A stretch of 64,000 nt of DNA, taken from Arthrobacter sp. PAMC 25486. GTDB taxonomy: Bacteria; Actinomycetota; Actinomycetes; Actinomycetales; Micrococcaceae. This document shows, in pieces, positions 1-64,000 of this stretch (position 1 is the stretch's first letter; the number at the start of each line of letters is the position of its first letter). Position numbers and translations under genes: made by a program. A model generated the notes under the pieces. That model searched no databases. It worked only from the letters and a program-made list of their open reading frames with translations, and was not told the origin of the DNA. Location: NCBI RefSeq assembly GCF_000785535.1, contig NZ_CP007595.1:2006439-2070438 (forward strand). Direction: 5' to 3'.

Positions 1-1878
1 GCTGTTCGTGCCGGCGGCGCGAGCCTGCGGGCCACCGCCGAAGCGACCGGGGTTTCCACCGATACGGTCCGTCGCGCCATGGCCACCACGACAGAAACCC
101 CGGCAACTGAATCTACCCACGATTCTGTAGCACCCCTTGAAGCAGCGGAACAGCCTGTGCTGCCGGCCCCGGTGGCCCGTAACGGGGAGCGGGCAGCGGC
201 ACGGGCCGGGCTCCTTGAATGCGCGGCACCGGCGTTCGCCCCGGCCACCCGTGTTCGCCATGCCGGACTGTTCCTGGCGTTCCCGGCACTGGAAGCCACG
301 GGCCTGCTCAGCAGCGCCAAAGCCGTGTATTCGGCGCTGCCGAATGGGTTTTACGGCCTCGAAACCGTCCTGGTCGATGCCGTGTTGCGGGCGTTGGCCG
401 GGGAAGCCCGGGCCGAGGGAGCCACCCGCTTTGACCCGGTGGAGCTCGGGCGGGTGTTGGGGTTGGATCGGTCCCCGGAAGTGAAAACGATCCGCCTCCG
501 GATCATCCAGCTGGCCGAAACGGGCAAAGCCGGGGAATTGATCGCCGCCCTGGCCAAACACCTCCTGGCCGGCACCGGCCCTGGTGGGGAGGACCTGGCC
601 GCGATCCTCTATGTTGACGGGCATGTGCGCGCCTACCAAGGCACGAAGAAGATCGGGAAACTCTACTCCACGAGGTTGAAGTTCCCGGTCCCGGCGACCG
701 AGGAAACCTGGGTCACCGACGCTAATGGTGCCCCCGTCTTCGTCGTCATGGCCGCACCCGGTGCGTCCCTGGCCGCCGAACTGCGCGACCTCCTGCCCGA
801 ACTCCGTGCTGCTGTTGGGGATGACCGGCGCGTGTTGGTCGGCTTCGATAGGGGTGGCTGGTCACCGGCGTTGTTCAAGCACATGCATGCGGCTGGTTTT
901 GATGTGCTTACCTGGCGCAAAGGCACCACCAACGACATCACCGAAGATCTCTTCAAGGAGGCCACCTTCACCGAGGAGCACGGTGAAGAGAGGACCTGGT
1001 CGATTGCTGACACGCTCGTTGACCTGCCCCTGGCAACGACCAAGACCAGCGGGGAGGTCTTTGAGATCCGGCAGATCAGCCGGATCGTGGGCACCACCGG
1101 CAGCGGGACGAGGCAAATCCACATCCTCACCACCGATACGACCATGAGTGCCGGGGAGGTCGTGTATCGAATGGGGAACAGGTGGCGGCAGGAGAACCAG
1201 TTCCGCTACGCCCGCATGCACTTCGAGCTCGACTCCCACGATTCCTACACCAGCACCGGTGACAATGAGGAACGGATGGTGCCGAACCCTGCCAAGGCCA
1301 AGGCCTACCAAAAAGTCGTCGCCGCCCGCAATGCCCACACCGAGGCCGCTGCGATCGCCGAGACGAACCTGATGGCGCTGAAAACCCCGGCAGAAGGCTC
1401 CACGGAACTGGCCGTCACGGTCACCAGTGACATGCACAACCAGGCCATGGCACCGCTCTGGGAAGCCGAAAACGCATTGATCGCGGCGGAGAAGGCCCAC
1501 AAAGCCATCCCTGCAAAACTCCGTCTCGGGGAGTTGAACCCGGGCCAGCAGGTCCTGGATACCGAGGTGAAACTGATCCATACCGGCATCCGCATGGCCG
1601 CCTACAACACCGCGATGACCATCGCCAGGGAGATCCGCACCAACACCGGCTACCGGCGTGCCAGCCAGGAAGCCCACGCTCTCATGCGTCAGATCTTCAA
1701 CCAGCCCGGCGACATCGACACCACCAAGCCCGGCGTCCTGACCATCAGCCTGGACCCGCTGCCCACCAAGGCCAAAACAGCGGCCGCTGCCCAGCTCTGC
1801 GAGCACCTGAACAGCGCTGAAACTCGCTACCCCGGCACCGCGCTCATCCTGAGCTACAAAATCAAGAACAACGCCTAA
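1..1878 (+). CDS. DDE transposase-like protein, 5' end cut by window edge
   Basis: The reading frame is open from base 1. The first ATG at 79 is not the likely start, because in-frame codons before it encode a helix-turn-helix-like stretch (ASLRATAEATGVSTDTVRRA). Counted from that ATG there are 599 residues. An RNase H-like catalytic triad can be proposed: D180 (YVDGH), D257 (GFDRGG) and E372 in RWRQENQFRY, the last resembling the W..EN.F.Y signature of IS4/IS1634-type transposases. A helical region follows the third acid. The likely role is cut-and-paste transposition of an insertion sequence, or a domesticated relative. Terminal inverted repeats could not be assigned because the left end lies outside the window. 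It sits at the outer edge of the ychF-linked accessory patch. Family assignment rests on motifs only. Confidence 0.6.
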   Translation, partial: AVRAGGASLRATAEATGVSTDTVRRAMATTTETPATESTHDSVAPLEAAEQPVLPAPVARNGERAAARAGLLECAAPAFAPATRVRHAGLFLAFPALEATGLLSSAKAVYSALPNGFYGLETVLVDAVLRALAGEARAEGATRFDPVELGRVLGLDRSPEVKTIRLRIIQLAETGKAGELIAALAKHLLAGTGPGGEDLAAILYVDGHVRAYQGTKKIGKLYSTRLKFPVPATEETWVTDANGAPVFVVMAAPGASLAAELRDLLPELRAAVGDDRRVLVGFDRGGWSPALFKHMHAAGFDVLTWRKGTTNDITEDLFKEATFTEEHGEERTWSIADTLVDLPLATTKTSGEVFEIRQISRIVGTTGSGTRQIHILTTDTTMSAGEVVYRMGNRWRQENQFRYARMHFELDSHDSYTSTGDNEERMVPNPAKAKAYQKVVAARNAHTEAAAIAETNLMALKTPAEGSTELAVTVTSDMHNQAMAPLWEAENALIAAEKAHKAIPAKLRLGELNPGQQVLDTEVKLIHTGIRMAAYNTAMTIAREIRTNTGYRRASQEAHALMRQIFNQPGDIDTTKPGVLTISLDPLPTKAKTAAAAQLCEHLNSAETRYPGTALILSYKIKNNA

Positions 1879-1927
1879 CGACCCACAGCAATTACCTCAC
1901 CATGACCGGAGTCCTGGAGATAGAAAA

Positions 1928-1964
1928 ATCCCCCAAGTGCGCATCGTGGAGAGGCGTGGGGGAT
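1928..1964. terminator. inverted repeat downstream of transposase-like gene
   Basis: Arms atccccca (1928-1935) and tgggggat (1957-1964) are perfectly complementary around a 21-nt loop, 50 nt after the stop codon. It could be a factor-independent terminator without a clear T-tract, or part of an insertion-sequence end. The rest of 1879-2217 holds only repeat D and no convincing gene. Confidence 0.35.
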
Positions 1965-2010
1965 GTAGTGGGTTGAGTATATCACTAGCGGCCGCCAGTG
2001 GGACGGCCAA

Positions 2011-2071
2011 GCATCGGATCAGAGCTCAACTACACATTGAATCTAAACTCCACCGCATTCCTGCACATACC
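2011..2071 (-). repeat. ychF-3'-end-like repeat, copy D
   Basis: Read on the minus strand, this copy encodes GMCRNAVEFRFNV followed by a stop; the last seven residues equal the YchF C-terminus (VEFRFNV). The 41-bp core (2031-2071) aligns without gaps to copies C and B. By hand count about 30/41 positions match C and 29/41 match B. The 20 bp on the left also match C at 12/20, and every mismatch there is a transition. It is the outermost visible copy of the array. Confidence 0.7.
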
Positions 2072-2217
2072 AACCTCTACCCAGGCCACTCGTGATCGCA
2101 ACCCCAGGTCGCCGACCGCGTCCCTCCCAATCGTCCCACCAGCACGCTATCCAGGACGTCTTATTCGCGACAGCTGGGACCATCGAATGTCGGGCCCGAA
2201 CCTGTGTTCGGCATGGA

Positions 2218-2724
2218 TCATGCGGATGGGCCCGTTCTCGGCAATGACGTCACCAACCGAAGGGTCCTCGTCCATAGCGGGCGCTTTGCAGGAACCTCCG
2301 GCGGATTACCTACCTCGGATTCAGCTCGGTCAAAGCTCTCCTCGATGAGAGCGTCATGGAGCGGCCGAAAGAAGAGAGGCCAAGTCACCCTCGCCGGCCC
2401 CGTGACGGTCATCATCAATTCATGCGTGAGCAACACAGTTGCCTCATCCGCAGTCTCCGAAACAGTAAATGCGTGATAGCCATGAAACCCCGATGGGCCA
2501 GTGAATTGGAAGCTTACGGATCGCCCTGGCTCATACGCATCCACCACATAGCGCACAGGCCCGTGCCCTCCAGATGCGCCGATACCAAGCGGTCTGTCCA
2601 GTCTCATCGACGGCCATTGTCCACGGGGCCACAACCGGTCATGCTTAGTCGACAAGGAGTCCAGCAAGTCTCCGACCGATTCAGCGCTCGCACGGACGTA
2701 TCGCTGATGAACGTTCTGGATCAT
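2218..2724 (-). CDS. SRPBCC-family protein (polyketide cyclase/START-like)
   Basis: A 168-residue protein with the pattern of the SRPBCC/START-like fold. Residues 1-30 resemble the usual opening strand and helices, GPVRYVVDAYEPGRSVSFQF is typical of the central sheet (V..Y.PG..v.F.f.GP.G), and the C-terminal helix runs through LFFRPLHDALIEESFDRAE. Members bind small hydrophobic ligands; the ligand here cannot be predicted. The start is ATG without a clear Shine-Dalgarno. It lies alone between repeats D and C, in the same orientation as ychF, which suggests it arrived as a one-gene module. Confidence 0.7.
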   Translation of the reverse strand: MIQNVHQRYVRASAESVGDLLDSLSTKHDRLWPRGQWPSMRLDRPLGIGASGGHGPVRYVVDAYEPGRSVSFQFTGPSGFHGYHAFTVSETADEATVLLTHELMMTVTGPARVTWPLFFRPLHDALIEESFDRAESEVGNPPEVPAKRPLWTRTLRLVTSLPRTGPSA

Positions 2725-2815
2725 GTTCTGAGACTAACAATAGGATCACCGGACGACTATGGTTACGAGCACCGAACGACGGATCAAGGTTGCACAGATG
2801 GTTTCGTGGGCCGAG

Positions 2816-2876
2816 ACGTTAGATCAGAATTTAATTACACATAGAAACGGAATTCAACCACGTCGCCGCACATACC
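2816..2876 (-). repeat. ychF-3'-end-like repeat, copy C
   Basis: On the minus strand this copy ends an open frame with [13 protein letters not shown] and a stop, against [13 protein letters not shown] in YchF. Resemblance may reach further into the preceding residues (GKVTVQREPGMC versus [14 protein letters not shown]). The core is 2836-2876. About 26 of the first 33 core positions match the real ychF end. It lies between the SRPBCC and HXXEE genes. Confidence 0.7.
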
Positions 2877-2910
2877 CGGCTCACGTTGGACGGTCACCTT
2901 GCCGTTACGG

Positions 2911-3399
2911 TCAGTTCCTGGCAGTAGGAGCTCTACGGACCAAGCGTGCGACCACATGGCACACCAGCGCGGCAGGGAGGAGCATAGCAACTCCGTTGAC
3001 CGTGTCACGGAACTGCAAGCTGACGCCATCCCGGTAAAGTTCGCGACGCGCGACGAGCGCCCCGGGCAACATCACCGGCAGTGCCGAAGCAACACCCGCG
3101 GTGTATCCACGCTGTGCAATCGAAGCGATTAGGTGAGACGCGACGTGGGCTTCCAGTCCGGCGGCAACGGCCCGATACATTTTCGACTTGCCGCCCGTAC
3201 GCACGCCACGGCCACAAGCCGCCGCTACGAGGGTCCCCATCAGAGCAACAGCCATCCATGACTGGTGAGGCGTGATCCTGAGCTGTTTTATACCCGTGCG
3301 GTCGACGAGTCGATCGCTGGTTGCAGGGAACGCGAATGCTTCCTCAATGTCGTGGATAAACCATGCCGTAAAAAGGGCAATCGGACCCTTCCAACTCAC
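2911..3399 (-). CDS. HXXEE-domain membrane protein
   Basis: A 162-residue protein with the HXXEE signature as HDIEE at residues 16-20 (FTAWFIHDIEEAFAFP), the hallmark of Pfam family HXXEE. At least three hydrophobic segments are visible: around residues 5-15, 48-62 (WMAVALMGTLVAAAC) and 136-150. The family is predicted to be an integral membrane group with a conserved H/E cluster, possibly metal binding; its function is not known to me. The start is GTG with GAAGGGAG about 9 nt upstream. It is the single gene between repeats C and B and is co-oriented with ychF. Confidence 0.7.
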   Translation of the reverse strand: MSWKGPIALFTAWFIHDIEEAFAFPATSDRLVDRTGIKQLRITPHQSWMAVALMGTLVAAACGRGVRTGGKSKMYRAVAAGLEAHVASHLIASIAQRGYTAGVASALPVMLPGALVARRELYRDGVSLQFRDTVNGVAMLLPAALVCHVVARLVRRAPTARN

Positions 3400-3509
3400 A
3401 AATCAGCGCTCCCTTCGCGCGTCCAGCTGGGACTGAATTTGCCGGTAGACGCGTGTGTTCACATACATCGTTTCATAACAAGCGCGGCTATTCAGCACGG
3501 GTCACCAAG

Positions 3510-3570
3510 ACGTTGAACGGGAACTCAATAACACATTGAATCTCAATTCGACCATCTAGTCGCACAAACC
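3510..3570 (-). repeat. ychF-3'-end-like repeat, copy B (most decayed)
   Basis: The minus-strand reading gives GLCD, a stop, then MVELRFNV. This matches copies C and D residue by residue but with an internal TAG and without the terminal stop. The core is 3530-3570. The 3' side gcacaaacc matches gcacatacc of C and D and is absent from ychF itself. Confidence 0.65.
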
Positions 3571-3784
3571 AACCCCTCGCGGCGTGCGGTTTCCAGCGAC
3601 GCCGTTTCCTACTGCCAGACATCTGAATGCCTCGGGCTTCACAGAACGAGAAGCTATTGCGCAATCCGCGCGGTCGCTCCCGAACGGCAAAGACCTCCGG
3701 TGGCCATCAGTCCAGATTCCAGGACGATCCCTTATCCCCAGCGCTGCTTGTACATTCGCCATGGACGTCTTGACATCAGGTACA
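3571..3784. other. short module between repeat B and ychF terminator; no convincing gene
   Basis: About 210 bp lie between repeat B and the ychF terminator. A 68-codon minus-strand frame (3556-3762) crosses it, but it ends inside repeat B, matches nothing I recognise and is arginine/proline rich like a chance frame. It may be a gene remnant or an attachment-site arm. Confidence 0.3.
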
Positions 3785-3820
3785 GAAATGCCCGGAATAC
3801 CAAAGCATTCCGGGCATTTC
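3785..3820 (-). terminator. ychF terminator hairpin
   Basis: Perfect 14-bp arms gaaatgcccggaat / attccgggcatttc enclose an 8-nt loop, starting 24 bp after the ychF stop. It is strong enough to serve in both directions. It separates ychF from the inserted modules. Confidence 0.75.
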
Positions 3821-3843
3821 TTACGGCCTAGACCGAAGCGATT

Positions 3844-4929
3844 CTAAACATTAAATCTAAATTCCACCACGTCGCCGTCGTGCATGACGTATTCCTTGCC
3901 TTCAATGCGCACCTTGCCCTTGGCCTTCGCCTCGTGCATGGAACCGGCCTCCATGAGGTCATCGAAGTGGACAACTTCGGCCTTGATGAAACCGCGCTGG
4001 AAGTCGGTATGGATGACGCCGGCAGCCTGCGGGGCGGTGTCGCCCCGGTGAATGGTCCAGGCGCGAGTTTCCTTCGGGCCGGCCGTCAAATAGGTCTGCA
4101 AGCCCAGGGTGTGGAAGCCGACACGCGCCAGCTGGTCCAAGCCAGACTCTTCCTGGCCGCTCATCTCCAGCATTTCGCGGGCCTCGTCCTCGTCCAACTC
4201 AACGAGGTCGGACTCCAACTTGGCGTCAAGGAAGATCGCGTCGGCCGGGGCCACCAGTTCCCGCAGCTCGGCTTGGCGCTCAGGGTTGCCGAGAACGGCG
4301 TCGTCAACGTTGAACACGTAGATGAACGGCTTGGCGGTGAGCAGGCCGAGCTCCTGCAGGTGCTCCATCTCCAGCTTGTCACTCTTGATGGAGGAGAAAA
4401 TGGTGTCGCCGCGCTCAAGGACCTTCTGGGCAGCCAGCATGGCGTTCAGTTCTGCGGCCTCTCGCTGCTTGAGCTTGACGGCCTTTTCAACACGCGGGAT
4501 GGCCTTTTCAATGGTCTGCATGTCGGCCAGGATCAGCTCGGTGTTGATGGTCTCCATGTCGGAGCGGGGATCAACCTTGCCGTCAACGTGCACCACATCG
4601 GGGTCGTCAAACACGCGGATGACCTGGGCGATCGCCTCGGCCTCGCGGATGTTGGCCAGGAACTTGTTGCCCAGGCCTTCACCTTCCGAGGCACCCTTGA
4701 CGATGCCTGCAATGTCCACGAAGGACACCACGGCAGGCAGCAGGCGCTGGGATCCAAAGATCTTGGCCAGCTGTGCCAAACGGGGATCGGGCAGGCTGAC
4801 AACACCAACGTTGGGCTCGATCGTGGCGAACGGGTAGTTCGCTGCGAGCACGTTGTTGCGTGTCAGTGCGTTGAAAAGGGTTGATTTGCCGACGTTGGGC
4901 AGTCCGACGATGCCAATAGTAAGAGCCAC
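3844..4929 (-). CDS. ychF: redox-regulated ATPase YchF (Obg-family P-loop protein)
   Basis: A 361-residue P-loop ATPase of the Obg/TRAFAC group. It binds ribosomes and nucleic acid, and in other bacteria it damps oxidative-stress responses. The G1 loop GLPNVGKST is at residues 9-17, and DIAGIVKGA (around 72-80) is the G3 region. The G4 position reads NVDD instead of NKxD, as expected for YchF proteins that prefer ATP. A coiled-coil insertion lies around 130-170 and a TGS domain fills the C-terminus, ending in the invariant EFRFNV. Length equals the family norm. The GTG start lies 8 nt after a TAGAAT box, so the message is probably leaderless. Its 3' end is the template for the repeats downstream. 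Confidence 0.97.
3845..3885 (-). repeat. ychF 3' end, the intact copy A of the repeat
   Basis: This is the genuine C-terminal coding end of ychF ([12 protein letters not shown] plus stop). Its first ~33 bp match copies C and D at about 26/33 and 25/33. Homology stops where the element-specific gcacatacc begins in the other copies, which fits a chromosomal attachment core restored by an incoming element. Confidence 0.6.
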
Positions 4930-4937
4930 GGTAAGTG

Positions 4938-4943
4938 ATTCTA
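4938..4943 (-). promoter_or_regulatory. -10 box TAGAAT of ychF, leaderless start
   Basis: On the minus strand TAGAAT is followed by 8 nt and then the GTG start of ychF. That spacing puts transcription initiation at or next to the start codon. No good -35 is visible. Confidence 0.5.
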
Positions 4944-5023
4944 CCGTTTGGCGGGGGTTTATGCTTGTTCGCCCCTTTTGCTCCGAATCCTAGAATGTCA
5001 GAGCCTCATGGGAAGGTGGTTTC

Positions 5024-6217
5024 ATGAACGAATTCGGGTGGCTTGTAGCAATTTTAATGTTGGTCGTAGGGCTTGTCCTCGGTGCAGCTGCGGCGGCGTG
5101 GGTGCTGCTGGGCAGGTTGCGCGGAGCGTATGAGGAAGCTGACGCGGCCCATGAGCGGGCTTCCGCCCTGAACGCGGAATTCGCCGCCGCGGATGCCGAG
5201 CGCCGGCTGCTCAGCTCGCAAAACCATGCGCTGGCGGCACAGCAGGGCTCGGACTCAAATGTCTTGGCTGCGTTGGGGCCGGTGGCTGAGAAACTCAATG
5301 CCGTCCAGCGCCAGGTGTCCTTCTTGGAGCGCGACCGCGTGGAGCAGTACGGCCAGCTCGCCGAACAGCTGCGTGAAGCCAAGGATGCGGATGCCAAGTT
5401 GCTGGCCACCACATCCTCGCTCGCCTCGGCGCTGCGCTCAAACAGTGCCCGCGGCAGGTGGGGCGAGGTCCAGCTGCGCCGTGTGGTGGAGGCTGCCGGT
5501 ATGCTGTCCCACGTCGATTTCAATGAGCAGGTCCACGCCGTCACCGATGATGGAATCCACCGCCCCGACATGGTTGTCCGTCTCCCCGGCGGGAAGGAGC
5601 TGGTGCTGGATGCCAAGGTTCCCCTGACGGCTTTCCTCAATGCTCATGACGCTGAGTCCATGCACGACGGCGGCACAACAGAGAGTGCCGCAGCCCACCA
5701 TTTAGCCCGCCACGCCAAGGCGGTCAAGGCCCACATTGATGCCCTTGCCGGCAAGCAGTACTGGACCTCGGCGCTGAACTCGCCCGAGCTGGTGATTTGT
5801 TTTGTGCCAGTGGAGTCCATTCTGTCCTCAGCCCTCATGACAGATCCGGACCTTCTGGATTACGCGATGAGCAAGAACGTGGTGCTGGCGTCCCCCATCT
5901 CGCTCATGGCCATTTTGAAATCTGTCGCCTTTAGCTGGCGCCAAGATGTCCTGACGGAAAGCGCCAAGGAACTCTTTGAACTCTCAGCCCAGCTCTACAC
6001 CCGCCTCGGCACCATGGGCGAGGCCGTCTCGGCTGTGGGGGTGTCCTTGAAAACCAGCGTCGACCGGTACAACAAGCTGGTGGGAACACTCGAGGCCAGA
6101 GTCCTGCCCACGGCACGCAAGCTCAACGCGCTGGACCCCAAAACATTGGAGTCCCCCGCCCAAGTGGAAGTCACACCGCGCACGCTCACGGCACCGGAGT
6201 TTGACGCGGCCAGTTAG
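5024..6217 (+). CDS. rmuC: RmuC-family DNA recombination protein
   Basis: A 397-residue RmuC homologue. An N-terminal transmembrane anchor spans about residues 5-30 (WLVAILMLVVGLVLGAAAAA). A coiled-coil region of about 100 residues follows, then the RmuC nuclease-like domain with RGRWGEVQLRRVVEAAG, RPDMVVRLPGGKELVLDAKV (the PD-(D/E)xK-like core) and a C-terminal coiled coil. In Escherichia coli the family limits inversions at short inverted repeats. The start is ATG preceded by GGAAGGTGG. It is divergent from ychF. Confidence 0.93.
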   Translation: MNEFGWLVAILMLVVGLVLGAAAAAWVLLGRLRGAYEEADAAHERASALNAEFAAADAERRLLSSQNHALAAQQGSDSNVLAALGPVAEKLNAVQRQVSFLERDRVEQYGQLAEQLREAKDADAKLLATTSSLASALRSNSARGRWGEVQLRRVVEAAGMLSHVDFNEQVHAVTDDGIHRPDMVVRLPGGKELVLDAKVPLTAFLNAHDAESMHDGGTTESAAAHHLARHAKAVKAHIDALAGKQYWTSALNSPELVICFVPVESILSSALMTDPDLLDYAMSKNVVLASPISLMAILKSVAFSWRQDVLTESAKELFELSAQLYTRLGTMGEAVSAVGVSLKTSVDRYNKLVGTLEARVLPTARKLNALDPKTLESPAQVEVTPRTLTAPEFDAAS

Positions 6218-6666
6218 TTAATCCCCACGTCCGCCCCACGTCCGCCCCTCGCTCATTCGTAGAGCCTTTCCGCGTTCGTGGCGGACACTTGCGCCTGAGA
6301 GCCCGTGTTTCTCCGAGAGTGACCCCAAACCGCATATCAGGCAACCTGTTTTCACCGAGAATGGTGAAAACTCGTCAGAAGCCGTCAAAGTCCCGCCCTT
6401 CTCGCGAATTTCCACCATTCTCGACTAGACGCGTCCAGAAACCTGCGGGTTTACCCCACTCTCGGCAGCCGGAGCTGCCCGCGGATGGAAGTGATCCTCG
6501 GACATGTCAGGTGAGCCGATCACGCCGTCGTTATTGCTGGACGTCGCCAATATTTCGGCGGCATCAAGCATTTTCGACGGCGTGCGTGGCGAAGGCAGTG
6601 GCCGCTGTCAGTTGTGCGGATGGCGCCTGAGACATGCAGGCCCCAGTATCCGGCTTCGACTGACGG
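6218..6666. other. gene-free intergenic region with four cgaga(g/a)tg motifs
   Basis: No frame here resembles a protein. A short motif occurs four times in the order + + - -: ccgagagtgacc (~6313), ccgagaatggtg (~6355), the reverse of cgagaatggtgg (~6411) and the reverse of ccgagagtgggg (~6453). The second copy lies in a perfect inverted repeat gttttcacc/ggtgaaaac (6348-6356, 6363-6371). A 12-bp unit near cccacgtccgcc is also doubled just after the rmuC stop. Confidence 0.45.
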
Positions 6667-7755
6667 TCAAAGCAGGTTGGAGCTCTTGACGCCCTTGTAG
6701 TCGGGATCGCCGGCGGCCTTCATGGTGGCGCGAAGTTCCTTTGGCAGGGAGAACAAGATGTCTTCCTTGGCGGTGACCACTTCCTCCACGGATGCGTAGC
6801 CGTAGTCGGCCAAAAGCATCAGCACGTCCTTGACTAGAACCTCCGGCACCGACGCTCCGCTGGTAACGCCCACGCTGGCCACGCCTTCAAACCAGGTCTC
6901 GTCAATTTCGTGGGAAAAATCAACGCGATAGGAGGCTTTTGCCCCGTATTCAAGGGCAACTTCCACCAGTCGCACCGAGTTGGAGGAGTTGGCAGAGCCC
7001 ACCACGATCACCAAGTCTGCTTGAGGGGCGATCTCCTTGACGGCACCTTGGCGGTTGGTGGTGGCATAACAAATGTCATCACTGGGCGGGTCCTGCAGCT
7101 TGGGGAACCGCCCGCGCAGGATTTCCACAATCTCCATGGCTTCATCGACGGAAAGCGTGGTCTGGGACAGCCAGATCAGGTTCTCCGGATCCTCAACCTG
7201 GACGGTGCGCGCCTCGGCAGGGTTGTTCACAATGGTGGTGCTTTCGGGCGCTTCCCCGTATGTACCTTCCACTTCCTCGTGGCCTTCGTGGCCAATCAGC
7301 AGGATGTGTTTGTTTTCCTTGGAAAAACGCACAGCCTCCTTGTGCACCTTGGTCACGAGGGGGCAGGTGGCGTCGATGGTGCGCAGGCCGCGGTCCGCTG
7401 CGGACTGGACGACTGCCGGTGAGACGCCGTGGGCTGAGAAGACTACCAATGCGCCTTCGGGAACTTCCTCGTTTTCTTCCACGAAGATGGCACCGCGGGC
7501 TTCCAGCGAGGACACCACATGGACGTTGTGCACAATCTGCTTGCGCACATAAACGGGTGCGCCGTGGTGTTCAAGGGCCTTTTCCACCGCGATGACCGCC
7601 CGGTCAACGCCTGCACAATAGCCGCGCGGTGCGGCGAGCAGGACCCGCTTTTCCCCGGTCACCGGGGCTGCTGCAGCCACCTCTTCGGGTGATTTGCGAC
7701 GGCGCGGAACGGTGGGCATGGACAAGGAAACAGCAGTGGTGCTCATAGCCACCAT
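6667..7755 (-). CDS. ispH: 4-hydroxy-3-methylbut-2-enyl diphosphate reductase
   Basis: The last enzyme of the MEP isoprenoid pathway: an Fe-S protein that reduces HMBPP to IPP and DMAPP. The three cluster-ligand cysteines are visible in [11 protein letters not shown], in [14 protein letters not shown] and in [24 protein letters not shown] and TSGASVPE are further IspH signatures. The 362-residue length includes an N-terminal extension of about 30 residues common in actinobacteria. The first ATG begins one base after the stop of the upstream membrane-protein gene, so the two are probably coupled. The ATG three codons later has a better-placed AGGATGG and may be the true start. Confidence 0.97.
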
Positions 7756-7756
7756 C

Positions 7757-8602
7757 CTACGTGGTGCGTCTGCGCTTCACCACGAGAGTTGCAACACCAG
7801 CCACCGCCACAACAGCGGCGATGCCGAAGGTGGCATTGATGCCGCCACGCCAACTCGCCCGCGCCAGCGTCCCCAGCTCGACGCCCACCTGCTGGGCCAC
7901 CTCCGGCCCCACAGCCAGACCTGCCAGCACGGTCTGCACAAAACTTGACGCCAACAGCCACACAAGCGCGACGGCGGCGAGTCCCACGCCTGCGAGCACA
8001 AGGGTAAGGCCCCGCCGTCGTGCCACGATGACACTTAACACCAGAAGGGCCACGGCGATGAACACAAGCCAGCCGCTCCACCCTCCCAGCATGGTCACCA
8101 TGGGCAACAGCGAGGCAACTTTCGGCTGTTCAACACTGACCACGGCATCCGGCGGCACGGGCAGGTTGATGCCGAGGTCGGCGCCCACATTGGCGGCAAT
8201 CAGGCCCAGCAGAGGCGCGATGTCCAGCAGCACATCGCCTTCGATTTCCGTGTTCCCGGCCGCGTCAAAGGTGAGCTGGTGGCTACGCTGCAGGGTTTGC
8301 GTCCAGGCAGCCGCATAGCCGGGATCGGTGTACAGGTTCCGGGTGGCAGAGTTGATGACAGCACCGGCCAGTTCGTTGAGTTGCGGTGGCAGGTTCAACG
8401 ATGCGGTCGACTGCGCGACCAGCATCGCCGTGAGGCCCTCCTGGAATTCCTTGTTGCTGCCCAACGGTCCGGCCAGGGCCACAAAGCCTGCCTGGTCGGC
8501 GACGTTGCGCTGCAGCCACAGTGCGGGACCAGCCACGGCGGCCACGAGCAAGGATAAAATAACCAGCAGCGCAGACAAGGTAGTGCGCATGAACCATCCC
8601 AA
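7757..8602 (-). CDS. conserved membrane protein, function unknown
   Basis: A 281-residue protein not recognised as a named family. An N-terminal hydrophobic segment (residues ~9-30) could be an uncleaved signal anchor. A soluble region of about 140 residues is followed by membrane spans near residues 175-195, 200-225 and 255-275, and an RRRTT tail. The layout (extracytoplasmic domain between one N-terminal and several C-terminal spans) suggests a cell-envelope role. An alternative start is the fifth codon. It lies immediately upstream of ispH on the same strand and is divergent from xseA. Confidence 0.6.
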
Positions 8603-8744
8603 ATCGACAAATTTACGAACAATGGTTCCTCACACTAGTGCATGCCTGTGGATGACGGTGCGCCAGTGTCAGTGCCTGCGGATAGAGTTATTTCAAGGTG
8701 GTCCGGCACAGCGAATCACCAAAATGAAGGACGGCGATCTGACA

Positions 8745-9980
8745 ATGGCGGAAACACCGGAGCGCAAGGTTATTGCAGCCACGGCGGCAGAAACCTCCCC
8801 CGACAACCCCTGGCCGTTGCAGTTGCTCAGCCAGAAACTCAAGGCCCACATCGAGAAGGCTCCGCCCGCCTGGGTGGAGGCCCAGGTGATCGAACTCAAC
8901 AAGCGCGCCAACGTCAGCTATTTAACGCTGCGTGACGTTGACGCCGAGGTGTCCTTGAGCGTGACCATCTGGGGCTCGGTGTTGAGCCGGCTGGAGGCGC
9001 CGCTGGAGCGTGGTTCGCGGGTGGTTGCCCAGTTGAAGCCGGATTTTTGGCTCAAGACGGGCCGCCTGTCCATGCAGGGGCAGGATATTCGCCCCGTTGG
9101 CCTGGGCGATTTGCTGGCCCGGATCGAACAACTGCGCCAGGCCCTGGCCGCCGAGGGACTCTTCGATCCGCGCCGGAAGAAACAGCTGCCCCTGCTGCCG
9201 CACCGGATTGGGCTGATCACGGGCCGCAACTCGGATGCCATGAAGGATGTGCTGCAAAACGCCGCACTGCGCTGGCCCGCCGTCGAATTTGAGGTCCGCG
9301 AGGTCCCCGTGCAGGGCGTCAACGCCGTCACCGCCGTCATTGGCGCGCTGGCCGAGCTTGACGCCGATCCCGCCGTCGACGTGATCGTCATCGCCCGCGG
9401 CGGCGGCTCCCTGGAGGACCTGCTGCCGTTCAGCCACGAATCACTCATCCGCGCCGTTGCCGCCGCCCAGACTCCCGTGGTCAGTGCCATCGGGCACGAG
9501 GCCGACCGTCCGCTGCTGGATGAGGTGGCCGACCTTCGCGCGTCAACGCCCACCGACGCCGCCAAGCGGATTGTTCCCGACGTCAGTGAGGAGCTGCGCC
9601 GCATCAGTCAGGCCCGGGCGCAGCTCAACCGCCGCATTGAGGACCTCCTGGACCGTGAATTCGAACGGCTCAGCTTTCTGCGTTCCCGCCCGGTGATGGC
9701 CACCCCCCATTTGATGCTCACCAGCAAGTACGACGACGTTGCCTCCTTGGGCGGGCGCGCCAGGACCGCCGTGCGCACCCAGGTGGGGCGGCACCTCGAC
9801 CAGTTGGCCCACCTCCGTGCCCAGGTGAGGGCGCTGTCGCCGCAAAAAACCCTTGACAGAGGTTACGCCGTGGTTCAGCTTGAAGACCGCAGCATTGTAC
9901 GGGACCCCGAACAGGTCAACAGCGGAGCAGCGTTGCGGATCCGGGTCGCCGCCGGCGACTTCACCGCCACAGGAAACTAA
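8745..9980 (+). CDS. xseA: exodeoxyribonuclease VII large subunit
   Basis: The catalytic and DNA-binding subunit of exonuclease VII, which degrades single-stranded DNA. An N-terminal OB fold begins at NPWPLQLLSQKLKAHIEKAP. The catalytic domain carries GLITGRNSDAMKDVL, IARGGGSLEDLLPFS and SAIGHEADRPLLDEVADLRA, the last two being family signatures, followed by a long helical stalk and a C-terminal RGYAVVQ element. The frame extends far upstream but would overlap the divergent membrane gene. ATG 8745 (MAETPERK, 411 residues) or ATG 8724 is therefore preferred; AAGGACGG lies between them. xseB follows after 69 nt. Confidence 0.96.
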   Translation: MAETPERKVIAATAAETSPDNPWPLQLLSQKLKAHIEKAPPAWVEAQVIELNKRANVSYLTLRDVDAEVSLSVTIWGSVLSRLEAPLERGSRVVAQLKPDFWLKTGRLSMQGQDIRPVGLGDLLARIEQLRQALAAEGLFDPRRKKQLPLLPHRIGLITGRNSDAMKDVLQNAALRWPAVEFEVREVPVQGVNAVTAVIGALAELDADPAVDVIVIARGGGSLEDLLPFSHESLIRAVAAAQTPVVSAIGHEADRPLLDEVADLRASTPTDAAKRIVPDVSEELRRISQARAQLNRRIEDLLDREFERLSFLRSRPVMATPHLMLTSKYDDVASLGGRARTAVRTQVGRHLDQLAHLRAQVRALSPQKTLDRGYAVVQLEDRSIVRDPEQVNSGAALRIRVAAGDFTATGN

Positions 9981-10049
9981 CACCCAGCCGTCTTTTCATC
10001 CCGTTCATCCCGGCGCACCGCGCGCCGCCACAGCAGCAAAGGAAACACC

Positions 10050-10283
10050 ATGAGCCAGACAGAGACTCCCGCAGACATCGCAGCACTGAGCTACGAACAG
10101 GCCCGCGAACAATTGATGAACGTGGTCAACCAGCTGGAGGCTGGCAGTTCAAGCCTGGAAGACTCCCTTTCCCTATGGGAACGCGGCGAGGCCCTGGCCA
10201 AGCGCTGCGAAGAATGGCTCGAGGGTGCCAAGGCCCGTCTGGACGCCGCCCGGTCCACCAGCGAAGGGTCCGGCCCGGCATAG
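10050..10283 (+). CDS. xseB: exodeoxyribonuclease VII small subunit
   Basis: A 77-residue helical protein with the XseB pattern: SYEQAREQLMNVVNQLEAGS, then LEDSLSLWERGEALAKRCEEWL. It binds the stalk of XseA and is needed for exonuclease VII activity. AAAGGAAACACC precedes the ATG. It forms an operon with xseA. Confidence 0.95.
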   Translation: MSQTETPADIAALSYEQAREQLMNVVNQLEAGSSSLEDSLSLWERGEALAKRCEEWLEGAKARLDAARSTSEGSGPA

Positions 10284-10295
10284 CCGGGCGGCCTC

Positions 10296-11147
10296 ATGGA
10301 ACAGCAGATCAGGGTTGGTGGCCGGCTGCGGTCCTTCCTGCTGCTGAACCCCGAGCTGCCGGAGGGCGTGCCCCCGTCCGCCGTGCTGATGGTGCTGCAC
10401 GGCTCAAGCCAAACGGGGCAGGCGGTGCGGTCCTACAGCGGCAACAGCTTCGACCTGCTGGCACTCCACGGCCCGACTGTTGTGGTCTACCCCGAGGGTG
10501 TGAACAAGCTGTGGAACCACAACAGTGCGGCGCCCCGCGCCGCGGACGATGTTGCCGTCATGGCAGCCCTCGCTGATCTTTTCCGCACGCTCCACGGCCC
10601 CGTGCCCGTCATCATTGCCGGATTCTCCAACGGCGGCCAACTGCTCATCCGGCTGATCCATGAAATCCCCGATAAATTCGATGGCGCTGCCATCATCGGC
10701 GCCACCCTCCCCCGGCCAGGCTTGGCCTTCGCCGACCAGCGGCTGCCGTTACCGGTGATGCTTGTCCACGGAACGCACGACCTCGTGGTGCCGTATGGCG
10801 GCGAAGGCTGGTTTGGCCGTTTCATTGGCAGGAAAAGGGGACCCTCAGCCCCGGAAACCGCCCAATATTTTGCTACACGCAACAACATCACCTCGGCACC
10901 GTCACACAAGGTCCTGCCGCACCGGCGCGAAAGCGGGCGGACCTCCGTCACGGCCACCTCCTTCGAACAGGAAGGACGGGCCCCGGTTCGGCTGTACACG
11001 GTGGCCGGCGGCGGGCACGTGGTGCCCAACCGGCACCGCAAGGCCATTTTCCTTGCAGGCAGGACAACCCAGGACATCAGCATTGTCGAAGCCCTGGCAG
11101 AGTTTTTCCCCGTGCTCCATTGGCCGCTCGGCGAATCAAGCAACTAG
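10296..11147 (+). CDS. PHB-depolymerase/LpqC-like alpha/beta-hydrolase
   Basis: A 283-residue serine hydrolase. VLHGSSQTG is the oxyanion-hole region, GFSNGG the nucleophile elbow (Ser around residue 111), MLVHGTHDLVVPYGG carries the likely acid, and GGGHVVPNRHR the catalytic histidine. The pattern matches the PHB depolymerase/LpqC/feruloyl-esterase group; the natural ester is unknown. No signal peptide is visible, so it is probably cytoplasmic. It starts 12 nt after xseB and may be co-transcribed. Confidence 0.8.
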   Translation: MEQQIRVGGRLRSFLLLNPELPEGVPPSAVLMVLHGSSQTGQAVRSYSGNSFDLLALHGPTVVVYPEGVNKLWNHNSAAPRAADDVAVMAALADLFRTLHGPVPVIIAGFSNGGQLLIRLIHEIPDKFDGAAIIGATLPRPGLAFADQRLPLPVMLVHGTHDLVVPYGGEGWFGRFIGRKRGPSAPETAQYFATRNNITSAPSHKVLPHRRESGRTSVTATSFEQEGRAPVRLYTVAGGGHVVPNRHRKAIFLAGRTTQDISIVEALAEFFPVLHWPLGESSN

Positions 11148-11208
11148 CCCGCAGAAGACAGCGAAAATAACGCTCAAAACACGTATTTTCGTCGTTTTCT
11201 GCGGGCTA
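11145..11208. terminator. long imperfect hairpin after esterase gene
   Basis: Arms 11145-11172 and 11182-11208 are nearly complementary over about 27 bp, beginning with a perfect tagcccgcagaa / ttctgcgggcta stem, around a 9-nt loop. It starts at the esterase stop codon and lies 12 bp from the converging ppk2 stop, so it is probably a bidirectional terminator. Its length and imperfect symmetry also fit an intergenic REP-like element. Confidence 0.65.
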
Positions 11209-11219
11209 CTGGAATGAGG

Positions 11220-12074
11220 TCAGGCGTCCTTGAGGCGGGCCCTTTCCGCGGCAACGTCAAAGTCACCGGCAGGCCATTGCAGGTTCAGACCGCCCAGCTC
11301 CTTGATAAGCAGTTCCTGCACCGCCATGCGGGCGTACCATTTCTTGTCTGCCGGAACCACATGCCACGGCGCGTGCTCGGTGCTGGTTTTCTCGAAAACC
11401 CGCTGATAGGCGTCCATGTACGCCGGCCAGTATTGGCGCTCGTCCAGGTCTGTGGGGCTGTACTTCCAGTATTTCGTGGGGTCGTGCAACCGGGCAGACA
11501 ACCGTTCAAGCTGTTCGTCCTGGCTGATGTTCAACATGACCTTGACGATGGTGGTGCCGGAGTCAACGAGCTCCTGTTCATAGTCGTTGATCGCCGCATA
11601 TCGCCGCTCCAGCTCCTGCTCATCAGCCCAGCCATGGACCCGGTGGATCAGCACATCCTCGTAGTGCGACCTGTCAAAGACGCCAAACATGCCCGGCTCC
11701 GGCGCTGCGGGGCGCACCCGCCACAGGAAATCATGCGCTTTTTCTTCCTCGGTCGGGGACTTGAAAGACTTCAACTTCACGCCTTGGGGATCCACAGCAC
11801 CCACCACACGGCCCACGACCCCGCCCTTGCCTGCGGTATCCATGGCCTGCAGCACCAACAACACTGACTTTTGCCCGCCAAACCGGCTCTCGGCAAAAAG
11901 CTGCTCCTGCAGCTGTGCAAGCACCGGTGCCCGCTCAGCCAAGGTCTCGGCGCCGTCGATCTTCTTGCCTGAGTAGCCGGGGGCGGCATCAGTGGGCGCG
12001 GCGGCCAGGGAGAAACCCTGGCCAACACGCAGCAGATCGGCCGGGTGGTCGGTGAATCCAATGGGCAATGACAT
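11220..12074 (-). CDS. ppk2: polyphosphate kinase 2 family protein
   Basis: A 284-residue PPK2: polyphosphate:nucleotide phosphotransferase of the P-loop kinase fold. Walker A is AMDTAGKGGVVG, Walker B is FDRSHYEDVL, and the lid region contains SARLHDPTKYWKYSPTDLDERQYW. Single-domain PPK2 proteins phosphorylate ADP and/or AMP (or GDP) from polyphosphate; the class cannot be fixed by eye. It follows alaA by 14 nt on the same strand, suggesting a two-gene operon. Confidence 0.9.
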   Translation of the reverse strand: MSLPIGFTDHPADLLRVGQGFSLAAAPTDAAPGYSGKKIDGAETLAERAPVLAQLQEQLFAESRFGGQKSVLLVLQAMDTAGKGGVVGRVVGAVDPQGVKLKSFKSPTEEEKAHDFLWRVRPAAPEPGMFGVFDRSHYEDVLIHRVHGWADEQELERRYAAINDYEQELVDSGTTIVKVMLNISQDEQLERLSARLHDPTKYWKYSPTDLDERQYWPAYMDAYQRVFEKTSTEHAPWHVVPADKKWYARMAVQELLIKELGGLNLQWPAGDFDVAAERARLKDA

Positions 12075-12088
12075 GGTGAAGCCTTTCC

Positions 12089-13306
12089 CTAGGGTTTGTA
12101 TGTACTCAGGAACTCCGCAATGCGGCCGATGGCCTCTTCCAAGTCCTTGACGTTGGGCAAAGTGACAAGACGGAAGTGGTCCGGTCGAATCCAGTTGAAG
12201 GCTGTGCCGTGTGAAATCAGTATCTTTTGTGATTCCAACAGGTCAAGGGCAAATTTCTCATCACTCTTGATCGGGTACGCCTCAGGATCCAACTTGGGGA
12301 ACAGGTACAGGGCGCCTTGGGCCTGGTTTGTGCTGACGCCCGGGATCTCGTTCAGGAGCCGGTAGGCGATGTCGCGCTGTTCACGCAGGCGGCCACCGGG
12401 CAGGATCAGGTCTTCAATGCTCTGGTGTCCGCCAAGCGCGGTTTGGATGGCGTGCTGCCCCGGTGCATTGGCGCAGAGTCGCATGTTGGCCAGGAGGTTG
12501 ATGCCCTCTATGTAGTCGGCGGCTTCGGCCTTCGGTCCTGAAATGGCCAGCCAGCCCGCACGGTAGCCACAAATCCGGTAGGCCTTGGATAGTCCGCTGA
12601 ATGTCATGCACAGCACGTCGTCACCGGTGAACGCAGCAGTGTTGGTGAATTCGGTGCCGTCGTACAGAATCTTCTCGTAGATCTCATCGGAGAAGACCAC
12701 GAGGTTGTGCTTGCGTGCTAGGTCCACCATGGCCTGGATGACGTGCGTAGGATAAACGGCACCTGTGGGGTTGTTCGGGTTGATGATCACCATGCCCTTG
12801 GTCTTCGGCGTGATCTTGGCTTCCAGATCCTCCAGGTCCGGCCACCAGTCGCTGTCCTCATCGCAGATGTAGTGCACCGGCCGGCCTCCTGCGAGGCTGA
12901 CGGATGCCGTCCACAGCGGGTAGTCCGGTGCGGGAATGAGCACCTCGTCGCCATTGTTCAGCAACGCCATCAGGGACAGGGTGATCAATTCGCTGACACC
13001 GTTGCCCAGATACACGTCATCCACGTGGATGTTCTGGATGCCGCGCGTTTGGTAGTACTGCACTACTGCTGTGCGGGCGGAGAAGATGCCGCGTGAATCC
13101 GTGTAGCCCTGGGCATGCGGGAGGTGGCGGATCATGTCCACCAAAATGGCATCCGGAGCTTCAAAACCAAAGGTCGCAGGATTGCCAATGTTGAGCTTGA
13201 GGATTCTGTGCCCCTCAGACTCCATCTGCTGCGCACGTTGCAGCAGGGGGCCGCGGATGTCGTAGAGAACGTTGTGAAGCTTGGTGGACTGGGTAATTTC
13301 TGCCAT
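12089..13306 (-). CDS. alaA: PLP-dependent aminotransferase, alanine aminotransferase AlaA-like
   Basis: A 405-residue fold-type I aminotransferase, the same length as Escherichia coli AlaA. LNIGNPATFGFEAP at the N-terminus, NPNNPTGAVYP, SDEIYEK (PLP-pyridine Asp) and the PLP-lysine motif FSGLSKAYRICGYRAGW are all clear. The probable reaction is glutamate + pyruvate to alanine + 2-oxoglutarate. It is the promoter-proximal gene of the alaA-ppk2 pair. Confidence 0.9.
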   Translation of the reverse strand: MAEITQSTKLHNVLYDIRGPLLQRAQQMESEGHRILKLNIGNPATFGFEAPDAILVDMIRHLPHAQGYTDSRGIFSARTAVVQYYQTRGIQNIHVDDVYLGNGVSELITLSLMALLNNGDEVLIPAPDYPLWTASVSLAGGRPVHYICDEDSDWWPDLEDLEAKITPKTKGMVIINPNNPTGAVYPTHVIQAMVDLARKHNLVVFSDEIYEKILYDGTEFTNTAAFTGDDVLCMTFSGLSKAYRICGYRAGWLAISGPKAEAADYIEGINLLANMRLCANAPGQHAIQTALGGHQSIEDLILPGGRLREQRDIAYRLLNEIPGVSTNQAQGALYLFPKLDPEAYPIKSDEKFALDLLESQKILISHGTAFNWIRPDHFRLVTLPNVKDLEEAIGRIAEFLSTYKP

Positions 13307-13373
13307 TTACCCAATATGGCACACGCCGGCCTGAAATTGCGCCCACACATGCCTCACACGGCAAGGCCAATAG

Positions 13374-14336
13374 CTAAGAACTGGCCTTGATCAGCCCTTT
13401 TTGCACCAGCCATGCCTCGGCTACCTCTGAGTCGTCCCCATAGTGGCGGTCTTGCGAGAGCCGGTTGAGGTTGGCCAGCTCCTCGGTGTTCATGGCGGCG
13501 CTGACCTTATTCAGTAAGTCCTGCACGTCGGTGCTGAGCTTGTCTTTTGCCACCAAGGGCACGATGGTTTGGGCAACGAACAACTGTTCGGGGTCGGAGA
13601 GCACAACCAGCGAATTGTCCGCAATGGCCGGTGATGAACTGTGGATGTCAGCCACCTGAATGTCATCGCGCAACAGTGACCAGACGATGCCGTCATTGCT
13701 GGTAGCCAGGGTTGGCAGCAGGGATTCGTAGGCTTTCGGCACGCACTTGTAGTCGCGATCCAATGCTGGGAGGCCACCAGTGCTGCCCTTGAAGTCTGCA
13801 GAGCCACCCATGGTCAACTTGTCACAGACCTTGGCCAGGTCGGCGATGCTCTTGAGCTTGTACTTTTCCGCGGTGACGGCCGTGACAACCATGTTGTCCC
13901 GGTCTTCTGCCTTGGTGGCATCCATCAGAATGACACCGGCCGGCAGTGCGGCCGCCAATTCCGAGAGCACCTCACCGGGGTCGGCGGGAGCGGGCGCTGA
14001 TGACACTTCGGACAAGACCAGCCGGGAGTAGGCCGGGGCAACGTCATAGCTTCCCGCCGTCAGCCCTGAGACGAGAGTACCTGTCTTGGCTGGCGCCTCG
14101 GCGACGGAGGACTTCAGGCCCGCGGCGTTCAGCGCGGCAGCGTATACGTGCGCCAGCAAGGCACCCTCGGCGGGCAAAACGCCGTCGGGCACTTCAGGAA
14201 TTCCCACGATGAGCGGCGCCTGGCCCACCGACTGGGAAGCACTGGGAATGGTGACGATGGGCGCGGGTGTGCAGGCGGTGGCCAGCAACAGAACTGCCGT
14301 GCAGAGAGCGGCACTTACCTTATGACGCACCGCCAC
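13374..14336 (-). CDS. glycine-betaine-type (OpuAC) substrate-binding lipoprotein
   Basis: A 320-residue lipoprotein with signal peptide and lipobox LLATAC (Cys at residue 22). The mature part has the OpuAC/ProX-like type II periplasmic-binding fold: an opening AEGALLAHVYAAALNAAGL, YDVAPAYSRLVLSE, and a C-terminal NTEELANLNRL..D...SEVAEAWLVQKGL, typical of the end of this family. The role is extracytoplasmic capture of betaine or a related compatible solute. No permease or ATPase is adjacent, so it is an orphan or works with a distant transporter. It precedes alaA on the same strand after a 67-bp gap. Confidence 0.8.
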   Translation of the reverse strand: MAVRHKVSAALCTAVLLLATACTPAPIVTIPSASQSVGQAPLIVGIPEVPDGVLPAEGALLAHVYAAALNAAGLKSSVAEAPAKTGTLVSGLTAGSYDVAPAYSRLVLSEVSSAPAPADPGEVLSELAAALPAGVILMDATKAEDRDNMVVTAVTAEKYKLKSIADLAKVCDKLTMGGSADFKGSTGGLPALDRDYKCVPKAYESLLPTLATSNDGIVWSLLRDDIQVADIHSSSPAIADNSLVVLSDPEQLFVAQTIVPLVAKDKLSTDVQDLLNKVSAAMNTEELANLNRLSQDRHYGDDSEVAEAWLVQKGLIKASS

Positions 14337-14356
14337 CCACTCCTCAGTCCTGCCCG

Positions 14357-16249
14357 TTATCCCAAATCCTCCACATACGTTACCCCCACAAGACCCAAAG
14401 TGGGTTCTTCGTGAAGCTGTGCCTGCGTCCCGCCGTGCTCAAGTTCAAGGACGGTGATGCTGTTTTCGCCGGTGCGGAGCAGGGGTGCAGGAACGTACAG
14501 TGTCAGCTGCGGACCAATTTCCCAGTACCGTCCAAGCATGAATCCATTGACCCACACGAAGCCCTTGCCAAAGTCGGGAAGCGCCAAATACGTGTCAGCC
14601 GGGGCATCCACGTGCAGGGTGCCGCTAAAGAAGCCCCTACTCGAGTCAGCTCCGGGCTGGCTGTCCGTGGCGGCAGGGGTTTTCGTGGCGCCGACGGCAA
14701 GCAGTTCGGACAGCGGCAGTTCCAGTTCGATGGGGCGTTGTTCCCAGTGAAAGACGTAGCGCTGGTTGATCAGGACGCCGTCGAGGATTCCCTTGCCTTG
14801 GCCAAAAAGGGGGCCGTAGTTGATCCTGCCCTGGTTTTCGACAAGGATTTCCACCCGGGCCATGCCGCCCCCGGTGGTGACCTTGAGGCCGTCTGCGCCG
14901 TTGGCATCGTTGAGGACGCCAGCGAATGCGTTGTCCACCCAAACCTGGGCCCGGTCATGGAGTCCGCGAATCTTGATGGTTGCCTCACCGGCGGGCAGGA
15001 CGGCCTTTGCGCTGTAGTGCACCAGGCCGCGGTCAAGGCCCAATTGTTCAAAGGACAGTGGCTTGATGCTGCTTACGGGCTCCGCGGCGCGGACGAAATC
15101 GAGCAGCGTCGTGCCGCGGCTCAAGGGCACGCTGGCGGAAGTCAGCACGGGTGCCGGCCTCTCCAGATGTTCGGGCACGGGCGTCAGTTCCCGGCCCGCG
15201 GCGGCAAAGAATGCCTCCCGCATTGCATGGAACTTTGCCGTGAGCCGGCCGTCTTCTGCGATGGGGGCGTCCGAGTCATAGCTGGTGACTGTTGGCTGGA
15301 TGGCGCCGTCATGGTTGGCGCCTGCGGACAGGCCAAAGTTGGTGCCGCCGTGGGCCATGTAGAGGCAGATTGAGCCGCCAACGTCCAGGATCTTTTTCGC
15401 CTCGGCCGCAGCTTCGACGGCGTCACGGGTGTGGTGTTCCTCGCTCCAGTGGTCAAACCAGCCGTTCCAGAACTCAACCGTGAAGAAGGGTTCGCCCGGG
15501 CGCCTGCGCTGCCACACTTCGTCACTTTCGGGGCCTCGGGAACCCAGGGTGGCCGTTGCCCAAGTATCAGGCAGGGAGCCGCCGTCAAGGAAATAGTCCG
15601 TGCCGCCGTCGGCCGTGAACAGCATTTCAGTGATGCCGCGCTCAAGGAGGGCCTGGCGGTTCCAGCGCAGGTAGTCCTTGTCGTCGCCGTAGCTGCCGTA
15701 CTCATTCTCGATCTGCACGGCAATGACGGGTCCGCTGTGGCTAGCCTGCAGCGGCTCGATGACGGGCAGGAGGTGGTCGAACCACTGCTCGATGACGCCG
15801 GTGAACAAGGGGTCGGAGGACCGCAAGGTCATCTCGGGATTGGAGATGGCCCAGGACGGGAATCCACCGTTGTCCCACTCGGCACAGATGTACGGGCCGG
15901 GGCGCACAATGACATCCAGTCCGGCGTCGCCAGCCAAGGTGATGAAGCGGGCCAGGTCCCGCCAACCGGTGAAGTCCGGAGATTTGTCCTGGTGGGGCTG
16001 ATGGAAATTCCAAGCGACATAAGTGTCAAGCGTGTTCACACCCATCGCCACGAGACGCTCGATCCTGTCCTGCCACTGGTCAGGGTGGACCCTGAAGTAG
16101 TGAATGGCTCCTGCGATGACGCGGTGCGGCTGCCCATTCTTGTAGAGCTTGCGATCGCCATAGCTCAATGCCTGGGCAGTAGTTCGTGGTGCTTCGGACA
16201 ACGCAACGCCGGGGACTTGTTCCCCGGGCAGGGTGGCAGACGTGGACAA
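14357..16249 (-). CDS. GH35 beta-galactosidase
   Basis: A 630-residue glycoside hydrolase family 35 enzyme. The TIM barrel shows HYFRVHPDQWQDRIERLVAMG, NTLDTYVAWNFHQP and VIVRPGPYICAEWDNGGFP. The acid/base glutamate lies in IENEYGSYG (around residue 181) and the nucleophile in VEFWNGWFDHWSE (around residue 257). C-terminal beta-sandwich domains include GFVWVNGFMLGRYWEIGPQ. No signal peptide is visible, so it is probably intracellular and acts on imported galactosides. It is divergent from a LacI-family gene, its likely regulator. Confidence 0.93.
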   Translation of the reverse strand: MSTSATLPGEQVPGVALSEAPRTTAQALSYGDRKLYKNGQPHRVIAGAIHYFRVHPDQWQDRIERLVAMGVNTLDTYVAWNFHQPHQDKSPDFTGWRDLARFITLAGDAGLDVIVRPGPYICAEWDNGGFPSWAISNPEMTLRSSDPLFTGVIEQWFDHLLPVIEPLQASHSGPVIAVQIENEYGSYGDDKDYLRWNRQALLERGITEMLFTADGGTDYFLDGGSLPDTWATATLGSRGPESDEVWQRRRPGEPFFTVEFWNGWFDHWSEEHHTRDAVEAAAEAKKILDVGGSICLYMAHGGTNFGLSAGANHDGAIQPTVTSYDSDAPIAEDGRLTAKFHAMREAFFAAAGRELTPVPEHLERPAPVLTSASVPLSRGTTLLDFVRAAEPVSSIKPLSFEQLGLDRGLVHYSAKAVLPAGEATIKIRGLHDRAQVWVDNAFAGVLNDANGADGLKVTTGGGMARVEILVENQGRINYGPLFGQGKGILDGVLINQRYVFHWEQRPIELELPLSELLAVGATKTPAATDSQPGADSSRGFFSGTLHVDAPADTYLALPDFGKGFVWVNGFMLGRYWEIGPQLTLYVPAPLLRTGENSITVLELEHGGTQAQLHEEPTLGLVGVTYVEDLG

Positions 16250-16291
16250 CTAAACTCCTGGCACTGGTTCGAGACGAAATGAAAGACGTTC

Positions 16292-16305
16292 TGTTATGGA
16301 TAACA
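16292..16305. promoter_or_regulatory. candidate LacI-type operator, tgttat-gg-ataaca
   Basis: A perfect inverted repeat with a 2-bp centre lies 43 bp upstream of the GH35 start in the intergenic region shared with the lacI-type gene. LacI-family operators usually centre on CG, so assignment to this regulator is tentative. Confidence 0.4.
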
Positions 16306-16457
16306 CTCACATATTACCGTGCGGCCCCGCCGAAAGCGACTGGCCATCTGGGTAAATATTGGCGCCATGTTACAGGCAAACAAATGGGCCTATAGTTGAA
16401 TCCGTTCCCATCCGCTGCACCCTTCCGCGGCTTGCCCAACCACCCTTGAGGACAAGA

Positions 16458-17483
16458 ATGCCTGATCCGCAAAACACCCGCGGCCCTGCAATGCGTGATG
16501 TCGCGGCAGCTGCAGGTGTTTCGGCACAAACCGTGTCCAGGGTGCTCAATGACCACCCCAATGTGCAGGACAGCACCCGGCAGCGGGTCCTGGCCGTGGT
16601 CGAAAAGCTTGGCTACCGCCGCAGTTACATGGCAAGGGCGCTGGTGACCGGACGTTCCAGGACTATTGGGCTGTTGACCCTGGCCACCAACAACTATTCC
16701 CGGTCCTCTGTGGCACTGGGTATCGAACGGGGCGCCCGGGACGCCGGTTACACGGTGAACTCTGTGGCGTCAACGCTGAGCTCCCAGGCATTGGTCGATG
16801 CTGTCGGCAGGCTGGTGTTCCAAGGCGTGGACGGCATTATCCTGGCCACCCCCTTGCTGGAGGCGGGCGAGCAGATCCGCAAGCTCACCGAACGCATCCC
16901 CACCATCAACACCGACGGCTCCGTTGCCTGGAGCGACCATCTGGTGGGCGTGGACCAGGACATTTCCGCCGAGATGGCAACCACGCATCTCCTGGATCTG
17001 GGCCACAAGACTGTCTGGCACGTGGCCGGTCCCGCCGAGTGGTCGGATGCTGCAAGCCGGCTCAACAGCTGGCGCCGCACTTTGGCGGAACACGGCTGTG
17101 AGGTGCCCCCGGAACTGCATGGCGACTGGAGTCCGGAATCCGGCTACCGCAACGGCATCATTCTTGGCCGCATGCCCGAAGTCACCGCCATCCTGGTGGC
17201 CAGCGACGAAATGGCGTTCGGAGTGCTGCGCGCCCTGGCCGAGCTGGGGCGCCGCGTCCCCGAGGACGTCTCGGTGGTGGGCATCGACGACATCGACCTG
17301 GCTCCCTACTCAAATCCCCCCTTAACCACCATCCGCCAATCCTTTGAGGACACCGGGCGCCGTGCAGTGGAGCACCTCGTAGCGATAATTGCCAACCCGC
17401 AACTGGCCAGCCCGCCGGATCTGGTGGCACCAACGCTCGTGGTCCGAGGCAGCACTGCCGCACCGCCTGCGGCCGCCGGTTAG
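16458..17483 (+). CDS. LacI-family transcriptional regulator (galactoside type)
   Basis: A 341-residue repressor. The HTH and hinge helix are visible in MRDVAAAAGVSAQTVSRVLN and YRRSYMARALVTGRS; a periplasmic-binding-like effector domain follows with GVDQDISAEMATTHLL, ILVASDEMAFGVLRAL and VSVVGIDDIDLAPYSNPPL, the usual LacI signature. The frame is open upstream, but ATG 16458 is preceded by a GAGGAC box and matches family length. Divergence from the GH35 gene suggests control of it and of itself in response to a galactoside. Confidence 0.93.
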   Translation: MPDPQNTRGPAMRDVAAAAGVSAQTVSRVLNDHPNVQDSTRQRVLAVVEKLGYRRSYMARALVTGRSRTIGLLTLATNNYSRSSVALGIERGARDAGYTVNSVASTLSSQALVDAVGRLVFQGVDGIILATPLLEAGEQIRKLTERIPTINTDGSVAWSDHLVGVDQDISAEMATTHLLDLGHKTVWHVAGPAEWSDAASRLNSWRRTLAEHGCEVPPELHGDWSPESGYRNGIILGRMPEVTAILVASDEMAFGVLRALAELGRRVPEDVSVVGIDDIDLAPYSNPPLTTIRQSFEDTGRRAVEHLVAIIANPQLASPPDLVAPTLVVRGSTAAPPAAAG

Positions 17484-17528
17484 CGGCGGTTCGGCCACCT
17501 GGCAGCCGGCAGTTCGGGCCGCAGGCGG
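17463..17528. terminator. 12-bp inverted repeat between converging genes
   Basis: Arms ccgcctgcggcc (17463-17474) and ggccgcaggcgg (17517-17528) are perfect but 42 bp apart, overlapping the end of the lacI-type gene. It could be a long-loop bidirectional terminator. No T-tract is visible. Confidence 0.3.
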
Positions 17529-17559
17529 GCGCAGTGGCGCAGGTCAGGCAACTGGCCTG

Positions 17560-18483
17560 TTAGTCCTGCTGTGGCAAACCCTGGGCCACGATCAGCGGAA
17601 TACCAAATATGGGATCCTGTTCCAGAATCTGCACATCAGTGATGCCGCGCCGCGCCAACTGGGTCCGGAACGCTTCCTGCAAGGCCGGCACATTGGAGCC
17701 CATGCCGCTGCCGAGCACAATGGGCCCGTCGATGTTCAGCTGGCCGGCCACCTTGGCCGCCATCTCCGCCAAGTCACTGGCTGCCTGCTCCACCAAGGCA
17801 AGTGCGTGGGAGTGCCCGTTCTGGGCCGCGGCAAAAACCACTGGCGAGCTCGCCGCCCAGTACCGCCGCGTGGTGCCCATGTGGAAATGAGCAATGAGTT
17901 CCTGTGGCGAGTCCAGCCCGCAGTAGTCCAACAAGGCCGCTGTCAGTGCGTCGGCACGTTCCCCTGAGTCCATCCGCCGCAGGCTGTACCGCACAGTTTC
18001 GCGCGCGAGCCAGTAGCCGCTGCCCTCGTCGCCGAGCAAATAGCCCCAGCCGCCGGCGCGGGCCTGCTCCCCCGAGGCGTTCATGCCCCAGGCGGCGGAC
18101 CCCGTACCGGCAATGACCGCCACCCCGGCGGTGGCCCCCGCTGCGGCGAGCAGCAGGCGGGTGTCATGGACCACCTGTACCTGCGCGCCCGGCATAAAAG
18201 GTGAGATGAGCCCGGCCAAGGCGGCTGCGTCGTCGTCCGTGTCAACGCCTCCGGCACCGGCCAGGACAGCGGTGGCCCCGGCAACATCGAGCCGGGCAAA
18301 CAGTTCGGCCATGTTCTCCCGGGCAGTTTCCACGCTCACGTTTTGCACGTTCGTGCTGCCCACGCTGGCATCGGAGGTGACGGCACCGTCCGTCCACACG
18401 ATGCCGCGGGTTTTGGAGCCGCCAATGTCGAGGCCCACAAATCGTGCGGGATGGAGCCGGCTGTCCTGGGTGTTATTGTTCAC
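17560..18483 (-). CDS. N-acetylglucosamine kinase-like sugar kinase (BadF/BadG ATPase family)
   Basis: A 307-residue ASKHA kinase. The phosphate-1 loop is FVGLDIGGSKTRGIVWTDG at the N-terminus; AVIAGTGSAAWGMN and GGWGYLLGDEGSGYWLARE are characteristic of the GlcNAc kinase/BadF-BadG-BcrA-BcrD family; GPIVLGSGMGSNVPALQEAF forms the C-terminal adenosine motif. The probable reaction is ATP-dependent 6-phosphorylation of an amino sugar. The start is GTG, 17 bp from the divergent nitronate monooxygenase start, so the two promoters must overlap the coding ends. Confidence 0.85.
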   Translation of the reverse strand: MNNNTQDSRLHPARFVGLDIGGSKTRGIVWTDGAVTSDASVGSTNVQNVSVETARENMAELFARLDVAGATAVLAGAGGVDTDDDAAALAGLISPFMPGAQVQVVHDTRLLLAAAGATAGVAVIAGTGSAAWGMNASGEQARAGGWGYLLGDEGSGYWLARETVRYSLRRMDSGERADALTAALLDYCGLDSPQELIAHFHMGTTRRYWAASSPVVFAAAQNGHSHALALVEQAASDLAEMAAKVAGQLNIDGPIVLGSGMGSNVPALQEAFRTQLARRGITDVQILEQDPIFGIPLIVAQGLPQQD

Positions 18484-18488
18484 GCATC

Positions 18489-18494
18489 TAGACT
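18489..18494 (+). promoter_or_regulatory. -10 box TAGACT, leaderless start of nitronate monooxygenase
   Basis: TAGACT followed by 6 nt and then ATG implies transcription starting at the start codon. No Shine-Dalgarno is present. The same arrangement occurs before mdh. Confidence 0.5.
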
Positions 18495-18500
18495 AATGGC

Positions 18501-19553
18501 ATGTTCAACACACCCTTGATAGCCGCGCCCATGGCCGGGGGAACGACGACGGCGGAACTTGCCTTGGCAGCCCAGGGCGCCGGTGCGTTTGCCTTCGCAG
18601 CCGGCGGGTACAAGACGGCGGAGCAGCTCGCCGCGCACATCGCACCGCTGCGTGCCACCGGCCTCGATTTTGGGGTGAACTTGTTTGTGCCGCGGACGGA
18701 GCCGCTGGCGCCTGACCAGTCTGCCGCCCTGGCCCGCTACCGGGCCGAGCTGCAGGGCACCGCTGCAAAATATGGTGCCGATGTGCCCGCCGTGGTGCTT
18801 GAGCAGGATGACGCCCGGGTGCAGGACTTCTGGGCCGAAAAGCTTGCCCTGCTCCTTGGGGACCCCGTCCCGGTTGTCAGTTTCACGTTTGGTTTGGCGC
18901 CTGCGTCGGTGGTGGCTGCGCTGGCGAGGGCCGGCACGCGCGTGGTGGCGTCGGTGACAAGCGTTGCTGAGGCGTTGGCTGCTGCCGAAAGCGGCGTTGA
19001 CGCGCTCGTGGTCCAGCATGCCGACGCCGGCGGCCACACCGCGGCGTTCCTGGCACCGTCGCCGGGGACCGCTGGTGCGGGCGGCGGCACAGACGGACCC
19101 ACCCTCCCCCAGTTGCTGGCCGCCGTCCGGGCTGCTGTGGCACTGCCGTTGATTGGTGCCGGCGGTGTCGCGGGCCCGGAACAGGCCAGGGCTGCGCTGG
19201 CTGCGGGCGCCGAAGCGGTGGCCATCGGCACGGCCTTGATCCGCACGGACGAGAGCGGAGCACGGCCCCTGCACAAGGACGCCCTGGCAAATCCCACCTA
19301 CACCCGCACCGCCATGACCCGCGCCTTCACCGGAAAATCCGCCCGCGCCCTGGTCAACACCTTTGTGCAGGACCATACGGATACCGCCCCAGAGGCCTAT
19401 CCCGAGGTCCACTTCCTCACCGCGCCCCTGCGCGCCGCGGCCTCCGCAGCGCAGGATCCGCAGGCACTGAACCTGTGGGCGGGTGTCGGCTGGAGGTCGG
19501 CCCAGGCTGGTCCCGCGGCAGCTGTCGTGGAAGGATTCCTGCGCGAACTCTGA
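18501..19553 (+). CDS. nitronate monooxygenase
   Basis: A 350-residue FMN TIM-barrel protein of the NMO/2-nitropropane dioxygenase family. It begins MFNTPLIAAPMAGGTTTAEL; VVQHADAGGHTA holds the glycine-rich FMN region and a likely catalytic His, and PLIGAGGVAGPEQARAALAAGAEAVAIGTALI is the standard phosphate-binding end of the barrel. It oxidises alkyl nitronates such as propionate-3-nitronate, probably for detoxification. Confidence 0.9.
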   Translation: MFNTPLIAAPMAGGTTTAELALAAQGAGAFAFAAGGYKTAEQLAAHIAPLRATGLDFGVNLFVPRTEPLAPDQSAALARYRAELQGTAAKYGADVPAVVLEQDDARVQDFWAEKLALLLGDPVPVVSFTFGLAPASVVAALARAGTRVVASVTSVAEALAAAESGVDALVVQHADAGGHTAAFLAPSPGTAGAGGGTDGPTLPQLLAAVRAAVALPLIGAGGVAGPEQARAALAAGAEAVAIGTALIRTDESGARPLHKDALANPTYTRTAMTRAFTGKSARALVNTFVQDHTDTAPEAYPEVHFLTAPLRAAASAAQDPQALNLWAGVGWRSAQAGPAAAVVEGFLREL

Positions 19554-19620
19554 GTCCGTGCGGTGTGCAGCTGACACCATGGGCGCAGCCGCAGCCCAAC
19601 CACGGTTTCTATGTCCGTTT

Positions 19621-19647
19621 GTTCGGAAATTTGCTAGAATTGCGAAC
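19621..19647. promoter_or_regulatory. palindrome gttcg-n17-cgaac upstream of Lrp/AsnC gene
   Basis: A 27-bp imperfect palindrome (9 of 13 pairs complementary, outer five perfect) with an A/T-rich centre lies about 60 bp before the start of the Lrp/AsnC-type regulator. It includes TAGAAT, a possible -10. Lrp-family proteins commonly autoregulate through such sites; this is a candidate autoregulatory operator. Confidence 0.4.
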
Positions 19648-19705
19648 TAACGCACGCCACACGCGGCGTTACTGGACGCAAGCATCACGAATCTTGGAGG
19701 ACACC

Positions 19706-20221
19706 ATGGCAGCATCGGCGAAGAATGTTCGGCGGGAATCCGTGCCAGGCCACGTGCAGAGCGAGCCGCTGGACGCCGTCGACCGCCAGATCATCGACAC
19801 CCTCGTGGCCGACGCCCGAATTACCAACCGGGATCTGGCCGACGCTGTGGGCATCGCCCCCTCGACCGCGCTGATGCGCACCCGCGCCCTCATGGAACGC
19901 GGTGCCATTGAAGGTTTTGAGGCGAAGCTGAACCTTGCCTCCATCGGCCGCGCCGTGCAGGCGCTGATCGCGGTGCGGCTGCGCGCGCACGACCGGGACC
20001 AGATCGATACCTTCACGGCTCGCGTGCCGCAGCTGCCCGAGGTGCTCTCCACGTTCCACACCTCCGGTTCGGTGGATTATCTGCTGCACATTGCCGTTCG
20101 GGACACCGATGCCCTGCGCGATTGGGTGCTGGACAACCTGACCACCGATCCCGTGGTGGGGCACACGGAAACGACGCTCGTGTTCAAGCATATTCCGGGG
20201 CACACGGGCCCGTTGGACTAG
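19706..20221 (+). CDS. Lrp/AsnC-family transcriptional regulator
   Basis: A 171-residue regulator. The N-terminal HTH spans LDAVDRQIIDTLVADARITNRDLADAVGIAPSTALMRTRAL and is followed by a RAM ligand-binding domain (VQALIAVRLRAHDRDQIDTF, TFHTSGSVDYLLHIAVRDTDALRDWVLDNL). The start is ATG with GGAGG six bases upstream. Lrp-type proteins sense amino acids; the ligand here is unknown. It lies 42 bp before corA and in the same direction. Confidence 0.93.
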   Translation: MAASAKNVRRESVPGHVQSEPLDAVDRQIIDTLVADARITNRDLADAVGIAPSTALMRTRALMERGAIEGFEAKLNLASIGRAVQALIAVRLRAHDRDQIDTFTARVPQLPEVLSTFHTSGSVDYLLHIAVRDTDALRDWVLDNLTTDPVVGHTETTLVFKHIPGHTGPLD

Positions 20222-20263
20222 CAACCGCACACATTTGCCGCCCACCTCACCCATAATGGGCTG

Positions 20264-21259
20264 GTGACCATCATTGACAACGCCGTGTACGTGGACGGCA
20301 AGCGCTTCGCTAATCCCGACAGCCTCGACCAAACGTATGAGGTCATGGATTCCTGCGACGGCATGGCCTGGATTGGCATGTTCCGCCCCGATGCCGCGGA
20401 GATGAACTCGCTCGCCACCGAGTTTTCGCTGCATGAACTGGCGGTCGAGGACACCATCAAGGCCCACCAGCGGCCCAAGCTTGAGAGATACGACGACGTC
20501 CTCTTCACAGTGCTGCGGCCCGCCAGATACATCGATGAGACCGAGGCCGTTGAGTTTGGCGAACTGCATGTCTTCACCGGCAAGGATTTTGTGGTCACCA
20601 TCCGCCACGCCGAAACTCCGGGGCTGACGTCTACGCGGACCCGGCTCGAGGCCGATCCCGAGCTGCTGGCCCTGGGTCCCGAGGCCGTCCTATACGCGAT
20701 CCTGGACCAGGTGGTTGACGACTACCAGCCGGTGGTGAACGGCCTGGAAAATGACATCGACGAGATTGAGGACCAACTATTCTCGGGCGATCCGCACGTC
20801 TCGCGGCGCATCTACCAGCTTTCGCGCGAGGTCATCCAGTTCCAGCGGGCCATCCACCCGCTGCAGGGCATGCTCGAACAGCTCAAGGCGGGGTTTGAAA
20901 AGTACCAGGTGAACGTCGAACTCCAGCGCTACCTGCGTGATGTTGAAGACCACATTGAGATTGTCACAGCCAGGGCCGATTCCTTCCGCCAGCTGCTGCA
21001 AAATGCCCTGACGGTGGACGGCACCCTGACCACCAACCGGCAAAACGAGGCCAGTGCCGCCGAAAATGAGCAGATGAAGAAAATCTCCTCCTGGGCAGCC
21101 ATCTTGTTCGCACCGTCCTTTGTGGGGTCCATCTACGGCATGAACTTTGACATCATGCCCGAGCTGCACTGGGCGTTCGGCTACCCCTTTGCGCTGGCCC
21201 TGATGTTCCTGGTCGGTCTGTTCATGTACGTGATCTTCAAGCGCAAATCCTGGCTTTAA
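20264..21259 (+). CDS. corA: magnesium/cobalt transporter CorA
   Basis: A 331-residue CorA-family channel. The N-terminal cytoplasmic alpha/beta domain and a long stalk helix (residues ~150-265) are followed by two C-terminal membrane spans. The first span ends in the selectivity motif YGMNF (Gly-Met-Asn) and is followed by the acidic loop PELHWAF. It mediates Mg2+ uptake as a homopentamer. The start is GTG at 20264. Confidence 0.95.
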   Translation: MTIIDNAVYVDGKRFANPDSLDQTYEVMDSCDGMAWIGMFRPDAAEMNSLATEFSLHELAVEDTIKAHQRPKLERYDDVLFTVLRPARYIDETEAVEFGELHVFTGKDFVVTIRHAETPGLTSTRTRLEADPELLALGPEAVLYAILDQVVDDYQPVVNGLENDIDEIEDQLFSGDPHVSRRIYQLSREVIQFQRAIHPLQGMLEQLKAGFEKYQVNVELQRYLRDVEDHIEIVTARADSFRQLLQNALTVDGTLTTNRQNEASAAENEQMKKISSWAAILFAPSFVGSIYGMNFDIMPELHWAFGYPFALALMFLVGLFMYVIFKRKSWL

Positions 21260-21266
21260 CCTTCCC

Positions 21267-21334
21267 GGCCAAGGCGTCCTTGGCCAGGTACTGGCCTGAA
21301 CGTATCTCGGGCCTGAGCTACGTTCAGGCCCGAG
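21267..21334. terminator. double hairpin between converging corA and GNAT-AAA+ genes
   Basis: Two perfect inverted repeats stand in the 75-bp gap: ggccaagg/ccttggcc (21267-21274, 21278-21285) and ctcgggcctga/tcaggcccgag (21306-21316, 21324-21334). The second abuts the stop of the minus-strand gene. Together they probably terminate transcription from both sides. Confidence 0.7.
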
Positions 21335-22666
21335 TTATGTCCTGGCGAGGGCGGCGATGTCCTCCAGGAAATCGGCGGCCACCTCCTGACTCACCGTCGC
21401 CTTCGTTTCGGCGATGGTCTCCAGATAGTCGGCGGTCACCGGGCCGCGCGCCTGCGGAGCCCGCACATCCGTACCGTCCGCAGCGGCGGCAGAAGCCTCG
21501 GTGGGGGATCCGCCGTCGAACATGGCCTTTTCCAAGGCCTTCTGGGAGGCGCTGCGGGCAGCAAATTCAATGTCCGCCGGTGAGAAGCCGGCACTGGCTG
21601 ACACCAACTCGGCCACCGCCACCTGCTCCAAGACGTGGGCGGGAATGAAGCGGCTCCACATGGCCGTGCGCGCCTGGGCGTCCGGCAGACCGATGGGGAT
21701 GACGTAATCGAAACGGCCGTGGCGCAGGAACGCCGAGTCCAGCGAGCGGATGAAGTTCGTGGCGCACACCAGCAGCCGGCCGGGCTGATCGCGGAACGCC
21801 GGAATGATTTTCAACAGCTCATTCGTGACGCCCTGCATGGGTGACGGCGGCTCGCCAGAACGCTGCGAGGCAATTTCCTCCACCTCATCGATAAAGACAA
21901 CGGCATGCTCCAGCTCGGCGATTTCCAGGAACGTTTGGCGCAGCGCACCGGCCAATCCACCCGGCTCACCGGCCAGCCGCGACGGAAAGACCTCAACAAA
22001 GGGCCACTCCAGCCGTGACGCAATGGCCTTGGCGAAGGTGGTCTTGCCGGTGCCGGGAGGACCAAAAAGAACGACGGCGCGCGGCGGCACCACACCGAAT
22101 TCCTCCGCCAGCTCCGACTCGGCCAGGGGCAGGACGAGCCTGCGCTCCAGCAATTCCTTTTCATCCACCATGCCGGCAACGCGGTCCCACAGGTCGCGGG
22201 GCAGAATGCGCCCGCCCAAGTCCTCCAGCGCCCCAAGCTCGGCCCGCTGCACGGGGATGCGGCGTTCAAAGTAGCGCAGGTTCTTCTTCACCACGAAGCC
22301 CCTGTTGGTGAACGCCTCCACCCGGGTTTCGGTCTCGGGCATCAGTGCGGAGAGCTTGTTCAGGCCGTGGGCTGCCATCCGGTTTTCGACGGCGGCCAGC
22401 AGGAGTGTGCCGATCCCCCGTCCGCGGAAGCTGGGGAGTGTGGCCAGGAAAACGATCCAGCCCTGATCGTGGGCGGCCCGGCCAACAGCAGCACCAACGA
22501 TCTGTTCGCCGTGGACGGCAACAACGGCGTGGTCCTTTTCGCAGGAGGCCAGCACCTCGGACAGATCATAGACAGGTTCCACGCCGTTTTCCCGCAGCGC
22601 CTGCCACAGAGTCAGGATGCCTTCAAGGTCTTGCGAATGGAAATCCCGGATGGTCCATGGGCTCAT
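21335..22666 (-). CDS. GNAT acetyltransferase fused to AAA+ ATPase
   Basis: A 443-residue two-domain protein. Residues ~1-150 form a GNAT domain with the acetyl-CoA loop FRGRGIGTLLLAAVENR. Residues ~190-410 form an AAA+ module: Walker A FGPPGTGKTTFAKA, Walker B VVFIDEVEEIA, a sensor-1 region CATNFIRSLD, and an arginine-finger/sensor-2 stretch FLRHGRFDYVIPIGLP as in FtsH/Cdc48-like ATPases. The fusion suggests ATP-driven remodelling of a protein that is also acetylated, or acetylation gated by ATP; this is inference. The start was set at MSPWTIRDF because AAAGGAG precedes it and the upstream frame has no homologous look. Confidence 0.85.
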   Translation of the reverse strand: MSPWTIRDFHSQDLEGILTLWQALRENGVEPVYDLSEVLASCEKDHAVVAVHGEQIVGAAVGRAAHDQGWIVFLATLPSFRGRGIGTLLLAAVENRMAAHGLNKLSALMPETETRVEAFTNRGFVVKKNLRYFERRIPVQRAELGALEDLGGRILPRDLWDRVAGMVDEKELLERRLVLPLAESELAEEFGVVPPRAVVLFGPPGTGKTTFAKAIASRLEWPFVEVFPSRLAGEPGGLAGALRQTFLEIAELEHAVVFIDEVEEIASQRSGEPPSPMQGVTNELLKIIPAFRDQPGRLLVCATNFIRSLDSAFLRHGRFDYVIPIGLPDAQARTAMWSRFIPAHVLEQVAVAELVSASAGFSPADIEFAARSASQKALEKAMFDGGSPTEASAAAADGTDVRAPQARGPVTADYLETIAETKATVSQEVAADFLEDIAALART

Positions 22667-22805
22667 GTCTCTGCCGCTCCTTTGCGTTGGCCAGTCCGGC
22701 CATCTTGGCACTATGACCCATGTCATGGCAAAACGTGAAACAAACGTCGTCACTTTCGCGCTGAACCGGTAGAGAACCCCCACCCAACCAAGGAAAGCTG
22801 CGCCA

Positions 22806-23435
22806 ATGAGCATCGACATCGCCACCGAGACCGACCTCCACAAGGAACTCATCCTGGACAGCGACGCCACCGCGGCATTGTTCCTGGAGGCCCGCACGGC
22901 CAACAGCTGGGCCGATGAGGAAATCTCGGATGAGACGCTGCAGGCTGTTTATGCGCTGACCAAAATGGGCCCCACCGCCATGAACATCCAACCGCTGCGC
23001 ATCACCTGGGTCCGTTCGGAAGAGGCTCGCGGGCGCCTGGTTGAGCACATGAACGACGGTAACAAGGCCAAGACGCTGACGGCTCCCATGGTCGCCCTCC
23101 TGAGCTACACCAACGAGTGGCATGAACTGCTCCCCACCACGGCCCCGCACATGAGCGGCATGGTGCCCATGTTTGAGGCGAACGCTGACACGCGCAACAC
23201 CATGGCCGTCAACAACGCCCACCTGCAGGCCGGCTACTTCATCGTTGCCGCCCGCGCAGCGGGCCTGGCTGCCGGTCCGATGACGGGCTTTGATGCGCCA
23301 GCCATGGATGCCGAGTTCAACGCCGGCACGCCCTACTCCTCATTCATGGTGGTCAACTTGGGCAAGCCCAACGGCATTGCCGACCGCGAGCGCCTGCACC
23401 GCCTCGAATTTGAGCTGGCCACGGTCACTTTGTAG
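22806..23435 (+). CDS. RutE-like nitroreductase (malonic semialdehyde reductase family)
   Basis: A 209-residue FMN nitroreductase-fold protein. The family layout is clear: FLEARTANSWADEEISDETL at the start, the FMN loop MGPTAMNIQPLRITWV, a central NTMAVNNAHLQAGYFIVAARAAGL, and MTGFDAPAMDAEFNAG near the end. In Escherichia coli RutE reduces malonic semialdehyde during pyrimidine breakdown. No other rut gene is nearby, so the substrate may differ. AAGGAAAG precedes the ATG. Confidence 0.88.
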   Translation: MSIDIATETDLHKELILDSDATAALFLEARTANSWADEEISDETLQAVYALTKMGPTAMNIQPLRITWVRSEEARGRLVEHMNDGNKAKTLTAPMVALLSYTNEWHELLPTTAPHMSGMVPMFEANADTRNTMAVNNAHLQAGYFIVAARAAGLAAGPMTGFDAPAMDAEFNAGTPYSSFMVVNLGKPNGIADRERLHRLEFELATVTL

Positions 23436-23461
23436 GTTTCACGCCGCAAGGCGCAACAACG

Positions 23462-23507
23462 GTGCGGCCCCTTCCTCCCAAAAGGAAGGGGCCGCACTGT
23501 TTTTCTT
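23462..23507 (+). terminator. intrinsic terminator of RutE-like gene
   Basis: Perfect 14-bp arms gtgcggccccttcc / ggaaggggccgcac enclose an 8-nt loop and are followed by a T-rich tract (tgtttttcttt). Confidence 0.85.
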
Positions 23508-23556
23508 TACGGCTCCCGGCTGGGCTCCCGCCAGGGCGCCCTGCCAGGGCGCCCCG

Positions 23557-25419
23557 CTAAGGCAGGTCCGCGCAGTCGCCGGAGAACGGCTTGCCGTCGA
23601 TGCGGTCCTGGGTCCAGTCCAGCAGATCCGCGAGCAGCGGCGATCCGGGCGATACGACACTCATGTGGTCCTTGCCCGCGTACTTCTTGTAGTTCAGCTC
23701 TTGTCCGGCTTCGCAGCGGGCAGCAACGTAGGCGTCCTGCACCGACGGAATGACCAGCGGGTCGGCGTCGCCTTGGGCAATGAACAGCGGGTGCGGGATG
23801 GGCAGCACGGGCGTGTTTTCCCGGAGCCGCTCCCCCAGGGGGCCGCTTGTGGGGTCCTTGGCGAAGATCGTTTTGTCCTTGTCGATCGCGATGGCGCTGA
23901 TGAGGGAGACCAACACCCCCGGCTCCGACAGGCAGCGTGTGGACATCTGGCGCACAAACGTCCTGGCCGCCGGCGTGATGTAGTCGTTGAAGGAAACATC
24001 CGGGTACGTGTCGGCGTAGGCTGCGGCAACATAGGAGGCAAAAAGACTGCCACCAGCCATGTTCGGCATGTTCCCCACCAGCCCGATGGCGTCGCCGGCC
24101 GGTGCCATCGCCACAACTCCGCTGATTTTCACGTCCGGAGCGTAGCTAGGCGCCAACCCGCCGGTCCACAGTGCAGCCTGGCCGCCCTGGGAGTGGCCCC
24201 ACACCACGGTTTCCGCGGCCATCTCCAGCTCGTCCTGTTCGAGATCCAGAGCCTTTGCTGCCCGCACCGAATCCAGCACCGAGCGCGCCTCGCCCTGCCC
24301 GATCAGGTACGGCTGCGTGCCCTCGGTGCCCAAGCCCGCATAGTCGGTCGTCACGAGCACCCAGCCGTTGGTCACGATCTCATCCAAAGCCGGCAACGCC
24401 CCCGACCAGAACGGATCCGACAGGTTCGATGGTGCACAGGCCCGCGCAAATCCAGTGGTGCCATGCGCCCAGGTAATGACCGGCCGCGGTCCGTTGGCGG
24501 GTTTCAACGAGGTAAGCACGACGGCGGTTGCCACCGTTGGCTGCCCCTCGTCAAGGGTGGTGGTGTACATGATCCGCCACGCCTTTGCACCTGCCGGGAC
24601 CAGTGTGGTGAATGGTTCACTCTTGAGCAAGACGCCGGGTTCGGCCGGAACTAAGGCCGGAGTGTCGTAAAACGCTGCAACGTCCGGGGCACCAGCACGT
24701 AATTGCCCACCGATGCCTGCCGCGGCAACAGCCAGCGCCAGTGAGAGCACGGCACCGATGACGCGGAACCATCGCCGCGCCATGCCTGGCTTGTCCTGCG
24801 CCGGGCCCTTGCGGGCTCCCGTGAAAGCTTCTGCCAGCGCATTCCAGATCCGGCCCAGGCCAAACAGCAGCGTGCGGATGCCGAACAGCACTGCCACGAG
24901 CAGCAGCGTCACATCCGGCCACGACAATGCCACCACACCAAAGATCAGGTCTGCGAGCGCCAAAACCAGGACCGAGATGCGTTCATCCGCGGGCCGGCCG
25001 GCACCCTTGATTCCACCAATCCCCCTGAGCATGCCTGAGACTATGAGGGACACGGCAATGAAAATGGGCAATACCGCAATGGCGCCGCCCACCCAAAGAA
25101 TGACTACGACGCCGGCAGCAATCCAGCCGCCGCCCAAGACCATGCGCAGGCGCCCGGATCCGGCCTTTTCATCATCAATCAGGTCTGCGATGCCTGCGAT
25201 GATGAAGCTGGCGCCCACGTAGAACGTCAGGGCGCCCAAGGATGAGAGCGGCTTGGTGGCAAGGCTGAAACCGAGCCAGACACACACCGCACCAACGGCC
25301 AGCACGAGCCACCACGGTGCCCTCGCCAACAAGGCCGGCAACGCCCTGGCCCTGTCCCCCAAACTCCGTCCCATGACTGGTTCAGCGGCTGGTTCTGCCT
25401 GTTTTGTGCCCTGCGGCAT
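23557..25419 (-). CDS. DUF308/HdeD-like membrane domain fused to secretory lipase
   Basis: A 620-residue fusion. Residues ~30-200 hold about six hydrophobic helices in the short-repeat pattern of DUF308/HdeD proteins (ALTFYVGASFIIAGIADLI, LPIFIAVSLIVSGMLRGIGG, ISVLVLALADLIFGVVALSW). A further span near 210-230 leads to an extracytoplasmic LIP-family alpha/beta hydrolase: VITWAHGTTG, nucleophile elbow WGHSQGGQAALW, acid GDADPLVIP, and His in KDHMSVV. The family includes secreted triacylglycerol lipases; here the enzyme is tethered to the membrane. The start at MPQGTK was chosen for its GAGGGGGA box; a longer frame begins 14 codons earlier. Confidence 0.82.
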   Translation of the reverse strand: MPQGTKQAEPAAEPVMGRSLGDRARALPALLARAPWWLVLAVGAVCVWLGFSLATKPLSSLGALTFYVGASFIIAGIADLIDDEKAGSGRLRMVLGGGWIAAGVVVILWVGGAIAVLPIFIAVSLIVSGMLRGIGGIKGAGRPADERISVLVLALADLIFGVVALSWPDVTLLLVAVLFGIRTLLFGLGRIWNALAEAFTGARKGPAQDKPGMARRWFRVIGAVLSLALAVAAAGIGGQLRAGAPDVAAFYDTPALVPAEPGVLLKSEPFTTLVPAGAKAWRIMYTTTLDEGQPTVATAVVLTSLKPANGPRPVITWAHGTTGFARACAPSNLSDPFWSGALPALDEIVTNGWVLVTTDYAGLGTEGTQPYLIGQGEARSVLDSVRAAKALDLEQDELEMAAETVVWGHSQGGQAALWTGGLAPSYAPDVKISGVVAMAPAGDAIGLVGNMPNMAGGSLFASYVAAAYADTYPDVSFNDYITPAARTFVRQMSTRCLSEPGVLVSLISAIAIDKDKTIFAKDPTSGPLGERLRENTPVLPIPHPLFIAQGDADPLVIPSVQDAYVAARCEAGQELNYKKYAGKDHMSVVSPGSPLLADLLDWTQDRIDGKPFSGDCADLP

Positions 25420-25529
25420 TCGTCCCCCTCGTAGCATCGCAGCGCTGCCAACGAACGCCAAGGTCCAACTCTAACCGTGGACAGCCAACACCGTCCGTCG
25501 CTTTCCCGCTGTGCCGCGGATCCCATGGC

Positions 25530-26531
<1,002 letters not shown>

Positions 26532-26532
26532 G

Positions 26533-27369
26533 GTGACTGTCCTGGATATGAATGAGCCGGGCATGATGAATGAGCCTGGCATGGATGAGGCTTCCGTACA
26601 TGAGCCCGGCCTGACGGCGATCGACCTGAATGCGGATGTGGGGGAATCGTTCGGCCCGTGGCGGCTGGGCGATGACGCGGCGATCTTCATGCAGGTGTCC
26701 AGCGCCAGCATTGCCTGCGGTTTCCATGCCGGGGACCCGCGGACGATGCGGAAAAGCTGTGCCGCCGCCGCAGCTGCCGGTGTGGCGATCGGGGCGCATC
26801 CCAGTTACCGCGACCTGGCCGGATTTGGCAGGCGGTTCCTGGACGTTGATCCGGAGGAACTGCGGGACGAGGTGCTGTACCAGGTGGGCGCCCTGCAGGC
26901 CATGGCCCGTGCCGAGGGTACGTCCGTGCGCTATGTGAAACCGCATGGTGCCTTGTACAACGCGCTCGTCCACCACACGGCACAGGCTGAAGCTGTGGTG
27001 TCGGCCATGCTGGAACTTGGTCCTGCCCTGCCACTGCTGGTCTCCCCGGGGTCCGAGGCCGGACGGTTGGCCGCGGCTGCCGGGATCACGGTGGTAGCCG
27101 AGGCGTTTGCGGACCGCGCCTACAACCCCGACGGCACGCTGGTGCCCCGCACCCAGCCCGGCGCCGTGCTCCATGATGTGGATGCCGTCGTCACACAGGG
27201 CTTGCGCATCGCCGTGGACAGGGAAGTCATTGCCACCGACGGCACCCGCGTTCCCCTCGATGTGCAGAGCCTGTGCCTGCACGGCGACACCCCCGGAGCC
27301 GTCGCCATGGCCTCCGCTGTCCGCGCCGCGCTTGATTCCGCCGGCGTGGCCATCCGCAGTTTCGCCTAG
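26533..27369 (+). CDS. pxpA: 5-oxoprolinase subunit PxpA (LamB/YcsF family)
   Basis: A protein of about 250-278 residues. The family core begins [19 protein letters not shown] and continues with [64 protein letters not shown] and [12 protein letters not shown]. PxpA works with PxpB and PxpC in ATP-dependent hydrolysis of 5-oxoproline to glutamate. The start is uncertain: GTG 26533 (one base after the mdh stop), ATG 26548 or ATG 26581. The first residues carry a tandem [12 protein letters not shown] duplication from a 15-bp repeat, so the N-terminus is probably not under strong constraint. Confidence 0.92.
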
Positions 27370-29004
27370 GTGGAGCATCGGGAAGGGGTGGAGCGCCCTT
27401 TGCGCCTGCTTAATGTTGGGGAAACCGCTGTTCTGGCTGAGCTTGGCTCTCTGGGACAGGTTGTGGCCGTGCAGGCCCTGCTGCGGCGGCAGACCCCGCC
27501 CGGCGTCATCGATATCGTGGCCGCGGCCCAAACTGTGCTTGTCACCTGCGATTCGCCCGCCTCCGTGCAGGCCATCCGGACCTTGCTGGTCAACGCACCT
27601 CCCGGGCTGCCCGAGCCACCTCCCGGCATCGTCCACACCATCAAGACCCAGTACGACGGCGCCGACCTCGCCCACGTTGCCGGGCTCACCGGGCTGAGCG
27701 CCGAGGCTCTCGTGGCTTGGCACAGCGGCCAGCAATGGTTGGCTGCCTTTGGCGGTTTCGCCCCGGGATTCATGTACCTCAGTCCCACGGTGAAGCTGCT
27801 AAACGTCCCCCGGCGACCCAGCCCGCGCACACTGGTCCCAGCCGGATCGGTTGCAGTGGGCGGCGAGTTCTCCGCAGTGTACCCGGGCCCCAGTCCGGGC
27901 GGCTGGCAGTTACTGGGACACTGCGCCGAGATCTTGTGGAACGCCACCGCCGGCACCCCGGCACTGCTGCAGCCCGGGGATGCCGTGCAATTTGTGCCCG
28001 TCCGGGAACTCGTCACTGTGTCACCGGCACCGGCACCGGCACAAGAGCCGCCAGCCTGCGCAATGGCCGGACTGAAAGTCCTGACCCCCGGCGCCTTCAC
28101 TACGGTGCAGGATTTGGGCCGCCCCGGTTTTGCCCATCTGGGTGTCACAGCGTCCGGTGCCCTGGACCGGGCGGCCCTGCGCCGTGCCAACAGGATGGTG
28201 GGAAACAGCAGCACCACCCCGGGCGATACCCACCCCGGAACCGTGCCCGGCGCAGCCGGCTTGGAAATGGTCATGGCCGGATTGGCGGTACAGGCGGTCG
28301 GCAGCCAGATTGTGGCGGTTGCCGGTACAGGCATCCTGCTCAGGGTGGCGGCTACCGACGGCGCCCTGCACACTCCACCGGCCAATGCACCGTTTGTGCT
28401 GCTCGACGGGGAAATATTAAGCGTGGGGCTGTGTCCGGGCACCGCGGAATTGCGCAGCTATCTGGCCGTGCGGGGAGGTTTCACCATGCCTGCCGTCCTG
28501 GGCAGCCGTGCCACGGATATGCTTTCGGGGCTGGGCCCCGACGTTATTGCGGCTGGGACGTTCCTGCCCGTGGCTCCGACAACGGGCGTTGTAGGATTTC
28601 CGGAAGCAGCCCCGCCGTCTCCGCAGGATATTACCGAATTGCGGTTCATCCTGGGCCCGCGCCACACCTGGTTCACCCCGGCGTCACTGGCCGCGTTTGA
28701 AAACCAGCCCTGGCAGGTCAGTGCAGCATCCAACAGGATCGGGCTGCGCCTGGATTCCCACGGGACAGGCGGCACGGTCCTGGAACGCACCCTTGGGGCC
28801 GCTTCGGCGGAGCTCCCCAGCGAGGGGATGGTCGACGGTGCAATCCAGGTGCCGCCGTCGGGCCTGCCGCTGATCTTCCTGGCCGACCACCCTGTCACAG
28901 GCGGCTACCCCGTCCTGGGCGTGGTGCTGCACGAAGATTTGGGCCGGGCCGCTGGGCTGGCGCCCGGTGCGACAGTCCGGTTCAGGCGTGTTGAACATGG
29001 CTGA
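27370..29004 (+). CDS. pxpBC: 5-oxoprolinase subunits B and C fused (PxpB-PxpC)
   Basis: A 544-residue fusion. Residues ~1-215 are PxpB (KipI, carboxyltransferase domain C/D type): VHTIKTQYDGADLAHVA, FGGFAPGFMYLSP, VAVGGEFSAVYPGPSPGGWQ. A short proline/alanine linker (residues ~218-232) leads to PxpC (KipA): VLTPGAFTTVQDLGRPGFAHLGV, RSYLAVRGGF, LGSRATDMLSGLG and an end with HPVTGGYPVLGVV. The GTG start abuts the pxpA stop. Fusions of these two subunits are known; together with PxpA the locus should encode a complete 5-oxoprolinase. Confidence 0.92.
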   Translation: MEHREGVERPLRLLNVGETAVLAELGSLGQVVAVQALLRRQTPPGVIDIVAAAQTVLVTCDSPASVQAIRTLLVNAPPGLPEPPPGIVHTIKTQYDGADLAHVAGLTGLSAEALVAWHSGQQWLAAFGGFAPGFMYLSPTVKLLNVPRRPSPRTLVPAGSVAVGGEFSAVYPGPSPGGWQLLGHCAEILWNATAGTPALLQPGDAVQFVPVRELVTVSPAPAPAQEPPACAMAGLKVLTPGAFTTVQDLGRPGFAHLGVTASGALDRAALRRANRMVGNSSTTPGDTHPGTVPGAAGLEMVMAGLAVQAVGSQIVAVAGTGILLRVAATDGALHTPPANAPFVLLDGEILSVGLCPGTAELRSYLAVRGGFTMPAVLGSRATDMLSGLGPDVIAAGTFLPVAPTTGVVGFPEAAPPSPQDITELRFILGPRHTWFTPASLAAFENQPWQVSAASNRIGLRLDSHGTGGTVLERTLGAASAELPSEGMVDGAIQVPPSGLPLIFLADHPVTGGYPVLGVVLHEDLGRAAGLAPGATVRFRRVEHG

Positions 29005-29043
29005 GCCTGCTGCCCGTACGGATCTTGCGGAAGTTGTGACCGG

Positions 29044-29616
29044 CTAGAGCGCCTGGCAGGTGGCTACATAGCCGATCAGCGGGCTCACGCTCAGGCGCAC
29101 CTGCTGGCCCTGCCGGACCGAGAGGGCCATGCCCGGATTCACGGTGTAGGTTTTCAGGCCGCCCGCAGTTTCCAGCACGAGCTCGTGGCGGATACGCCGG
29201 TTGTCGTTGTTACGCTGGCCAAAGTTGTCCCGGCCGCGGCGAAAAATGAGGTCCTGGACAATTCTCGGCAGGACGTCGCCGAATTGGCGCGAACCTGCCA
29301 TGACGACTATGCCTGTCACCCCGTGCCTTGGCGTGAGGTCGAGGATGCCAACGACCAGCCGCAACAGCCCGTAGAGGGTGAACAGGAGACCCAACACTGT
29401 CAGCGGGAAGGCCAGCATGCGGATCACCGAGGCAATCTTGGCGACTTCTTCGGTGTCGCCCTGGAGCGAGCCGCCGGCGATCCTGATGCACCAATAGCTC
29501 ACAAAAATGCCAATCGCCGCATGGACGAGCCCGTGCATGGCGAGCCTGGCTGGCGCCATCCCCGACCAGGGGCGCAAGGTGATGCCCAACAGGTTGCTGG
29601 TGGATTGAAGATTCAT
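29044..29616 (-). CDS. small membrane protein, function unknown
   Basis: A 190-residue protein with two clear membrane spans: residues ~28-45 (LVHAAIGIFVSYWCIRIAG) and ~63-92 (VIRMLAFPLTVLGLLFTLYGLLRLVVGI). A basic cytoplasmic-type region and a beta-rich C-terminal segment resembling a small binding fold (VLETAGGLKTYTVNP) follow. Not recognised. The start at MNLQSTS was chosen because upstream codons lack an initiator and the segment preceding it does not look coding. It is convergent with pxpBC. Confidence 0.5.
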   Translation of the reverse strand: MNLQSTSNLLGITLRPWSGMAPARLAMHGLVHAAIGIFVSYWCIRIAGGSLQGDTEEVAKIASVIRMLAFPLTVLGLLFTLYGLLRLVVGILDLTPRHGVTGIVVMAGSRQFGDVLPRIVQDLIFRRGRDNFGQRNNDNRRIRHELVLETAGGLKTYTVNPGMALSVRQGQQVRLSVSPLIGYVATCQAL

Positions 29617-29689
29617 GGCGTGCCTGCCTTCGTGGATCGGAAAGCCCAGCGTAGGCAGCCTCAATGAAACTATTCTTAAAGAATCACTG

Positions 29690-29941
29690 TCACGGGCATT
29701 GCTGCTGTGAGGGCCCGCGGTCCTCGTTTTTTCGTCCGCGCAGGAACCAAGCGATGGGGCCTGCGAAGTTAATGAACGACGCCGCCACCCACCCCACCTT
29801 GGAGCCATTGACCTGCGCCGGGGTTCTTTTGGAGATGTCCCGCAGCGCCGCCACCTGCAGCGCGATTTGCGCAGCTCCGGCCACGACAATCGCACAGCGC
29901 TTTGGCACGCTCAAGTCACTCCAGCGTTTTTTCGCTGCCAT
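29690..29941 (-). CDS. PLDc_N-domain small membrane protein
   Basis: An 83-residue protein with two hydrophobic segments, CAIVVAGAAQIALQVAALRDI and WVAASFINFAGPIAWFLRGR, the pattern of the phospholipase D-nuclease N-terminal (PLDc_N) domain found alone in many actinobacteria. AAAGGAG precedes the ATG of MAAKKRW. Function unknown; probably envelope-associated. It is downstream of the NUDIX gene on the same strand with a 41-bp gap. Confidence 0.75.
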   Translation of the reverse strand: MAAKKRWSDLSVPKRCAIVVAGAAQIALQVAALRDISKRTPAQVNGSKVGWVAASFINFAGPIAWFLRGRKNEDRGPSQQQCP

Positions 29942-29982
29942 GGTGTCTCCTTTAGAGTTTGTTGTTGTCTCGTTGGCGGGGT

Positions 29983-30810
29983 TCAAAAATCTGTGTGTTC
30001 AAAGATCCAGGGCAGGCTTGTCATGGTCAGCCGGTGGCGGCCGCCGGGGTGTGCCGCGGGACCGGGGTAGTCCTCATCGCCATCCCACAAGACACCTGCC
30101 GGGCGAACACCTCGCATGTTGGGCACCGCGGTGGCCAGCACGGGGCCGGTGTTGCCTGTGGTGCCGTTTTGACCTGCCCAAGCGGCGTCACTTGCTGCAC
30201 CAACACTGTCGGTTCCGGTGGCACCCGGGCGAGATCCGGCGTCGGGCATCAGCAAGTGTGTGTTGTAGGCAAAAGGTGTGTGGTTCCGGGCGTCGGCGAC
30301 TGCCTGGGCGGTCGATCCCATGGCGGCCAGATTGTGCAGCGTGACCCAGGTGGGCGGGACGAGCGATATTTTGCCTTCTGCGTGCCTGGCCAGGGCTGCC
30401 GCGGGGGCCAGCCATTCGTAGCGTTCGTGCTCCTCAGGATTCAATACCACCTTGTCCGAGGCCGCCGGCGCCAGCATGAACCACGTCCTGAAGCGGCGCG
30501 GGATGGCGTGCATGGGTGTCCACTGGGCCAGCCACACCAGCTGGTCGGGGCCCAGTTCCTGGCCAGTCTCCTCCGCCAGTTCGCGCAGGCCGGCCACCTG
30601 GGCGGCCGCAAGGTCGTCCAATGGGCGCCCTGTTCCATTCAGGCGGTCCTCGGGGTCGACCTTTCCGCCGGGAAACACCCAGGCCCCACCGAAGGCCCGG
30701 CTGTTGTGTGGCCGCTCCAGCATGAGGGTTTCAAGCCCCGCCGCACCGTCGCGCAGCAAGACAATGGTGCAGGCGTCTTCCAACGGCGCAAGCTGTGCAA
30801 CTGTGTCCAT
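29983..30810 (-). CDS. NUDIX hydrolase (NUDT19-like)
   Basis: A 275-residue NUDIX protein. It opens with ACTIVLLRDG and LMLERPHNSRAFGGAWVFPGGKVDPED. The Nudix box is split by an insertion, its second half being GLRELAEETGQEL, as in the NUDT19/coenzyme A diphosphatase-like subgroup. The fold ends with WLAPAAALARHAEGKISLVPPTWVTL. It probably cleaves a nucleoside diphosphate derivative such as CoA or an acyl-CoA; the substrate is not determined. The C-terminal third is Gly/Pro-rich and variable. Confidence 0.85.
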   Translation of the reverse strand: MDTVAQLAPLEDACTIVLLRDGAAGLETLMLERPHNSRAFGGAWVFPGGKVDPEDRLNGTGRPLDDLAAAQVAGLRELAEETGQELGPDQLVWLAQWTPMHAIPRRFRTWFMLAPAASDKVVLNPEEHERYEWLAPAAALARHAEGKISLVPPTWVTLHNLAAMGSTAQAVADARNHTPFAYNTHLLMPDAGSRPGATGTDSVGAASDAAWAGQNGTTGNTGPVLATAVPNMRGVRPAGVLWDGDEDYPGPAAHPGGRHRLTMTSLPWIFEHTDF

Positions 30811-30847
30811 TCAGTCATCGTATCCCCACCGTCCCACACCCTGCCGC

Positions 30848-30913
30848 ACCCACGTCTCCTCCTCCCCCATGCCGACACGCACCCACGTCTCCTCCTCCCC
30901 CATGCCGACACGC
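30848..30913. repeat. 33-bp perfect tandem duplication, intergenic
   Basis: Two identical 33-bp units (30848-30880 and 30881-30913) starting acccacgtctcctcctcccc lie between the divergent NUDIX and TetR genes. The unit is pyrimidine rich. A third partial copy (accc) follows. Confidence 0.9.
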
Positions 30914-30977
30914 ACCCGCATTCCCGCCACTCCCCGCCGCCCCTGACCTACCCCAAAAGGGCAACCAAAAGTTTCCA

Positions 30978-31006
30978 TTGCCATCGGCTATACACGCGAG
31001 TAGTCT
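30978..31006 (+). promoter_or_regulatory. leaderless promoter of TetR-ABC operon
   Basis: TTGCCA (30978-30983) and TAGTCT (31001-31006) are 17 bp apart and the ATG follows 7 nt later. No Shine-Dalgarno is present, so transcription and translation probably start at nearly the same base. Confidence 0.55.
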
Positions 31007-31013
31007 GCTATTC

Positions 31014-31688
31014 ATGAGTACAGCTCAGGAAGATCTCACGGGGCGTGCACGGCTCCGGGACGCCGCCATCGAGTGCTTTGCGGCGCGGGGATTCGGTGAA
31101 TCCCTCCGCGCCATTGCGGCACGGGCAGGCGTCAGCGCAGGGCTGGTCCGCCACCACTTTGGATCCAAGGAGGAACTGCGCGCCGAGTGCGATTCCACGG
31201 TCCTGGACCGCTACCGCGTGTTCAAGAATGACAGTCTGAACACGCCACCCACCCGCCTGTTTACGCAGTTGCCCGCCTCCCGCGACGGCGGCATGCTCAT
31301 GGTCTACATTCTGCGCAGCGTCCAGGACGGCAGCGCGGCGGGGCGCATGTTTGTGGACAGCATGGTGGCCGAGGCCGTGGACTTCACCGCGGACGCCGTG
31401 GCCCGCGGGCTTGTTGTGCCCAGCCGCGACGAGGAAGCCCGTGCACGGTTCATGGTGCAGCAGTCCATCGGCAGCATGCTGGTGAACCTGGCCATGCGCC
31501 CGGAAATTCAGCTGGACGATTTTGCAACCGTCATGGACCAGTACATGGCCGACTCCATGCTCCCCACGCTGGAGGTTTACACGGAAGGCATCTTCACCGA
31601 CCGTACCTATCTTGATGAATATGTTGCCTTTCTGGCCACCAAGACCAACCCGCCCGCGGGCCTCGCGGGAGAAGCTGCAACAAGGTAA
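31014..31688 (+). CDS. TetR-family regulator of ABC exporter
   Basis: A 224-residue TetR protein. The HTH region is RARLRDAAIECFAARGF..SLRAIAARAGVSAGLVRHHFGSKEEL. The C-terminal ligand domain is longer than in QacR-type members and contains DSMVAEAVDFTADAVARGL. It is the first gene of a TetR-ATPase-permease operon (10-nt spacing to the next gene), the common arrangement in which the regulator represses its own exporter until the exported compound binds. Confidence 0.92.
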   Translation: MSTAQEDLTGRARLRDAAIECFAARGFGESLRAIAARAGVSAGLVRHHFGSKEELRAECDSTVLDRYRVFKNDSLNTPPTRLFTQLPASRDGGMLMVYILRSVQDGSAAGRMFVDSMVAEAVDFTADAVARGLVVPSRDEEARARFMVQQSIGSMLVNLAMRPEIQLDDFATVMDQYMADSMLPTLEVYTEGIFTDRTYLDEYVAFLATKTNPPAGLAGEAATR

Positions 31689-31698
31689 AGGAATCACC

Positions 31699-32748
31699 AT
31701 GTCCAACACCGTTCCGGCAGTCGAGGTACAAGGGCTGCACAAGAGGTTTGGAAGCACCACCGCCCTGGCAGGGTTGAACCTGCGGGTGGATCGGGGCACC
31801 GTCGCAGGATTCCTGGGACCAAACGGCTCGGGCAAGTCCACCACCATCCGCATCCTGCTGGGTCTTTTGCGGTCCGACGGCGGCAGCGCAAGCCTGCTGG
31901 GCGGCGATCCCTGGCGTGACGCCGTCGAGCTTCACCGGCGCATCGCCTACGTGCCCGGCGATGTCAGCCTGTGGCCCAACCTGACCGGAGGGCAGGCCAT
32001 CGACATCCTCTCCAAGTTGCGCGGCGGCGTGGACAATGCCAAGCGCGACAGTCTGCTGGAGCGTTTTGAGTTGGACCCCACCAAGAAGGCGCGCAGCTAT
32101 TCCAAGGGAAACCGGCAAAAGGTGGCCCTCGTTGCCGGGCTGGCCTCCAACGCGGAACTGCTGATCCTTGATGAGCCGACGTCGGGCCTGGACCCGCTCA
32201 TGGAGCAGGTCTTCACGGACTGCATCCGCGAGATGAAGGCGCAGGGTCGCAGCGTGCTGCTCTCCAGCCACATCTTCGCCGAGGTCGAAAAGCTGTGTGA
32301 CACCGTCACCATCATCCGCGAGGGCAAGACGGTGGAGGCCGGCCGGCTGGACGAACTGCGACATCTGCACCGCACCGTGGTCACCGTCCTGCTGGACCGC
32401 GACGCATCCGTGCTCGGCGGCGTTGCCGGCGTGAACCAACTCGTCACGGACGGCAACCACGCCACGTTTACTGTGGGCGAGGCCGAACTCGGCGGCGTGC
32501 TCGCTGCCATCTCCGCGTTCAATCCGCGCCAGCTCGTCTCAAGCCCACCGTCCCTTGAGGACCTGTTCCTGCGCCACTACGGCGGCGTTGCTTCCTCAAG
32601 CACGACGGCGGCCGGCAGCACCGGGACGGACGGCACCAAGGCGGCCGGCGCCACCGGGACGGACGGCACCAAGGCGGCCGGCGCCACCGGGACGGACGGC
32701 ACCACTGGTACGGACTCAGCCTCGGCGCAGGCAGCGGGTGCGCGATGA
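31699..32748 (+). CDS. ABC transporter ATP-binding protein (drug/polyketide exporter type)
   Basis: A 349-residue ABC ATPase. Walker A is GPNGSGKST, the signature is YSKGNRQKV (SKGN in place of the canonical SGGQ), Walker B is LLILDEPTSGLD and the H-loop is LLSSHIFAEVEKLCD. After the conserved end (LEDLFLRHYGG) there is an unusual low-complexity tail with three 11-residue units of the AAGATGTDGTK type. AAAGGAATCACC precedes the ATG. Its stop overlaps the ATG of the permease (ATGA), a sign of translational coupling. Confidence 0.92.
   Translation: MSNTVPAVEVQGLHKRFGSTTALAGLNLRVDRGTVAGFLGPNGSGKSTTIRILLGLLRSDGGSASLLGGDPWRDAVELHRRIAYVPGDVSLWPNLTGGQAIDILSKLRGGVDNAKRDSLLERFELDPTKKARSYSKGNRQKVALVAGLASNAELLILDEPTSGLDPLMEQVFTDCIREMKAQGRSVLLSSHIFAEVEKLCDTVTIIREGKTVEAGRLDELRHLHRTVVTVLLDRDASVLGGVAGVNQLVTDGNHATFTVGEAELGGVLAAISAFNPRQLVSSPPSLEDLFLRHYGGVASSSTTAAGSTGTDGTKAAGATGTDGTKAAGATGTDGTTGTDSASAQAAGAR
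32608..32706 (+). repeat. three 33-bp tandem repeats inside the ABC ATPase C-terminus
   Basis: Units at 32608-32640, 32641-32673 and 32674-32706 encode AAG(S/A)TGTDGTK. They are nearly identical at DNA level, so copy number has probably changed recently. Because the unit is a multiple of three, the frame is kept. Confidence 0.9.
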
Positions 32749-34383
32749 GCATCGCGGCCCCCCCGCCTCCACGCCGCTGGGACCCCATCCGCAGCGGGCA
32801 CCCTGGCCGGATTCGGCCTCTCCGTGCGGTTCATCCTGCGCCGCAACTGGTTGCGCCTGCTGATCTGGGCCCTGGTGCTGGCCATCATGATCCCCATCGT
32901 TTATTCCTCCCAGCAGGAGGCCTTTCCCACGCAGGCGGCCAGGGATGCCTACGCCAACGTGGCCAACACCCCGGCCATTGCGGCGATGACAGGTCTGCCG
33001 TATGCGGCCGGCAGCCTGGGCGGCATCCTCGTCATCAAAATCTGGATGACGCTCGCCGTCGCCTTGGGCTTTGCCGCGATCTTCCTGGTGACCCGCAACG
33101 GCCGCGCCGATGAGGAAGCCGGCCGCACCGAACTGCTGCGCGGCTCCGCACTGGGACGGCACGCCTTCAGCCTGGCGAACTACGCGGTGGTGGGCGGGCT
33201 CTGCATCGTCACGGGCCTGCTGATCACGCTGCTGGCCCTGTCCGATAATCTGCCGGCCGCCGGTTCCTGGGTGCTGGGCGGCTCGATCGCCGGCGTCGGG
33301 CTGGCCTTCGTCGGTGTCGCGGCACTCTGCGGGCAGCTGAGTTCCTCCAGCCGGGGCGCGAACTCCTTGGGCGTGGCCGTGCTGGCCGTCTTTTATCTGA
33401 TCCGGGCCGTTGCGGATGTGAACGCGTCCGACACCAAGGTGACCGCCCTGAGCTGGTTCTCGCCGATCGGCTGGGGCCAGAACATGCGTTCGTTCTCCCA
33501 AGACACGTGGTGGCCGTTCCTGGCCCTGCTCGCCTTCGCCGCAGCCTGCTGTGTGCTGGCGCTACGCATTGAAACCCGCCGGGACTTGGGCATGGGCCTG
33601 CTGCCCGAACGCCGCGGACCGGGTCACGCCACCGCGGTGCTGACCTCACCCATCGGGTTGGCGTTGCGCCTGCAGCGGGCCACCCTGATTTCCTGGCTGT
33701 TCGGTGCAATCGTGGCCGGCCTGTTTTTCGGCAGCGTGGCGAAAGCCATGACCACGGTCTTGGACCCGTCAAATTCATATGCCAAGGCGTTCCTCGGCGG
33801 CTCACATGACATGCTCAACGGCATCATGGGCATGTTCGTGCTGTTCACCGCCATGCTGGCCGGCGCCTTTGCACTGCAAAGCCTGTCCGGTGCCCGGGCC
33901 GAGGAATCCGGCGGACGGCTCGAGTCCCAACTGGCCGGATCGCTCGCCCGCACCGGCTGGCTCGGCGCGCACATCGCCGTGGCCGCCGCGGGTTCTGCCG
34001 CGATGCTGCTGCTCGGCGGCTGGCTCACCGGTGTCTCCTCCAACGGTGCCGCAACAGGTGCCGCCATGGCCGCGGCGGCTTTCTCCTACTGGCCGGCCGT
34101 GCTGCTGATGATGGGCGTGCTGTTATTTTTGCACGGTTTCCTGCCCCGGCTGAGCGTCAGCCTGAGCTGGGCCGTGTACGGCATCTCTGTGGTGGTGGCC
34201 ATGTTCGGGCCTTTGTTTTCCCTCTCCGAGGCAACCATCAAGGCCACACCGTTTGGCGCCGTCCCCCGCATGCCTGCAGAGAGCTTCGCCCTGCCGCCGC
34301 TCGTGGTCTTGATCGTGATCGCCGTGGTGCTTGGAGTGTTGGGAATCTGGCGTTTCCGGAACCGCGACATCATGGCGGAGTAG
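32745..34383 (+). CDS. ABC exporter permease, apparent frameshift in first codons
   Basis: The permease of the exporter, about 12 hydrophobic helices in two halves, of the large ABC-2 type related to polyketide antibiotic exporters (COG3559-like). The natural start is the ATG at 32745 overlapping the ATPase stop. That frame is wrong after about 10 codons, whereas the permease frame, open from the preceding stop, becomes continuous if one C is removed from the seven-C run at 32758-32764. The result would begin MSIAAPRLHAAG and join GTLAGFGLSVRFILRRNWLR. Otherwise translation must begin at GTG 32824, which lacks a Shine-Dalgarno. Confidence 0.8.
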
Positions 34384-34438
34384 CCTGAAAGTGGCAGCCG
34401 TCCGGCAGGGACAGCCGGCATAAGACACAGGAGGAATT

Positions 34439-34933
34439 GTGGAACCGTTGACGTTGGGCCAGGCTTTGGAGCTTGAACACCGGGAAATCGACGGCGGGTT
34501 TGAAGCCTATGTGGCGTCGCTGGACGATTCTGCGGGTGTCCAGGCCACGCCCGAGCCTGCGGCCGACGCCGGCCCGCTGATGGCGGCGCTGACCGGGCTG
34601 CGCCGCCACATCTACCTCGAGGAAGAGTTCCTGTTCCCGCCGTTGAAGAGGGCGGGGCTCATGGGTCCGATCTTCGTCATGCTCCGCGAGCACGGCTTGT
34701 TGTGGAAGCAGCTGGACGCCGTGGAATCATTGTTCCAGGGCTCCGCCGATGCCGGGGAAATGCGCCTGGCCTGCAACGATCTGCTCGCCCTCCTCAGCGA
34801 TCACAATGCCAAGGAAGAACCCATTATTTACACGCAGGCCGATGAGATCCTCGGTGCCGAAGCCAGTGGTGAACTGCTGAAATTCCTTGACCAAGGCACG
34901 ACGCCGGAGGGCTGGGCGGCCAGCGCAGCCTGA
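34439..34933 (+). CDS. hemerythrin-domain protein
   Basis: A 164-residue four-helix protein. Metal ligands fit LEHREID, LRRHIYLEEEFLFPPL, LREHGLLWKQLD and LSDHNAKEEPIIY, the H-HxxxE-H-HxxxE pattern of hemerythrins. A diiron site for O2, NO or redox sensing or iron handling is likely. The start is GTG with AGGAGG 4 nt upstream. It is an independent unit after the ABC operon. Confidence 0.88.
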   Translation: MEPLTLGQALELEHREIDGGFEAYVASLDDSAGVQATPEPAADAGPLMAALTGLRRHIYLEEEFLFPPLKRAGLMGPIFVMLREHGLLWKQLDAVESLFQGSADAGEMRLACNDLLALLSDHNAKEEPIIYTQADEILGAEASGELLKFLDQGTTPEGWAASAA

Positions 34934-34951
34934 GTCCGGCGGCTGGCTTTC

Positions 34952-35233
34952 TCAGGTGGCTGGCCGGGTGCCGGTTTCATAGGCTGAGAACGTTTCCGCC
35001 GCCTCGTCCAGGAAGTCATCGACCTGATTTTCGTTGTACCCCTTGAAGAACTTGATGGGGGTAAAACGGGCCTGCATGATGTCCGCGGCTGCGAGTCCGC
35101 CGGCCAGGCCGGCCTCCCATTTTTCCATTGCCTTGCGGACCGACTTCACAAACTCGTCCACCTCAGGAATTGCATAGCCCTCATGCAGCCTGGTCGTGGC
35201 GAAACTGATACTGGCAATATCCGAACTGTGCAT
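34952..35233 (-). CDS. short DivIVA-domain protein
   Basis: A 93-residue protein with two DivIVA-type motifs: FATTRLHEGYAIPEVDEFVKSV and F(T)PIKFFKGYNENQVDDFLDEA. It lacks the long coiled coil of the polar-growth DivIVA/Wag31 and is probably an accessory cell-division or septum-associated protein. It is convergent with the hemerythrin gene. Confidence 0.85.
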   Translation of the reverse strand: MHSSDIASISFATTRLHEGYAIPEVDEFVKSVRKAMEKWEAGLAGGLAAADIMQARFTPIKFFKGYNENQVDDFLDEAAETFSAYETGTRPAT

Positions 35234-35373
35234 GGCGCTGCCTTTACCGTCGGGCGGAACACGCTGCTCCGCATCGGTTGTTCCAAGGCCAGCTTAAGCC
35301 ACAAGTCGGCAAATTTCCTTAGTTCTGCTCCAAAACGCCCGCGCTCAGGCGCCTAACGCGCCACTTCTGGCCC

Positions 35374-37320
35374 TCACCCGGCCGCCGCAGCCAAAATTGT
35401 CTTGGCCAAGGGTCCTCCGGTCACAGCCCCAAGGTCTCCATCTTCGACGAAGACGGCCACGGCAACATCACCCTGTGCGGCAATGACCCATGAGTGGGTG
35501 CGTGGCGGGGTCTCGGTGCCGTATTCGGCGGTTCCGGTCTTGCCGATTGCCTCGGCTCCGGGCAGGTCGGCCAGGTTGTCAAGGTAGCCATCGGTGACGA
35601 CCGCACGCATCATGGTGCGCAGATCGCCGGCTTCCTCCCCTGTCAGGGCTGCTCCCTCTGCTGGCTTGACCTTACCGTCGTGTCCGTCAACCAGCACCGG
35701 GGCAACCGCTTCACCTTTGACCGCGGAGGCCATCAACGCAGCCATGGACAGTGGTGAAACCTGTATCTTTCCCTGTCCGATCATGGACGCGGCATGCTCC
35801 GTGCCGGCGGAGTCCCGCGGGACAGCTCCCATGAAGGCCTGCAATCCAAGGTCATTGCTCATGCCAATTCCCAGCGCGCCCGCCGCGTCCGCCAGACCGG
35901 TCTGGGGCAGCTTCTCAAATTGGGAGACGAAGGCTGTGTTGCAGGAATGCGCGACGGCAGTTGTCAAGGACACTTCGCCTGTCGCCTCGGGTGCGTAGCC
36001 TGGGGCGTTCAGGAACTTCTTGCCATCCGCGACGTACTCAGGGGAACAAGTCACCGTTGACTCCGGGGTCATTCCCAAGCGAAGCAGGCCAAGGGAGGTG
36101 GCTATCTTGAACGTTGATCCGGGGGCATATTGGCCCAGGAATGCCGTGTTGTACCCCTGACTGTCGGGGCCGTTGGCCGATGCCAAAATAGCCCCCGTGG
36201 ATGGCCGCATGACCACAACGGAGCTCGGTGATGTCACATCAGCCAAGGCATCCTCGGCGGCGCTTTGCAGGCCCGGCACCAACGTGGTCTTCACATCGGT
36301 GCCGTTGACGGGGTCGCTCGAGAAGAGGACGGTCAAAGGTGCGTTGGGATCCTCGGGTGAGGTCCCGGCGTCGTCCGTGGGGGAAGCGGTGGCATCCTCC
36401 GCAGCATCCTTAGCGGCGGGAACGGCACTGATGGTCACGCCCCGGGTGCCGGAAAGCTGGTCGTTGAATGCAGCCTGCAGGCCTGCCGAGCCAACAACTT
36501 GTCCCGCAACAATCTTGCCCTCGGATTTTTCAATGTCCTCGGCCGTGGCTTCATGGACGGTGCCAAGAATGGCTTGGGCAAAGGTGCGCGAGGGTGCCAG
36601 CGGCAGGGTGGAAGCCGTGGCCAGGACACCCTTGATGGCGTTGAGCTGCTCCTGATTCAGCTCATTGAACGCGTCCTCACGCAAGGTGATGGCGTCGACA
36701 AAGGCCACGGGCCCATACGCCTTGACCTTGTCAAGGTAGCCTTGTTCGTCGATTCCCAGCACGTCGGCCAGAGCCTTGGCCGAGGATTCAGCTGTTTCTT
36801 CACTGAGGCCGTCCTTGTTGATGCCGACGATGCGCACCGGACGGGCCTTCACAATTGCTTCACCATCGGCGGAGAGGATCTGGGCTCGTTGGCCATAGCT
36901 GCTGGCCAGCTTGAACCGCTCGCCAGACTTGAGCTTGGGTTCGACCATTTCCGGGGACCAGGTGATGATCCAGCCGTTCCCATCGCGCTTCATGTCGGCG
37001 CCGGTGGCATACGTCCATGGCTTGTCCAGGTCGGGGAGCTTCCAGGAGTAGTTCAGTGAAACACGGGCCGTGTCCTCGGTGACGGCGACGCTGCCAACGC
37101 TGACATCCGGCCAGACAGGGTCGATGCTCTCGGCGAGCCCGGTCAGCTCCTTTTGGACGTCGGCCGTTGCCTTGTCGAAACTCAAGTCTCCCACTGTGTG
37201 GCTGGCAAGTGCCTTGGCCAGTGCAGCGGCTGTTGCCGTCCCGTCGTCCTTGGGAGAACAAGCTGTCCCACCAAGTACGAGACCGAGTGCGAGCAGAAAT
37301 ACTGTGACGCGACGAATCAT
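35374..37320 (-). CDS. penicillin-binding transpeptidase lipoprotein with MecA_N-like domain
   Basis: A 648-residue class B-type penicillin-binding protein. A lipoprotein signal ends at LGGTAC (Cys21). Residues ~30-150 match the NTF2-like MecA N-terminal domain, followed by a dimerisation region and a transpeptidase domain. Catalytic motifs are SxxK in PGSTFKIATS (Ser ~401), HSCNTAF (SxN, ~458) and KTGTAEYG (~593). It crosslinks peptidoglycan outside the membrane. The MecA_N module is typical of low-affinity penicillin-binding proteins. It is monocistronic. Confidence 0.92.
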   Translation of the reverse strand: MIRRVTVFLLALGLVLGGTACSPKDDGTATAAALAKALASHTVGDLSFDKATADVQKELTGLAESIDPVWPDVSVGSVAVTEDTARVSLNYSWKLPDLDKPWTYATGADMKRDGNGWIITWSPEMVEPKLKSGERFKLASSYGQRAQILSADGEAIVKARPVRIVGINKDGLSEETAESSAKALADVLGIDEQGYLDKVKAYGPVAFVDAITLREDAFNELNQEQLNAIKGVLATASTLPLAPSRTFAQAILGTVHEATAEDIEKSEGKIVAGQVVGSAGLQAAFNDQLSGTRGVTISAVPAAKDAAEDATASPTDDAGTSPEDPNAPLTVLFSSDPVNGTDVKTTLVPGLQSAAEDALADVTSPSSVVVMRPSTGAILASANGPDSQGYNTAFLGQYAPGSTFKIATSLGLLRLGMTPESTVTCSPEYVADGKKFLNAPGYAPEATGEVSLTTAVAHSCNTAFVSQFEKLPQTGLADAAGALGIGMSNDLGLQAFMGAVPRDSAGTEHAASMIGQGKIQVSPLSMAALMASAVKGEAVAPVLVDGHDGKVKPAEGAALTGEEAGDLRTMMRAVVTDGYLDNLADLPGAEAIGKTGTAEYGTETPPRTHSWVIAAQGDVAVAVFVEDGDLGAVTGGPLAKTILAAAAG

Positions 37321-37430
37321 GAGCTCCCTGACGTTGTTTGTCTTTCAGCCTAGCGCCCCACACGGTGTGGCCCCTGCCGCGGCGGCCACGCGCCGTGAAC
37401 ATCTGGCCATTCGGCTTACCCGGCAAACAG

Positions 37431-39740
37431 TTAGGCGCGGCGCTTGTGGAGAGACTTGTTGATGAGTTTCTTGAGCCATTTGGGGTACATGGGTCGTTGC
37501 GGGTCGGTATTCAGTGGTGGTTGGTAGGTGCCGCTGGGTGCGATCCAGCCGACGCGGCCATCGTCGGTGACTTTGGCGGTCCAGCCGCGTAGTTTGATGC
37601 CATGGCGTTCGGGTTCGTTGATGCTGCGACGTTCTCCGCGCCGGTTTTTGTCGTCTTTGAAGTGCTTTAGGGTGTGGTGGCGTTTGCAGGCCGCGCGCAG
37701 GTTTGTCAGGGTGGAGGCGCCGCCGAACTCGAAGGCGCGCAGGTGGTCGAGTTCGGTGTCCATGACAGGGTTTGGACAGTTCGGGACGTAGCAGCCTCCG
37801 GCGAGTGCTTGCAGCACGGCTTTCTCTGCCGCTCGGAGTATGTAGCGTTCTGGTTGCAGTGGCAGGGCTTCGCCGCTGATCGGGTCGGTGAGCACGCGCA
37901 GGAACGAGGAGGAATGGGCTAGGAGTTTCCGGGCGATTTCTGCTGGGACGGGTCCGCCTTGCGGGCCGGCGAGTTCCCCTGGTTCATCGGTAATCCCCAA
38001 CAGCCCCAGGTAGGGTACCGTGACGATCACCAGGGCTTCGGGCAGGGGCGGATCGGTCAGGACCTTTGAGTGGGCCAGCTCCTGAAGCTGCTGTTGGTAT
38101 TCGGTTTGCGGGTCTTCGGGAATCCCGTCAACGATCCACCCCACCAGCCCGGACCCGTCCCCGACCAGTTCCCCCGCAAGTGCCTCTGCCGGTTCCTGTC
38201 CACCATCTCCGGCAACCTGCGAAGAGGAGTTGTCGGCGTCCTGTGCGCTGTGGGAGCTGTTGGATCCGTTGGAGCCCAGCGGTGCGATGAAACTGTCGGC
38301 TGGAACTGTGGGTTCAGCGTGGGCGGGCAGAACTGTCCCCTCCGCCAAGGTTTCCTGGCGGTGGCTGGATGAATTGGAGGTGCTAACGGATGGGCCAGAG
38401 GGGGTAGGGGCACGCTGCCCGGTGGACGCGGTGCCGCTGGTCCCTAGGTCCTCAACGGTGCTGGTGCTGATTTTCTGGTCGGGACCGTCACCGGCCACGA
38501 TGTCCTTGCTGCCCCGCTCGTGTGACCAGGGAGGCACATCGAATTGCTCGACCAGCGATACCTCGAAGGCGCAGGCCTGCCCCAAGGACGACATGCCCGG
38601 CTCGCTTGAACTGCCCGGCTTAGTTGACTTGCCGGGGTCGGCCGTAGCCTGAGCCCCTTTCGCAGGCCACGGAGCAGTTCCGGAATCTCCGAACACCGGA
38701 GGCGACCCACCCTTTGCGGTGCCGGTGCCAGTATCGGTGCCAGTGCCAGTGCCGGTGTCTGAGGCGCCGGTTGAGCCCGCCGGGCACAGGGGCAGGTCCT
38801 GGCCCAGGAGCAGGATCGCGGCGATGTCGGCCCGCAGCTGATCGAGGGTCCTGTATTCCCGGCAGTCCTGGCCGGTGCCGAAGGCGTCTGCTGCGTGCTG
38901 CGCGCGGTGGGCCTCGGCCTTGATGGCGCGGGCCAGGCGGGTGCAGTGCGTGTAAATCGCGGAGGCGCTGACCGTAGGGAGGTGCATGGTCAGCCAGGAC
39001 ATGCCGTCTTTGCCGGGGTCGCAGCTGATGGTGCGTTTGCGAAAGGCTTCCTTGGTCCGGGTTGCCATGGTTTCCGGGTGCATTTTCTCCCGCGCCCGCC
39101 GGGCCTTCCCGGCAAAGGAGGCCGCCGTCGTGTTCTCTGCCAGCACCAGCAGCCGGGCCTCCAGAAGGGTCGCATCCTCAACGGTTGTCGTGGGGGTTTC
39201 CTGCAATGTACGGACTTCGTCGTTGATGATCGTTGCGTGATGCCAGGAAAGTTCCCCAGCCTCCAACGCGGCCAACACCTCGGGGCGTTCCTTGACCAGT
39301 ACCACGCTGTGATACTCCAGGGCTGCTGCCGTACGTTCGGGGATGCCGAGGGTTAGTGCGATTTCCGTCGCTGTGGAGGAAGCCGCGATCCCGTCTTGCC
39401 AGGTGTCCAGTCCCAGCAGTTCAGCCTCCACACCGGCTGCCCCGACGGCACGGGCAATCAAGCGTGCTTTGGCCCCGTCGAGCGCGTCCTCGTGGCGTTT
39501 AATCTCAGCCAAGGATGCCATCGCGGCGTCATAGGCGTCTTGTGCCACGGAGAGCTGGGTCACCGGCAGCGGATCAGGTACCGGATAGACGGGACGTTCG
39601 GGCAAGCCCGCCAGCTCAACATTGTCAGACCCAAAGTGTTCAATGGAAGGAAGAGCACGAGTCAACGCAGCCAGCAGTGCCACCACATCCTGTGTGGCCC
39701 CACCACCCCGGTCCCCGGGGAACTGCTCCCGAATACTCAT
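37431..39740 (-). CDS. DUF222 and HNH endonuclease-domain protein
   Basis: A 769-residue member of the actinobacterial 13E12/DUF222-HNH group. DUF222 occupies residues ~20-320 (AQDAYDAAMASLAEIKRHEDALDGAKARLIARAV; LSWHHATIINDEVRTL). The HNH nuclease is at the C-terminus (CYVPNCPNPVMDTELDHLRAF..GGASTLTNLRAACKRHHTLKH). Between them are about 270 residues of Ser/Thr/Gly-rich low-complexity sequence, including an alternating GTGTGTDTGTGT tract. The group occurs in many copies per genome and behaves like a mobile family; its biological role is not settled. ATG 39740 is chosen over an upstream TTG. Confidence 0.85.
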   Translation of the reverse strand: MSIREQFPGDRGGGATQDVVALLAALTRALPSIEHFGSDNVELAGLPERPVYPVPDPLPVTQLSVAQDAYDAAMASLAEIKRHEDALDGAKARLIARAVGAAGVEAELLGLDTWQDGIAASSTATEIALTLGIPERTAAALEYHSVVLVKERPEVLAALEAGELSWHHATIINDEVRTLQETPTTTVEDATLLEARLLVLAENTTAASFAGKARRAREKMHPETMATRTKEAFRKRTISCDPGKDGMSWLTMHLPTVSASAIYTHCTRLARAIKAEAHRAQHAADAFGTGQDCREYRTLDQLRADIAAILLLGQDLPLCPAGSTGASDTGTGTGTDTGTGTAKGGSPPVFGDSGTAPWPAKGAQATADPGKSTKPGSSSEPGMSSLGQACAFEVSLVEQFDVPPWSHERGSKDIVAGDGPDQKISTSTVEDLGTSGTASTGQRAPTPSGPSVSTSNSSSHRQETLAEGTVLPAHAEPTVPADSFIAPLGSNGSNSSHSAQDADNSSSQVAGDGGQEPAEALAGELVGDGSGLVGWIVDGIPEDPQTEYQQQLQELAHSKVLTDPPLPEALVIVTVPYLGLLGITDEPGELAGPQGGPVPAEIARKLLAHSSSFLRVLTDPISGEALPLQPERYILRAAEKAVLQALAGGCYVPNCPNPVMDTELDHLRAFEFGGASTLTNLRAACKRHHTLKHFKDDKNRRGERRSINEPERHGIKLRGWTAKVTDDGRVGWIAPSGTYQPPLNTDPQRPMYPKWLKKLINKSLHKRRA

Positions 39741-40072
39741 AACAACAACAATACGCTCATCGTAATCAGACCGCAATACTTTCTAGAATAATACTTCTAA
39801 TAATGTTATGGAAACCACGACAAACCCGGCCACGCGCTGAGCCCAAACCATGCTGGAGCGTCGGGAAAAACACCCCCGAACGCGCTGGAGCCTCGGAACG
39901 AGGCGACCTTGGGTCTCGGCGCAGGTCCATGGGCGGGGGAGGGAAGCGACGTCCCGAGAAGCACAGCCAACACGGCCGGCGATCGGCGCTTAACGCACGA
40001 ACCGCCGTCGACCATTAAGGTCAATGGCGGCACGGTCCCGCCGGGCGCGTCGGACGGGCTGGCGAGAGGCAA
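39741..40072. other. intergenic region with AT-rich promoter segment
   Basis: The first ~70 bp (39741-39810) are strikingly AT-rich for this genome. They contain a half-repeated aatacttt-ctagaat / aatactt-ctaataat pattern, a probable promoter of the DUF222-HNH gene. The remaining ~260 bp hold no gene I can support. Confidence 0.4.
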
Positions 40073-41659
40073 TCAGCCCATGCGCACGTCGATGGTTCCG
40101 GGTGCATCGGGGTTGAAGACGAGGCGGCGGTTGGCGATCTTGTCGGTGAAGAAGCGGTCGTGGCTGACCACGAGGACGGCGCCGGGGAAGTGCAGCAGCG
40201 CCCGTTCCATGACCTGCGTGCTGGACATGTCGAGGTGGTTGGTGGGCTCATCGAGCACCAGCACGGAGGCGCCGGAGAGCAGGCACTGGGCCATGGCGAC
40301 GCGGGCGCGCTGCCCGCCGGACAGCGCACCGATGCGCTGTTTCAGGTCAGCCTCGGAGAATTGGAACATGGCCAGGAAGCGGTTGACGGACTTCTTCGTG
40401 GCGGTCAGGGCCAGGCTGTCGGGCATCGCGTTGACGGCGTGGGTGACAGTGTCGTCAGGGTCCAGCTCGTCCAAAACCTGGTTGTAGGAGACGAGCCCGC
40501 CGCCCTTGGCCCAGGCGACGTAGCCGGAATCTGCCGGCTCCTCCCCCGTCAGGGCGCGCAGCAGCGTCGACTTGCCCGAGCCGTTCGAGCCCAGCACCAC
40601 AATCCGGTTGCCGCGGCGGATCTCAAAGCTGAGGTCGCTGAACAGCGTCCGGTCGCCGTACGACTTCGTCAGCGATTCCACCCGACACAGCACATCCTTG
40701 ACGTGCAGCCCCCCGTAAATCTCGGTGATGATCTTGTCCACCGGTCGCGGGGCGCGCGATTTCTTGATCTTGGAAAGTTTCGAATCCAGCCCCTTCGACG
40801 CAGCCTTGGAGGCCTCGCGCCTATCGGAAATCCCCTCGGCCTCAAAGGCGAGCAGCTCAGATTCGTGCATGAACTGGCTCTCCAGCGTCTTCAGCCGGAA
40901 CTGCTTGGCCACCACGTATTCGCTGAAGCTGCCGGGATATTCGTGCAGGTGGAAGTTTTCCACCTCGATGATGCGTGTGACCACGGCGTCAAGGAATTTC
41001 CGATCGTGCGAGACGATGATCGCCGCGCCCTGGAAGTTCTTGAACCAGCCTTCCAGCCATTCCACACCGGCCACGTCAAGGTAGTTGGTGGGCTCATCGA
41101 GCAGCAGGACGTCGGGGGCCTCGAGCAGGATCTTTGCCAGGGCTGCACGGTTGCGCCACCCTCCGGACAGCTCGTCGATCGCACACACGCGGTGGGCCTC
41201 GTTGAAGCCCAGCGTGGTCAGGACCTTGTCGATGGAGCGCTGGTAATCCCAGCCGTCAAGCCTGTCCATGTCGGCAAAGAGCTCGGACTGTCGGTGAATC
41301 AGTCGGTCCATGTCGCTTTCCGAGGGATCCGCACCGAGCGCCGCGTCAATCTCCGCGAGCTCAGCCTCAATCTCCTTCACATGCGCAAACACGTCCTCCA
41401 GCACCTCAAGGATGGTCTGCGCGCCGTTCAACTCCGAGAACTGTGAGAAGTAGCCGATTTTCGTGCCGAGTTCCACACTGACGGTGCCAGTGTCGGGCTC
41501 CACCTGGTCCATCACGAGCTTGAGCAGCGTTGACTTTCCGGAACCGTTGCGCCCGATCAGGCCAACCCTGTCCCCCGCCTCCAACTTAAAAAACGTCTCG
41601 CGCAGCACCTGGACCTTGTCGAAGCGCACGGAAACGTCATTGAGGCGGATCAAGCTCAT
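40073..41659 (-). CDS. ABC-F family ATPase
   Basis: A 528-residue protein with two ABC cassettes and no membrane domain. Cassette 1: Walker A GRNGSGKSTL, signature LSGGWRNRAAL, Walker B VLLLDEPTNYLD. Cassette 2: GSNGSGKSTL, LSGGQRARVAM, VLVLDEPTNHLD. They are joined by a linker rich in charged residues (~235-310). ABC-F proteins act on the ribosome, in translation or antibiotic protection. The start at MSLIRLND follows AAAGGACC; the frame is open far upstream but non-coding in appearance. Confidence 0.93.
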   Translation of the reverse strand: MSLIRLNDVSVRFDKVQVLRETFFKLEAGDRVGLIGRNGSGKSTLLKLVMDQVEPDTGTVSVELGTKIGYFSQFSELNGAQTILEVLEDVFAHVKEIEAELAEIDAALGADPSESDMDRLIHRQSELFADMDRLDGWDYQRSIDKVLTTLGFNEAHRVCAIDELSGGWRNRAALAKILLEAPDVLLLDEPTNYLDVAGVEWLEGWFKNFQGAAIIVSHDRKFLDAVVTRIIEVENFHLHEYPGSFSEYVVAKQFRLKTLESQFMHESELLAFEAEGISDRREASKAASKGLDSKLSKIKKSRAPRPVDKIITEIYGGLHVKDVLCRVESLTKSYGDRTLFSDLSFEIRRGNRIVVLGSNGSGKSTLLRALTGEEPADSGYVAWAKGGGLVSYNQVLDELDPDDTVTHAVNAMPDSLALTATKKSVNRFLAMFQFSEADLKQRIGALSGGQRARVAMAQCLLSGASVLVLDEPTNHLDMSSTQVMERALLHFPGAVLVVSHDRFFTDKIANRRLVFNPDAPGTIDVRMG

Positions 41660-41888
41660 GGGTGTGGTCCTTTTGTAGCGGGAGTGGGGCACGAAAAACA
41701 CCCAAGCCCAGTTTACCGGCAGGCGAGGGGGCCTCGGTGGCGCGTGCCGCCGTCGTGCTTTAGGGATCCGTACTTTAAGGACAAGTACGACGGCGGCACC
41801 TGGGTGGGGCGGGCAGGGCTCCTTCCGCCGTGGCCGGCCTGCGCAACTTTCCCTGGCGGCTTGCAGCCAACAGTGCCAGTGTTGGCCC

Positions 41889-42635
41889 ATGGGAACAATG
41901 ATTGATTTTGCGGCGGCGGGACAGGAATTCCAGGCATACCGGTCGGAGCCGTCGGGCCCTGCACAGGGTGCGGTGCTGGTGATCCACGAAATTTGGGGGC
42001 TCACCGCGCACATCAAGGACGTGGCGGACAGGTTTGCGGCCGAAGGCTACCTCGCGGTGGCGCCCGACCTCATGGGCTTGGCTGGTTTGGACGCCGTGCT
42101 GCTGGCCGAATTGGGTGAACGGCGGGCCGATCCCGCGGCACAGGCCGAAGCCCAGCCCAAGCTTCGGGCCGCCACAGCGCCCCTGAACTCCCCGGAAAGT
42201 GCGGCGCAAATCAAGGCAGGCGTGGCCGCAGTCTTCAACTATTTGGAGGCAACACCGGAGGGCGCAGGACGGACAGCGGCGGTTGGTTTCTGTTTTGGCG
42301 GGACGTACGCGTTTGCCCTGGCTGTGGAGGAGCCACGGCTGAAGGCGGCCGTGCCGTTTTATGGCCACGCCGGCTATGCAACAGCCGAGCTCTCCGCCAT
42401 TGCGTGCCCCATCTTGGCGTTTTACGGCGCGGACGATGCCGGCCTGATGGCGTCCCTGTCGGATCTTGCGCACCGCATGCAGGAAGCGGAGGTTGACTTC
42501 CGTCCCACCGTTTTCCCTGGCGCAGGCCACGCGTTTTTCAACGACGCCAACCCGTCCATGTACCGCCAGGAAGCCGCCGCCACTGCATGGGGGCAAACGC
42601 TGGCGTTCCTGGAAAGCCAACTCTCCCGGGATTAG
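41889..42635 (+). CDS. dienelactone hydrolase family protein
   Basis: A 248-residue alpha/beta hydrolase. The oxyanion region is VIHEIWGL, the nucleophile is a cysteine in GFCFGGTYAF, the acid is likely Asp in FYGADDAG, and the His is in GAGHAFFND. These are the DLH family signatures. Carboxymethylenebutenolidase is the type activity, but no ring-cleavage pathway genes are adjacent. It is divergent from the ABC-F gene. Confidence 0.9.
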   Translation: MGTMIDFAAAGQEFQAYRSEPSGPAQGAVLVIHEIWGLTAHIKDVADRFAAEGYLAVAPDLMGLAGLDAVLLAELGERRADPAAQAEAQPKLRAATAPLNSPESAAQIKAGVAAVFNYLEATPEGAGRTAAVGFCFGGTYAFALAVEEPRLKAAVPFYGHAGYATAELSAIACPILAFYGADDAGLMASLSDLAHRMQEAEVDFRPTVFPGAGHAFFNDANPSMYRQEAAATAWGQTLAFLESQLSRD

Positions 42636-42833
42636 CGCCGTGCCAAATGCATCGTCGGCGCACATCGTTCGACGCCGAGTCCCGCCTCCACACCGGCCGC
42701 CGCCGCACCCGCCCGGTCCCACTGTGCACGGCCGCCCCGGCCGCTGTGCACCACCACGGCAGCAGACTGTACCGTTGGGGATAGTGAGTGCGGCCGCCAA
42801 CGAGGAGCGGTCCAATGATTGGATGGAGAACAC

Positions 42834-43820
42834 ATGAGCACGCCGATTCGCATTGGAATTGCCGGTTACGGAAACTTGGGCCGCGGGGTGGAGGCAGCCA
42901 TTGCCAAGAACGCCGACATGACGCTCGTAGGAATCTACACCCGCCGCAACCCGGTCGAGCTGACCCCGCTGAACGCGGGCGCATCCGTGTTCTCCATGGA
43001 CGACCTTGTCGGCCATGCAGGCGATGTTGATGTGCTGATCCTGTGCGGCGGCTCAAAGTCAGACCTGCCGGAACAGGGCCCGGCACTGGCCGCACTGTTC
43101 AACACGGTTGACAGCTTTGACACCCACGCCCGCATCCCGGAGTACTTCGCCGCCGTGGACGCTCCCGCCCAGGCTGCGCAGAAGACCGCGCTGATCTCCG
43201 CCGGCTGGGACCCGGGCATGTTTTCGATCAACCGCGTCTACGGCGAGGCGCTGCTGCCCGACGGCGACACCTACACGTTCTGGGGCCGGGGCCTGAGCCA
43301 GGGCCACTCGGACGCGATCCGCCGCGTCGACGGTGTTGCCGGAGGCGTGCAGTACACGCTGCCCTCGGAAACCGCGATTGAAGAGGTGCGCCGCGGCTCG
43401 CGCCCCGAACTCACCACCCGCCAGAAGCACACCCGCGAATGCTTCGTGGTGCTCGACGACGGCGCCTCCGAGGACGCCGTCCGCGCCGAGATCGTGGGCA
43501 TGCCGCACTACTTCGACCAGTACGACACCACGGTGAACTTCATTTCCGCCGAAGAGCTGGCCCGCGACCATGCAGCCATGCCGCACGGCGGTTTTGTCAT
43601 TCGCAGCGGCAACACCACGGATGGGCACGCCCAGGTCATCGAATACTCGCTGGCACTGGAAAGCAACCCCGAATTCACCTCCAGCGTGCTGGTTGCGTAC
43701 GCCCGCGCCGTGCACCGCATGAACGCTGCCGGTCAGTTCGGCGCCAAGACCGTATTCGACGTGGCCCCCGGCCTGCTCTCCCCCAAGTCCGCCGCGGACC
43801 TCCGCGCCGAACTGCTGTAA
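42834..43820 (+). CDS. ddh: meso-diaminopimelate D-dehydrogenase
   Basis: A 328-residue NADPH-dependent enzyme that converts tetrahydrodipicolinate to meso-DAP for lysine and peptidoglycan. The Rossmann fold is IGIAGYGNLGRGVEAAI; VLILCGGSKSDLPEQGP, NTVDSFDTHARIPEY, ISAGWDPGMFSINRVYGEALLP and GRGLSQGHSDAIRRV are diagnostic. ATG 42834 with GGAG upstream is preferred to an ATG five codons earlier. A one-step dehydrogenase route is patchily distributed in actinobacteria, being best known from corynebacteria. Confidence 0.95.
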   Translation: MSTPIRIGIAGYGNLGRGVEAAIAKNADMTLVGIYTRRNPVELTPLNAGASVFSMDDLVGHAGDVDVLILCGGSKSDLPEQGPALAALFNTVDSFDTHARIPEYFAAVDAPAQAAQKTALISAGWDPGMFSINRVYGEALLPDGDTYTFWGRGLSQGHSDAIRRVDGVAGGVQYTLPSETAIEEVRRGSRPELTTRQKHTRECFVVLDDGASEDAVRAEIVGMPHYFDQYDTTVNFISAEELARDHAAMPHGGFVIRSGNTTDGHAQVIEYSLALESNPEFTSSVLVAYARAVHRMNAAGQFGAKTVFDVAPGLLSPKSAADLRAELL

Positions 43821-43839
43821 CCGCCCCGCCATTTCTCAT

Positions 43840-43906
43840 CGAGTACGCAGTTGTTGGACCGATTTCGTTCAGGAATGCGCTTGCCGGTCCAACAACTGCA
43901 CACTCG
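43840..43906. terminator. 22-bp near-perfect hairpin after ddh
   Basis: Arms 43840-43861 and 43885-43906 pair at 20 of 22 positions (core gcagttgttggaccg / cggtccaacaactgc) around a 23-nt loop. It may act as a terminator, but the length and large loop also fit an intergenic REP-like repeat. Confidence 0.6.
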
Positions 43907-43940
43907 AATTGGGTAAACCGCCGGAGGGGAGGAACACACC

Positions 43941-44609
43941 GTGAATGAAGTGCTGGGCAGCATCCTGCCGCTGAGCATGGGCGTGGCGCTGGGCCCGTTC
44001 CCCATCATCATGATTGTGTTGCTGCTGGGATCGGCACGCCCGAACGCCAACGGGCTGGCGTTCCTGTCCGGCTGGGTTGTGGGCCTGGCGGCGATCGTCG
44101 CCGTCCTCACCTTCGCCCTGGACGCCCTGGACGGCGCGGGCAACGACCCTGGCCCAATGGCCGGCGTCGTGCGGATCATCCTCGGCTCCGCCCTCCTGGT
44201 CATGGCGGCGCGCAAGTTCATCAAGCGTTTTGGCACGTCCGACGCCGGACCCCTCCCCCGCTGGATGGCTTCCGCTACCAGCTACTCACCTGGGCGAAGC
44301 GCCGTGATGGGGCTGACCCTGTCGGCCGCAAATCCCAAGAACTTTGCGATTACTGCCGCAGCCGGCGTCACCATCGGCGCCGCGGACCTCAGCCTAAACG
44401 CTGAGATTTGGGCTATGTCCGCGTATATCGTGTTTGCCTCCTTGACGGTGTTGGTGCCTGTCGCGGTCTACCTCATTGCACCGCGCAAGGTGGCAGTGCC
44501 GCTGCGCGCCGTTATGCAGTGGCTGCAGGTCAACCACTCGATCATGACGGGACTGCTGCTTGTGGTGTTTGGATTCATCCTGATCGGCAACGGGCTCGGC
44601 AGTTTCTAA
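43941..44609 (+). CDS. GAP-family (Sap) membrane protein
   Basis: A 222-residue integral membrane protein with about six spans, beginning LPLSMGVALGPFPIIMIVLLL and containing FLSGWVVGLAAIVAVLTF and GLTLSAANPKNFAITAAAGV. These match the GAP/Sap (sulfolipid-addressing protein) group, related to LysE-type exporters and in mycobacteria linked to transport of envelope lipids or small solutes. The start is GTG with GGAGGGGAGG about 8 nt upstream. Substrate unknown. Confidence 0.82.
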   Translation: MNEVLGSILPLSMGVALGPFPIIMIVLLLGSARPNANGLAFLSGWVVGLAAIVAVLTFALDALDGAGNDPGPMAGVVRIILGSALLVMAARKFIKRFGTSDAGPLPRWMASATSYSPGRSAVMGLTLSAANPKNFAITAAAGVTIGAADLSLNAEIWAMSAYIVFASLTVLVPVAVYLIAPRKVAVPLRAVMQWLQVNHSIMTGLLLVVFGFILIGNGLGSF

Positions 44610-45040
44610 CGGTGGGCCTTCGCGGCCGTCCGGGTGAAGGTCCAGCGCAGGATAGGTTCCGCCAGGCCGCCCAGCAGCAACAACCAACGGGCGGTGGCCT
44701 CAACTGTGATGTTCCGGGCGTTGCGTCCGATGCCGAGCGCCAGACCAGCAGGGACGTGCTTGACGGCGCCGGAGATGGCGGCGGTCGCCGGCAGCTTGCG
44801 CGGATTCTCCGCTGCAAAGCCGGGGTGCCATACAAAACCGCGGGTGGCGTATTCGCTGTGACATCGGCCGCCTCCCACAGGACACCCTGGCCGGCGGCCG
44901 CCGCTGCCCGCTCAAGCCCCGCCGAACCGCGAGCAATCAGCGAAACCCGGGCTCCGGCGTCGTGCGCTGCCTTGGCAAAAGCCGCACCTACCTCCTGTCA
45001 ACCGCCGGTGATGATCACATCCGCGCCCTCAGCTTCGTCA
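44606..45040 (-). pseudogene. remnant of short-chain dehydrogenase/reductase gene
   Basis: On the minus strand the first part reads VIITGG, a stop codon, then QEVGAAFAKAAHDAGARVSL and IARGSAGLERAAAAAG up to EAADVT, the start of an SDR Rossmann fold. The C-terminal end of such a protein follows in another frame (HPGFAAENPRKLP, then VEATARWLLLLGGLAEPILR). The catalytic middle (N-S-Y-K region, ~150 residues) is missing. A nonsense codon, no start codon and a large internal deletion mark it as dead. Its 3' end overlaps the last bases of the GAP-family gene. Confidence 0.75.
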
Positions 45041-45062
45041 TGGCTTGAGTTTAGTTGGCGAC

Positions 45063-45470
45063 TCAGGCGGTCATGGCCTGGCGGAGCACGTCCACATCAT
45101 GCGCGTCCAGGAGTACGAGTCCTCGCCTGAGCTGGTAGCCCCAATTGGGTTCCGCGGTGAGGTGGAGCCGGTCCCGCACGCCAGCCAGGCCAACCGGGAT
45201 TGTGGGCAGGTACGCGACGTGGCGGCGGAACGGCTTGAAATCGCCTTCCTCTGCCTGCCAAATTTCATCGTCGGACACTGTCCCGAAGGCGGTGAACTGC
45301 TGGAGCGGCACCTTGTCCCCCATCCGCTCGATGGGCGAATAGTAGATCAAGGTGTCGCCGGCGTGCATGCGCGCCAGACCGACCCTCTGGCCGTGGCCGA
45401 TCTGCGCGATGCCCAGCGCAACCGCCCGCCGGACATGCTCAGCGGAGACCACTCCCAGCCAGGCACTCAT
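45063..45470 (-). CDS. EVE-domain protein
   Basis: A 135-residue EVE (PUA-like) protein. It opens WLGVVSAEHVRRAVALGIAQ, followed by GDTLIYYSPIERMGDKVPLQ and FTAFGTVSDDEIWQ. EVE domains bind modified bases and often accompany stress or restriction-type systems. The longest frame starts 11 codons earlier, directly after the VOC gene stop (TGA-ATG). Translational coupling with that gene is possible either way. Confidence 0.85.
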   Translation of the reverse strand: MSAWLGVVSAEHVRRAVALGIAQIGHGQRVGLARMHAGDTLIYYSPIERMGDKVPLQQFTAFGTVSDDEIWQAEEGDFKPFRRHVAYLPTIPVGLAGVRDRLHLTAEPNWGYQLRRGLVLLDAHDVDVLRQAMTA

Positions 45471-45503
45471 GGGGCGGTCCCCAGCTGCCATGAACTCCAC
45501 CAT

Positions 45504-45872
45504 TCAGGCTTTATCATGAACCGTGATGAGGTAGCCGTCCGGGTCCGCGAAGGTGAAGGTCCGGCCGAACGGCCCGTCAGTCGGCGCCGAGACGATCCGT
45601 GTTCCAGCGACAGCAAGATTGTCGTGAATTGTCTGCACATCCGAGGCACGCAGCCACACGGACATGCCAGCACCGGGCTGTTTCATTGTTGCAAGATCAA
45701 CCCCGGGCAAGGGCTCACGCACGGCAAACGGGATGGTGCCGGTGTCAAAGACGACGGCGTGGGGCGGCGCACCCTTGGCCCGCACGAGCCCAAGCTCCGT
45801 CTCATAGAAACTCGCGGACAGTTCAAGGTCGCGCACCTGCAGGGAAATGAAATCCGGGCCGCTGACAGCCAT
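45504..45872 (-). CDS. VOC-family protein (glyoxalase/bleomycin-resistance fold)
   Basis: A 122-residue single VOC module: FISLQVRDLELSASFYETEL at the start and GRTFTFADPDGYLITVHDKA at the end, with His/Glu-type metal positions partly retained. The substrate is unknown. AGGAGG precedes the ATG of MAVSGPD. It is the first gene of a VOC-EVE operon, divergent from marR and facing two MarR-type operators, so MarR control is likely. Confidence 0.88.
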   Translation of the reverse strand: MAVSGPDFISLQVRDLELSASFYETELGLVRAKGAPPHAVVFDTGTIPFAVREPLPGVDLATMKQPGAGMSVWLRASDVQTIHDNLAVAGTRIVSAPTDGPFGRTFTFADPDGYLITVHDKA

Positions 45873-45890
45873 GTGTTGCCTCCTCTTTAA

Positions 45891-45906
45891 TGTCAAGGTA
45901 TTGACA
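45891..45906. promoter_or_regulatory. MarR-type operator 1, TGTCA-N6-TGACA
   Basis: Perfect inverted pentamers tgtca and tgaca with centre aggtat, 19 bp upstream of the VOC start. It is identical in arms and spacing to operator 2. Confidence 0.75.
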
Positions 45907-45917
45907 TCCTAAATGTA

Positions 45918-45933
45918 TGTCAGAATATTGACA
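45918..45933. promoter_or_regulatory. MarR-type operator 2, TGTCA-N6-TGACA, at marR start
   Basis: Arms tgtca/tgaca with centre gaatat; its last base is the A of the marR ATG. The centres of the two operators are 27 bp apart. Binding would block both divergent promoters. Confidence 0.75.
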
Positions 45934-46394
45934 TGAGTCAAGTAGGTGCCGGAGTAGATCTGGAAACGTCACTGGGATATTTGCTGAAGCAGGCGCACAG
46001 CGCACTGCGGTCCGCCATGGACGGCGCGTTGCGCCCGCTCGGGCTGACCGTGCCGCAGTACGCCTGCCTGGAGTTGCTCGCGCAGCGGCCGGGCCTGTCC
46101 AATTCCGAGCTGGCACGAGGCGCCTTCGTCTCGAGGCAGTCGATGAACGTACTCTTGCAATCGCTCGAGCGGGACGGCCTGGCATCCCGCCCCGAGCAGG
46201 CTGCCACCGGCAGGGCACTTCCTGCCCGGCTCACAGCGCTTGGCCACGAGCGCCTGCTGGCCGCGAGCGCTGTCGCACATGCGGTGGAGAGCAGGATGGG
46301 CAGCGGGCTCTCGTCCCCCGAGCAGGCCCAATTGCGGCAGCTGCTGGGCTCGTGTGTTGCAGCGCTTGCCGAGCCGGCCGCACCACCCCGGTGA
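45933..46394 (+). CDS. MarR-family regulator
   Basis: A 153-residue winged-helix regulator: LGYLLKQAHSALRSAMDGAL, LTVPQYACLELLAQRPGLSNSELARGAFVSRQSMNVLLQSLE (recognition helix in the last part), wing RPEQAATGRALPARLT. It has no cysteine pair typical of OhrR and only one cysteine in the dimer core, so the sensed ligand is unclear. With the start codon inside operator 2 and no Shine-Dalgarno, it is probably leaderless and self-repressed. Confidence 0.92.
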   Translation: MSQVGAGVDLETSLGYLLKQAHSALRSAMDGALRPLGLTVPQYACLELLAQRPGLSNSELARGAFVSRQSMNVLLQSLERDGLASRPEQAATGRALPARLTALGHERLLAASAVAHAVESRMGSGLSSPEQAQLRQLLGSCVAALAEPAAPPR

Positions 46395-46469
46395 CCCCAA
46401 GACCGCCGCAGCCAGCGCACGGATGGTGTGTGCCGACGTCGTGCATTCCAGAAAAGAGTCTTTGCGTTC

Positions 46470-46483
46470 TTGACCCACGTCAA
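46470..46483. promoter_or_regulatory. Crp/Fnr-type site 1, ttgac-ccac-gtcaa
   Basis: A perfect TTGA-N6-TCAA palindrome 62 bp upstream of the HMA gene start. With the next four bases (ggcg) it matches site 2 before the P-type ATPase at 16 of 18 positions. Confidence 0.6.
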
Positions 46484-46545
46484 GGCGGCGGCGCGCGGAA
46501 CGCGATGTAGTGGTGAGACAAGCACAACCCACAGAAAGGCACATC

Positions 46546-46770
46546 ATGCGCACCGCCAAATTTGAGACTGAACCGTTCACCTGCCCGTCGTGCATCACGA
46601 AGATCGAGAGTGTTGTCGGCAAGATGCCCGGCGTCGAGGAAACCAAGGTCATGTTCAACTCCGGCAAGGTCAAGGTGACGTTCGACGACGGACTGGTCAC
46701 CGCCGAGGCGATCGCCAAGGCCATCACGGATCTCGGTTACCCGGTCCTGAAGCACAAGGTCGCGGCATAG
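46546..46770 (+). CDS. heavy-metal-associated (HMA) domain protein, metallochaperone-like
   Basis: A 74-residue ferredoxin-like HMA domain with the metal motif CPSC (FTCPSCITKIESVVGKMPGV) instead of the usual GMxCxxC, and the normal VEETKVMFNSGKVKVTFDD core. It probably delivers a soft or transition metal to the P-type ATPase encoded 1 kb downstream, which lacks its own N-terminal HMA domain. GAAAGG precedes the ATG. It is the first gene of the HMA-crp pair. Confidence 0.9.
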   Translation: MRTAKFETEPFTCPSCITKIESVVGKMPGVEETKVMFNSGKVKVTFDDGLVTAEAIAKAITDLGYPVLKHKVAA

Positions 46771-46814
46771 CCTCCCGGGACACGGCCCGCGGAAATAGCT
46801 GGTTGACTGTGGAC

Positions 46815-47507
46815 ATGGCACAACATTCTGCAGTCCAAGGGCACGCTCCACTGGACGTTCTGGTGGGGCGTGTCCCCATTTTCAGCCAGCTGGCACCGGA
46901 GGAGCTCAAGGACATTGCCGGGCGGGTGAGGCTGCGACACCACCCGCGCAACGAGCAGTTGTACGGTGCCGGGGAGAACAATCCGCACCTGATGATCATC
47001 CACAGCGGGCATGTGAAGATTTTCCGGATCACTGAATCCGGTCACGAGCAGCTCATCAGGGTCCTCGGCGAGGGTGATTTTCTCGGCGACATGAGCTTCA
47101 TCAGCGGCGCCGCCACCGACCACTTCGCCACCACGCTGGAGGTGGCTGAGATTTGCGTGCTGCACCACGACGACCTGCGCGACTACCTGCTGCGCTTCCC
47201 CACCGTGACGTACAAGATGCTGGAAACCCTGAGCAGCCGGCTCGAAAGCACCGAACGCCAGGTGAGCATCCTGGCCGGGGAGGATGCCGAACACCGCATC
47301 GCCGCCTACCTACTGGAACTGTCAGACAAGCACCCCACGGCGAAGTTTGCGCTGCCCATCGCGAAGAAGGATGTGGCATCGTTCCTGGGGCTGACCCCTG
47401 AAACACTCAGCCGCAAGCTGGCCCAATTCGAGTCTGCCGGCTGGCTCCGCCTGCATCCGCGCCGCATCGTGGAACTGCTGGACGTGCCGGCGCTGCACAA
47501 GCTGTAG
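46815..47507 (+). CDS. Crp/Fnr-family transcriptional regulator
   Basis: A 230-residue regulator. The cyclic-nucleotide-binding-like beta roll spans residues ~15-130 (LVGRVPIFSQLAPEEL; GEGDFLGDMSFISGAATDHF). A dimer helix and the HTH follow: IAKKDVASFLGLTPETLSRKLAQFESAGWL. No N-terminal cysteine cluster is present, so it is not an Fe-S FNR; the signal may be haem, NO, metal or redox. ATG 46815 is preferred; GTG 46809 is possible. Its location between two matching TTGACC palindromes suggests that it controls both the HMA and ATPase genes. Confidence 0.93.
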   Translation: MAQHSAVQGHAPLDVLVGRVPIFSQLAPEELKDIAGRVRLRHHPRNEQLYGAGENNPHLMIIHSGHVKIFRITESGHEQLIRVLGEGDFLGDMSFISGAATDHFATTLEVAEICVLHHDDLRDYLLRFPTVTYKMLETLSSRLESTERQVSILAGEDAEHRIAAYLLELSDKHPTAKFALPIAKKDVASFLGLTPETLSRKLAQFESAGWLRLHPRRIVELLDVPALHKL

Positions 47508-47674
47508 GCCGGGACGGGCCACGCGGCGGGGGTTGCCGGCCGAGGACAGTCATGTCCTTTTGGCTAGTCTTGTGATTTCTTGAGTCATGATCGGGAATCA
47601 AGCGGCTCTCAATCAAAGACAGCTGTTTCCTTTTTCAGCTTCCCCAAGAAACCCTGCAAAGCATTCCGCTGGAA

Positions 47675-47688
47675 TTGACCCCGGTCAA
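47675..47688. promoter_or_regulatory. Crp/Fnr-type site 2, ttgacc-cc-ggtcaa
   Basis: A perfect 14-bp palindrome with TTGA-N6-TCAA arms, 76 bp upstream of the P-type ATPase start. The arms and downstream ggcg are shared with site 1. Confidence 0.6.
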
Positions 47689-47764
47689 GGCGCCTTCCGG
47701 CGATGCGGGCAATTCTTGACGTATCGGTGGGAAACCCCCGCCGGCACACAAGCCAAGGAGCATC

Positions 47765-49696
47765 ATGACTGGCAGGACCAAAGCCCGGATCGCCGCCGCG
47801 ACCGGCATCATGCTGATCGCCGCACTGACGTTCCACCTCTTCGCCATGCCGGTGCCCCGCGACGTCCTATTGTTCGTCTCGGCCGTCACCGCCGGCGTCC
47901 CCACAGCCATCCGCGCGTTCCAGGCGCTGCGCCACAAGGCGTTCAGCATCGACCTGCTCGTGACCATCGCCGTCGTCGGCGCCCTCATCATCGGCGAGTT
48001 TGTCGAGGCCGCTGTGGTCTCCTTCCTGTTCATCTTCGGCGCCTGGCTCGAGGCCCGCACGCTGGAGAAGACGCGCCGCTCGCTGCGGGACCTGGTGGAC
48101 ATGGCGCCGCAGGAAGCGCAAGTCATGCGCGACGGCGTGTCCGTCACCATCAGCGTGGACGACGTCGTTACGGGCGACCATGTGGTGGTCCAATCCGGCG
48201 GCCAAATCCCCGTGGACGGCACCATCATCTCCGGCCAAGCCCTGGTCAACGAGGCAACCATTACGGGCGAGCCGGTACCCGCGTCCAAAACGATTGGCAA
48301 CAAGGTCTACGGCGGCACCATCGTGGACAACGGCTTCATCGGCATGACCGCCGAGCAGGTGGGCGACGACACCACCTTCGCGCAGATCATCGAACTCGTT
48401 GAAGAGGCGCAGGAATCCAAGACGAAGGCGCAGCGCTTCCTCGACAGGTTCGCACAAATTTACACGCCGGCCATTGTGGTGCTGGCCGTCATTGTGCTGA
48501 TCTTCAGCCGCAATGTGGAGTTCGCGCTGACGTTCCTGGTCATCGCCTGCCCCGGGGCCTTGGTCATCTCCACCCCGGTTTCCATGGTTGCGGGCCTCGG
48601 CAACGGCGCCCGCCACGGCGTCTTGGTCAAGGGCGGCGACGCTCTGGAGCGCTTCTCCAAGATCGACGCCATGGTCTTCGACAAGACGGGTACCCTCACC
48701 GTGGGCCGTCCCGAGATCACCGAGATTTTCCCGCTTGGAATGAACGACGCCGACACCGTCCTGTTGCTTGCGGCCCACCTTGAGCTTGCTTCCGAACACC
48801 CGCTCGGAAAGACGATTGTGGATGAGGCCCGCAGGCGCGGACTCGACGTCACGATCCAGCCCACCGAGGTTGAGGTCATCAAGGGCGGAGGCATCCGTGG
48901 CAAGGTTGACGGGCACACCGTGGCCGTTGGCTCACGCCGGGTGCTCGCCAGCATGGGCGTTGATCTGCCTGCTTCAGCCGCCGACCATGCGGTGCTGCGG
49001 GAGCAGGGCGGCAACACCGCAGTCTTTGCAGTGCTCGATGGCGAACTGGCCGCAGTCATTTCCATCGCCGACAAGATCCGCCCGGAGGCCAAGGACGCCA
49101 TTGCGGCCATGCGCCGCAGCGGTGTGAAGAAGTTCTTCATGCTCACAGGCGACAACCGCCACACGGCGGCACTGGTCGCGGCCGAGCTGGACATCGACGA
49201 GGTCCGCGCCGAGCTGCTGCCAGCCGACAAGGTCCGCATTGTCCAGGAGATCAAGGACGCCGGACACAGCGTTGCCATGGTGGGCGACGGCATCAACGAC
49301 GCGCCAGCCATTGCCACGGCCGACGTTGGCCTGGCCATGGGCGCCGGCACGGACGTCTCCATCCAGACGGCGGACGTGATCCTCATGGGCAACCGCTTTG
49401 ACCAGCTTGTGCACGCGTTCTCGCTGTCCAAGGCGACCGTACGGAACATGAAGCAAAACACCGCGATCGCACTTGGCACGGTGGTACTTCTTCTGACCGG
49501 AGTGCTGCTGCAGAAGGTGTTCATGGCAACGGGCATGCTGGTGCACGAGGTCAGCGTGCTGGTGGTCATCATCAACGCCGTCCGCCTGGTCCGGTTCAGG
49601 GACAAGCGGGCAGCGGTGCCAACGGCAACAGCTGAACTGCCGCCGTTGGATGAGCAAGACGACTTCCGCAAGGACGAGCTGGCTGCAAGGAACTAG
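47765..49696 (+). CDS. heavy-metal P-type ATPase with CPG transmembrane motif
   Basis: A 643-residue P1B-type ATPase. It has no N-terminal HMA domain; the separate HMA protein upstream may substitute. Actuator motif ATITGEPVP, phosphorylation site DKTGTLT (Asp306), nucleotide domain with SEHPLGKTI, hinge MVGDGINDAPA. The ion-channel motif in the sixth-helix region reads ACPGALVIS (Cys262-Pro263-Gly264) rather than CPC, CPH or SPC, so metal specificity cannot be read from known classes. It exports or detoxifies a metal across the membrane. CAAGGAG precedes the ATG. Confidence 0.93.
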   Translation: MTGRTKARIAAATGIMLIAALTFHLFAMPVPRDVLLFVSAVTAGVPTAIRAFQALRHKAFSIDLLVTIAVVGALIIGEFVEAAVVSFLFIFGAWLEARTLEKTRRSLRDLVDMAPQEAQVMRDGVSVTISVDDVVTGDHVVVQSGGQIPVDGTIISGQALVNEATITGEPVPASKTIGNKVYGGTIVDNGFIGMTAEQVGDDTTFAQIIELVEEAQESKTKAQRFLDRFAQIYTPAIVVLAVIVLIFSRNVEFALTFLVIACPGALVISTPVSMVAGLGNGARHGVLVKGGDALERFSKIDAMVFDKTGTLTVGRPEITEIFPLGMNDADTVLLLAAHLELASEHPLGKTIVDEARRRGLDVTIQPTEVEVIKGGGIRGKVDGHTVAVGSRRVLASMGVDLPASAADHAVLREQGGNTAVFAVLDGELAAVISIADKIRPEAKDAIAAMRRSGVKKFFMLTGDNRHTAALVAAELDIDEVRAELLPADKVRIVQEIKDAGHSVAMVGDGINDAPAIATADVGLAMGAGTDVSIQTADVILMGNRFDQLVHAFSLSKATVRNMKQNTAIALGTVVLLLTGVLLQKVFMATGMLVHEVSVLVVIINAVRLVRFRDKRAAVPTATAELPPLDEQDDFRKDELAARN

Positions 49697-49761
49697 CGGA
49701 GCTCCGCAAGCTCGCATCCGTCCCTCGCCAAGACCCCGTGTGGCAGCTCTCGCCGCTGGCT

Positions 49762-49783
49762 GCGGCAGGATCAATCCTGCCGC
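49762..49783. terminator. bidirectional terminator hairpin
   Basis: Perfect 10-bp arms gcggcaggat / atcctgccgc separated by 2 bp stand between the converging ATPase and lipoprotein genes. Confidence 0.7.
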
Positions 49784-49806
49784 TCCCAGACGCACGTGGC
49801 GAACCA

Positions 49807-50248
49807 TTAGCTTCCTCGTGCTGCGTCGATCTTGTCCTTGATGTCAGTGAATTTGACGGTGCCATTGCCAAACTCGAAGACGACCGTGGCGGTAGCCAAG
49901 GTAGTGTCATCCAACATTTTCTGGGCTATGCCGCACGCAGTGATGGCACCCAGGTTGTCGCCGTCGTTCTCAAGCGCAGTTTCCACGTACAGGACGTCAC
50001 CGTCCCACCTGGCTTCTCCTTGGAGTGCCGCACCCATGAGCATGGCCACGCCGCTCCGGCTTGTTTCACCATCCTGGGATTTCTTCGCCGAATTATCTTG
50101 GGGCTTCTTCTCGGGCGCCGCTTCCTGGGCAGCATCGCCCGCACCCGTTTTGTCCTCAGCTGCCGGGTTGCTTGAGCACCCGGCCGCCCCCAACAGCAGC
50201 GATGCGGAAAATACAGCCGCGAAGATTCTTCCTGGAAAGCTTTTTCAT
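49807..50248 (-). CDS. lipoprotein, paralogue of the upstream one, signal peptide frameshifted
   Basis: The mature part (lipobox LGAAGC, then ~125 residues) is intact, but the natural ATG at 50248 (preceded by GGAGAAG) is one base out of frame with it. Removing one A from the five-A run after ATG, or one A at GAAGAATC, gives a normal signal sequence ending FAAVFSASLLLGAAGC. The mature domain shares GxALxxEARWxGxxLxV and a late F.NGTV-type segment with the neighbour encoded 5 bp upstream. No known domain was recognised. It is either a very recent pseudogene or an indel in the assembly. Confidence 0.65.
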
Positions 50249-50253
50249 GTTGT

Positions 50254-50673
50254 TTACTTCTCCAAAATATCGATGCAGGCCACGGTGCCGTCCGTGAATT
50301 CCATGACCGCTGTTTGGGAGTCTTCCAGCAGCTGGTCCGTCACCATGCAGTTGGTGAAGGCCCGGATGCCGTTCACGTCTTGGTCCTCGGCCAGTTTCAC
50401 ATGCAAGGTCTCCCCCTCCCAGCGGGCTTCCGCGCTCAGTGCGGAGCCTATCGCCATGGCCATGGTGTCCTTGTCGATGTCGCCGCTTCCGGCGTCCTTG
50501 CCGGATTCGTCGGACATTTGCTGTTCCGCACTGGCCGGATCCTTGCTTTCCTGGCCCGCCGGCGCAACGCTGCCGGGTGCCGGATCCGGGCCGCCGCCGC
50601 AAGCTGTGGCGCCCACGGCAAGCATGGCGGCGAAAGCCACGGCCGTCATCGACTGCATCAATTGCTTCATCAT
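50254..50673 (-). CDS. small lipoprotein, function unknown
   Basis: About 139 residues with signal peptide MTAVAFAAMLAVGATAC (lipobox VGATAC), a polar linker rich in Pro, Ala and Glu, and a C-terminal domain SALSAEARWEGETLHVKLAE with cysteines in FTNCMVTDQLLED and TVACIDILEK. This looks like a small secreted beta-rich domain. The start is MMKQLMQS or the next Met. The second lipoprotein begins 5 bp after its stop, so the two form a tandem duplicate operon. Role unknown. Confidence 0.7.
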   Translation of the reverse strand: MMKQLMQSMTAVAFAAMLAVGATACGGGPDPAPGSVAPAGQESKDPASAEQQMSDESGKDAGSGDIDKDTMAMAIGSALSAEARWEGETLHVKLAEDQDVNGIRAFTNCMVTDQLLEDSQTAVMEFTDGTVACIDILEK

Positions 50674-50796
50674 TCCCCCACAAGACCCGTTGGCGGCGGA
50701 ACCAATGCCCCGCAAGGCAACAGCCTAGGAACCTCAATGAAAGTTTTCTTAAATCCCGCTCCATCAGCCGGACGCAGACCACTCATCGGGAGAAGT

Positions 50797-51477
50797 TCAG
50801 GCTACTCCGGCTTCCCTGTAGAAACCCTCAACATGGGCCGTGACGAGCGCTGAGGCGAGGGGTCCGTCGTCGTTCTTGACCGCTGCAAGAATGGCGCGAT
50901 GCTCTGCACGCAGGCGCTGCACTGTTGCGTCCCAATCCGGAAGGTTGCCGGTGAGCCTGCTGCCGTAGTCCTTGATGGCCTCGCGCAACGAGCCCAGGAT
51001 GGCGCTGATGACGACGTTTCCGGCTGCCTGCGCCACGGCAAGGTGGAAGCGGACGTCGAGGTCCAGGAACTCCTCCACGTCAGTGGTGTCATCCATCCGG
51101 TCCAGCAGCGACGCAGCCTCGCAGAGGGCAGGGGAATCGGAGCGGGCCTCAGACGCTGCCCAGGATTCCAGCAGGACGCGGGTCCGCACAATGTCGGCAA
51201 CGGGGAGATGGGAGGTGGCCACATGCAATCGCAGCGCCATCCCCAAGGCCAGGGCCGGATCGGCGATGGCCACGGTGCCGGCGTCGGGCCCGGAACCCAC
51301 ACCCACCCGGACCACACCCATGACCTCAAGGATCCTGATGGCTTCCCGGACGGACGTGCGCGAGACCGCCAATTTTTCGGCCAGGGCCCGCTCGGGCGGC
51401 AGCCGGTCTCCCAGCTTCAGGCTGCCGGCTGCGAGCTGGCTCTCGATCCAATTCAGGACAACTTGGTGGGTGCGCAT
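50797..51477 (-). CDS. GntR/FadR-family regulator, LldR-like
   Basis: A 226-residue FadR-subfamily regulator: winged HTH GDRLPPERALAEKLAVSRTSVREAIRILEVMGVV and an all-helical FCD domain with metal/ligand histidines (LDLDVRFHLAVAQAAGN; RAEHRAILAAV; TAHVEGFYREAG). Divergence from an FMN-dependent lactate dehydrogenase gene makes it a probable lactate-responsive repressor. Confidence 0.9.
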   Translation of the reverse strand: MRTHQVVLNWIESQLAAGSLKLGDRLPPERALAEKLAVSRTSVREAIRILEVMGVVRVGVGSGPDAGTVAIADPALALGMALRLHVATSHLPVADIVRTRVLLESWAASEARSDSPALCEAASLLDRMDDTTDVEEFLDLDVRFHLAVAQAAGNVVISAILGSLREAIKDYGSRLTGNLPDWDATVQRLRAEHRAILAAVKNDDGPLASALVTAHVEGFYREAGVA

Positions 51478-51496
51478 GAATTCATCCTACTTTGTG

Positions 51497-51507
51497 TGGT
51501 TGGACCT
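51497..51507. promoter_or_regulatory. candidate FadR/LldR operator, tggt-tgg-acct
   Basis: It matches the FadR-subfamily pattern TGGT-N3-ACCA at 10 of 11 positions and lies 20 bp upstream of the regulator start within the shared divergent promoter region. Confidence 0.5.
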
Positions 51508-51565
51508 TAGTCGTTAGGGTGGAAAGCCAGAGCGGACAACCCCTCTTCCCCAGCCTGGAGGCGCC

Positions 51566-52855
51566 ATGACACACACCATCGAACCCGGCATGCCTGAAGC
51601 GGTCGCACTCCCCGCTGCCGCGACACCGTCCGCGCTCAAGCGCCGAATCCCAAAATACTCGGAAATCGCGCCGCTGATGCAGTTCAAGAAACCCGAGTTC
51701 AGCCGGGCATCCAAGCTGCGCCGCGCCAGCACCATCTGGGACTTGCGGGACATGGCCAAGCGCCGCACCCCAAAAGCCCCGTTCGACTACACGGACGGCG
51801 CCGCCGAGGCGGAAATAACGCTCCGCCGGGCACGCCAGGCGTTTCTGGACATTGAATTCCGGCCCGGCGTGCTGCGCGATGTCTCCAGCATTGATCTGGG
51901 CACCGAGATTCTGGGCAGGCATTCAACCATGCCTGTGGGCATTGCCCCCACTGGATTCACCCGCATGATGCAGTCTGAAGGCGAGTACGCAGGCTCCCAG
52001 GCAGCGGAAGCCGCGGGCATCCCGTACACGCTCTCCACCATGGGCACCGCCTCCATCGAAGACGTCGCCGCGGCGGCCCCGGACGGACGGAACTGGTTCC
52101 AGCTGTACCTGTGGAAGGACCGGGACCGCTCCCTCGAGCTGATCGAACGTGCTGCCCAAGCCGGCTACGACACGCTCATGGTCACCGTGGACACCGCCGT
52201 TGGTGGCGCCCGGTTGCGGGATGTGCGCAATGGCATGACCATCCCGCCGTCGCTGACCTTGAAAACTGTGTTGGATGCTTCCTACCGTCCGGCCTGGTGG
52301 TTCAACTTCCTGACGCATGAGCCGCTGGCTTTTGCCTCGCTGTCCCGACATTCGGGCACGGCTGAATCCCTGATCAATTCGATGTTTGATCCGACCCTGA
52401 CGTACGCGGATCTGGATTGGCTGCGGAACACCTGGAAGGGCAAGCTGGTGGTCAAGGGCATCCAGACGGTCGACGACGCCCGGAAGTCAGTTGCCCACGG
52501 CGCCGATGGTGTGGTGCTGTCAAACCATGGCGGCCGCCAGCTGGACCGGGCACCCATCCCGTTCCATCTGCTGCCGGAGGTCGCTGCCGCGTTGAAGACA
52601 AGTGGCAACAACCCGGCCATCATCCTGGACACGGGCATCATGGCCGGGGCGGACATCATCGCGGCACTGGCCCTCGGCGCGGACTTCACCCTGATTGGCC
52701 GCGCCTACCTGTACGGGCTCATGGCCGGTGGACGTGCCGGAGTGGACCGCGCCCTGGCGATCCTGGAGACTGACATGAGGCGCACCATGGCCCTGCTCGG
52801 GGTCAGCTCCATTGCGGAACTGACGCCGGAGCATGTGCGGATCCTGCAGGGCTAG
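51566..52855 (+). CDS. lldD: FMN-dependent L-lactate dehydrogenase / alpha-hydroxy acid oxidase
   Basis: A 429-residue FMN TIM-barrel enzyme. It shows [67 protein letters not shown], the catalytic His region [13 protein letters not shown], and [14 protein letters not shown]. It oxidises L-lactate to pyruvate, normally linked to the respiratory chain. An N-terminal extension of ~50 residues before the FMN domain is longer than in Escherichia coli LldD (396 residues). CTGGAGG precedes the ATG. Confidence 0.92.
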
Positions 52856-52864
52856 CGGCGATTG

Positions 52865-52909
52865 CTGGTCGAGCTGGTCCAGCTGGTCGAGCTGGTCGAG
52901 CTGGTCCAA
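52865..52909. repeat. five 9-bp tandem repeats, ctggtc(g/c)ag
   Basis: Five consecutive units, ctggtcgag or ctggtccag/ctggtccaa, start 10 bp after the lldD stop and run into aaggatttcgacaggccc. The block lies between converging genes. Confidence 0.85.
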
Positions 52910-52957
52910 GGATTTCGACAGGCCCAAGCCGCGGCGCCCAATCAGCGCACGCCCAAC

Positions 52958-56554
<3,597 letters not shown>

Positions 56555-56682
56555 TTTTGGCCGTCTTGCCTGCCACCGGCAGCCTGCCTGGGTGGCCGCA
56601 AAGGTGCAGCAACAACGAGGGGCAATGGCCGCCGTCGAACTTCAGGACCGGCATGTCAGTGCCCAAATGTATCGTGGTGACC

Positions 56683-57009
56683 ATGATTGAAGAGCTGCGG
56701 AATACCGATACCGGCGCTTACCGCATCCGCACGGGCGCCGGCAGCTACTACCTGCTGGATCTTGACGCCCGGACGCTGACCCGGCTCAGAGCGGCAGTTG
56801 AGATGGCACCGGATTTTGCGGGCATGGAGCCTGCAGAGCTGCGCCGCGACGGTGAGCAATTGGACTTGCACAGCGTGTTCGCTTGCCGGGTGGGCGAGCG
56901 TGCGGTGTTTGCCCTCCAGCTTCGCGACGACCCGTCGGTGGTGACGTTGCGGGTCACCTCGCAGGTTCAGGAGATCATGGCCCTGTCCGGTCCTCCGGAG
57001 GGGACATGA
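56683..57009 (+). CDS. small conserved hypothetical protein
   Basis: A 108-residue soluble protein, not recognised. It has the look of a compact beta-rich domain (GAYRIRTGAGSYYLLDLDARTLTRL, then AVFALQLRDDPSVVTLRVTSQVQEI). ATG 56683 (MIEELRN) or the GTG codons just before it are plausible starts; the longer frame overlaps the helicase start. Divergent from the helicase gene. Confidence 0.5.
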   Translation: MIEELRNTDTGAYRIRTGAGSYYLLDLDARTLTRLRAAVEMAPDFAGMEPAELRRDGEQLDLHSVFACRVGERAVFALQLRDDPSVVTLRVTSQVQEIMALSGPPEGT

Positions 57010-57020
57010 CGCCCAAATGC

Positions 57021-57054
57021 AGCAGCGCCCATCCGAAAAAGGACGGGCGCTGCT
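57021..57054. terminator. hairpin between converging hypothetical gene and araA
   Basis: Arms agcagcgcccatcc (57021-57034) and ggacgggcgctgct (57041-57054) pair at 13 of 14 positions around a 6-nt loop. A T-tract is lacking. It probably terminates the ara operon and the small gene. Confidence 0.6.
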
Positions 57055-57094
57055 GTGCCAATCAACCGGAGGCCAATCAACTCAAAGGAGTGAT

Positions 57095-58615
57095 TTAGAA
57101 CCCCTGGGCCAGGCGGTAGTAGGCCTGGTTCCAGCGAATTTCTCGGGCGAACCCGCGCTGGGTGGTGTCCTCGTCTATGACGAGGAGTTCCGCCTGGACA
57201 ATGTCGGCGAAGTCTTCAAAGGCTTCAATTCCGACGGCGGTGCTCATGACCGTGTGGTGGGCTGCGCCCGCCTCCAGCCAGGCTGCGGCGGAGGTGGCGA
57301 AGTCGGGAAGCGGCTTCCACACGGCACGGGCCACGGGCAGGTTGGGCAGCGGCTCATCCAGCGGGACCACCTCAACTTTGTTGGCGGTGAGGCGGAAGCG
57401 CTCGCGCATGTCGGACATGGCCACCACCACGCCGGCGCCGGGATCGGCGTCGAACACTAGGCGCACGGGATCTTCGCGCCCGCCAATGCCCAGCGGGTGC
57501 ACCTCAAGTGAGGGCTTGGTGGCTGTCAGCGACGGGCAGACCTCAAGCATGTGTGCGCCCAGGATCTTTTCCTGGCCGGGGACCAGGTGGTAGGTGTAGT
57601 CCTCCATGAGTGAGGCACCTCCGGGGAGGCCCTCGCCCATGACCTTGGCCGCGCGGATCAGCACGGCGGTTTTCCAATCACCCTCGGCGCCGAAGCCGTA
57701 GCCATCTGCCATGAGGCGCTGGACTGCCAGTCCGGGGAGCTGGCGCAGGCCGCCCAGGTCCTCGAAGTTGGTGGTGAACGCACCAAAGTCGCCGGCTTCC
57801 AGGAAGCTGCGCAGACCCAGTTCAACCTTGGCACCGTAGCGCAGTGACTCGTGGCGTGCGGCACCGGGATGGAGTTCGGGGGCCACGTTGTACAGGCGCA
57901 GGTACTCATCGATGAGAGCGTCAACATCCGCTTCGGAGGCGGCATCAACAGCCTCCACCAGCTCGTTGACTGACCAGCTGTTGACCGACACACCAAAGCG
58001 GATTTCCGCCTCGGTCTTGTCGCCCTCAGTGACGGCAACGTTGCGCATGTTGTCGCCGAAACGGGCCAGCTTCAGTGTGCGGACCTGTGCGACGGCGGCT
58101 GCCGCACGCGTCCAGGTGCCGATCTTGTCGCGCACCAGCGGGTTAGACACATGTCCCACAACCGTTTTGCGGCTGATGCCCATGCGGGACTGGATGTAGC
58201 CGAACTCCCTGTCGCCGTGCGCTGCCTGATTCAGATTCATGAAGTCAAAGTCGATGTCAGCCCACGGCAGCGCCTCGTTGGCCTGGGTGTGCAGGTGCAG
58301 CAGCGGCTTGTTCAGTTCTGTGAGCCCGCGGATCCACATTTTTGCTGGTGAGAAGGTGTGCATCCAGGCGATGAGGCCGATGACCTTGTCGTTGGCGTTG
58401 GCGTCCAGGGCTGCACGGCGGATGGACTCGGAGTCCTTCAGCACGTCCTTGAAAACCACGCGGACGGGAATCTCGCTGGATTCCTCCAGGGTCCTGACTA
58501 CTTCGGCGGACTGCTCGGCCACCTGGCGCAGGGTTTCCTCGCCGTAGAGGTTCTGGCTTCCGGTCAGGAACCAGACTTCGTATCCGGACAGGGAGTTGTT
58601 CAACTGCAAAGACAT
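57095..58615 (-). CDS. araA: L-arabinose isomerase
   Basis: A 506-residue enzyme that converts L-arabinose to L-ribulose. Family signatures include [104 protein letters not shown], and the metal-binding Glu/His residues in these segments. The start at MSLQLNN follows GAAGGAATCAAC; the frame is open further upstream over the araD end. Third gene of araB-araD-araA. Confidence 0.97.
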
Positions 58616-58646
58616 GTTGATTCCTTCAAGGCAAGGGGTGGGTGGG

Positions 58647-59366
58647 TTACTGTCCGTAGACGTTTTGGTAGCGCTCGTGGAGACGGTCAATGTGTGCGTT
58701 CTCAATGGGCAGCATCGTCCCCAGTTCGCGCGAGAGATGCACTGTGCGGGCCACTTCCTCACACAGCACGGCGGCCTTGACTGCGGCCCTTGCCGTGGCG
58801 CCGATGGTGAAGGGTCCGTGGTTTTGCATCAGCACGGCCGGCGAGCGCGAACCGCTCAGTGTCTCAACAATGCCGCGGCCGATGGAGTCGTCGCCGATGA
58901 GTGCGAACGGGCCGATGGGGATTTCGCCGCCGAATTCGTCGCCCATCATGGTCAGCACGCAGGGAATGGCTTCGCCGCGCACGGCCCACGCCGTGGCGTA
59001 GCTGGAGTGGGTGTGGACGACCCCTCCCACCTCGGGCATGTGCCGGTAGACGTAGGCGTGCGCTGCCGTGTCGGACGACGGCGTCAGTTCAGGATTGCCC
59101 CATCCTCCGTCCATGGGGGTGCCGTGCAGGTCGGTGACCACCATGGATTCGGGGGTCAGTGCGTCATAGTCGATCCCGGACGGCTTGATGACCATCAGGT
59201 CTTCCCCGGGGACCCTGGCTGAAACGTTGCCCGCCGTCCACACCACGAGATCGTAGCGGACCAGCTCGGCATGCAGGGTGCACAGCTCCTCACGGATGGC
59301 GGCGATGTTGGCCACCGTTTCCGGGGATGCGGTTTGAGCTGATTCTGTTCCGGACGTGTGGCTCAT
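58647..59366 (-). CDS. araD: L-ribulose-5-phosphate 4-epimerase
   Basis: A 239-residue class II aldolase/epimerase-fold protein. [25 protein letters not shown] is the phosphate-binding start, [44 protein letters not shown] includes the Zn histidines, and [13 protein letters not shown] the later His. It converts L-ribulose-5-phosphate to D-xylulose-5-phosphate. Its start overlaps the araB stop by 4 bp (ATGA), so the two are translationally coupled. Confidence 0.96.
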
Positions 59367-61045
59367 GCCGCCACCTCCACTACAACCTTGTGGGCCTTGC
59401 GTGCGATGGCCTTGAGCCGGTGCATCACGTCATTGCCGCCGCGGCCAAAGTAGTCGTGCAGCAGACGGTATTCGGCAAAAAGGGCGTTGTAGGCGTCAAC
59501 GTTTTCAGGGATGGGGCTCACTACCGCGCGGTTGATCCTGCCCATGGCCTGCGACGCTGCCCGGATGTCCGGGTAGCGTCCTGCCGCTACGGCGGCGTGG
59601 ATGGCGGAGCCCAGGGCGGGGCCCTGGTTCGAGCCGATGGTGGACAGCGGCAGGTTCAACACGTCCGAGTAGATCTGCATGAGCAGTTGGTTCTTCATGA
59701 GGCCGCCGGCCACGATGAATTCCGTGACCGGGACGCCGGCGGCATTGAAGGTTTCAACAATGACACGGGCACCAAAGGCGGTGGCTTCCAGCAGTGCGCG
59801 GTAGCCGTCTTCCGGACGGGTGGCCAGTGTCTGCCCGACAACTACTCCGGAGAGCTCGTGGTCAACCAGCACGGAGCGGTTTCCACTGTGCCAGTCCAAA
59901 GCAACCAGGCCGTGTTCGCCAATGTTTTGACGCTCGGCTAGTGCCGTCAGGTACTCGTGGATGCCAACACCGCGCTTTGCAGCCTTGGCGTGGTAGCTCT
60001 CGGGTACCGAGTTCTTGATGAACCAGCCGAAAATGTCGCCTACACCGCTCTGCCCTGCTTCGTAGCCGTACAGTCCGGGGATGATCCCGCCGTCCACAAC
60101 CCCGCACATGCCGGGCACTTCGCGCAGTTCTCCGGAGCTCATGACGTGGCAGGTTGAGGTGCCCATGATGGCCACCATTTGGCCTGGCTCCACCGCCTTG
60201 GCAGCGGGTGCCGTGACGTGGGCGTCCACGTTGCCCACTGCCACCGGGATGCCTTCGGTCAGCCCGGTCCAGGCTGCTGCCTGGGCGCTGAGTCCGCCGG
60301 CGGAATCGCCCAGGTTCCCGATGGGGTGCTCCAGCTTGTCCACCACAAAGCGGCCAAAGCCGGGGTTCAACCCAGAGAGGAAATCCACCGACGGGTAGTT
60401 GCCGTCCTGATAGATGCCCTTGTATCCGGCAGTGCAGGCGTTGCGCACGTAGTTGCCGGTGAGCTGCCAGACGATCCAGTCGGCTGCTTCAACCCAATGC
60501 TCCATGGCTTCATATGCTCGGGGAGCTTCCTCCAGCAGCTGCAGGCCCTTGGCGAATTCCCATTCGGAGGAAATCAGTCCACCGTAGCGGGGCAGCCAGC
60601 TTTCCTTCCGTTCCCTGGCAAGCTCGTTGATGCGCTCCGCCTGCGGCTGGGCCGCATGGTGGCGCCACAGCTTCACAAAGGCGTGGGGTTCAGCGGCGAA
60701 CTCCGGCAGTTCGCAAAGTGGTGTGCCGTCAGCCGTTGTGGGGACCATGGTGCAGGCGGTGAAGTCCGTACCGATGCCGACGACGGCGGACGGGTCAATC
60801 CCTGCCTGGGCGACGGCGGCTGGTACTGCCTGCTTGAGCACCTGGCGGTAGTCCTCGGGGACCTGCAGTGCCCATTCAGGCGGCAGCCTCTCCGCGGATC
60901 CCGGCAAGGACCGCTCCACCACGGCATGCGGGTACTCAACGACGGCGGATGCCAGTTCGGCACCGTCGCGCACCCGGACCACCACCGCCCGCCCCGACAA
61001 GGTGCCGTAGTCAATGCCGATTACGTAAGACTCCTGCGTCCCCAT
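59363..61045 (-). CDS. araB: ribulokinase
   Basis: A 560-residue FGGY kinase that phosphorylates L-ribulose. YVIGIDYGTLSGRAVVV is the phosphate-1 loop; GIGTDFTACTMVP, WLPRYGGLISSEWEFAKGLQ, VGNVDAHVTAPAAKAVEPGQMVAIMGTSTCHVM and EFIVAGGLMKNQLLMQIYSDVL are typical. Length is close to Escherichia coli AraB (566). First gene of the operon, preceded by two LacI-type operators. Confidence 0.97.
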   Translation of the reverse strand: MGTQESYVIGIDYGTLSGRAVVVRVRDGAELASAVVEYPHAVVERSLPGSAERLPPEWALQVPEDYRQVLKQAVPAAVAQAGIDPSAVVGIGTDFTACTMVPTTADGTPLCELPEFAAEPHAFVKLWRHHAAQPQAERINELARERKESWLPRYGGLISSEWEFAKGLQLLEEAPRAYEAMEHWVEAADWIVWQLTGNYVRNACTAGYKGIYQDGNYPSVDFLSGLNPGFGRFVVDKLEHPIGNLGDSAGGLSAQAAAWTGLTEGIPVAVGNVDAHVTAPAAKAVEPGQMVAIMGTSTCHVMSSGELREVPGMCGVVDGGIIPGLYGYEAGQSGVGDIFGWFIKNSVPESYHAKAAKRGVGIHEYLTALAERQNIGEHGLVALDWHSGNRSVLVDHELSGVVVGQTLATRPEDGYRALLEATAFGARVIVETFNAAGVPVTEFIVAGGLMKNQLLMQIYSDVLNLPLSTIGSNQGPALGSAIHAAVAAGRYPDIRAASQAMGRINRAVVSPIPENVDAYNALFAEYRLLHDYFGRGGNDVMHRLKAIARKAHKVVVEVAA

Positions 61046-61097
61046 AATTTCCTCTCAGACGGTGCAGCCGGTCAGCAGACCGGTAGCCAAACATTTC

Positions 61098-61113
61098 TTG
61101 TTAGCGCTAACAA
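61098..61113. promoter_or_regulatory. ara operator 1, perfect palindrome ttgttagcgctaacaa
   Basis: A perfect 16-bp palindrome with the central CG typical of LacI-family sites, 52 bp upstream of araB, overlapping the likely promoter. Confidence 0.8.
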
Positions 61114-61200
61114 TTGCATGTAAACTCCATTCCGTCAAGACGTTGCAGCTGCCCACCTACAGGGAATGCCGGCAACTTCCAGGCAGGCGGGATACTTTCG

Positions 61201-61216
61201 TTGTGAACGCTAACAG
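61201..61216. promoter_or_regulatory. ara operator 2, imperfect copy ttgtgaacgctaacag
   Basis: It matches operator 1 at 13 of 16 positions; the right half CGCTAACA is intact. The centres of the two sites are 103 bp apart, near ten helical turns, which would allow a repression loop. It lies 40 bp downstream of the regulator stop. Confidence 0.65.
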
Positions 61217-61255
61217 CGCGGGCCGCTGCCCAGCATTAGATGCGACGGGGCTGCT

Positions 61256-62293
61256 TTAGCTGCGGGCCAGTGCCGCGGGCTTGGGTCCGGTACTGGCCCG
61301 CTCGGTCAGGTGGGGCTGAATGCGCACCGAGAACAATGGATCGTTTCCGGAAATGCCGTCAAGAATCATGGCAACGCAGCGGCGGCCCAGTTCCATAAAG
61401 TCCTGCCGAACGGTTGTTAGTGGCGGATAGTAAAAGCCTGACTCGGGGCTGTCGTCAAAGCCCACCACTGACAGGTCGCGCGGCAGGCTCAGCTTCCTTT
61501 CGTGTGCCGCACGGAGCACACCCAGGGACATTTGGTCATTGCCGGCAAAAACTGCCGAGCATTCGCCGTCATCGATCAGCTTCTTGCCAGCGCGGTAACC
61601 GGACTCGGCGCTCCAGTCCCCCACGAGCAGCGGCCCCGTTTGCAACCCAGCAGCAGAAAGTGCAGCCTCCCAGCCCCGACGCCGCGCTTGGGCGTCCAGC
61701 CAGTCAGCGGGGCCCATGATGTGGGCGATGTTCCGGTGTCCCAACTCGATCAGGTGCTGGGTGGCCAGCCATCCACCACGCTGCTGGTCAACACCAACAC
61801 TTTGAACCCCGGCAGCACCGATATCACCAATGGCCACCAGCGGAACACCGGGCTGGAGTTTCTCAATCGCCCTTACAATCTCTTCCTGCGGGGCAATGAC
61901 AACCAGCGCATCAACCTGATGTGCCAAGTGGTACTCGACTGTTTCAATAATGGCCTTTTGACTGGCGTCGGGCAGTCCCACAGAGTTCACTGAATATCCG
62001 GCCGTGCGGGCAGCCTCCTGGATGCCCAGCAGAATGCGGGAGGGTCCGTAATGTTCCATGTTGTGGGCCACCACGCCAAAAGTCTCCGATCGGCGGGTGA
62101 CCAGCTGGCGGGCAGCGGTGTTGCGGCGATAGCCCAGCTCTGCGATGGCCGCCTCCACCAGGGTCCGGGTCTTGGCGCTGACGTTCGGATGGTTGTTGAT
62201 CACCCGGGAGACTGTCTGGTGCGAGACCCCTGCCTTGGCCGCAACGTCCTCCATGACGGGAGGCCGCGGATGCGACGAAACATTTTCTGCCAT
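61256..62293 (-). CDS. LacI-family regulator of the arabinose operon
   Basis: A 345-residue repressor. HTH: MEDVAAKAGVSHQTVSRVIN; hinge RRNTAARQLVTRRS. Effector domain: SVGVDQQRGGWLATQHLI, AVFAGNDQMSLGVLRAAHE, LSVVGFDDSPESGFYYPPL. It lies directly upstream of araB on the same strand with the operators between them. It is the likely L-arabinose-responsive repressor; it is LacI-type, unlike the GntR-type AraR of Bacillus and the AraC of enterobacteria. Confidence 0.92.
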   Translation of the reverse strand: MAENVSSHPRPPVMEDVAAKAGVSHQTVSRVINNHPNVSAKTRTLVEAAIAELGYRRNTAARQLVTRRSETFGVVAHNMEHYGPSRILLGIQEAARTAGYSVNSVGLPDASQKAIIETVEYHLAHQVDALVVIAPQEEIVRAIEKLQPGVPLVAIGDIGAAGVQSVGVDQQRGGWLATQHLIELGHRNIAHIMGPADWLDAQARRRGWEAALSAAGLQTGPLLVGDWSAESGYRAGKKLIDDGECSAVFAGNDQMSLGVLRAAHERKLSLPRDLSVVGFDDSPESGFYYPPLTTVRQDFMELGRRCVAMILDGISGNDPLFSVRIQPHLTERASTGPKPAALARS

Positions 62294-62429
62294 GGTCAGC
62301 CTGTTCTCCAGTGTTCACTGGGATGGTTGACGTCTCGGGGATTGTTCCCAGACGGTGCGTCCAATAAAAAACAACTACTGCTACATTCAACCGTAAAAAT
62401 TCCACTTTCATTCTCGCAGAGGAGAACAG

Positions 62430-63384
62430 ATGCCAAGCTCTTCCGTCCGGCCGGTTTCAGGGACCCAATGCACCATTGAATCAGGCGAGTACCGTGCCGT
62501 GGTTGCCTCGGTGGGCGCCGGCCTGCGCTCCCTGACTCATAGCGGTCGCAACCTTGTAGTTCCCTTCGCGGCGGACGAGGTCCGGCCCGGAAACCAGGGA
62601 GCAAACCTTATCCCCTGACCCAACCGCATCGCCGACGGCGCCTACACCTTCAACGGCTCAGACGTGCCGTTGTACATCAACGAAGCAGGCCGGATGACAG
62701 CCCTGCACGGCCTGGCCATCTGGAATGACTGGGCCGTGCCGGAACACACTCCGTCCAGTGTCACCCTTGGCGCCGTCCTTGAACCGCGGGATGGCTTCCC
62801 GCACCGGCTGGAACTCCAGGTGGCCTACACGCTCAGCGGCGAGGGCCTGGACTGGCGCATTGCGGCAACAAATCTCGGCAACAGGCCCCGATACAAAGCC
62901 TGCCCCCTACGGCATGGCGCCGCACCCCTACCTCGTCGCAGGCAGCGGCACGGTGGATGCGTGGACGCTGGACCTCCCCGCCGCGCAGGTTCTGAGTGTC
63001 ACCCCGGACAGGCTCCTGCCCACCGGACTTGCCGCCGTCGAACACCTCAGCAAGGGGCACTTTGACTTCCAGCAGCTTCGAACCATGGACGGCACCGAAA
63101 TAGACCTCGCCTATTCCGGCCTGGCTCCCCGTGAAACGGGCGAGGTCGAGGCCCGCCTCACGGCAGCAGGCGGCACCGGGGTGCTCATGCGCTGGGACCC
63201 GAAGGTTCTGCCGTGGGTCCAAATCCACACGGCTGACACAGCCGATGCCGAAACAAACCGGATCGTCCTGGCTGTGGAGCCCCTGAGCTGCCCGCCCGAT
63301 GCCTTCAATTTCGGCACGGATCTTGTCATTCTGGCAATGGGTGAGCAACACACGGCGCACCGCGTGATTGCCGCGATCCAAGCC
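62430..63384 (+). pseudogene. galM: aldose 1-epimerase (galactose mutarotase) pseudogene
   Basis: Three reading-frame segments together make a mutarotase: MPSSSVRPVSGTQ to NQGANLIP; then, after a TGA where the family has Trp, PNRIADGAYTFNGSDVPLYI to IAATNLGN; then in another frame PAPYGMAPHPYLVAGSG to EPLSCPPDAFNFGTD. The frame change fits an out-of-frame stretch of about 13 nt near 62885-62900. The 3' end runs into the converging VOC gene without its own stop. Position next to the ara genes suggests it once supplied sugar anomers to the pathway. Confidence 0.85.
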
Positions 63385-63762
63385 TTAGCCGTTGGGACGG
63401 TTCGGGAGGTATTGCAGCGCCCACTTGTTGCCGTCGGGGTCGGCGAAGTACACGAAGTGGCCCCAATCCAGTACCGCCACCTCGCTGACCTCAACACCGT
63501 TGGCGGCGAGCTGGTCGTGGGCGGCCTGAATGTCACTGACCACCAGCTGCATCATGGGCGCGGTGCCGGGAGGGGCGTCGGTGAGGCCTTCCCCAATGGT
63601 GATCGAGCAGGCGGACCCTGGCGGCGTGAGTTGCACGAAGCGGATGCCGCCGCCAGGGCGCTCGTCATAGTCGGCGTTGAAGCCAACCTTGTTCACGTAA
63701 AAATCCTTGGCCCGGTCCACATCGGATACGGGCACAAATATGAGTTCCAATTTCCAGTCCAT
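63385..63762 (-). CDS. VOC-family protein
   Basis: A 125-residue VOC module: KLELIFVPVSDVDRAKDFYVNKVGF at the N-terminus, GIRFVQLTPPGSACSI, and DWGHFVYFADPDGNKWALQY at the end, the usual glyoxalase/bleomycin-resistance fold with the terminal Glu replaced by Ala-Leu. Probably a small-molecule binding or modifying protein. Single gene. Confidence 0.88.
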   Translation of the reverse strand: MDWKLELIFVPVSDVDRAKDFYVNKVGFNADYDERPGGGIRFVQLTPPGSACSITIGEGLTDAPPGTAPMMQLVVSDIQAAHDQLAANGVEVSEVAVLDWGHFVYFADPDGNKWALQYLPNRPNG

Positions 63763-63806
63763 AGGTCGACGCTACCCCGATGGACGCGGCAGGAACAGGG
63801 GTTGGG

Positions 63807-64000
63807 CTAGCTCAGATTCGCCGTCGTGACGCAGGTGGCATCGTCGTTGCCCTTGGTCGACAACGACTGGGTGGCACTCTTGCCGTCAAAGCCAAGGGTC
63901 AGGGTGGCATCGATTCCGCGTGGCAGCCACAGGCCCATGAAGCCGTTGTCGTACGTGCGCAACGACTCCTCCACGAGGACCTCGCCGGTCTTGTCATTCG
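63807..64000 (-). CDS. CueP-family metal-binding protein, C-terminal part
   Basis: Only the last ~64 codons are inside the window. They read VLVEESLRTYDNGFMGLWLP and then RGIDATLTLGFDGKSATQSL, with a late cysteine in DDATCVTT before the stop. GFMGLWLPR is the CueP signature. CueP proteins bind copper outside the cytoplasm. The N-terminal part with the CxxC-type metal site lies beyond the window. Confidence 0.75.
   Translation of the reverse strand, partial: NDKTGEVLVEESLRTYDNGFMGLWLPRGIDATLTLGFDGKSATQSLSTKGNDDATCVTTANLS

Follow-up and report, generated by a model that had tools for sequence, protein, structure and literature searches.

The ychF locus

The window, a 64,000-nt stretch of the Arthrobacter sp. 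PAMC 25486 genome, contains ychF, followed on the same strand by three displaced copies of its 3' end with two cassette genes between them, and then by an insertion sequence (IS) gene on the opposite strand (Table 1). With its neighbouring ORFs, the IS gene is read as a later insertion within the next module of the array. A ychF query was matched in 98 of 98 genomes, mostly over the full length of the gene. The 3' terminus of ychF in the window is GAA TTT AGA TTT AAT GTT TAG, whose GC content is 25% across 24 nt, compared with 60% for ychF, and we read this AT-rich terminus, which lies in the current attachment site, as an end supplied by a cassette.

Table 1. Features of the ychF array within the window (positions are those of the window).
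Feature	Position	Strand	Description
ychF	3844..4929	-	361 aa; ORF; host gene and proposed integration target
Putative current attachment site	3844..3893	-	last ychF codons and stop
GGTGGA, crossover interval at the ychF end (site positions 0 to +5)	3863..3868	-	approximate; from the linkage profile of homologous cassettes
Hairpin, 15-bp arms (inverted repeat)	3784..3821	strandless	directly after ychF; terminator-like in appearance
Displaced site 1	3529..3578	-	coding eroded (MVELRFNVL)
Cassette gene, HXXEE-domain protein	2911..3399	-	162 aa; Pfam PF13787, E 2.4e-12
Displaced site 2	2835..2884	-	VVEFRFYV-stop
Cassette gene, SRPBCC/polyketide-cyclase-like	2218..2724	-	168 aa; PF10604, E 0.002, under the Pfam cut-off
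Displaced site 3	2030..2079	-	cassette-type left half AGAGGTTGGTATGTGCAGGAA and intact AVEFRFNV-stop
Transposase_29 IS gene	1..1878	+	PF21804, E 1.6e-55 over 79-1878

The sequence-only reading of this DNA had described the three segments as an array of decayed copies of the ychF end. Together with that end they do constitute repeat families, and the spacings of 805, 694 and 315 are confirmed. The three 57-nt displaced copies are pairwise identical at 38, 42 and 39 of 57 positions, and match the ychF end at 33, 28 and 29 of 57. The similarity is better than in shuffled sequence: with a 50-nt query from the ychF end, the best three matches in 1879-3800 are exactly the three copies (29, 27 and 26 of 50), and in 2000 order-1 shuffles the third-best match never reached 26, while the best match reached 29 in two. 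Any single copy in the window is therefore marginal, but the set of three is not due to chance.

The array extends well beyond these three copies, which were correctly placed within the window. The source genome contains 10 sites over 17.8 kb, of which nine are displaced ychF 3' ends and one is native; related genomes commonly have arrays of this kind. Six of the displaced copies lie to the left of the window and reach genome position 1,992,511; one of them is weak (E 3e-4). All nine have the orientation of ychF, as had been stated for the three. The description of the copies as decayed holds in part: coding is eroded at site 1, but an intact (V/A)VEFRFNV-stop is still encoded by five of the nine. 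The decay gradient that had been taken as a sign of age is absent outward from ychF; the profile E value is best at the farthest copy (2.3e-18) and, the weak distal copy aside, worst at the displaced copy nearest to ychF (1.3e-8). The gcaca(t/a)acc flank shared by the copies is real, and belongs to the cassette-type half of the site.

Occurrence in other genomes

At least one displaced copy was found in 51 of 81 genomes examined, which comprise the source genome and the 80 fetched of 97 ychF-matching relatives (17 were left out). Relatives with an empty site also exist. Over 158 regions, a site profile trained on 63 copies (one native) taken from regions that were afterwards scanned detected 391 copies at E<=0.01, all on one strand with none on the opposite one; at E<=0.05 the split was 399 to 2. 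Array-bearing strains include members of Demequina and Arthrobacter. Shuffled DNA gave no profile matches at E<=0.01.

An exact-pattern scan of genome_contigs yielded 74 stretches with exclusively actinobacterial titles, the pattern being derived from actinobacterial sites and hence little informative on other phyla. With these 74 loci oriented by majority strand, ychF was in view in 29, and in all 29 every site lies on the ychF strand. In 25 whole genomes, for each of which 150 first-look candidates were scored, 90 of 92 site matches fall within about 23 kb of ychF. The largest number of displaced copies in one stretch was 10; arrays were read for about 18 kb downstream or to the contig end, and copy numbers are thus lower bounds. 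The G and L sets overlap, with seven contigs judged from their lengths to be the same and the pair G029/L283 checked.

Searches of phage and plasmid collections returned 44 and 12 records, respectively, with matches to the typed site. At least 80% of the site was covered by one record only, from Nocardia farcinica in the plasmid collection; five of the matching records were fetched. Two of the three 'Bacteriophage sp.' matches (L083 and L085) resemble bacterial contigs, and for the third, L084, the scan was confined to the site. A viral search with a single site pattern, which was too strict, gave no matches. A literature search found no report of cassette stacking at the ychF end.

Cassettes and site architecture

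The modules between sites are cassettes with a median length of about 1.1 kb and varied cargo, including toxin-antitoxin, acetyltransferase and glyoxalase-like genes, some of which may be useful to the host. Cassette genes lie in both orientations, as judged from ORFs picked by a crude codon-bias rule. Of 186 cassette proteins, 120 were scanned; for these PADLOC returned 84 families, and the 25 families listed had one member each. The same cassettes recur between unrelated flanks, in different genera as well, with identities of 88.8-96.5%.

Displaced copies consist of a cassette-specific left half and a right half whose codon choices match those of native ends. An intact VEFRFNV-stop is encoded by 174 of 293 displaced copies (167 of 281 after removal of duplicates). 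A comparison of homologous cassettes in different neighbourhoods places the crossover at approximately -1 to +6, about six bases within the site, on the basis of 409 start pairs and 71 end pairs that are related by descent, so the counts overstate independence. Individual positions of the linkage profile are noisy, and in the small subsets excesses of up to about 0.15 occur beyond these limits. The last ychF Arg codon is a rare AGA or AGG at 27 of 77 loci with displaced copies versus 0 of 27 without (Fisher p 8e-5, a value that overstates independence, as the loci are related by descent).

The ACGTT motif of the right half also occurs in the left half, where it lies 5 bp farther outward. For large serine recombinases (LSRs), attB and attP half-sites are described as differing by such a spacing shift (PMC3783163). 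Native and displaced sites have the same layout, both fitting this 5-bp motif shift between halves. Classical LSRs require unlike attP and attB, and to that extent the alike layout speaks against the LSR model proposed below. Arguments from the right-half motif are weaker, because this half is also conserved by coding.

Empty sites and order of stacking

The presence of an empty site among relatives was borne out by G017, where the native flank directly follows ychF. In the source genome the same flank lies after the tenth and farthest site, a displaced one, in the same register. This flank was found at 23 loci, after a displaced copy at 16 (two of which are one contig), after the native end at six, and out of register at one; it is thus in register at 22 of 23. 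The empty-site register and the crossover inside the site uphold the central proposal of the sequence-only reading, namely repeated integration at the ychF 3' end with the gene end restored and the older end displaced. As in LSR-type accretion at 3' ends, the element restores the 3' end of its target, and the old end stays behind as a displaced direct repeat. In a few arrays, copies are present past the native flank, which simple stacking does not predict.

Recombinases beside the sites

LSR genes adjoin sites in L370, L274, L299 from Brevibacterium casei and L414-L416, and partial LSR genes in L260, L270, L271, L288 and G086. The LSR start codon lies 22-42 nt from the site core in 11 of 11 loci measured. 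Both PF00239 and PF07508 were matched in the four LSRs scanned, and the LSR of L370 also has matches among solved structures of LSRs and resolvases. The left half beside the L299 LSR is approached within 2 mismatches of 20 by 81 of 294 displaced sites, 74 of them in stretches where no LSR was detected, and no displaced site lies within 2 of 20 mismatches of the L370 left half. The enzyme may therefore be another than the LSR of L370, and L299- and L274-type LSRs fit better. In L414-L416 the left halves show a loose fit to the cassette motif.

LSRs were not detected beside most arrays scanned, their genes or remnants adjoining a handful of about 290 displaced sites. In the source genome, a search for LSRs gave no match at E<=1e-30, and G046, which has displaced copies too, likewise yielded no cognate LSR; both results speak against the LSR model. 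A recombinase near its array, for which a search to the left of the window had been suggested, was not found among the PF00239 and PF00589 matches listed, which are separated from ychF by about 140 kb or more.

An unlikely alternative is that a phage-type tyrosine integrase targeting the ychF 3' end built the arrays. Such enzymes do occur there: besides its LSR, L370 has a tyrosine integrase gene whose end is close to the site, five of 30 fetched relatives of this integrase immediately adjoin the ychF 3' end, and the IMG/VR contigs L365, L367 and L372 have smaller tyrosine integrases next to ychF ends. When IMG/VR was searched for relatives of the tyrosine integrase and of the LSR in L370, only the L370 contig itself was found. 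However, TTCCGCTTCAACGT is all that the apparent second att repeat has in common with ychF in four of the five ychF-adjoining elements. Their crossover therefore lies to the right of that of the cassettes, and the cassette left half is absent from them; for the fifth (G370), a search of 40 kb gave no second att copy. The cassette crossover lies to the left of the TTCCGCTTCAACGT block. Moreover, a tyrosine-integrase profile that matched 33 of 33 control loci had no match at E<=0.01 in 1.53 Mb of sequence downstream of ychF from 84 regions; the 74 genome_contigs loci gave no match even at E<=0.1. No resident tyrosine integrase was found in the arrays scanned, and the ychF-adjoining type was dismissed as the enzyme of the cassettes on account of its different crossover.

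It is less probable still that XerC/XerD of the host recombine the ychF end in the way they serve some phages at dif. All genomes searched gave two or more PF00589 matches, and some array genomes (G046, G048, G100 and G105) have only two, XerC/D-like by score; G046 carries four displaced copies and gave no PF00239 match. The ychF-end site, which we take to be unlike dif in appearance, is abutted by LSR genes at a narrow range of distances. A dif-like pattern had no match in the source genome, where dif itself was not located.

The array form, the small mixed cargo and a self-pairing consensus recall a true integron, in which an IntI-type recombinase acts on folded single-stranded attC. This is highly improbable, as neither IntI nor any other tyrosine recombinase was detected in the arrays scanned, the crossover falls in or near GGTGGA at the dyad centre and not in an attC GTTRRRY, and the right half of the site is ychF coding sequence. 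The moderate likeness of single window copies to the ychF end (28-33 of 57), and the 2 of 2000 shuffles that equalled the best copy, would suit chance similarity or a local origin by tandem duplication of that end. Unrelated cassettes, however, separate the copies, which recur in many actinobacteria and share a left half foreign to ychF, and the profile found none in shuffles; the tests of register and linkage across genomes refute both readings.

A model for the ychF arrays

We propose, with a probability of roughly 0.77, that the arrays arise as an LSR inserts cassettes, most of them recombinase-less, again and again into a ychF end that regenerates itself. The ychF 3' end would be the attachment site of an LSR system. 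The site of the incoming circular element would combine a right half corresponding to the final codons of ychF (GAGTTCCGCTTCAACGTNTAG or synonymous variants) with a left half bearing its own motif (consensus AGRGGTTNNTCNGNNNCGGAAC). Recombination would take place in the shared centre GTGGTGGA, flanked by CGGAAC and GTTCCG arms; ychF would acquire the right half of the element as its new end, and the left half would join the old, now displaced end. Because the new ychF end would again be a full target, elements would stack with the newest adjoining ychF. Some elements encode an LSR beside the left half, and most are cassettes of about 1.1 kb without a detected recombinase, presumably moved in trans by the LSR of a phage or of another ychF element. 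The array in the window would be a recombinase-less remnant. The data themselves show that the elements stack, in one orientation and in register with the empty site, and they give an approximate crossover interval and LSR genes adjacent to sites; that the LSR is the catalyst, that circles are intermediates, that it acts in trans and that the cargo is useful are inferred.

A wider interpretation, which we offer tentatively and at slightly below even odds, is that Actinomycetota possess a gene-capture platform that is integron-like without integron parts. A serine recombinase lineage would use the ychF end as a permanent, self-regenerating entry, and LSR-free cassettes would be inserted, excised and reordered in trans. 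The reaction may be symmetric and reversible, because cassette and host sites share one asymmetric layout, with the outer motif at the attP-type distance on the left and at the attB-type distance on the right. The arrays would equip a large phylum with its own means of collecting and shuffling small accessory genes. The ychF end is a fixed address for looking up variable genes in thousands of genomes, and its naturally occurring LSRs and sites lend themselves to tests of target choice and regeneration by serine integrases. The final codons of annotated ychF genes are also often those of a mobile element.

Comparison with known systems

Integrons are scarce in Actinomycetota. Integrons and CALIN form ordered arrays of small cassettes with toxin-antitoxin and GNAT-type cargo, often with no recombinase nearby, and the ychF arrays likewise hold small mixed cassettes and mostly lack a nearby recombinase. 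Unlike in integrons, no IntI was seen and there is no attI or attC, cassette genes lie in both orientations by the crude ORF choice, and the platform is the housekeeping gene's own end. Site-specific stacking is also found in ICESt1, where ICEs with tyrosine integrases reportedly accrete in tandem by site-specific recombination, but the recombinase class is another and the elements are large.

SCC/SCCmec elements target rlmH (orfX), whereas the target here is ychF; the ychF cassettes are much smaller than SCC units, with up to 10 displaced copies per stretch. SCC/SCCmec and the Enterococcus cassette chromosome (PMC6222049) share with the ychF arrays an insertion driven by LSRs (Ccr) at the 3' end of a conserved gene, direct-repeat att sites and, in some genomes, multiple attR.

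The Dehalococcoides ssrA islands are likewise arranged in tandem after a conserved gene, with direct repeats of its 3' end, the gene of an LSR (DsiB, CcrB-like) adjoining one att, and a conserved motif differing from the gene beside each repeat (PMC3146451). Of these islands, 15 are without an integration module and sixteen have a six-gene module; their target is tmRNA instead of a protein gene, and they belong to one genus and frequently carry reductive dehalogenase cargo. The ychF arrays differ in the median cassette length of about 1.1 kb and in their spread over many actinobacterial genera. In our best reading, the mechanism would resemble that of SCC elements and Dehalococcoides ssrA islands, and the small size of the cassettes would make the ychF arrays integron-like.

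The ychF array of Arthrobacter sp. PAMC 25486

The window covers genome positions 2,006,439-2,070,438. The three copies of the ychF 3' end described in the window by the sequence-only reading form repeat families with the end of the intact gene, at spacings of 805, 694 and 315 bp, and are the best three matches of a 50-nt query taken from the ychF end. In 2000 order-1 shuffles, the value observed for the third-best match was never reached, and that of the best match was equalled twice. A search of the same genome (G000) revealed three more copies to the left of the window, and a scan of 59.9 kb of sequence located ten sites between genome positions 1,992,511 and 2,010,331. These comprise the ychF end and nine displaced copies, of which one is weak; the displaced copies are read as former gene ends pushed downstream by newer cassettes, and all ten sites share the orientation of ychF. 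The repeats are thus confirmed and their number is enlarged; a gradient of decay along the array, also proposed, is not supported by the profile comparison of these sites. The last 24 nt of ychF have a GC content of 25%, versus 60% for the gene.

Features of the ychF array and elements abutting ychF (L035, array stretch of G000; other L-handles, single loci)
Feature	Position	Strand	Remarks
ychF	window 3844-4929	minus	
Module nearest ychF	315-bp stretch		No clear gene
Modules next outward			HXXEE gene, then SRPBCC-like gene
Next module outward			Interrupted by two Transposase_29-type insertion sequences (one domain-scanned); Abi_2-like gene (named by sequence reading)
Two Transposase_29-type insertion sequences	window 1-1878; L035 12541-14820		Adjacent within one array module
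Further outward			Exonuclease/BRCT-like gene (named from ORF sequence)
Further outward: LeuA-like gene and GntR-like regulator	L035 5180-6994 and 7152-7835		Inside array, between two displaced sites (named from ORF sequence)
Farthest outward			MFS transporter and glycosidase (named from ORF sequences)
Elements with tyrosine integrase gene abutting ychF 3' end	L375, L380, L381, L383, L391		Apparent crossover in CCGCTTC

Distribution among actinobacteria

Sequence downstream of ychF was taken from 80 of 97 relatives and, together with G000 and three database entries, made up 84 regions. A site profile trained on 63 copies gave 207 matches on the ychF strand and one on the opposite strand (E<0.01). 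At least one displaced copy is present in 51 of 81 genomes (131 copies in total; 30 genomes have none), with a maximum of ten in one stretch (genome G026). An exact-pattern scan of genome_contigs added 74 stretches, whose record titles all read as actinobacteria and include Demequina, Arthrobacter, Kocuria, Brevibacterium, Brachybacterium, Nocardia, Cellulomonas, Microbacterium, Cryobacterium, Acidipropionibacterium and Dietzia; ychF is in view in 29 of them, with all their sites on its strand. Across the combined 158 regions (2.10 Mb), matches by strand number 391 versus 0 at E<=0.01 and 399 versus 2 at E<=0.05, and shuffled copies of the regions gave none. Two GenBank 'Bacteriophage sp.' records, L083 (MT836021) and L085 (MT838115), appear to be bacterial chromosome rather than phage, as they carry ychF, ispH-like and rmuC-like genes by sequence reading.

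A sequence-only model run on 25 whole genomes found 92 matches in 23 of them, 90 of which lie within ~23 kb of ychF. One of the other two is weak and located elsewhere, and one resides on the second replicon (385 kb) of G015, where the last 94 ychF codons with a site-like end (G015:C2:218693-218974; L361) possibly constitute a plasmid-borne landing site.

Site structure and cassettes

A site was counted as native if it closes a ychF reading frame and as displaced if not, which gave 104 native and 293 displaced sites (100 and 281 without duplicates). In the displaced sites the right half, corresponding to the last ychF codons, retains the native codon pattern with identical free wobble positions, and 174 of the 293 still encode VEFRFNV-stop. 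Their left half differs from ychF (AGRGGTTNNTCNGNNNCGGAAC), implying that each displaced copy combines the end of a cassette with what used to be the end of ychF. Consistent with this, ychF uses a rare codon, AGA or AGG, for its last arginine in 27 of the 77 loci that have displaced copies and in 0 of the 27 that lack them (Fisher p 8e-5, ignoring descent).

The cassettes are small (median 1,184 bp for 230 of 250-6000 bp; 1,136 bp for the 192 unique ones below 3 kb) and recur in differing neighbourhoods. Their mobility is plain from near-identical copies inside unrelated flanks: two Arthrobacter loci (L265, L267) share 809 bp at 96.5% identity, G002 and Gulosibacter (L282) share 1,194 bp at 88.8%, and a three-cassette block is 98.6-99.5% identical in Gulosibacter and an Agrococcus MAG. 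Where homologous cassettes have differing neighbours, their identity exceeds background from about position +6 of the aligned site onward in the 409 pairs compared at the cassette start, and declines beyond about -1 in the 71 pairs compared at the end; the comparison is noisy at single positions and its pairs are not independent. These limits place the exchange roughly in positions 0 to +5 (GGTGGA), midway between the arms of the inverted repeat CGGAAC-GTGGTGGA-GTTCCG.

Cassette genes point in both directions (100 versus 86 of 186). In 120 of the 186 proteins scanned, the commonest among the 25 listed of 77 Pfam families are helix-turn-helix, AAA_33, AAA_18, PIN, GNAT acetyltransferase and glyoxalase; Zeta toxin and an adenylyltransferase family are among the two-member families listed. 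A HigA-type antitoxin, named by sequence reading, seems to be a recurrent cassette.

The empty site and the native flank

In G017, ychF is directly followed by the native flank and then by a convergent gene, which we take to be SCO1664-like. The native flank was located in 23 loci, after the native ychF end in six and after a displaced copy in 16 (including G029 and L283, a single contig); in G000 that copy is the tenth site. Its register is constant within -4 to +1 nt in 22 of the 23 and lost in one (G008). This empty site and register, a comparison proposed in the sequence-only reading, support the proposed accretion by repeated integration.

Site copies also lie beyond the native flank or its neighbour genes in G014, G015, G018, G019, G021, G059, L244 and L289, and in G026 at 15.7-17.3 kb downstream of ychF, an arrangement not expected from simple stacking; in such loci the native genes themselves have perhaps moved as a block.

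Recombinases at the ychF end

In L370, an IMG/VR contig that looks phage-like from its other ORFs, the site has a tyrosine integrase gene on one side and the gene of a large serine recombinase (LSR) on the other.

A screen that recovered 33 of 33 control loci detected no tyrosine recombinase in 1.53 Mb of ychF-downstream sequence, and none was seen in the 74 genome_contigs loci either. Relatives of the L370 integrase abut the ychF 3' end in five of 30 fetched loci. In four of these five elements the apparent second repeat has only TTCCGCTTCAACGT in common with ychF, which indicates a crossover elsewhere than that of the cassettes, and the L370-type integrase is disfavoured as the cassette enzyme. 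Two recombinase classes would target the same gene end. In three further IMG/VR contigs (L365, L367, L372), a small (~250 aa), separate tyrosine integrase adjoins a ychF-type end and is perhaps a third lineage at this target.

The LSR start codon falls within ~20 nt of the left half and 22-42 nt from the core in 11 loci, namely L370, two Brevibacterium loci (L274, L299), L414, L415 and L416, and, as partial genes, L260, L270, L271, L288 and G086. Seven of these 11 loci (L299, L260, L270, L271, L288, G086 and L274) have left halves identical within 2 of 20 bases, which correspond to a common cassette left half; those of L370 and L414-L416 differ. Family LSRs directly follow ychF in L419, L422 and L427, and lie ~11 kb downstream in G053. 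The four scanned LSRs contain Resolvase and Recombinase domains, and identity to the L370 protein ranges from 41 to 65% among seven aligned relatives. In the LSR-like genes of L270, L271, L260 and L288, the LSR profile is matched at its N-terminal part and again further on, with little matching in between; several genera show this alike, which would reflect either a shortened LSR or shared decay.

The site layout also supports an LSR. The ACGTT of the right half is repeated in the left half 5 bp further from the centre, and this shift scored highest of 17 tried, in both displaced and native sites. It matches the difference described between attB and attP half-sites of LSRs, in which the zinc-ribbon motif is displaced by 5 bp (PMC3783163). 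A mixed layout common to host and cassette sites is unusual, and forms the basis for a reading in which the reaction may be symmetric and reversible, with the host ychF end as an integron-like entry site.

The L299 left half is matched (<=2 mismatches in 20) by 81 of 294 displaced sites (74 deduplicated), 74 of them (67 deduplicated) in stretches without a detected LSR; the L274 half is matched by 35 displaced sites and the L370 half by none of the 294. The LSR search gave no match in G000 at E<=1e-30, and G046 has no PF00239 match. The enzyme that moved most cassettes was therefore probably encoded elsewhere or has since been lost.

Comparison with known systems

In the best-supported mechanism, small cassettes stack at a ychF end that each insertion regenerates, in a reaction that an LSR would catalyse, putatively acting in trans. 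A literature search, partly run with other aims and with preprints and most subscription papers outside its coverage, listed no report of actinobacterial ychF cassettes, and 'ychF' is absent from the main text of a large LSR survey (PMC10083194). Pneumococcal prophages adjoin ychF, according to published work. The closest precedents are the Dehalococcoides ssrA islands (PMC3146451) and the Enterococcus cassette chromosome (PMC6222049), and the kind of mechanism is thus already known; what appears to be new is ychF as the target, the breadth, the size of the cassettes and the fact that the arrays mostly lack an LSR.
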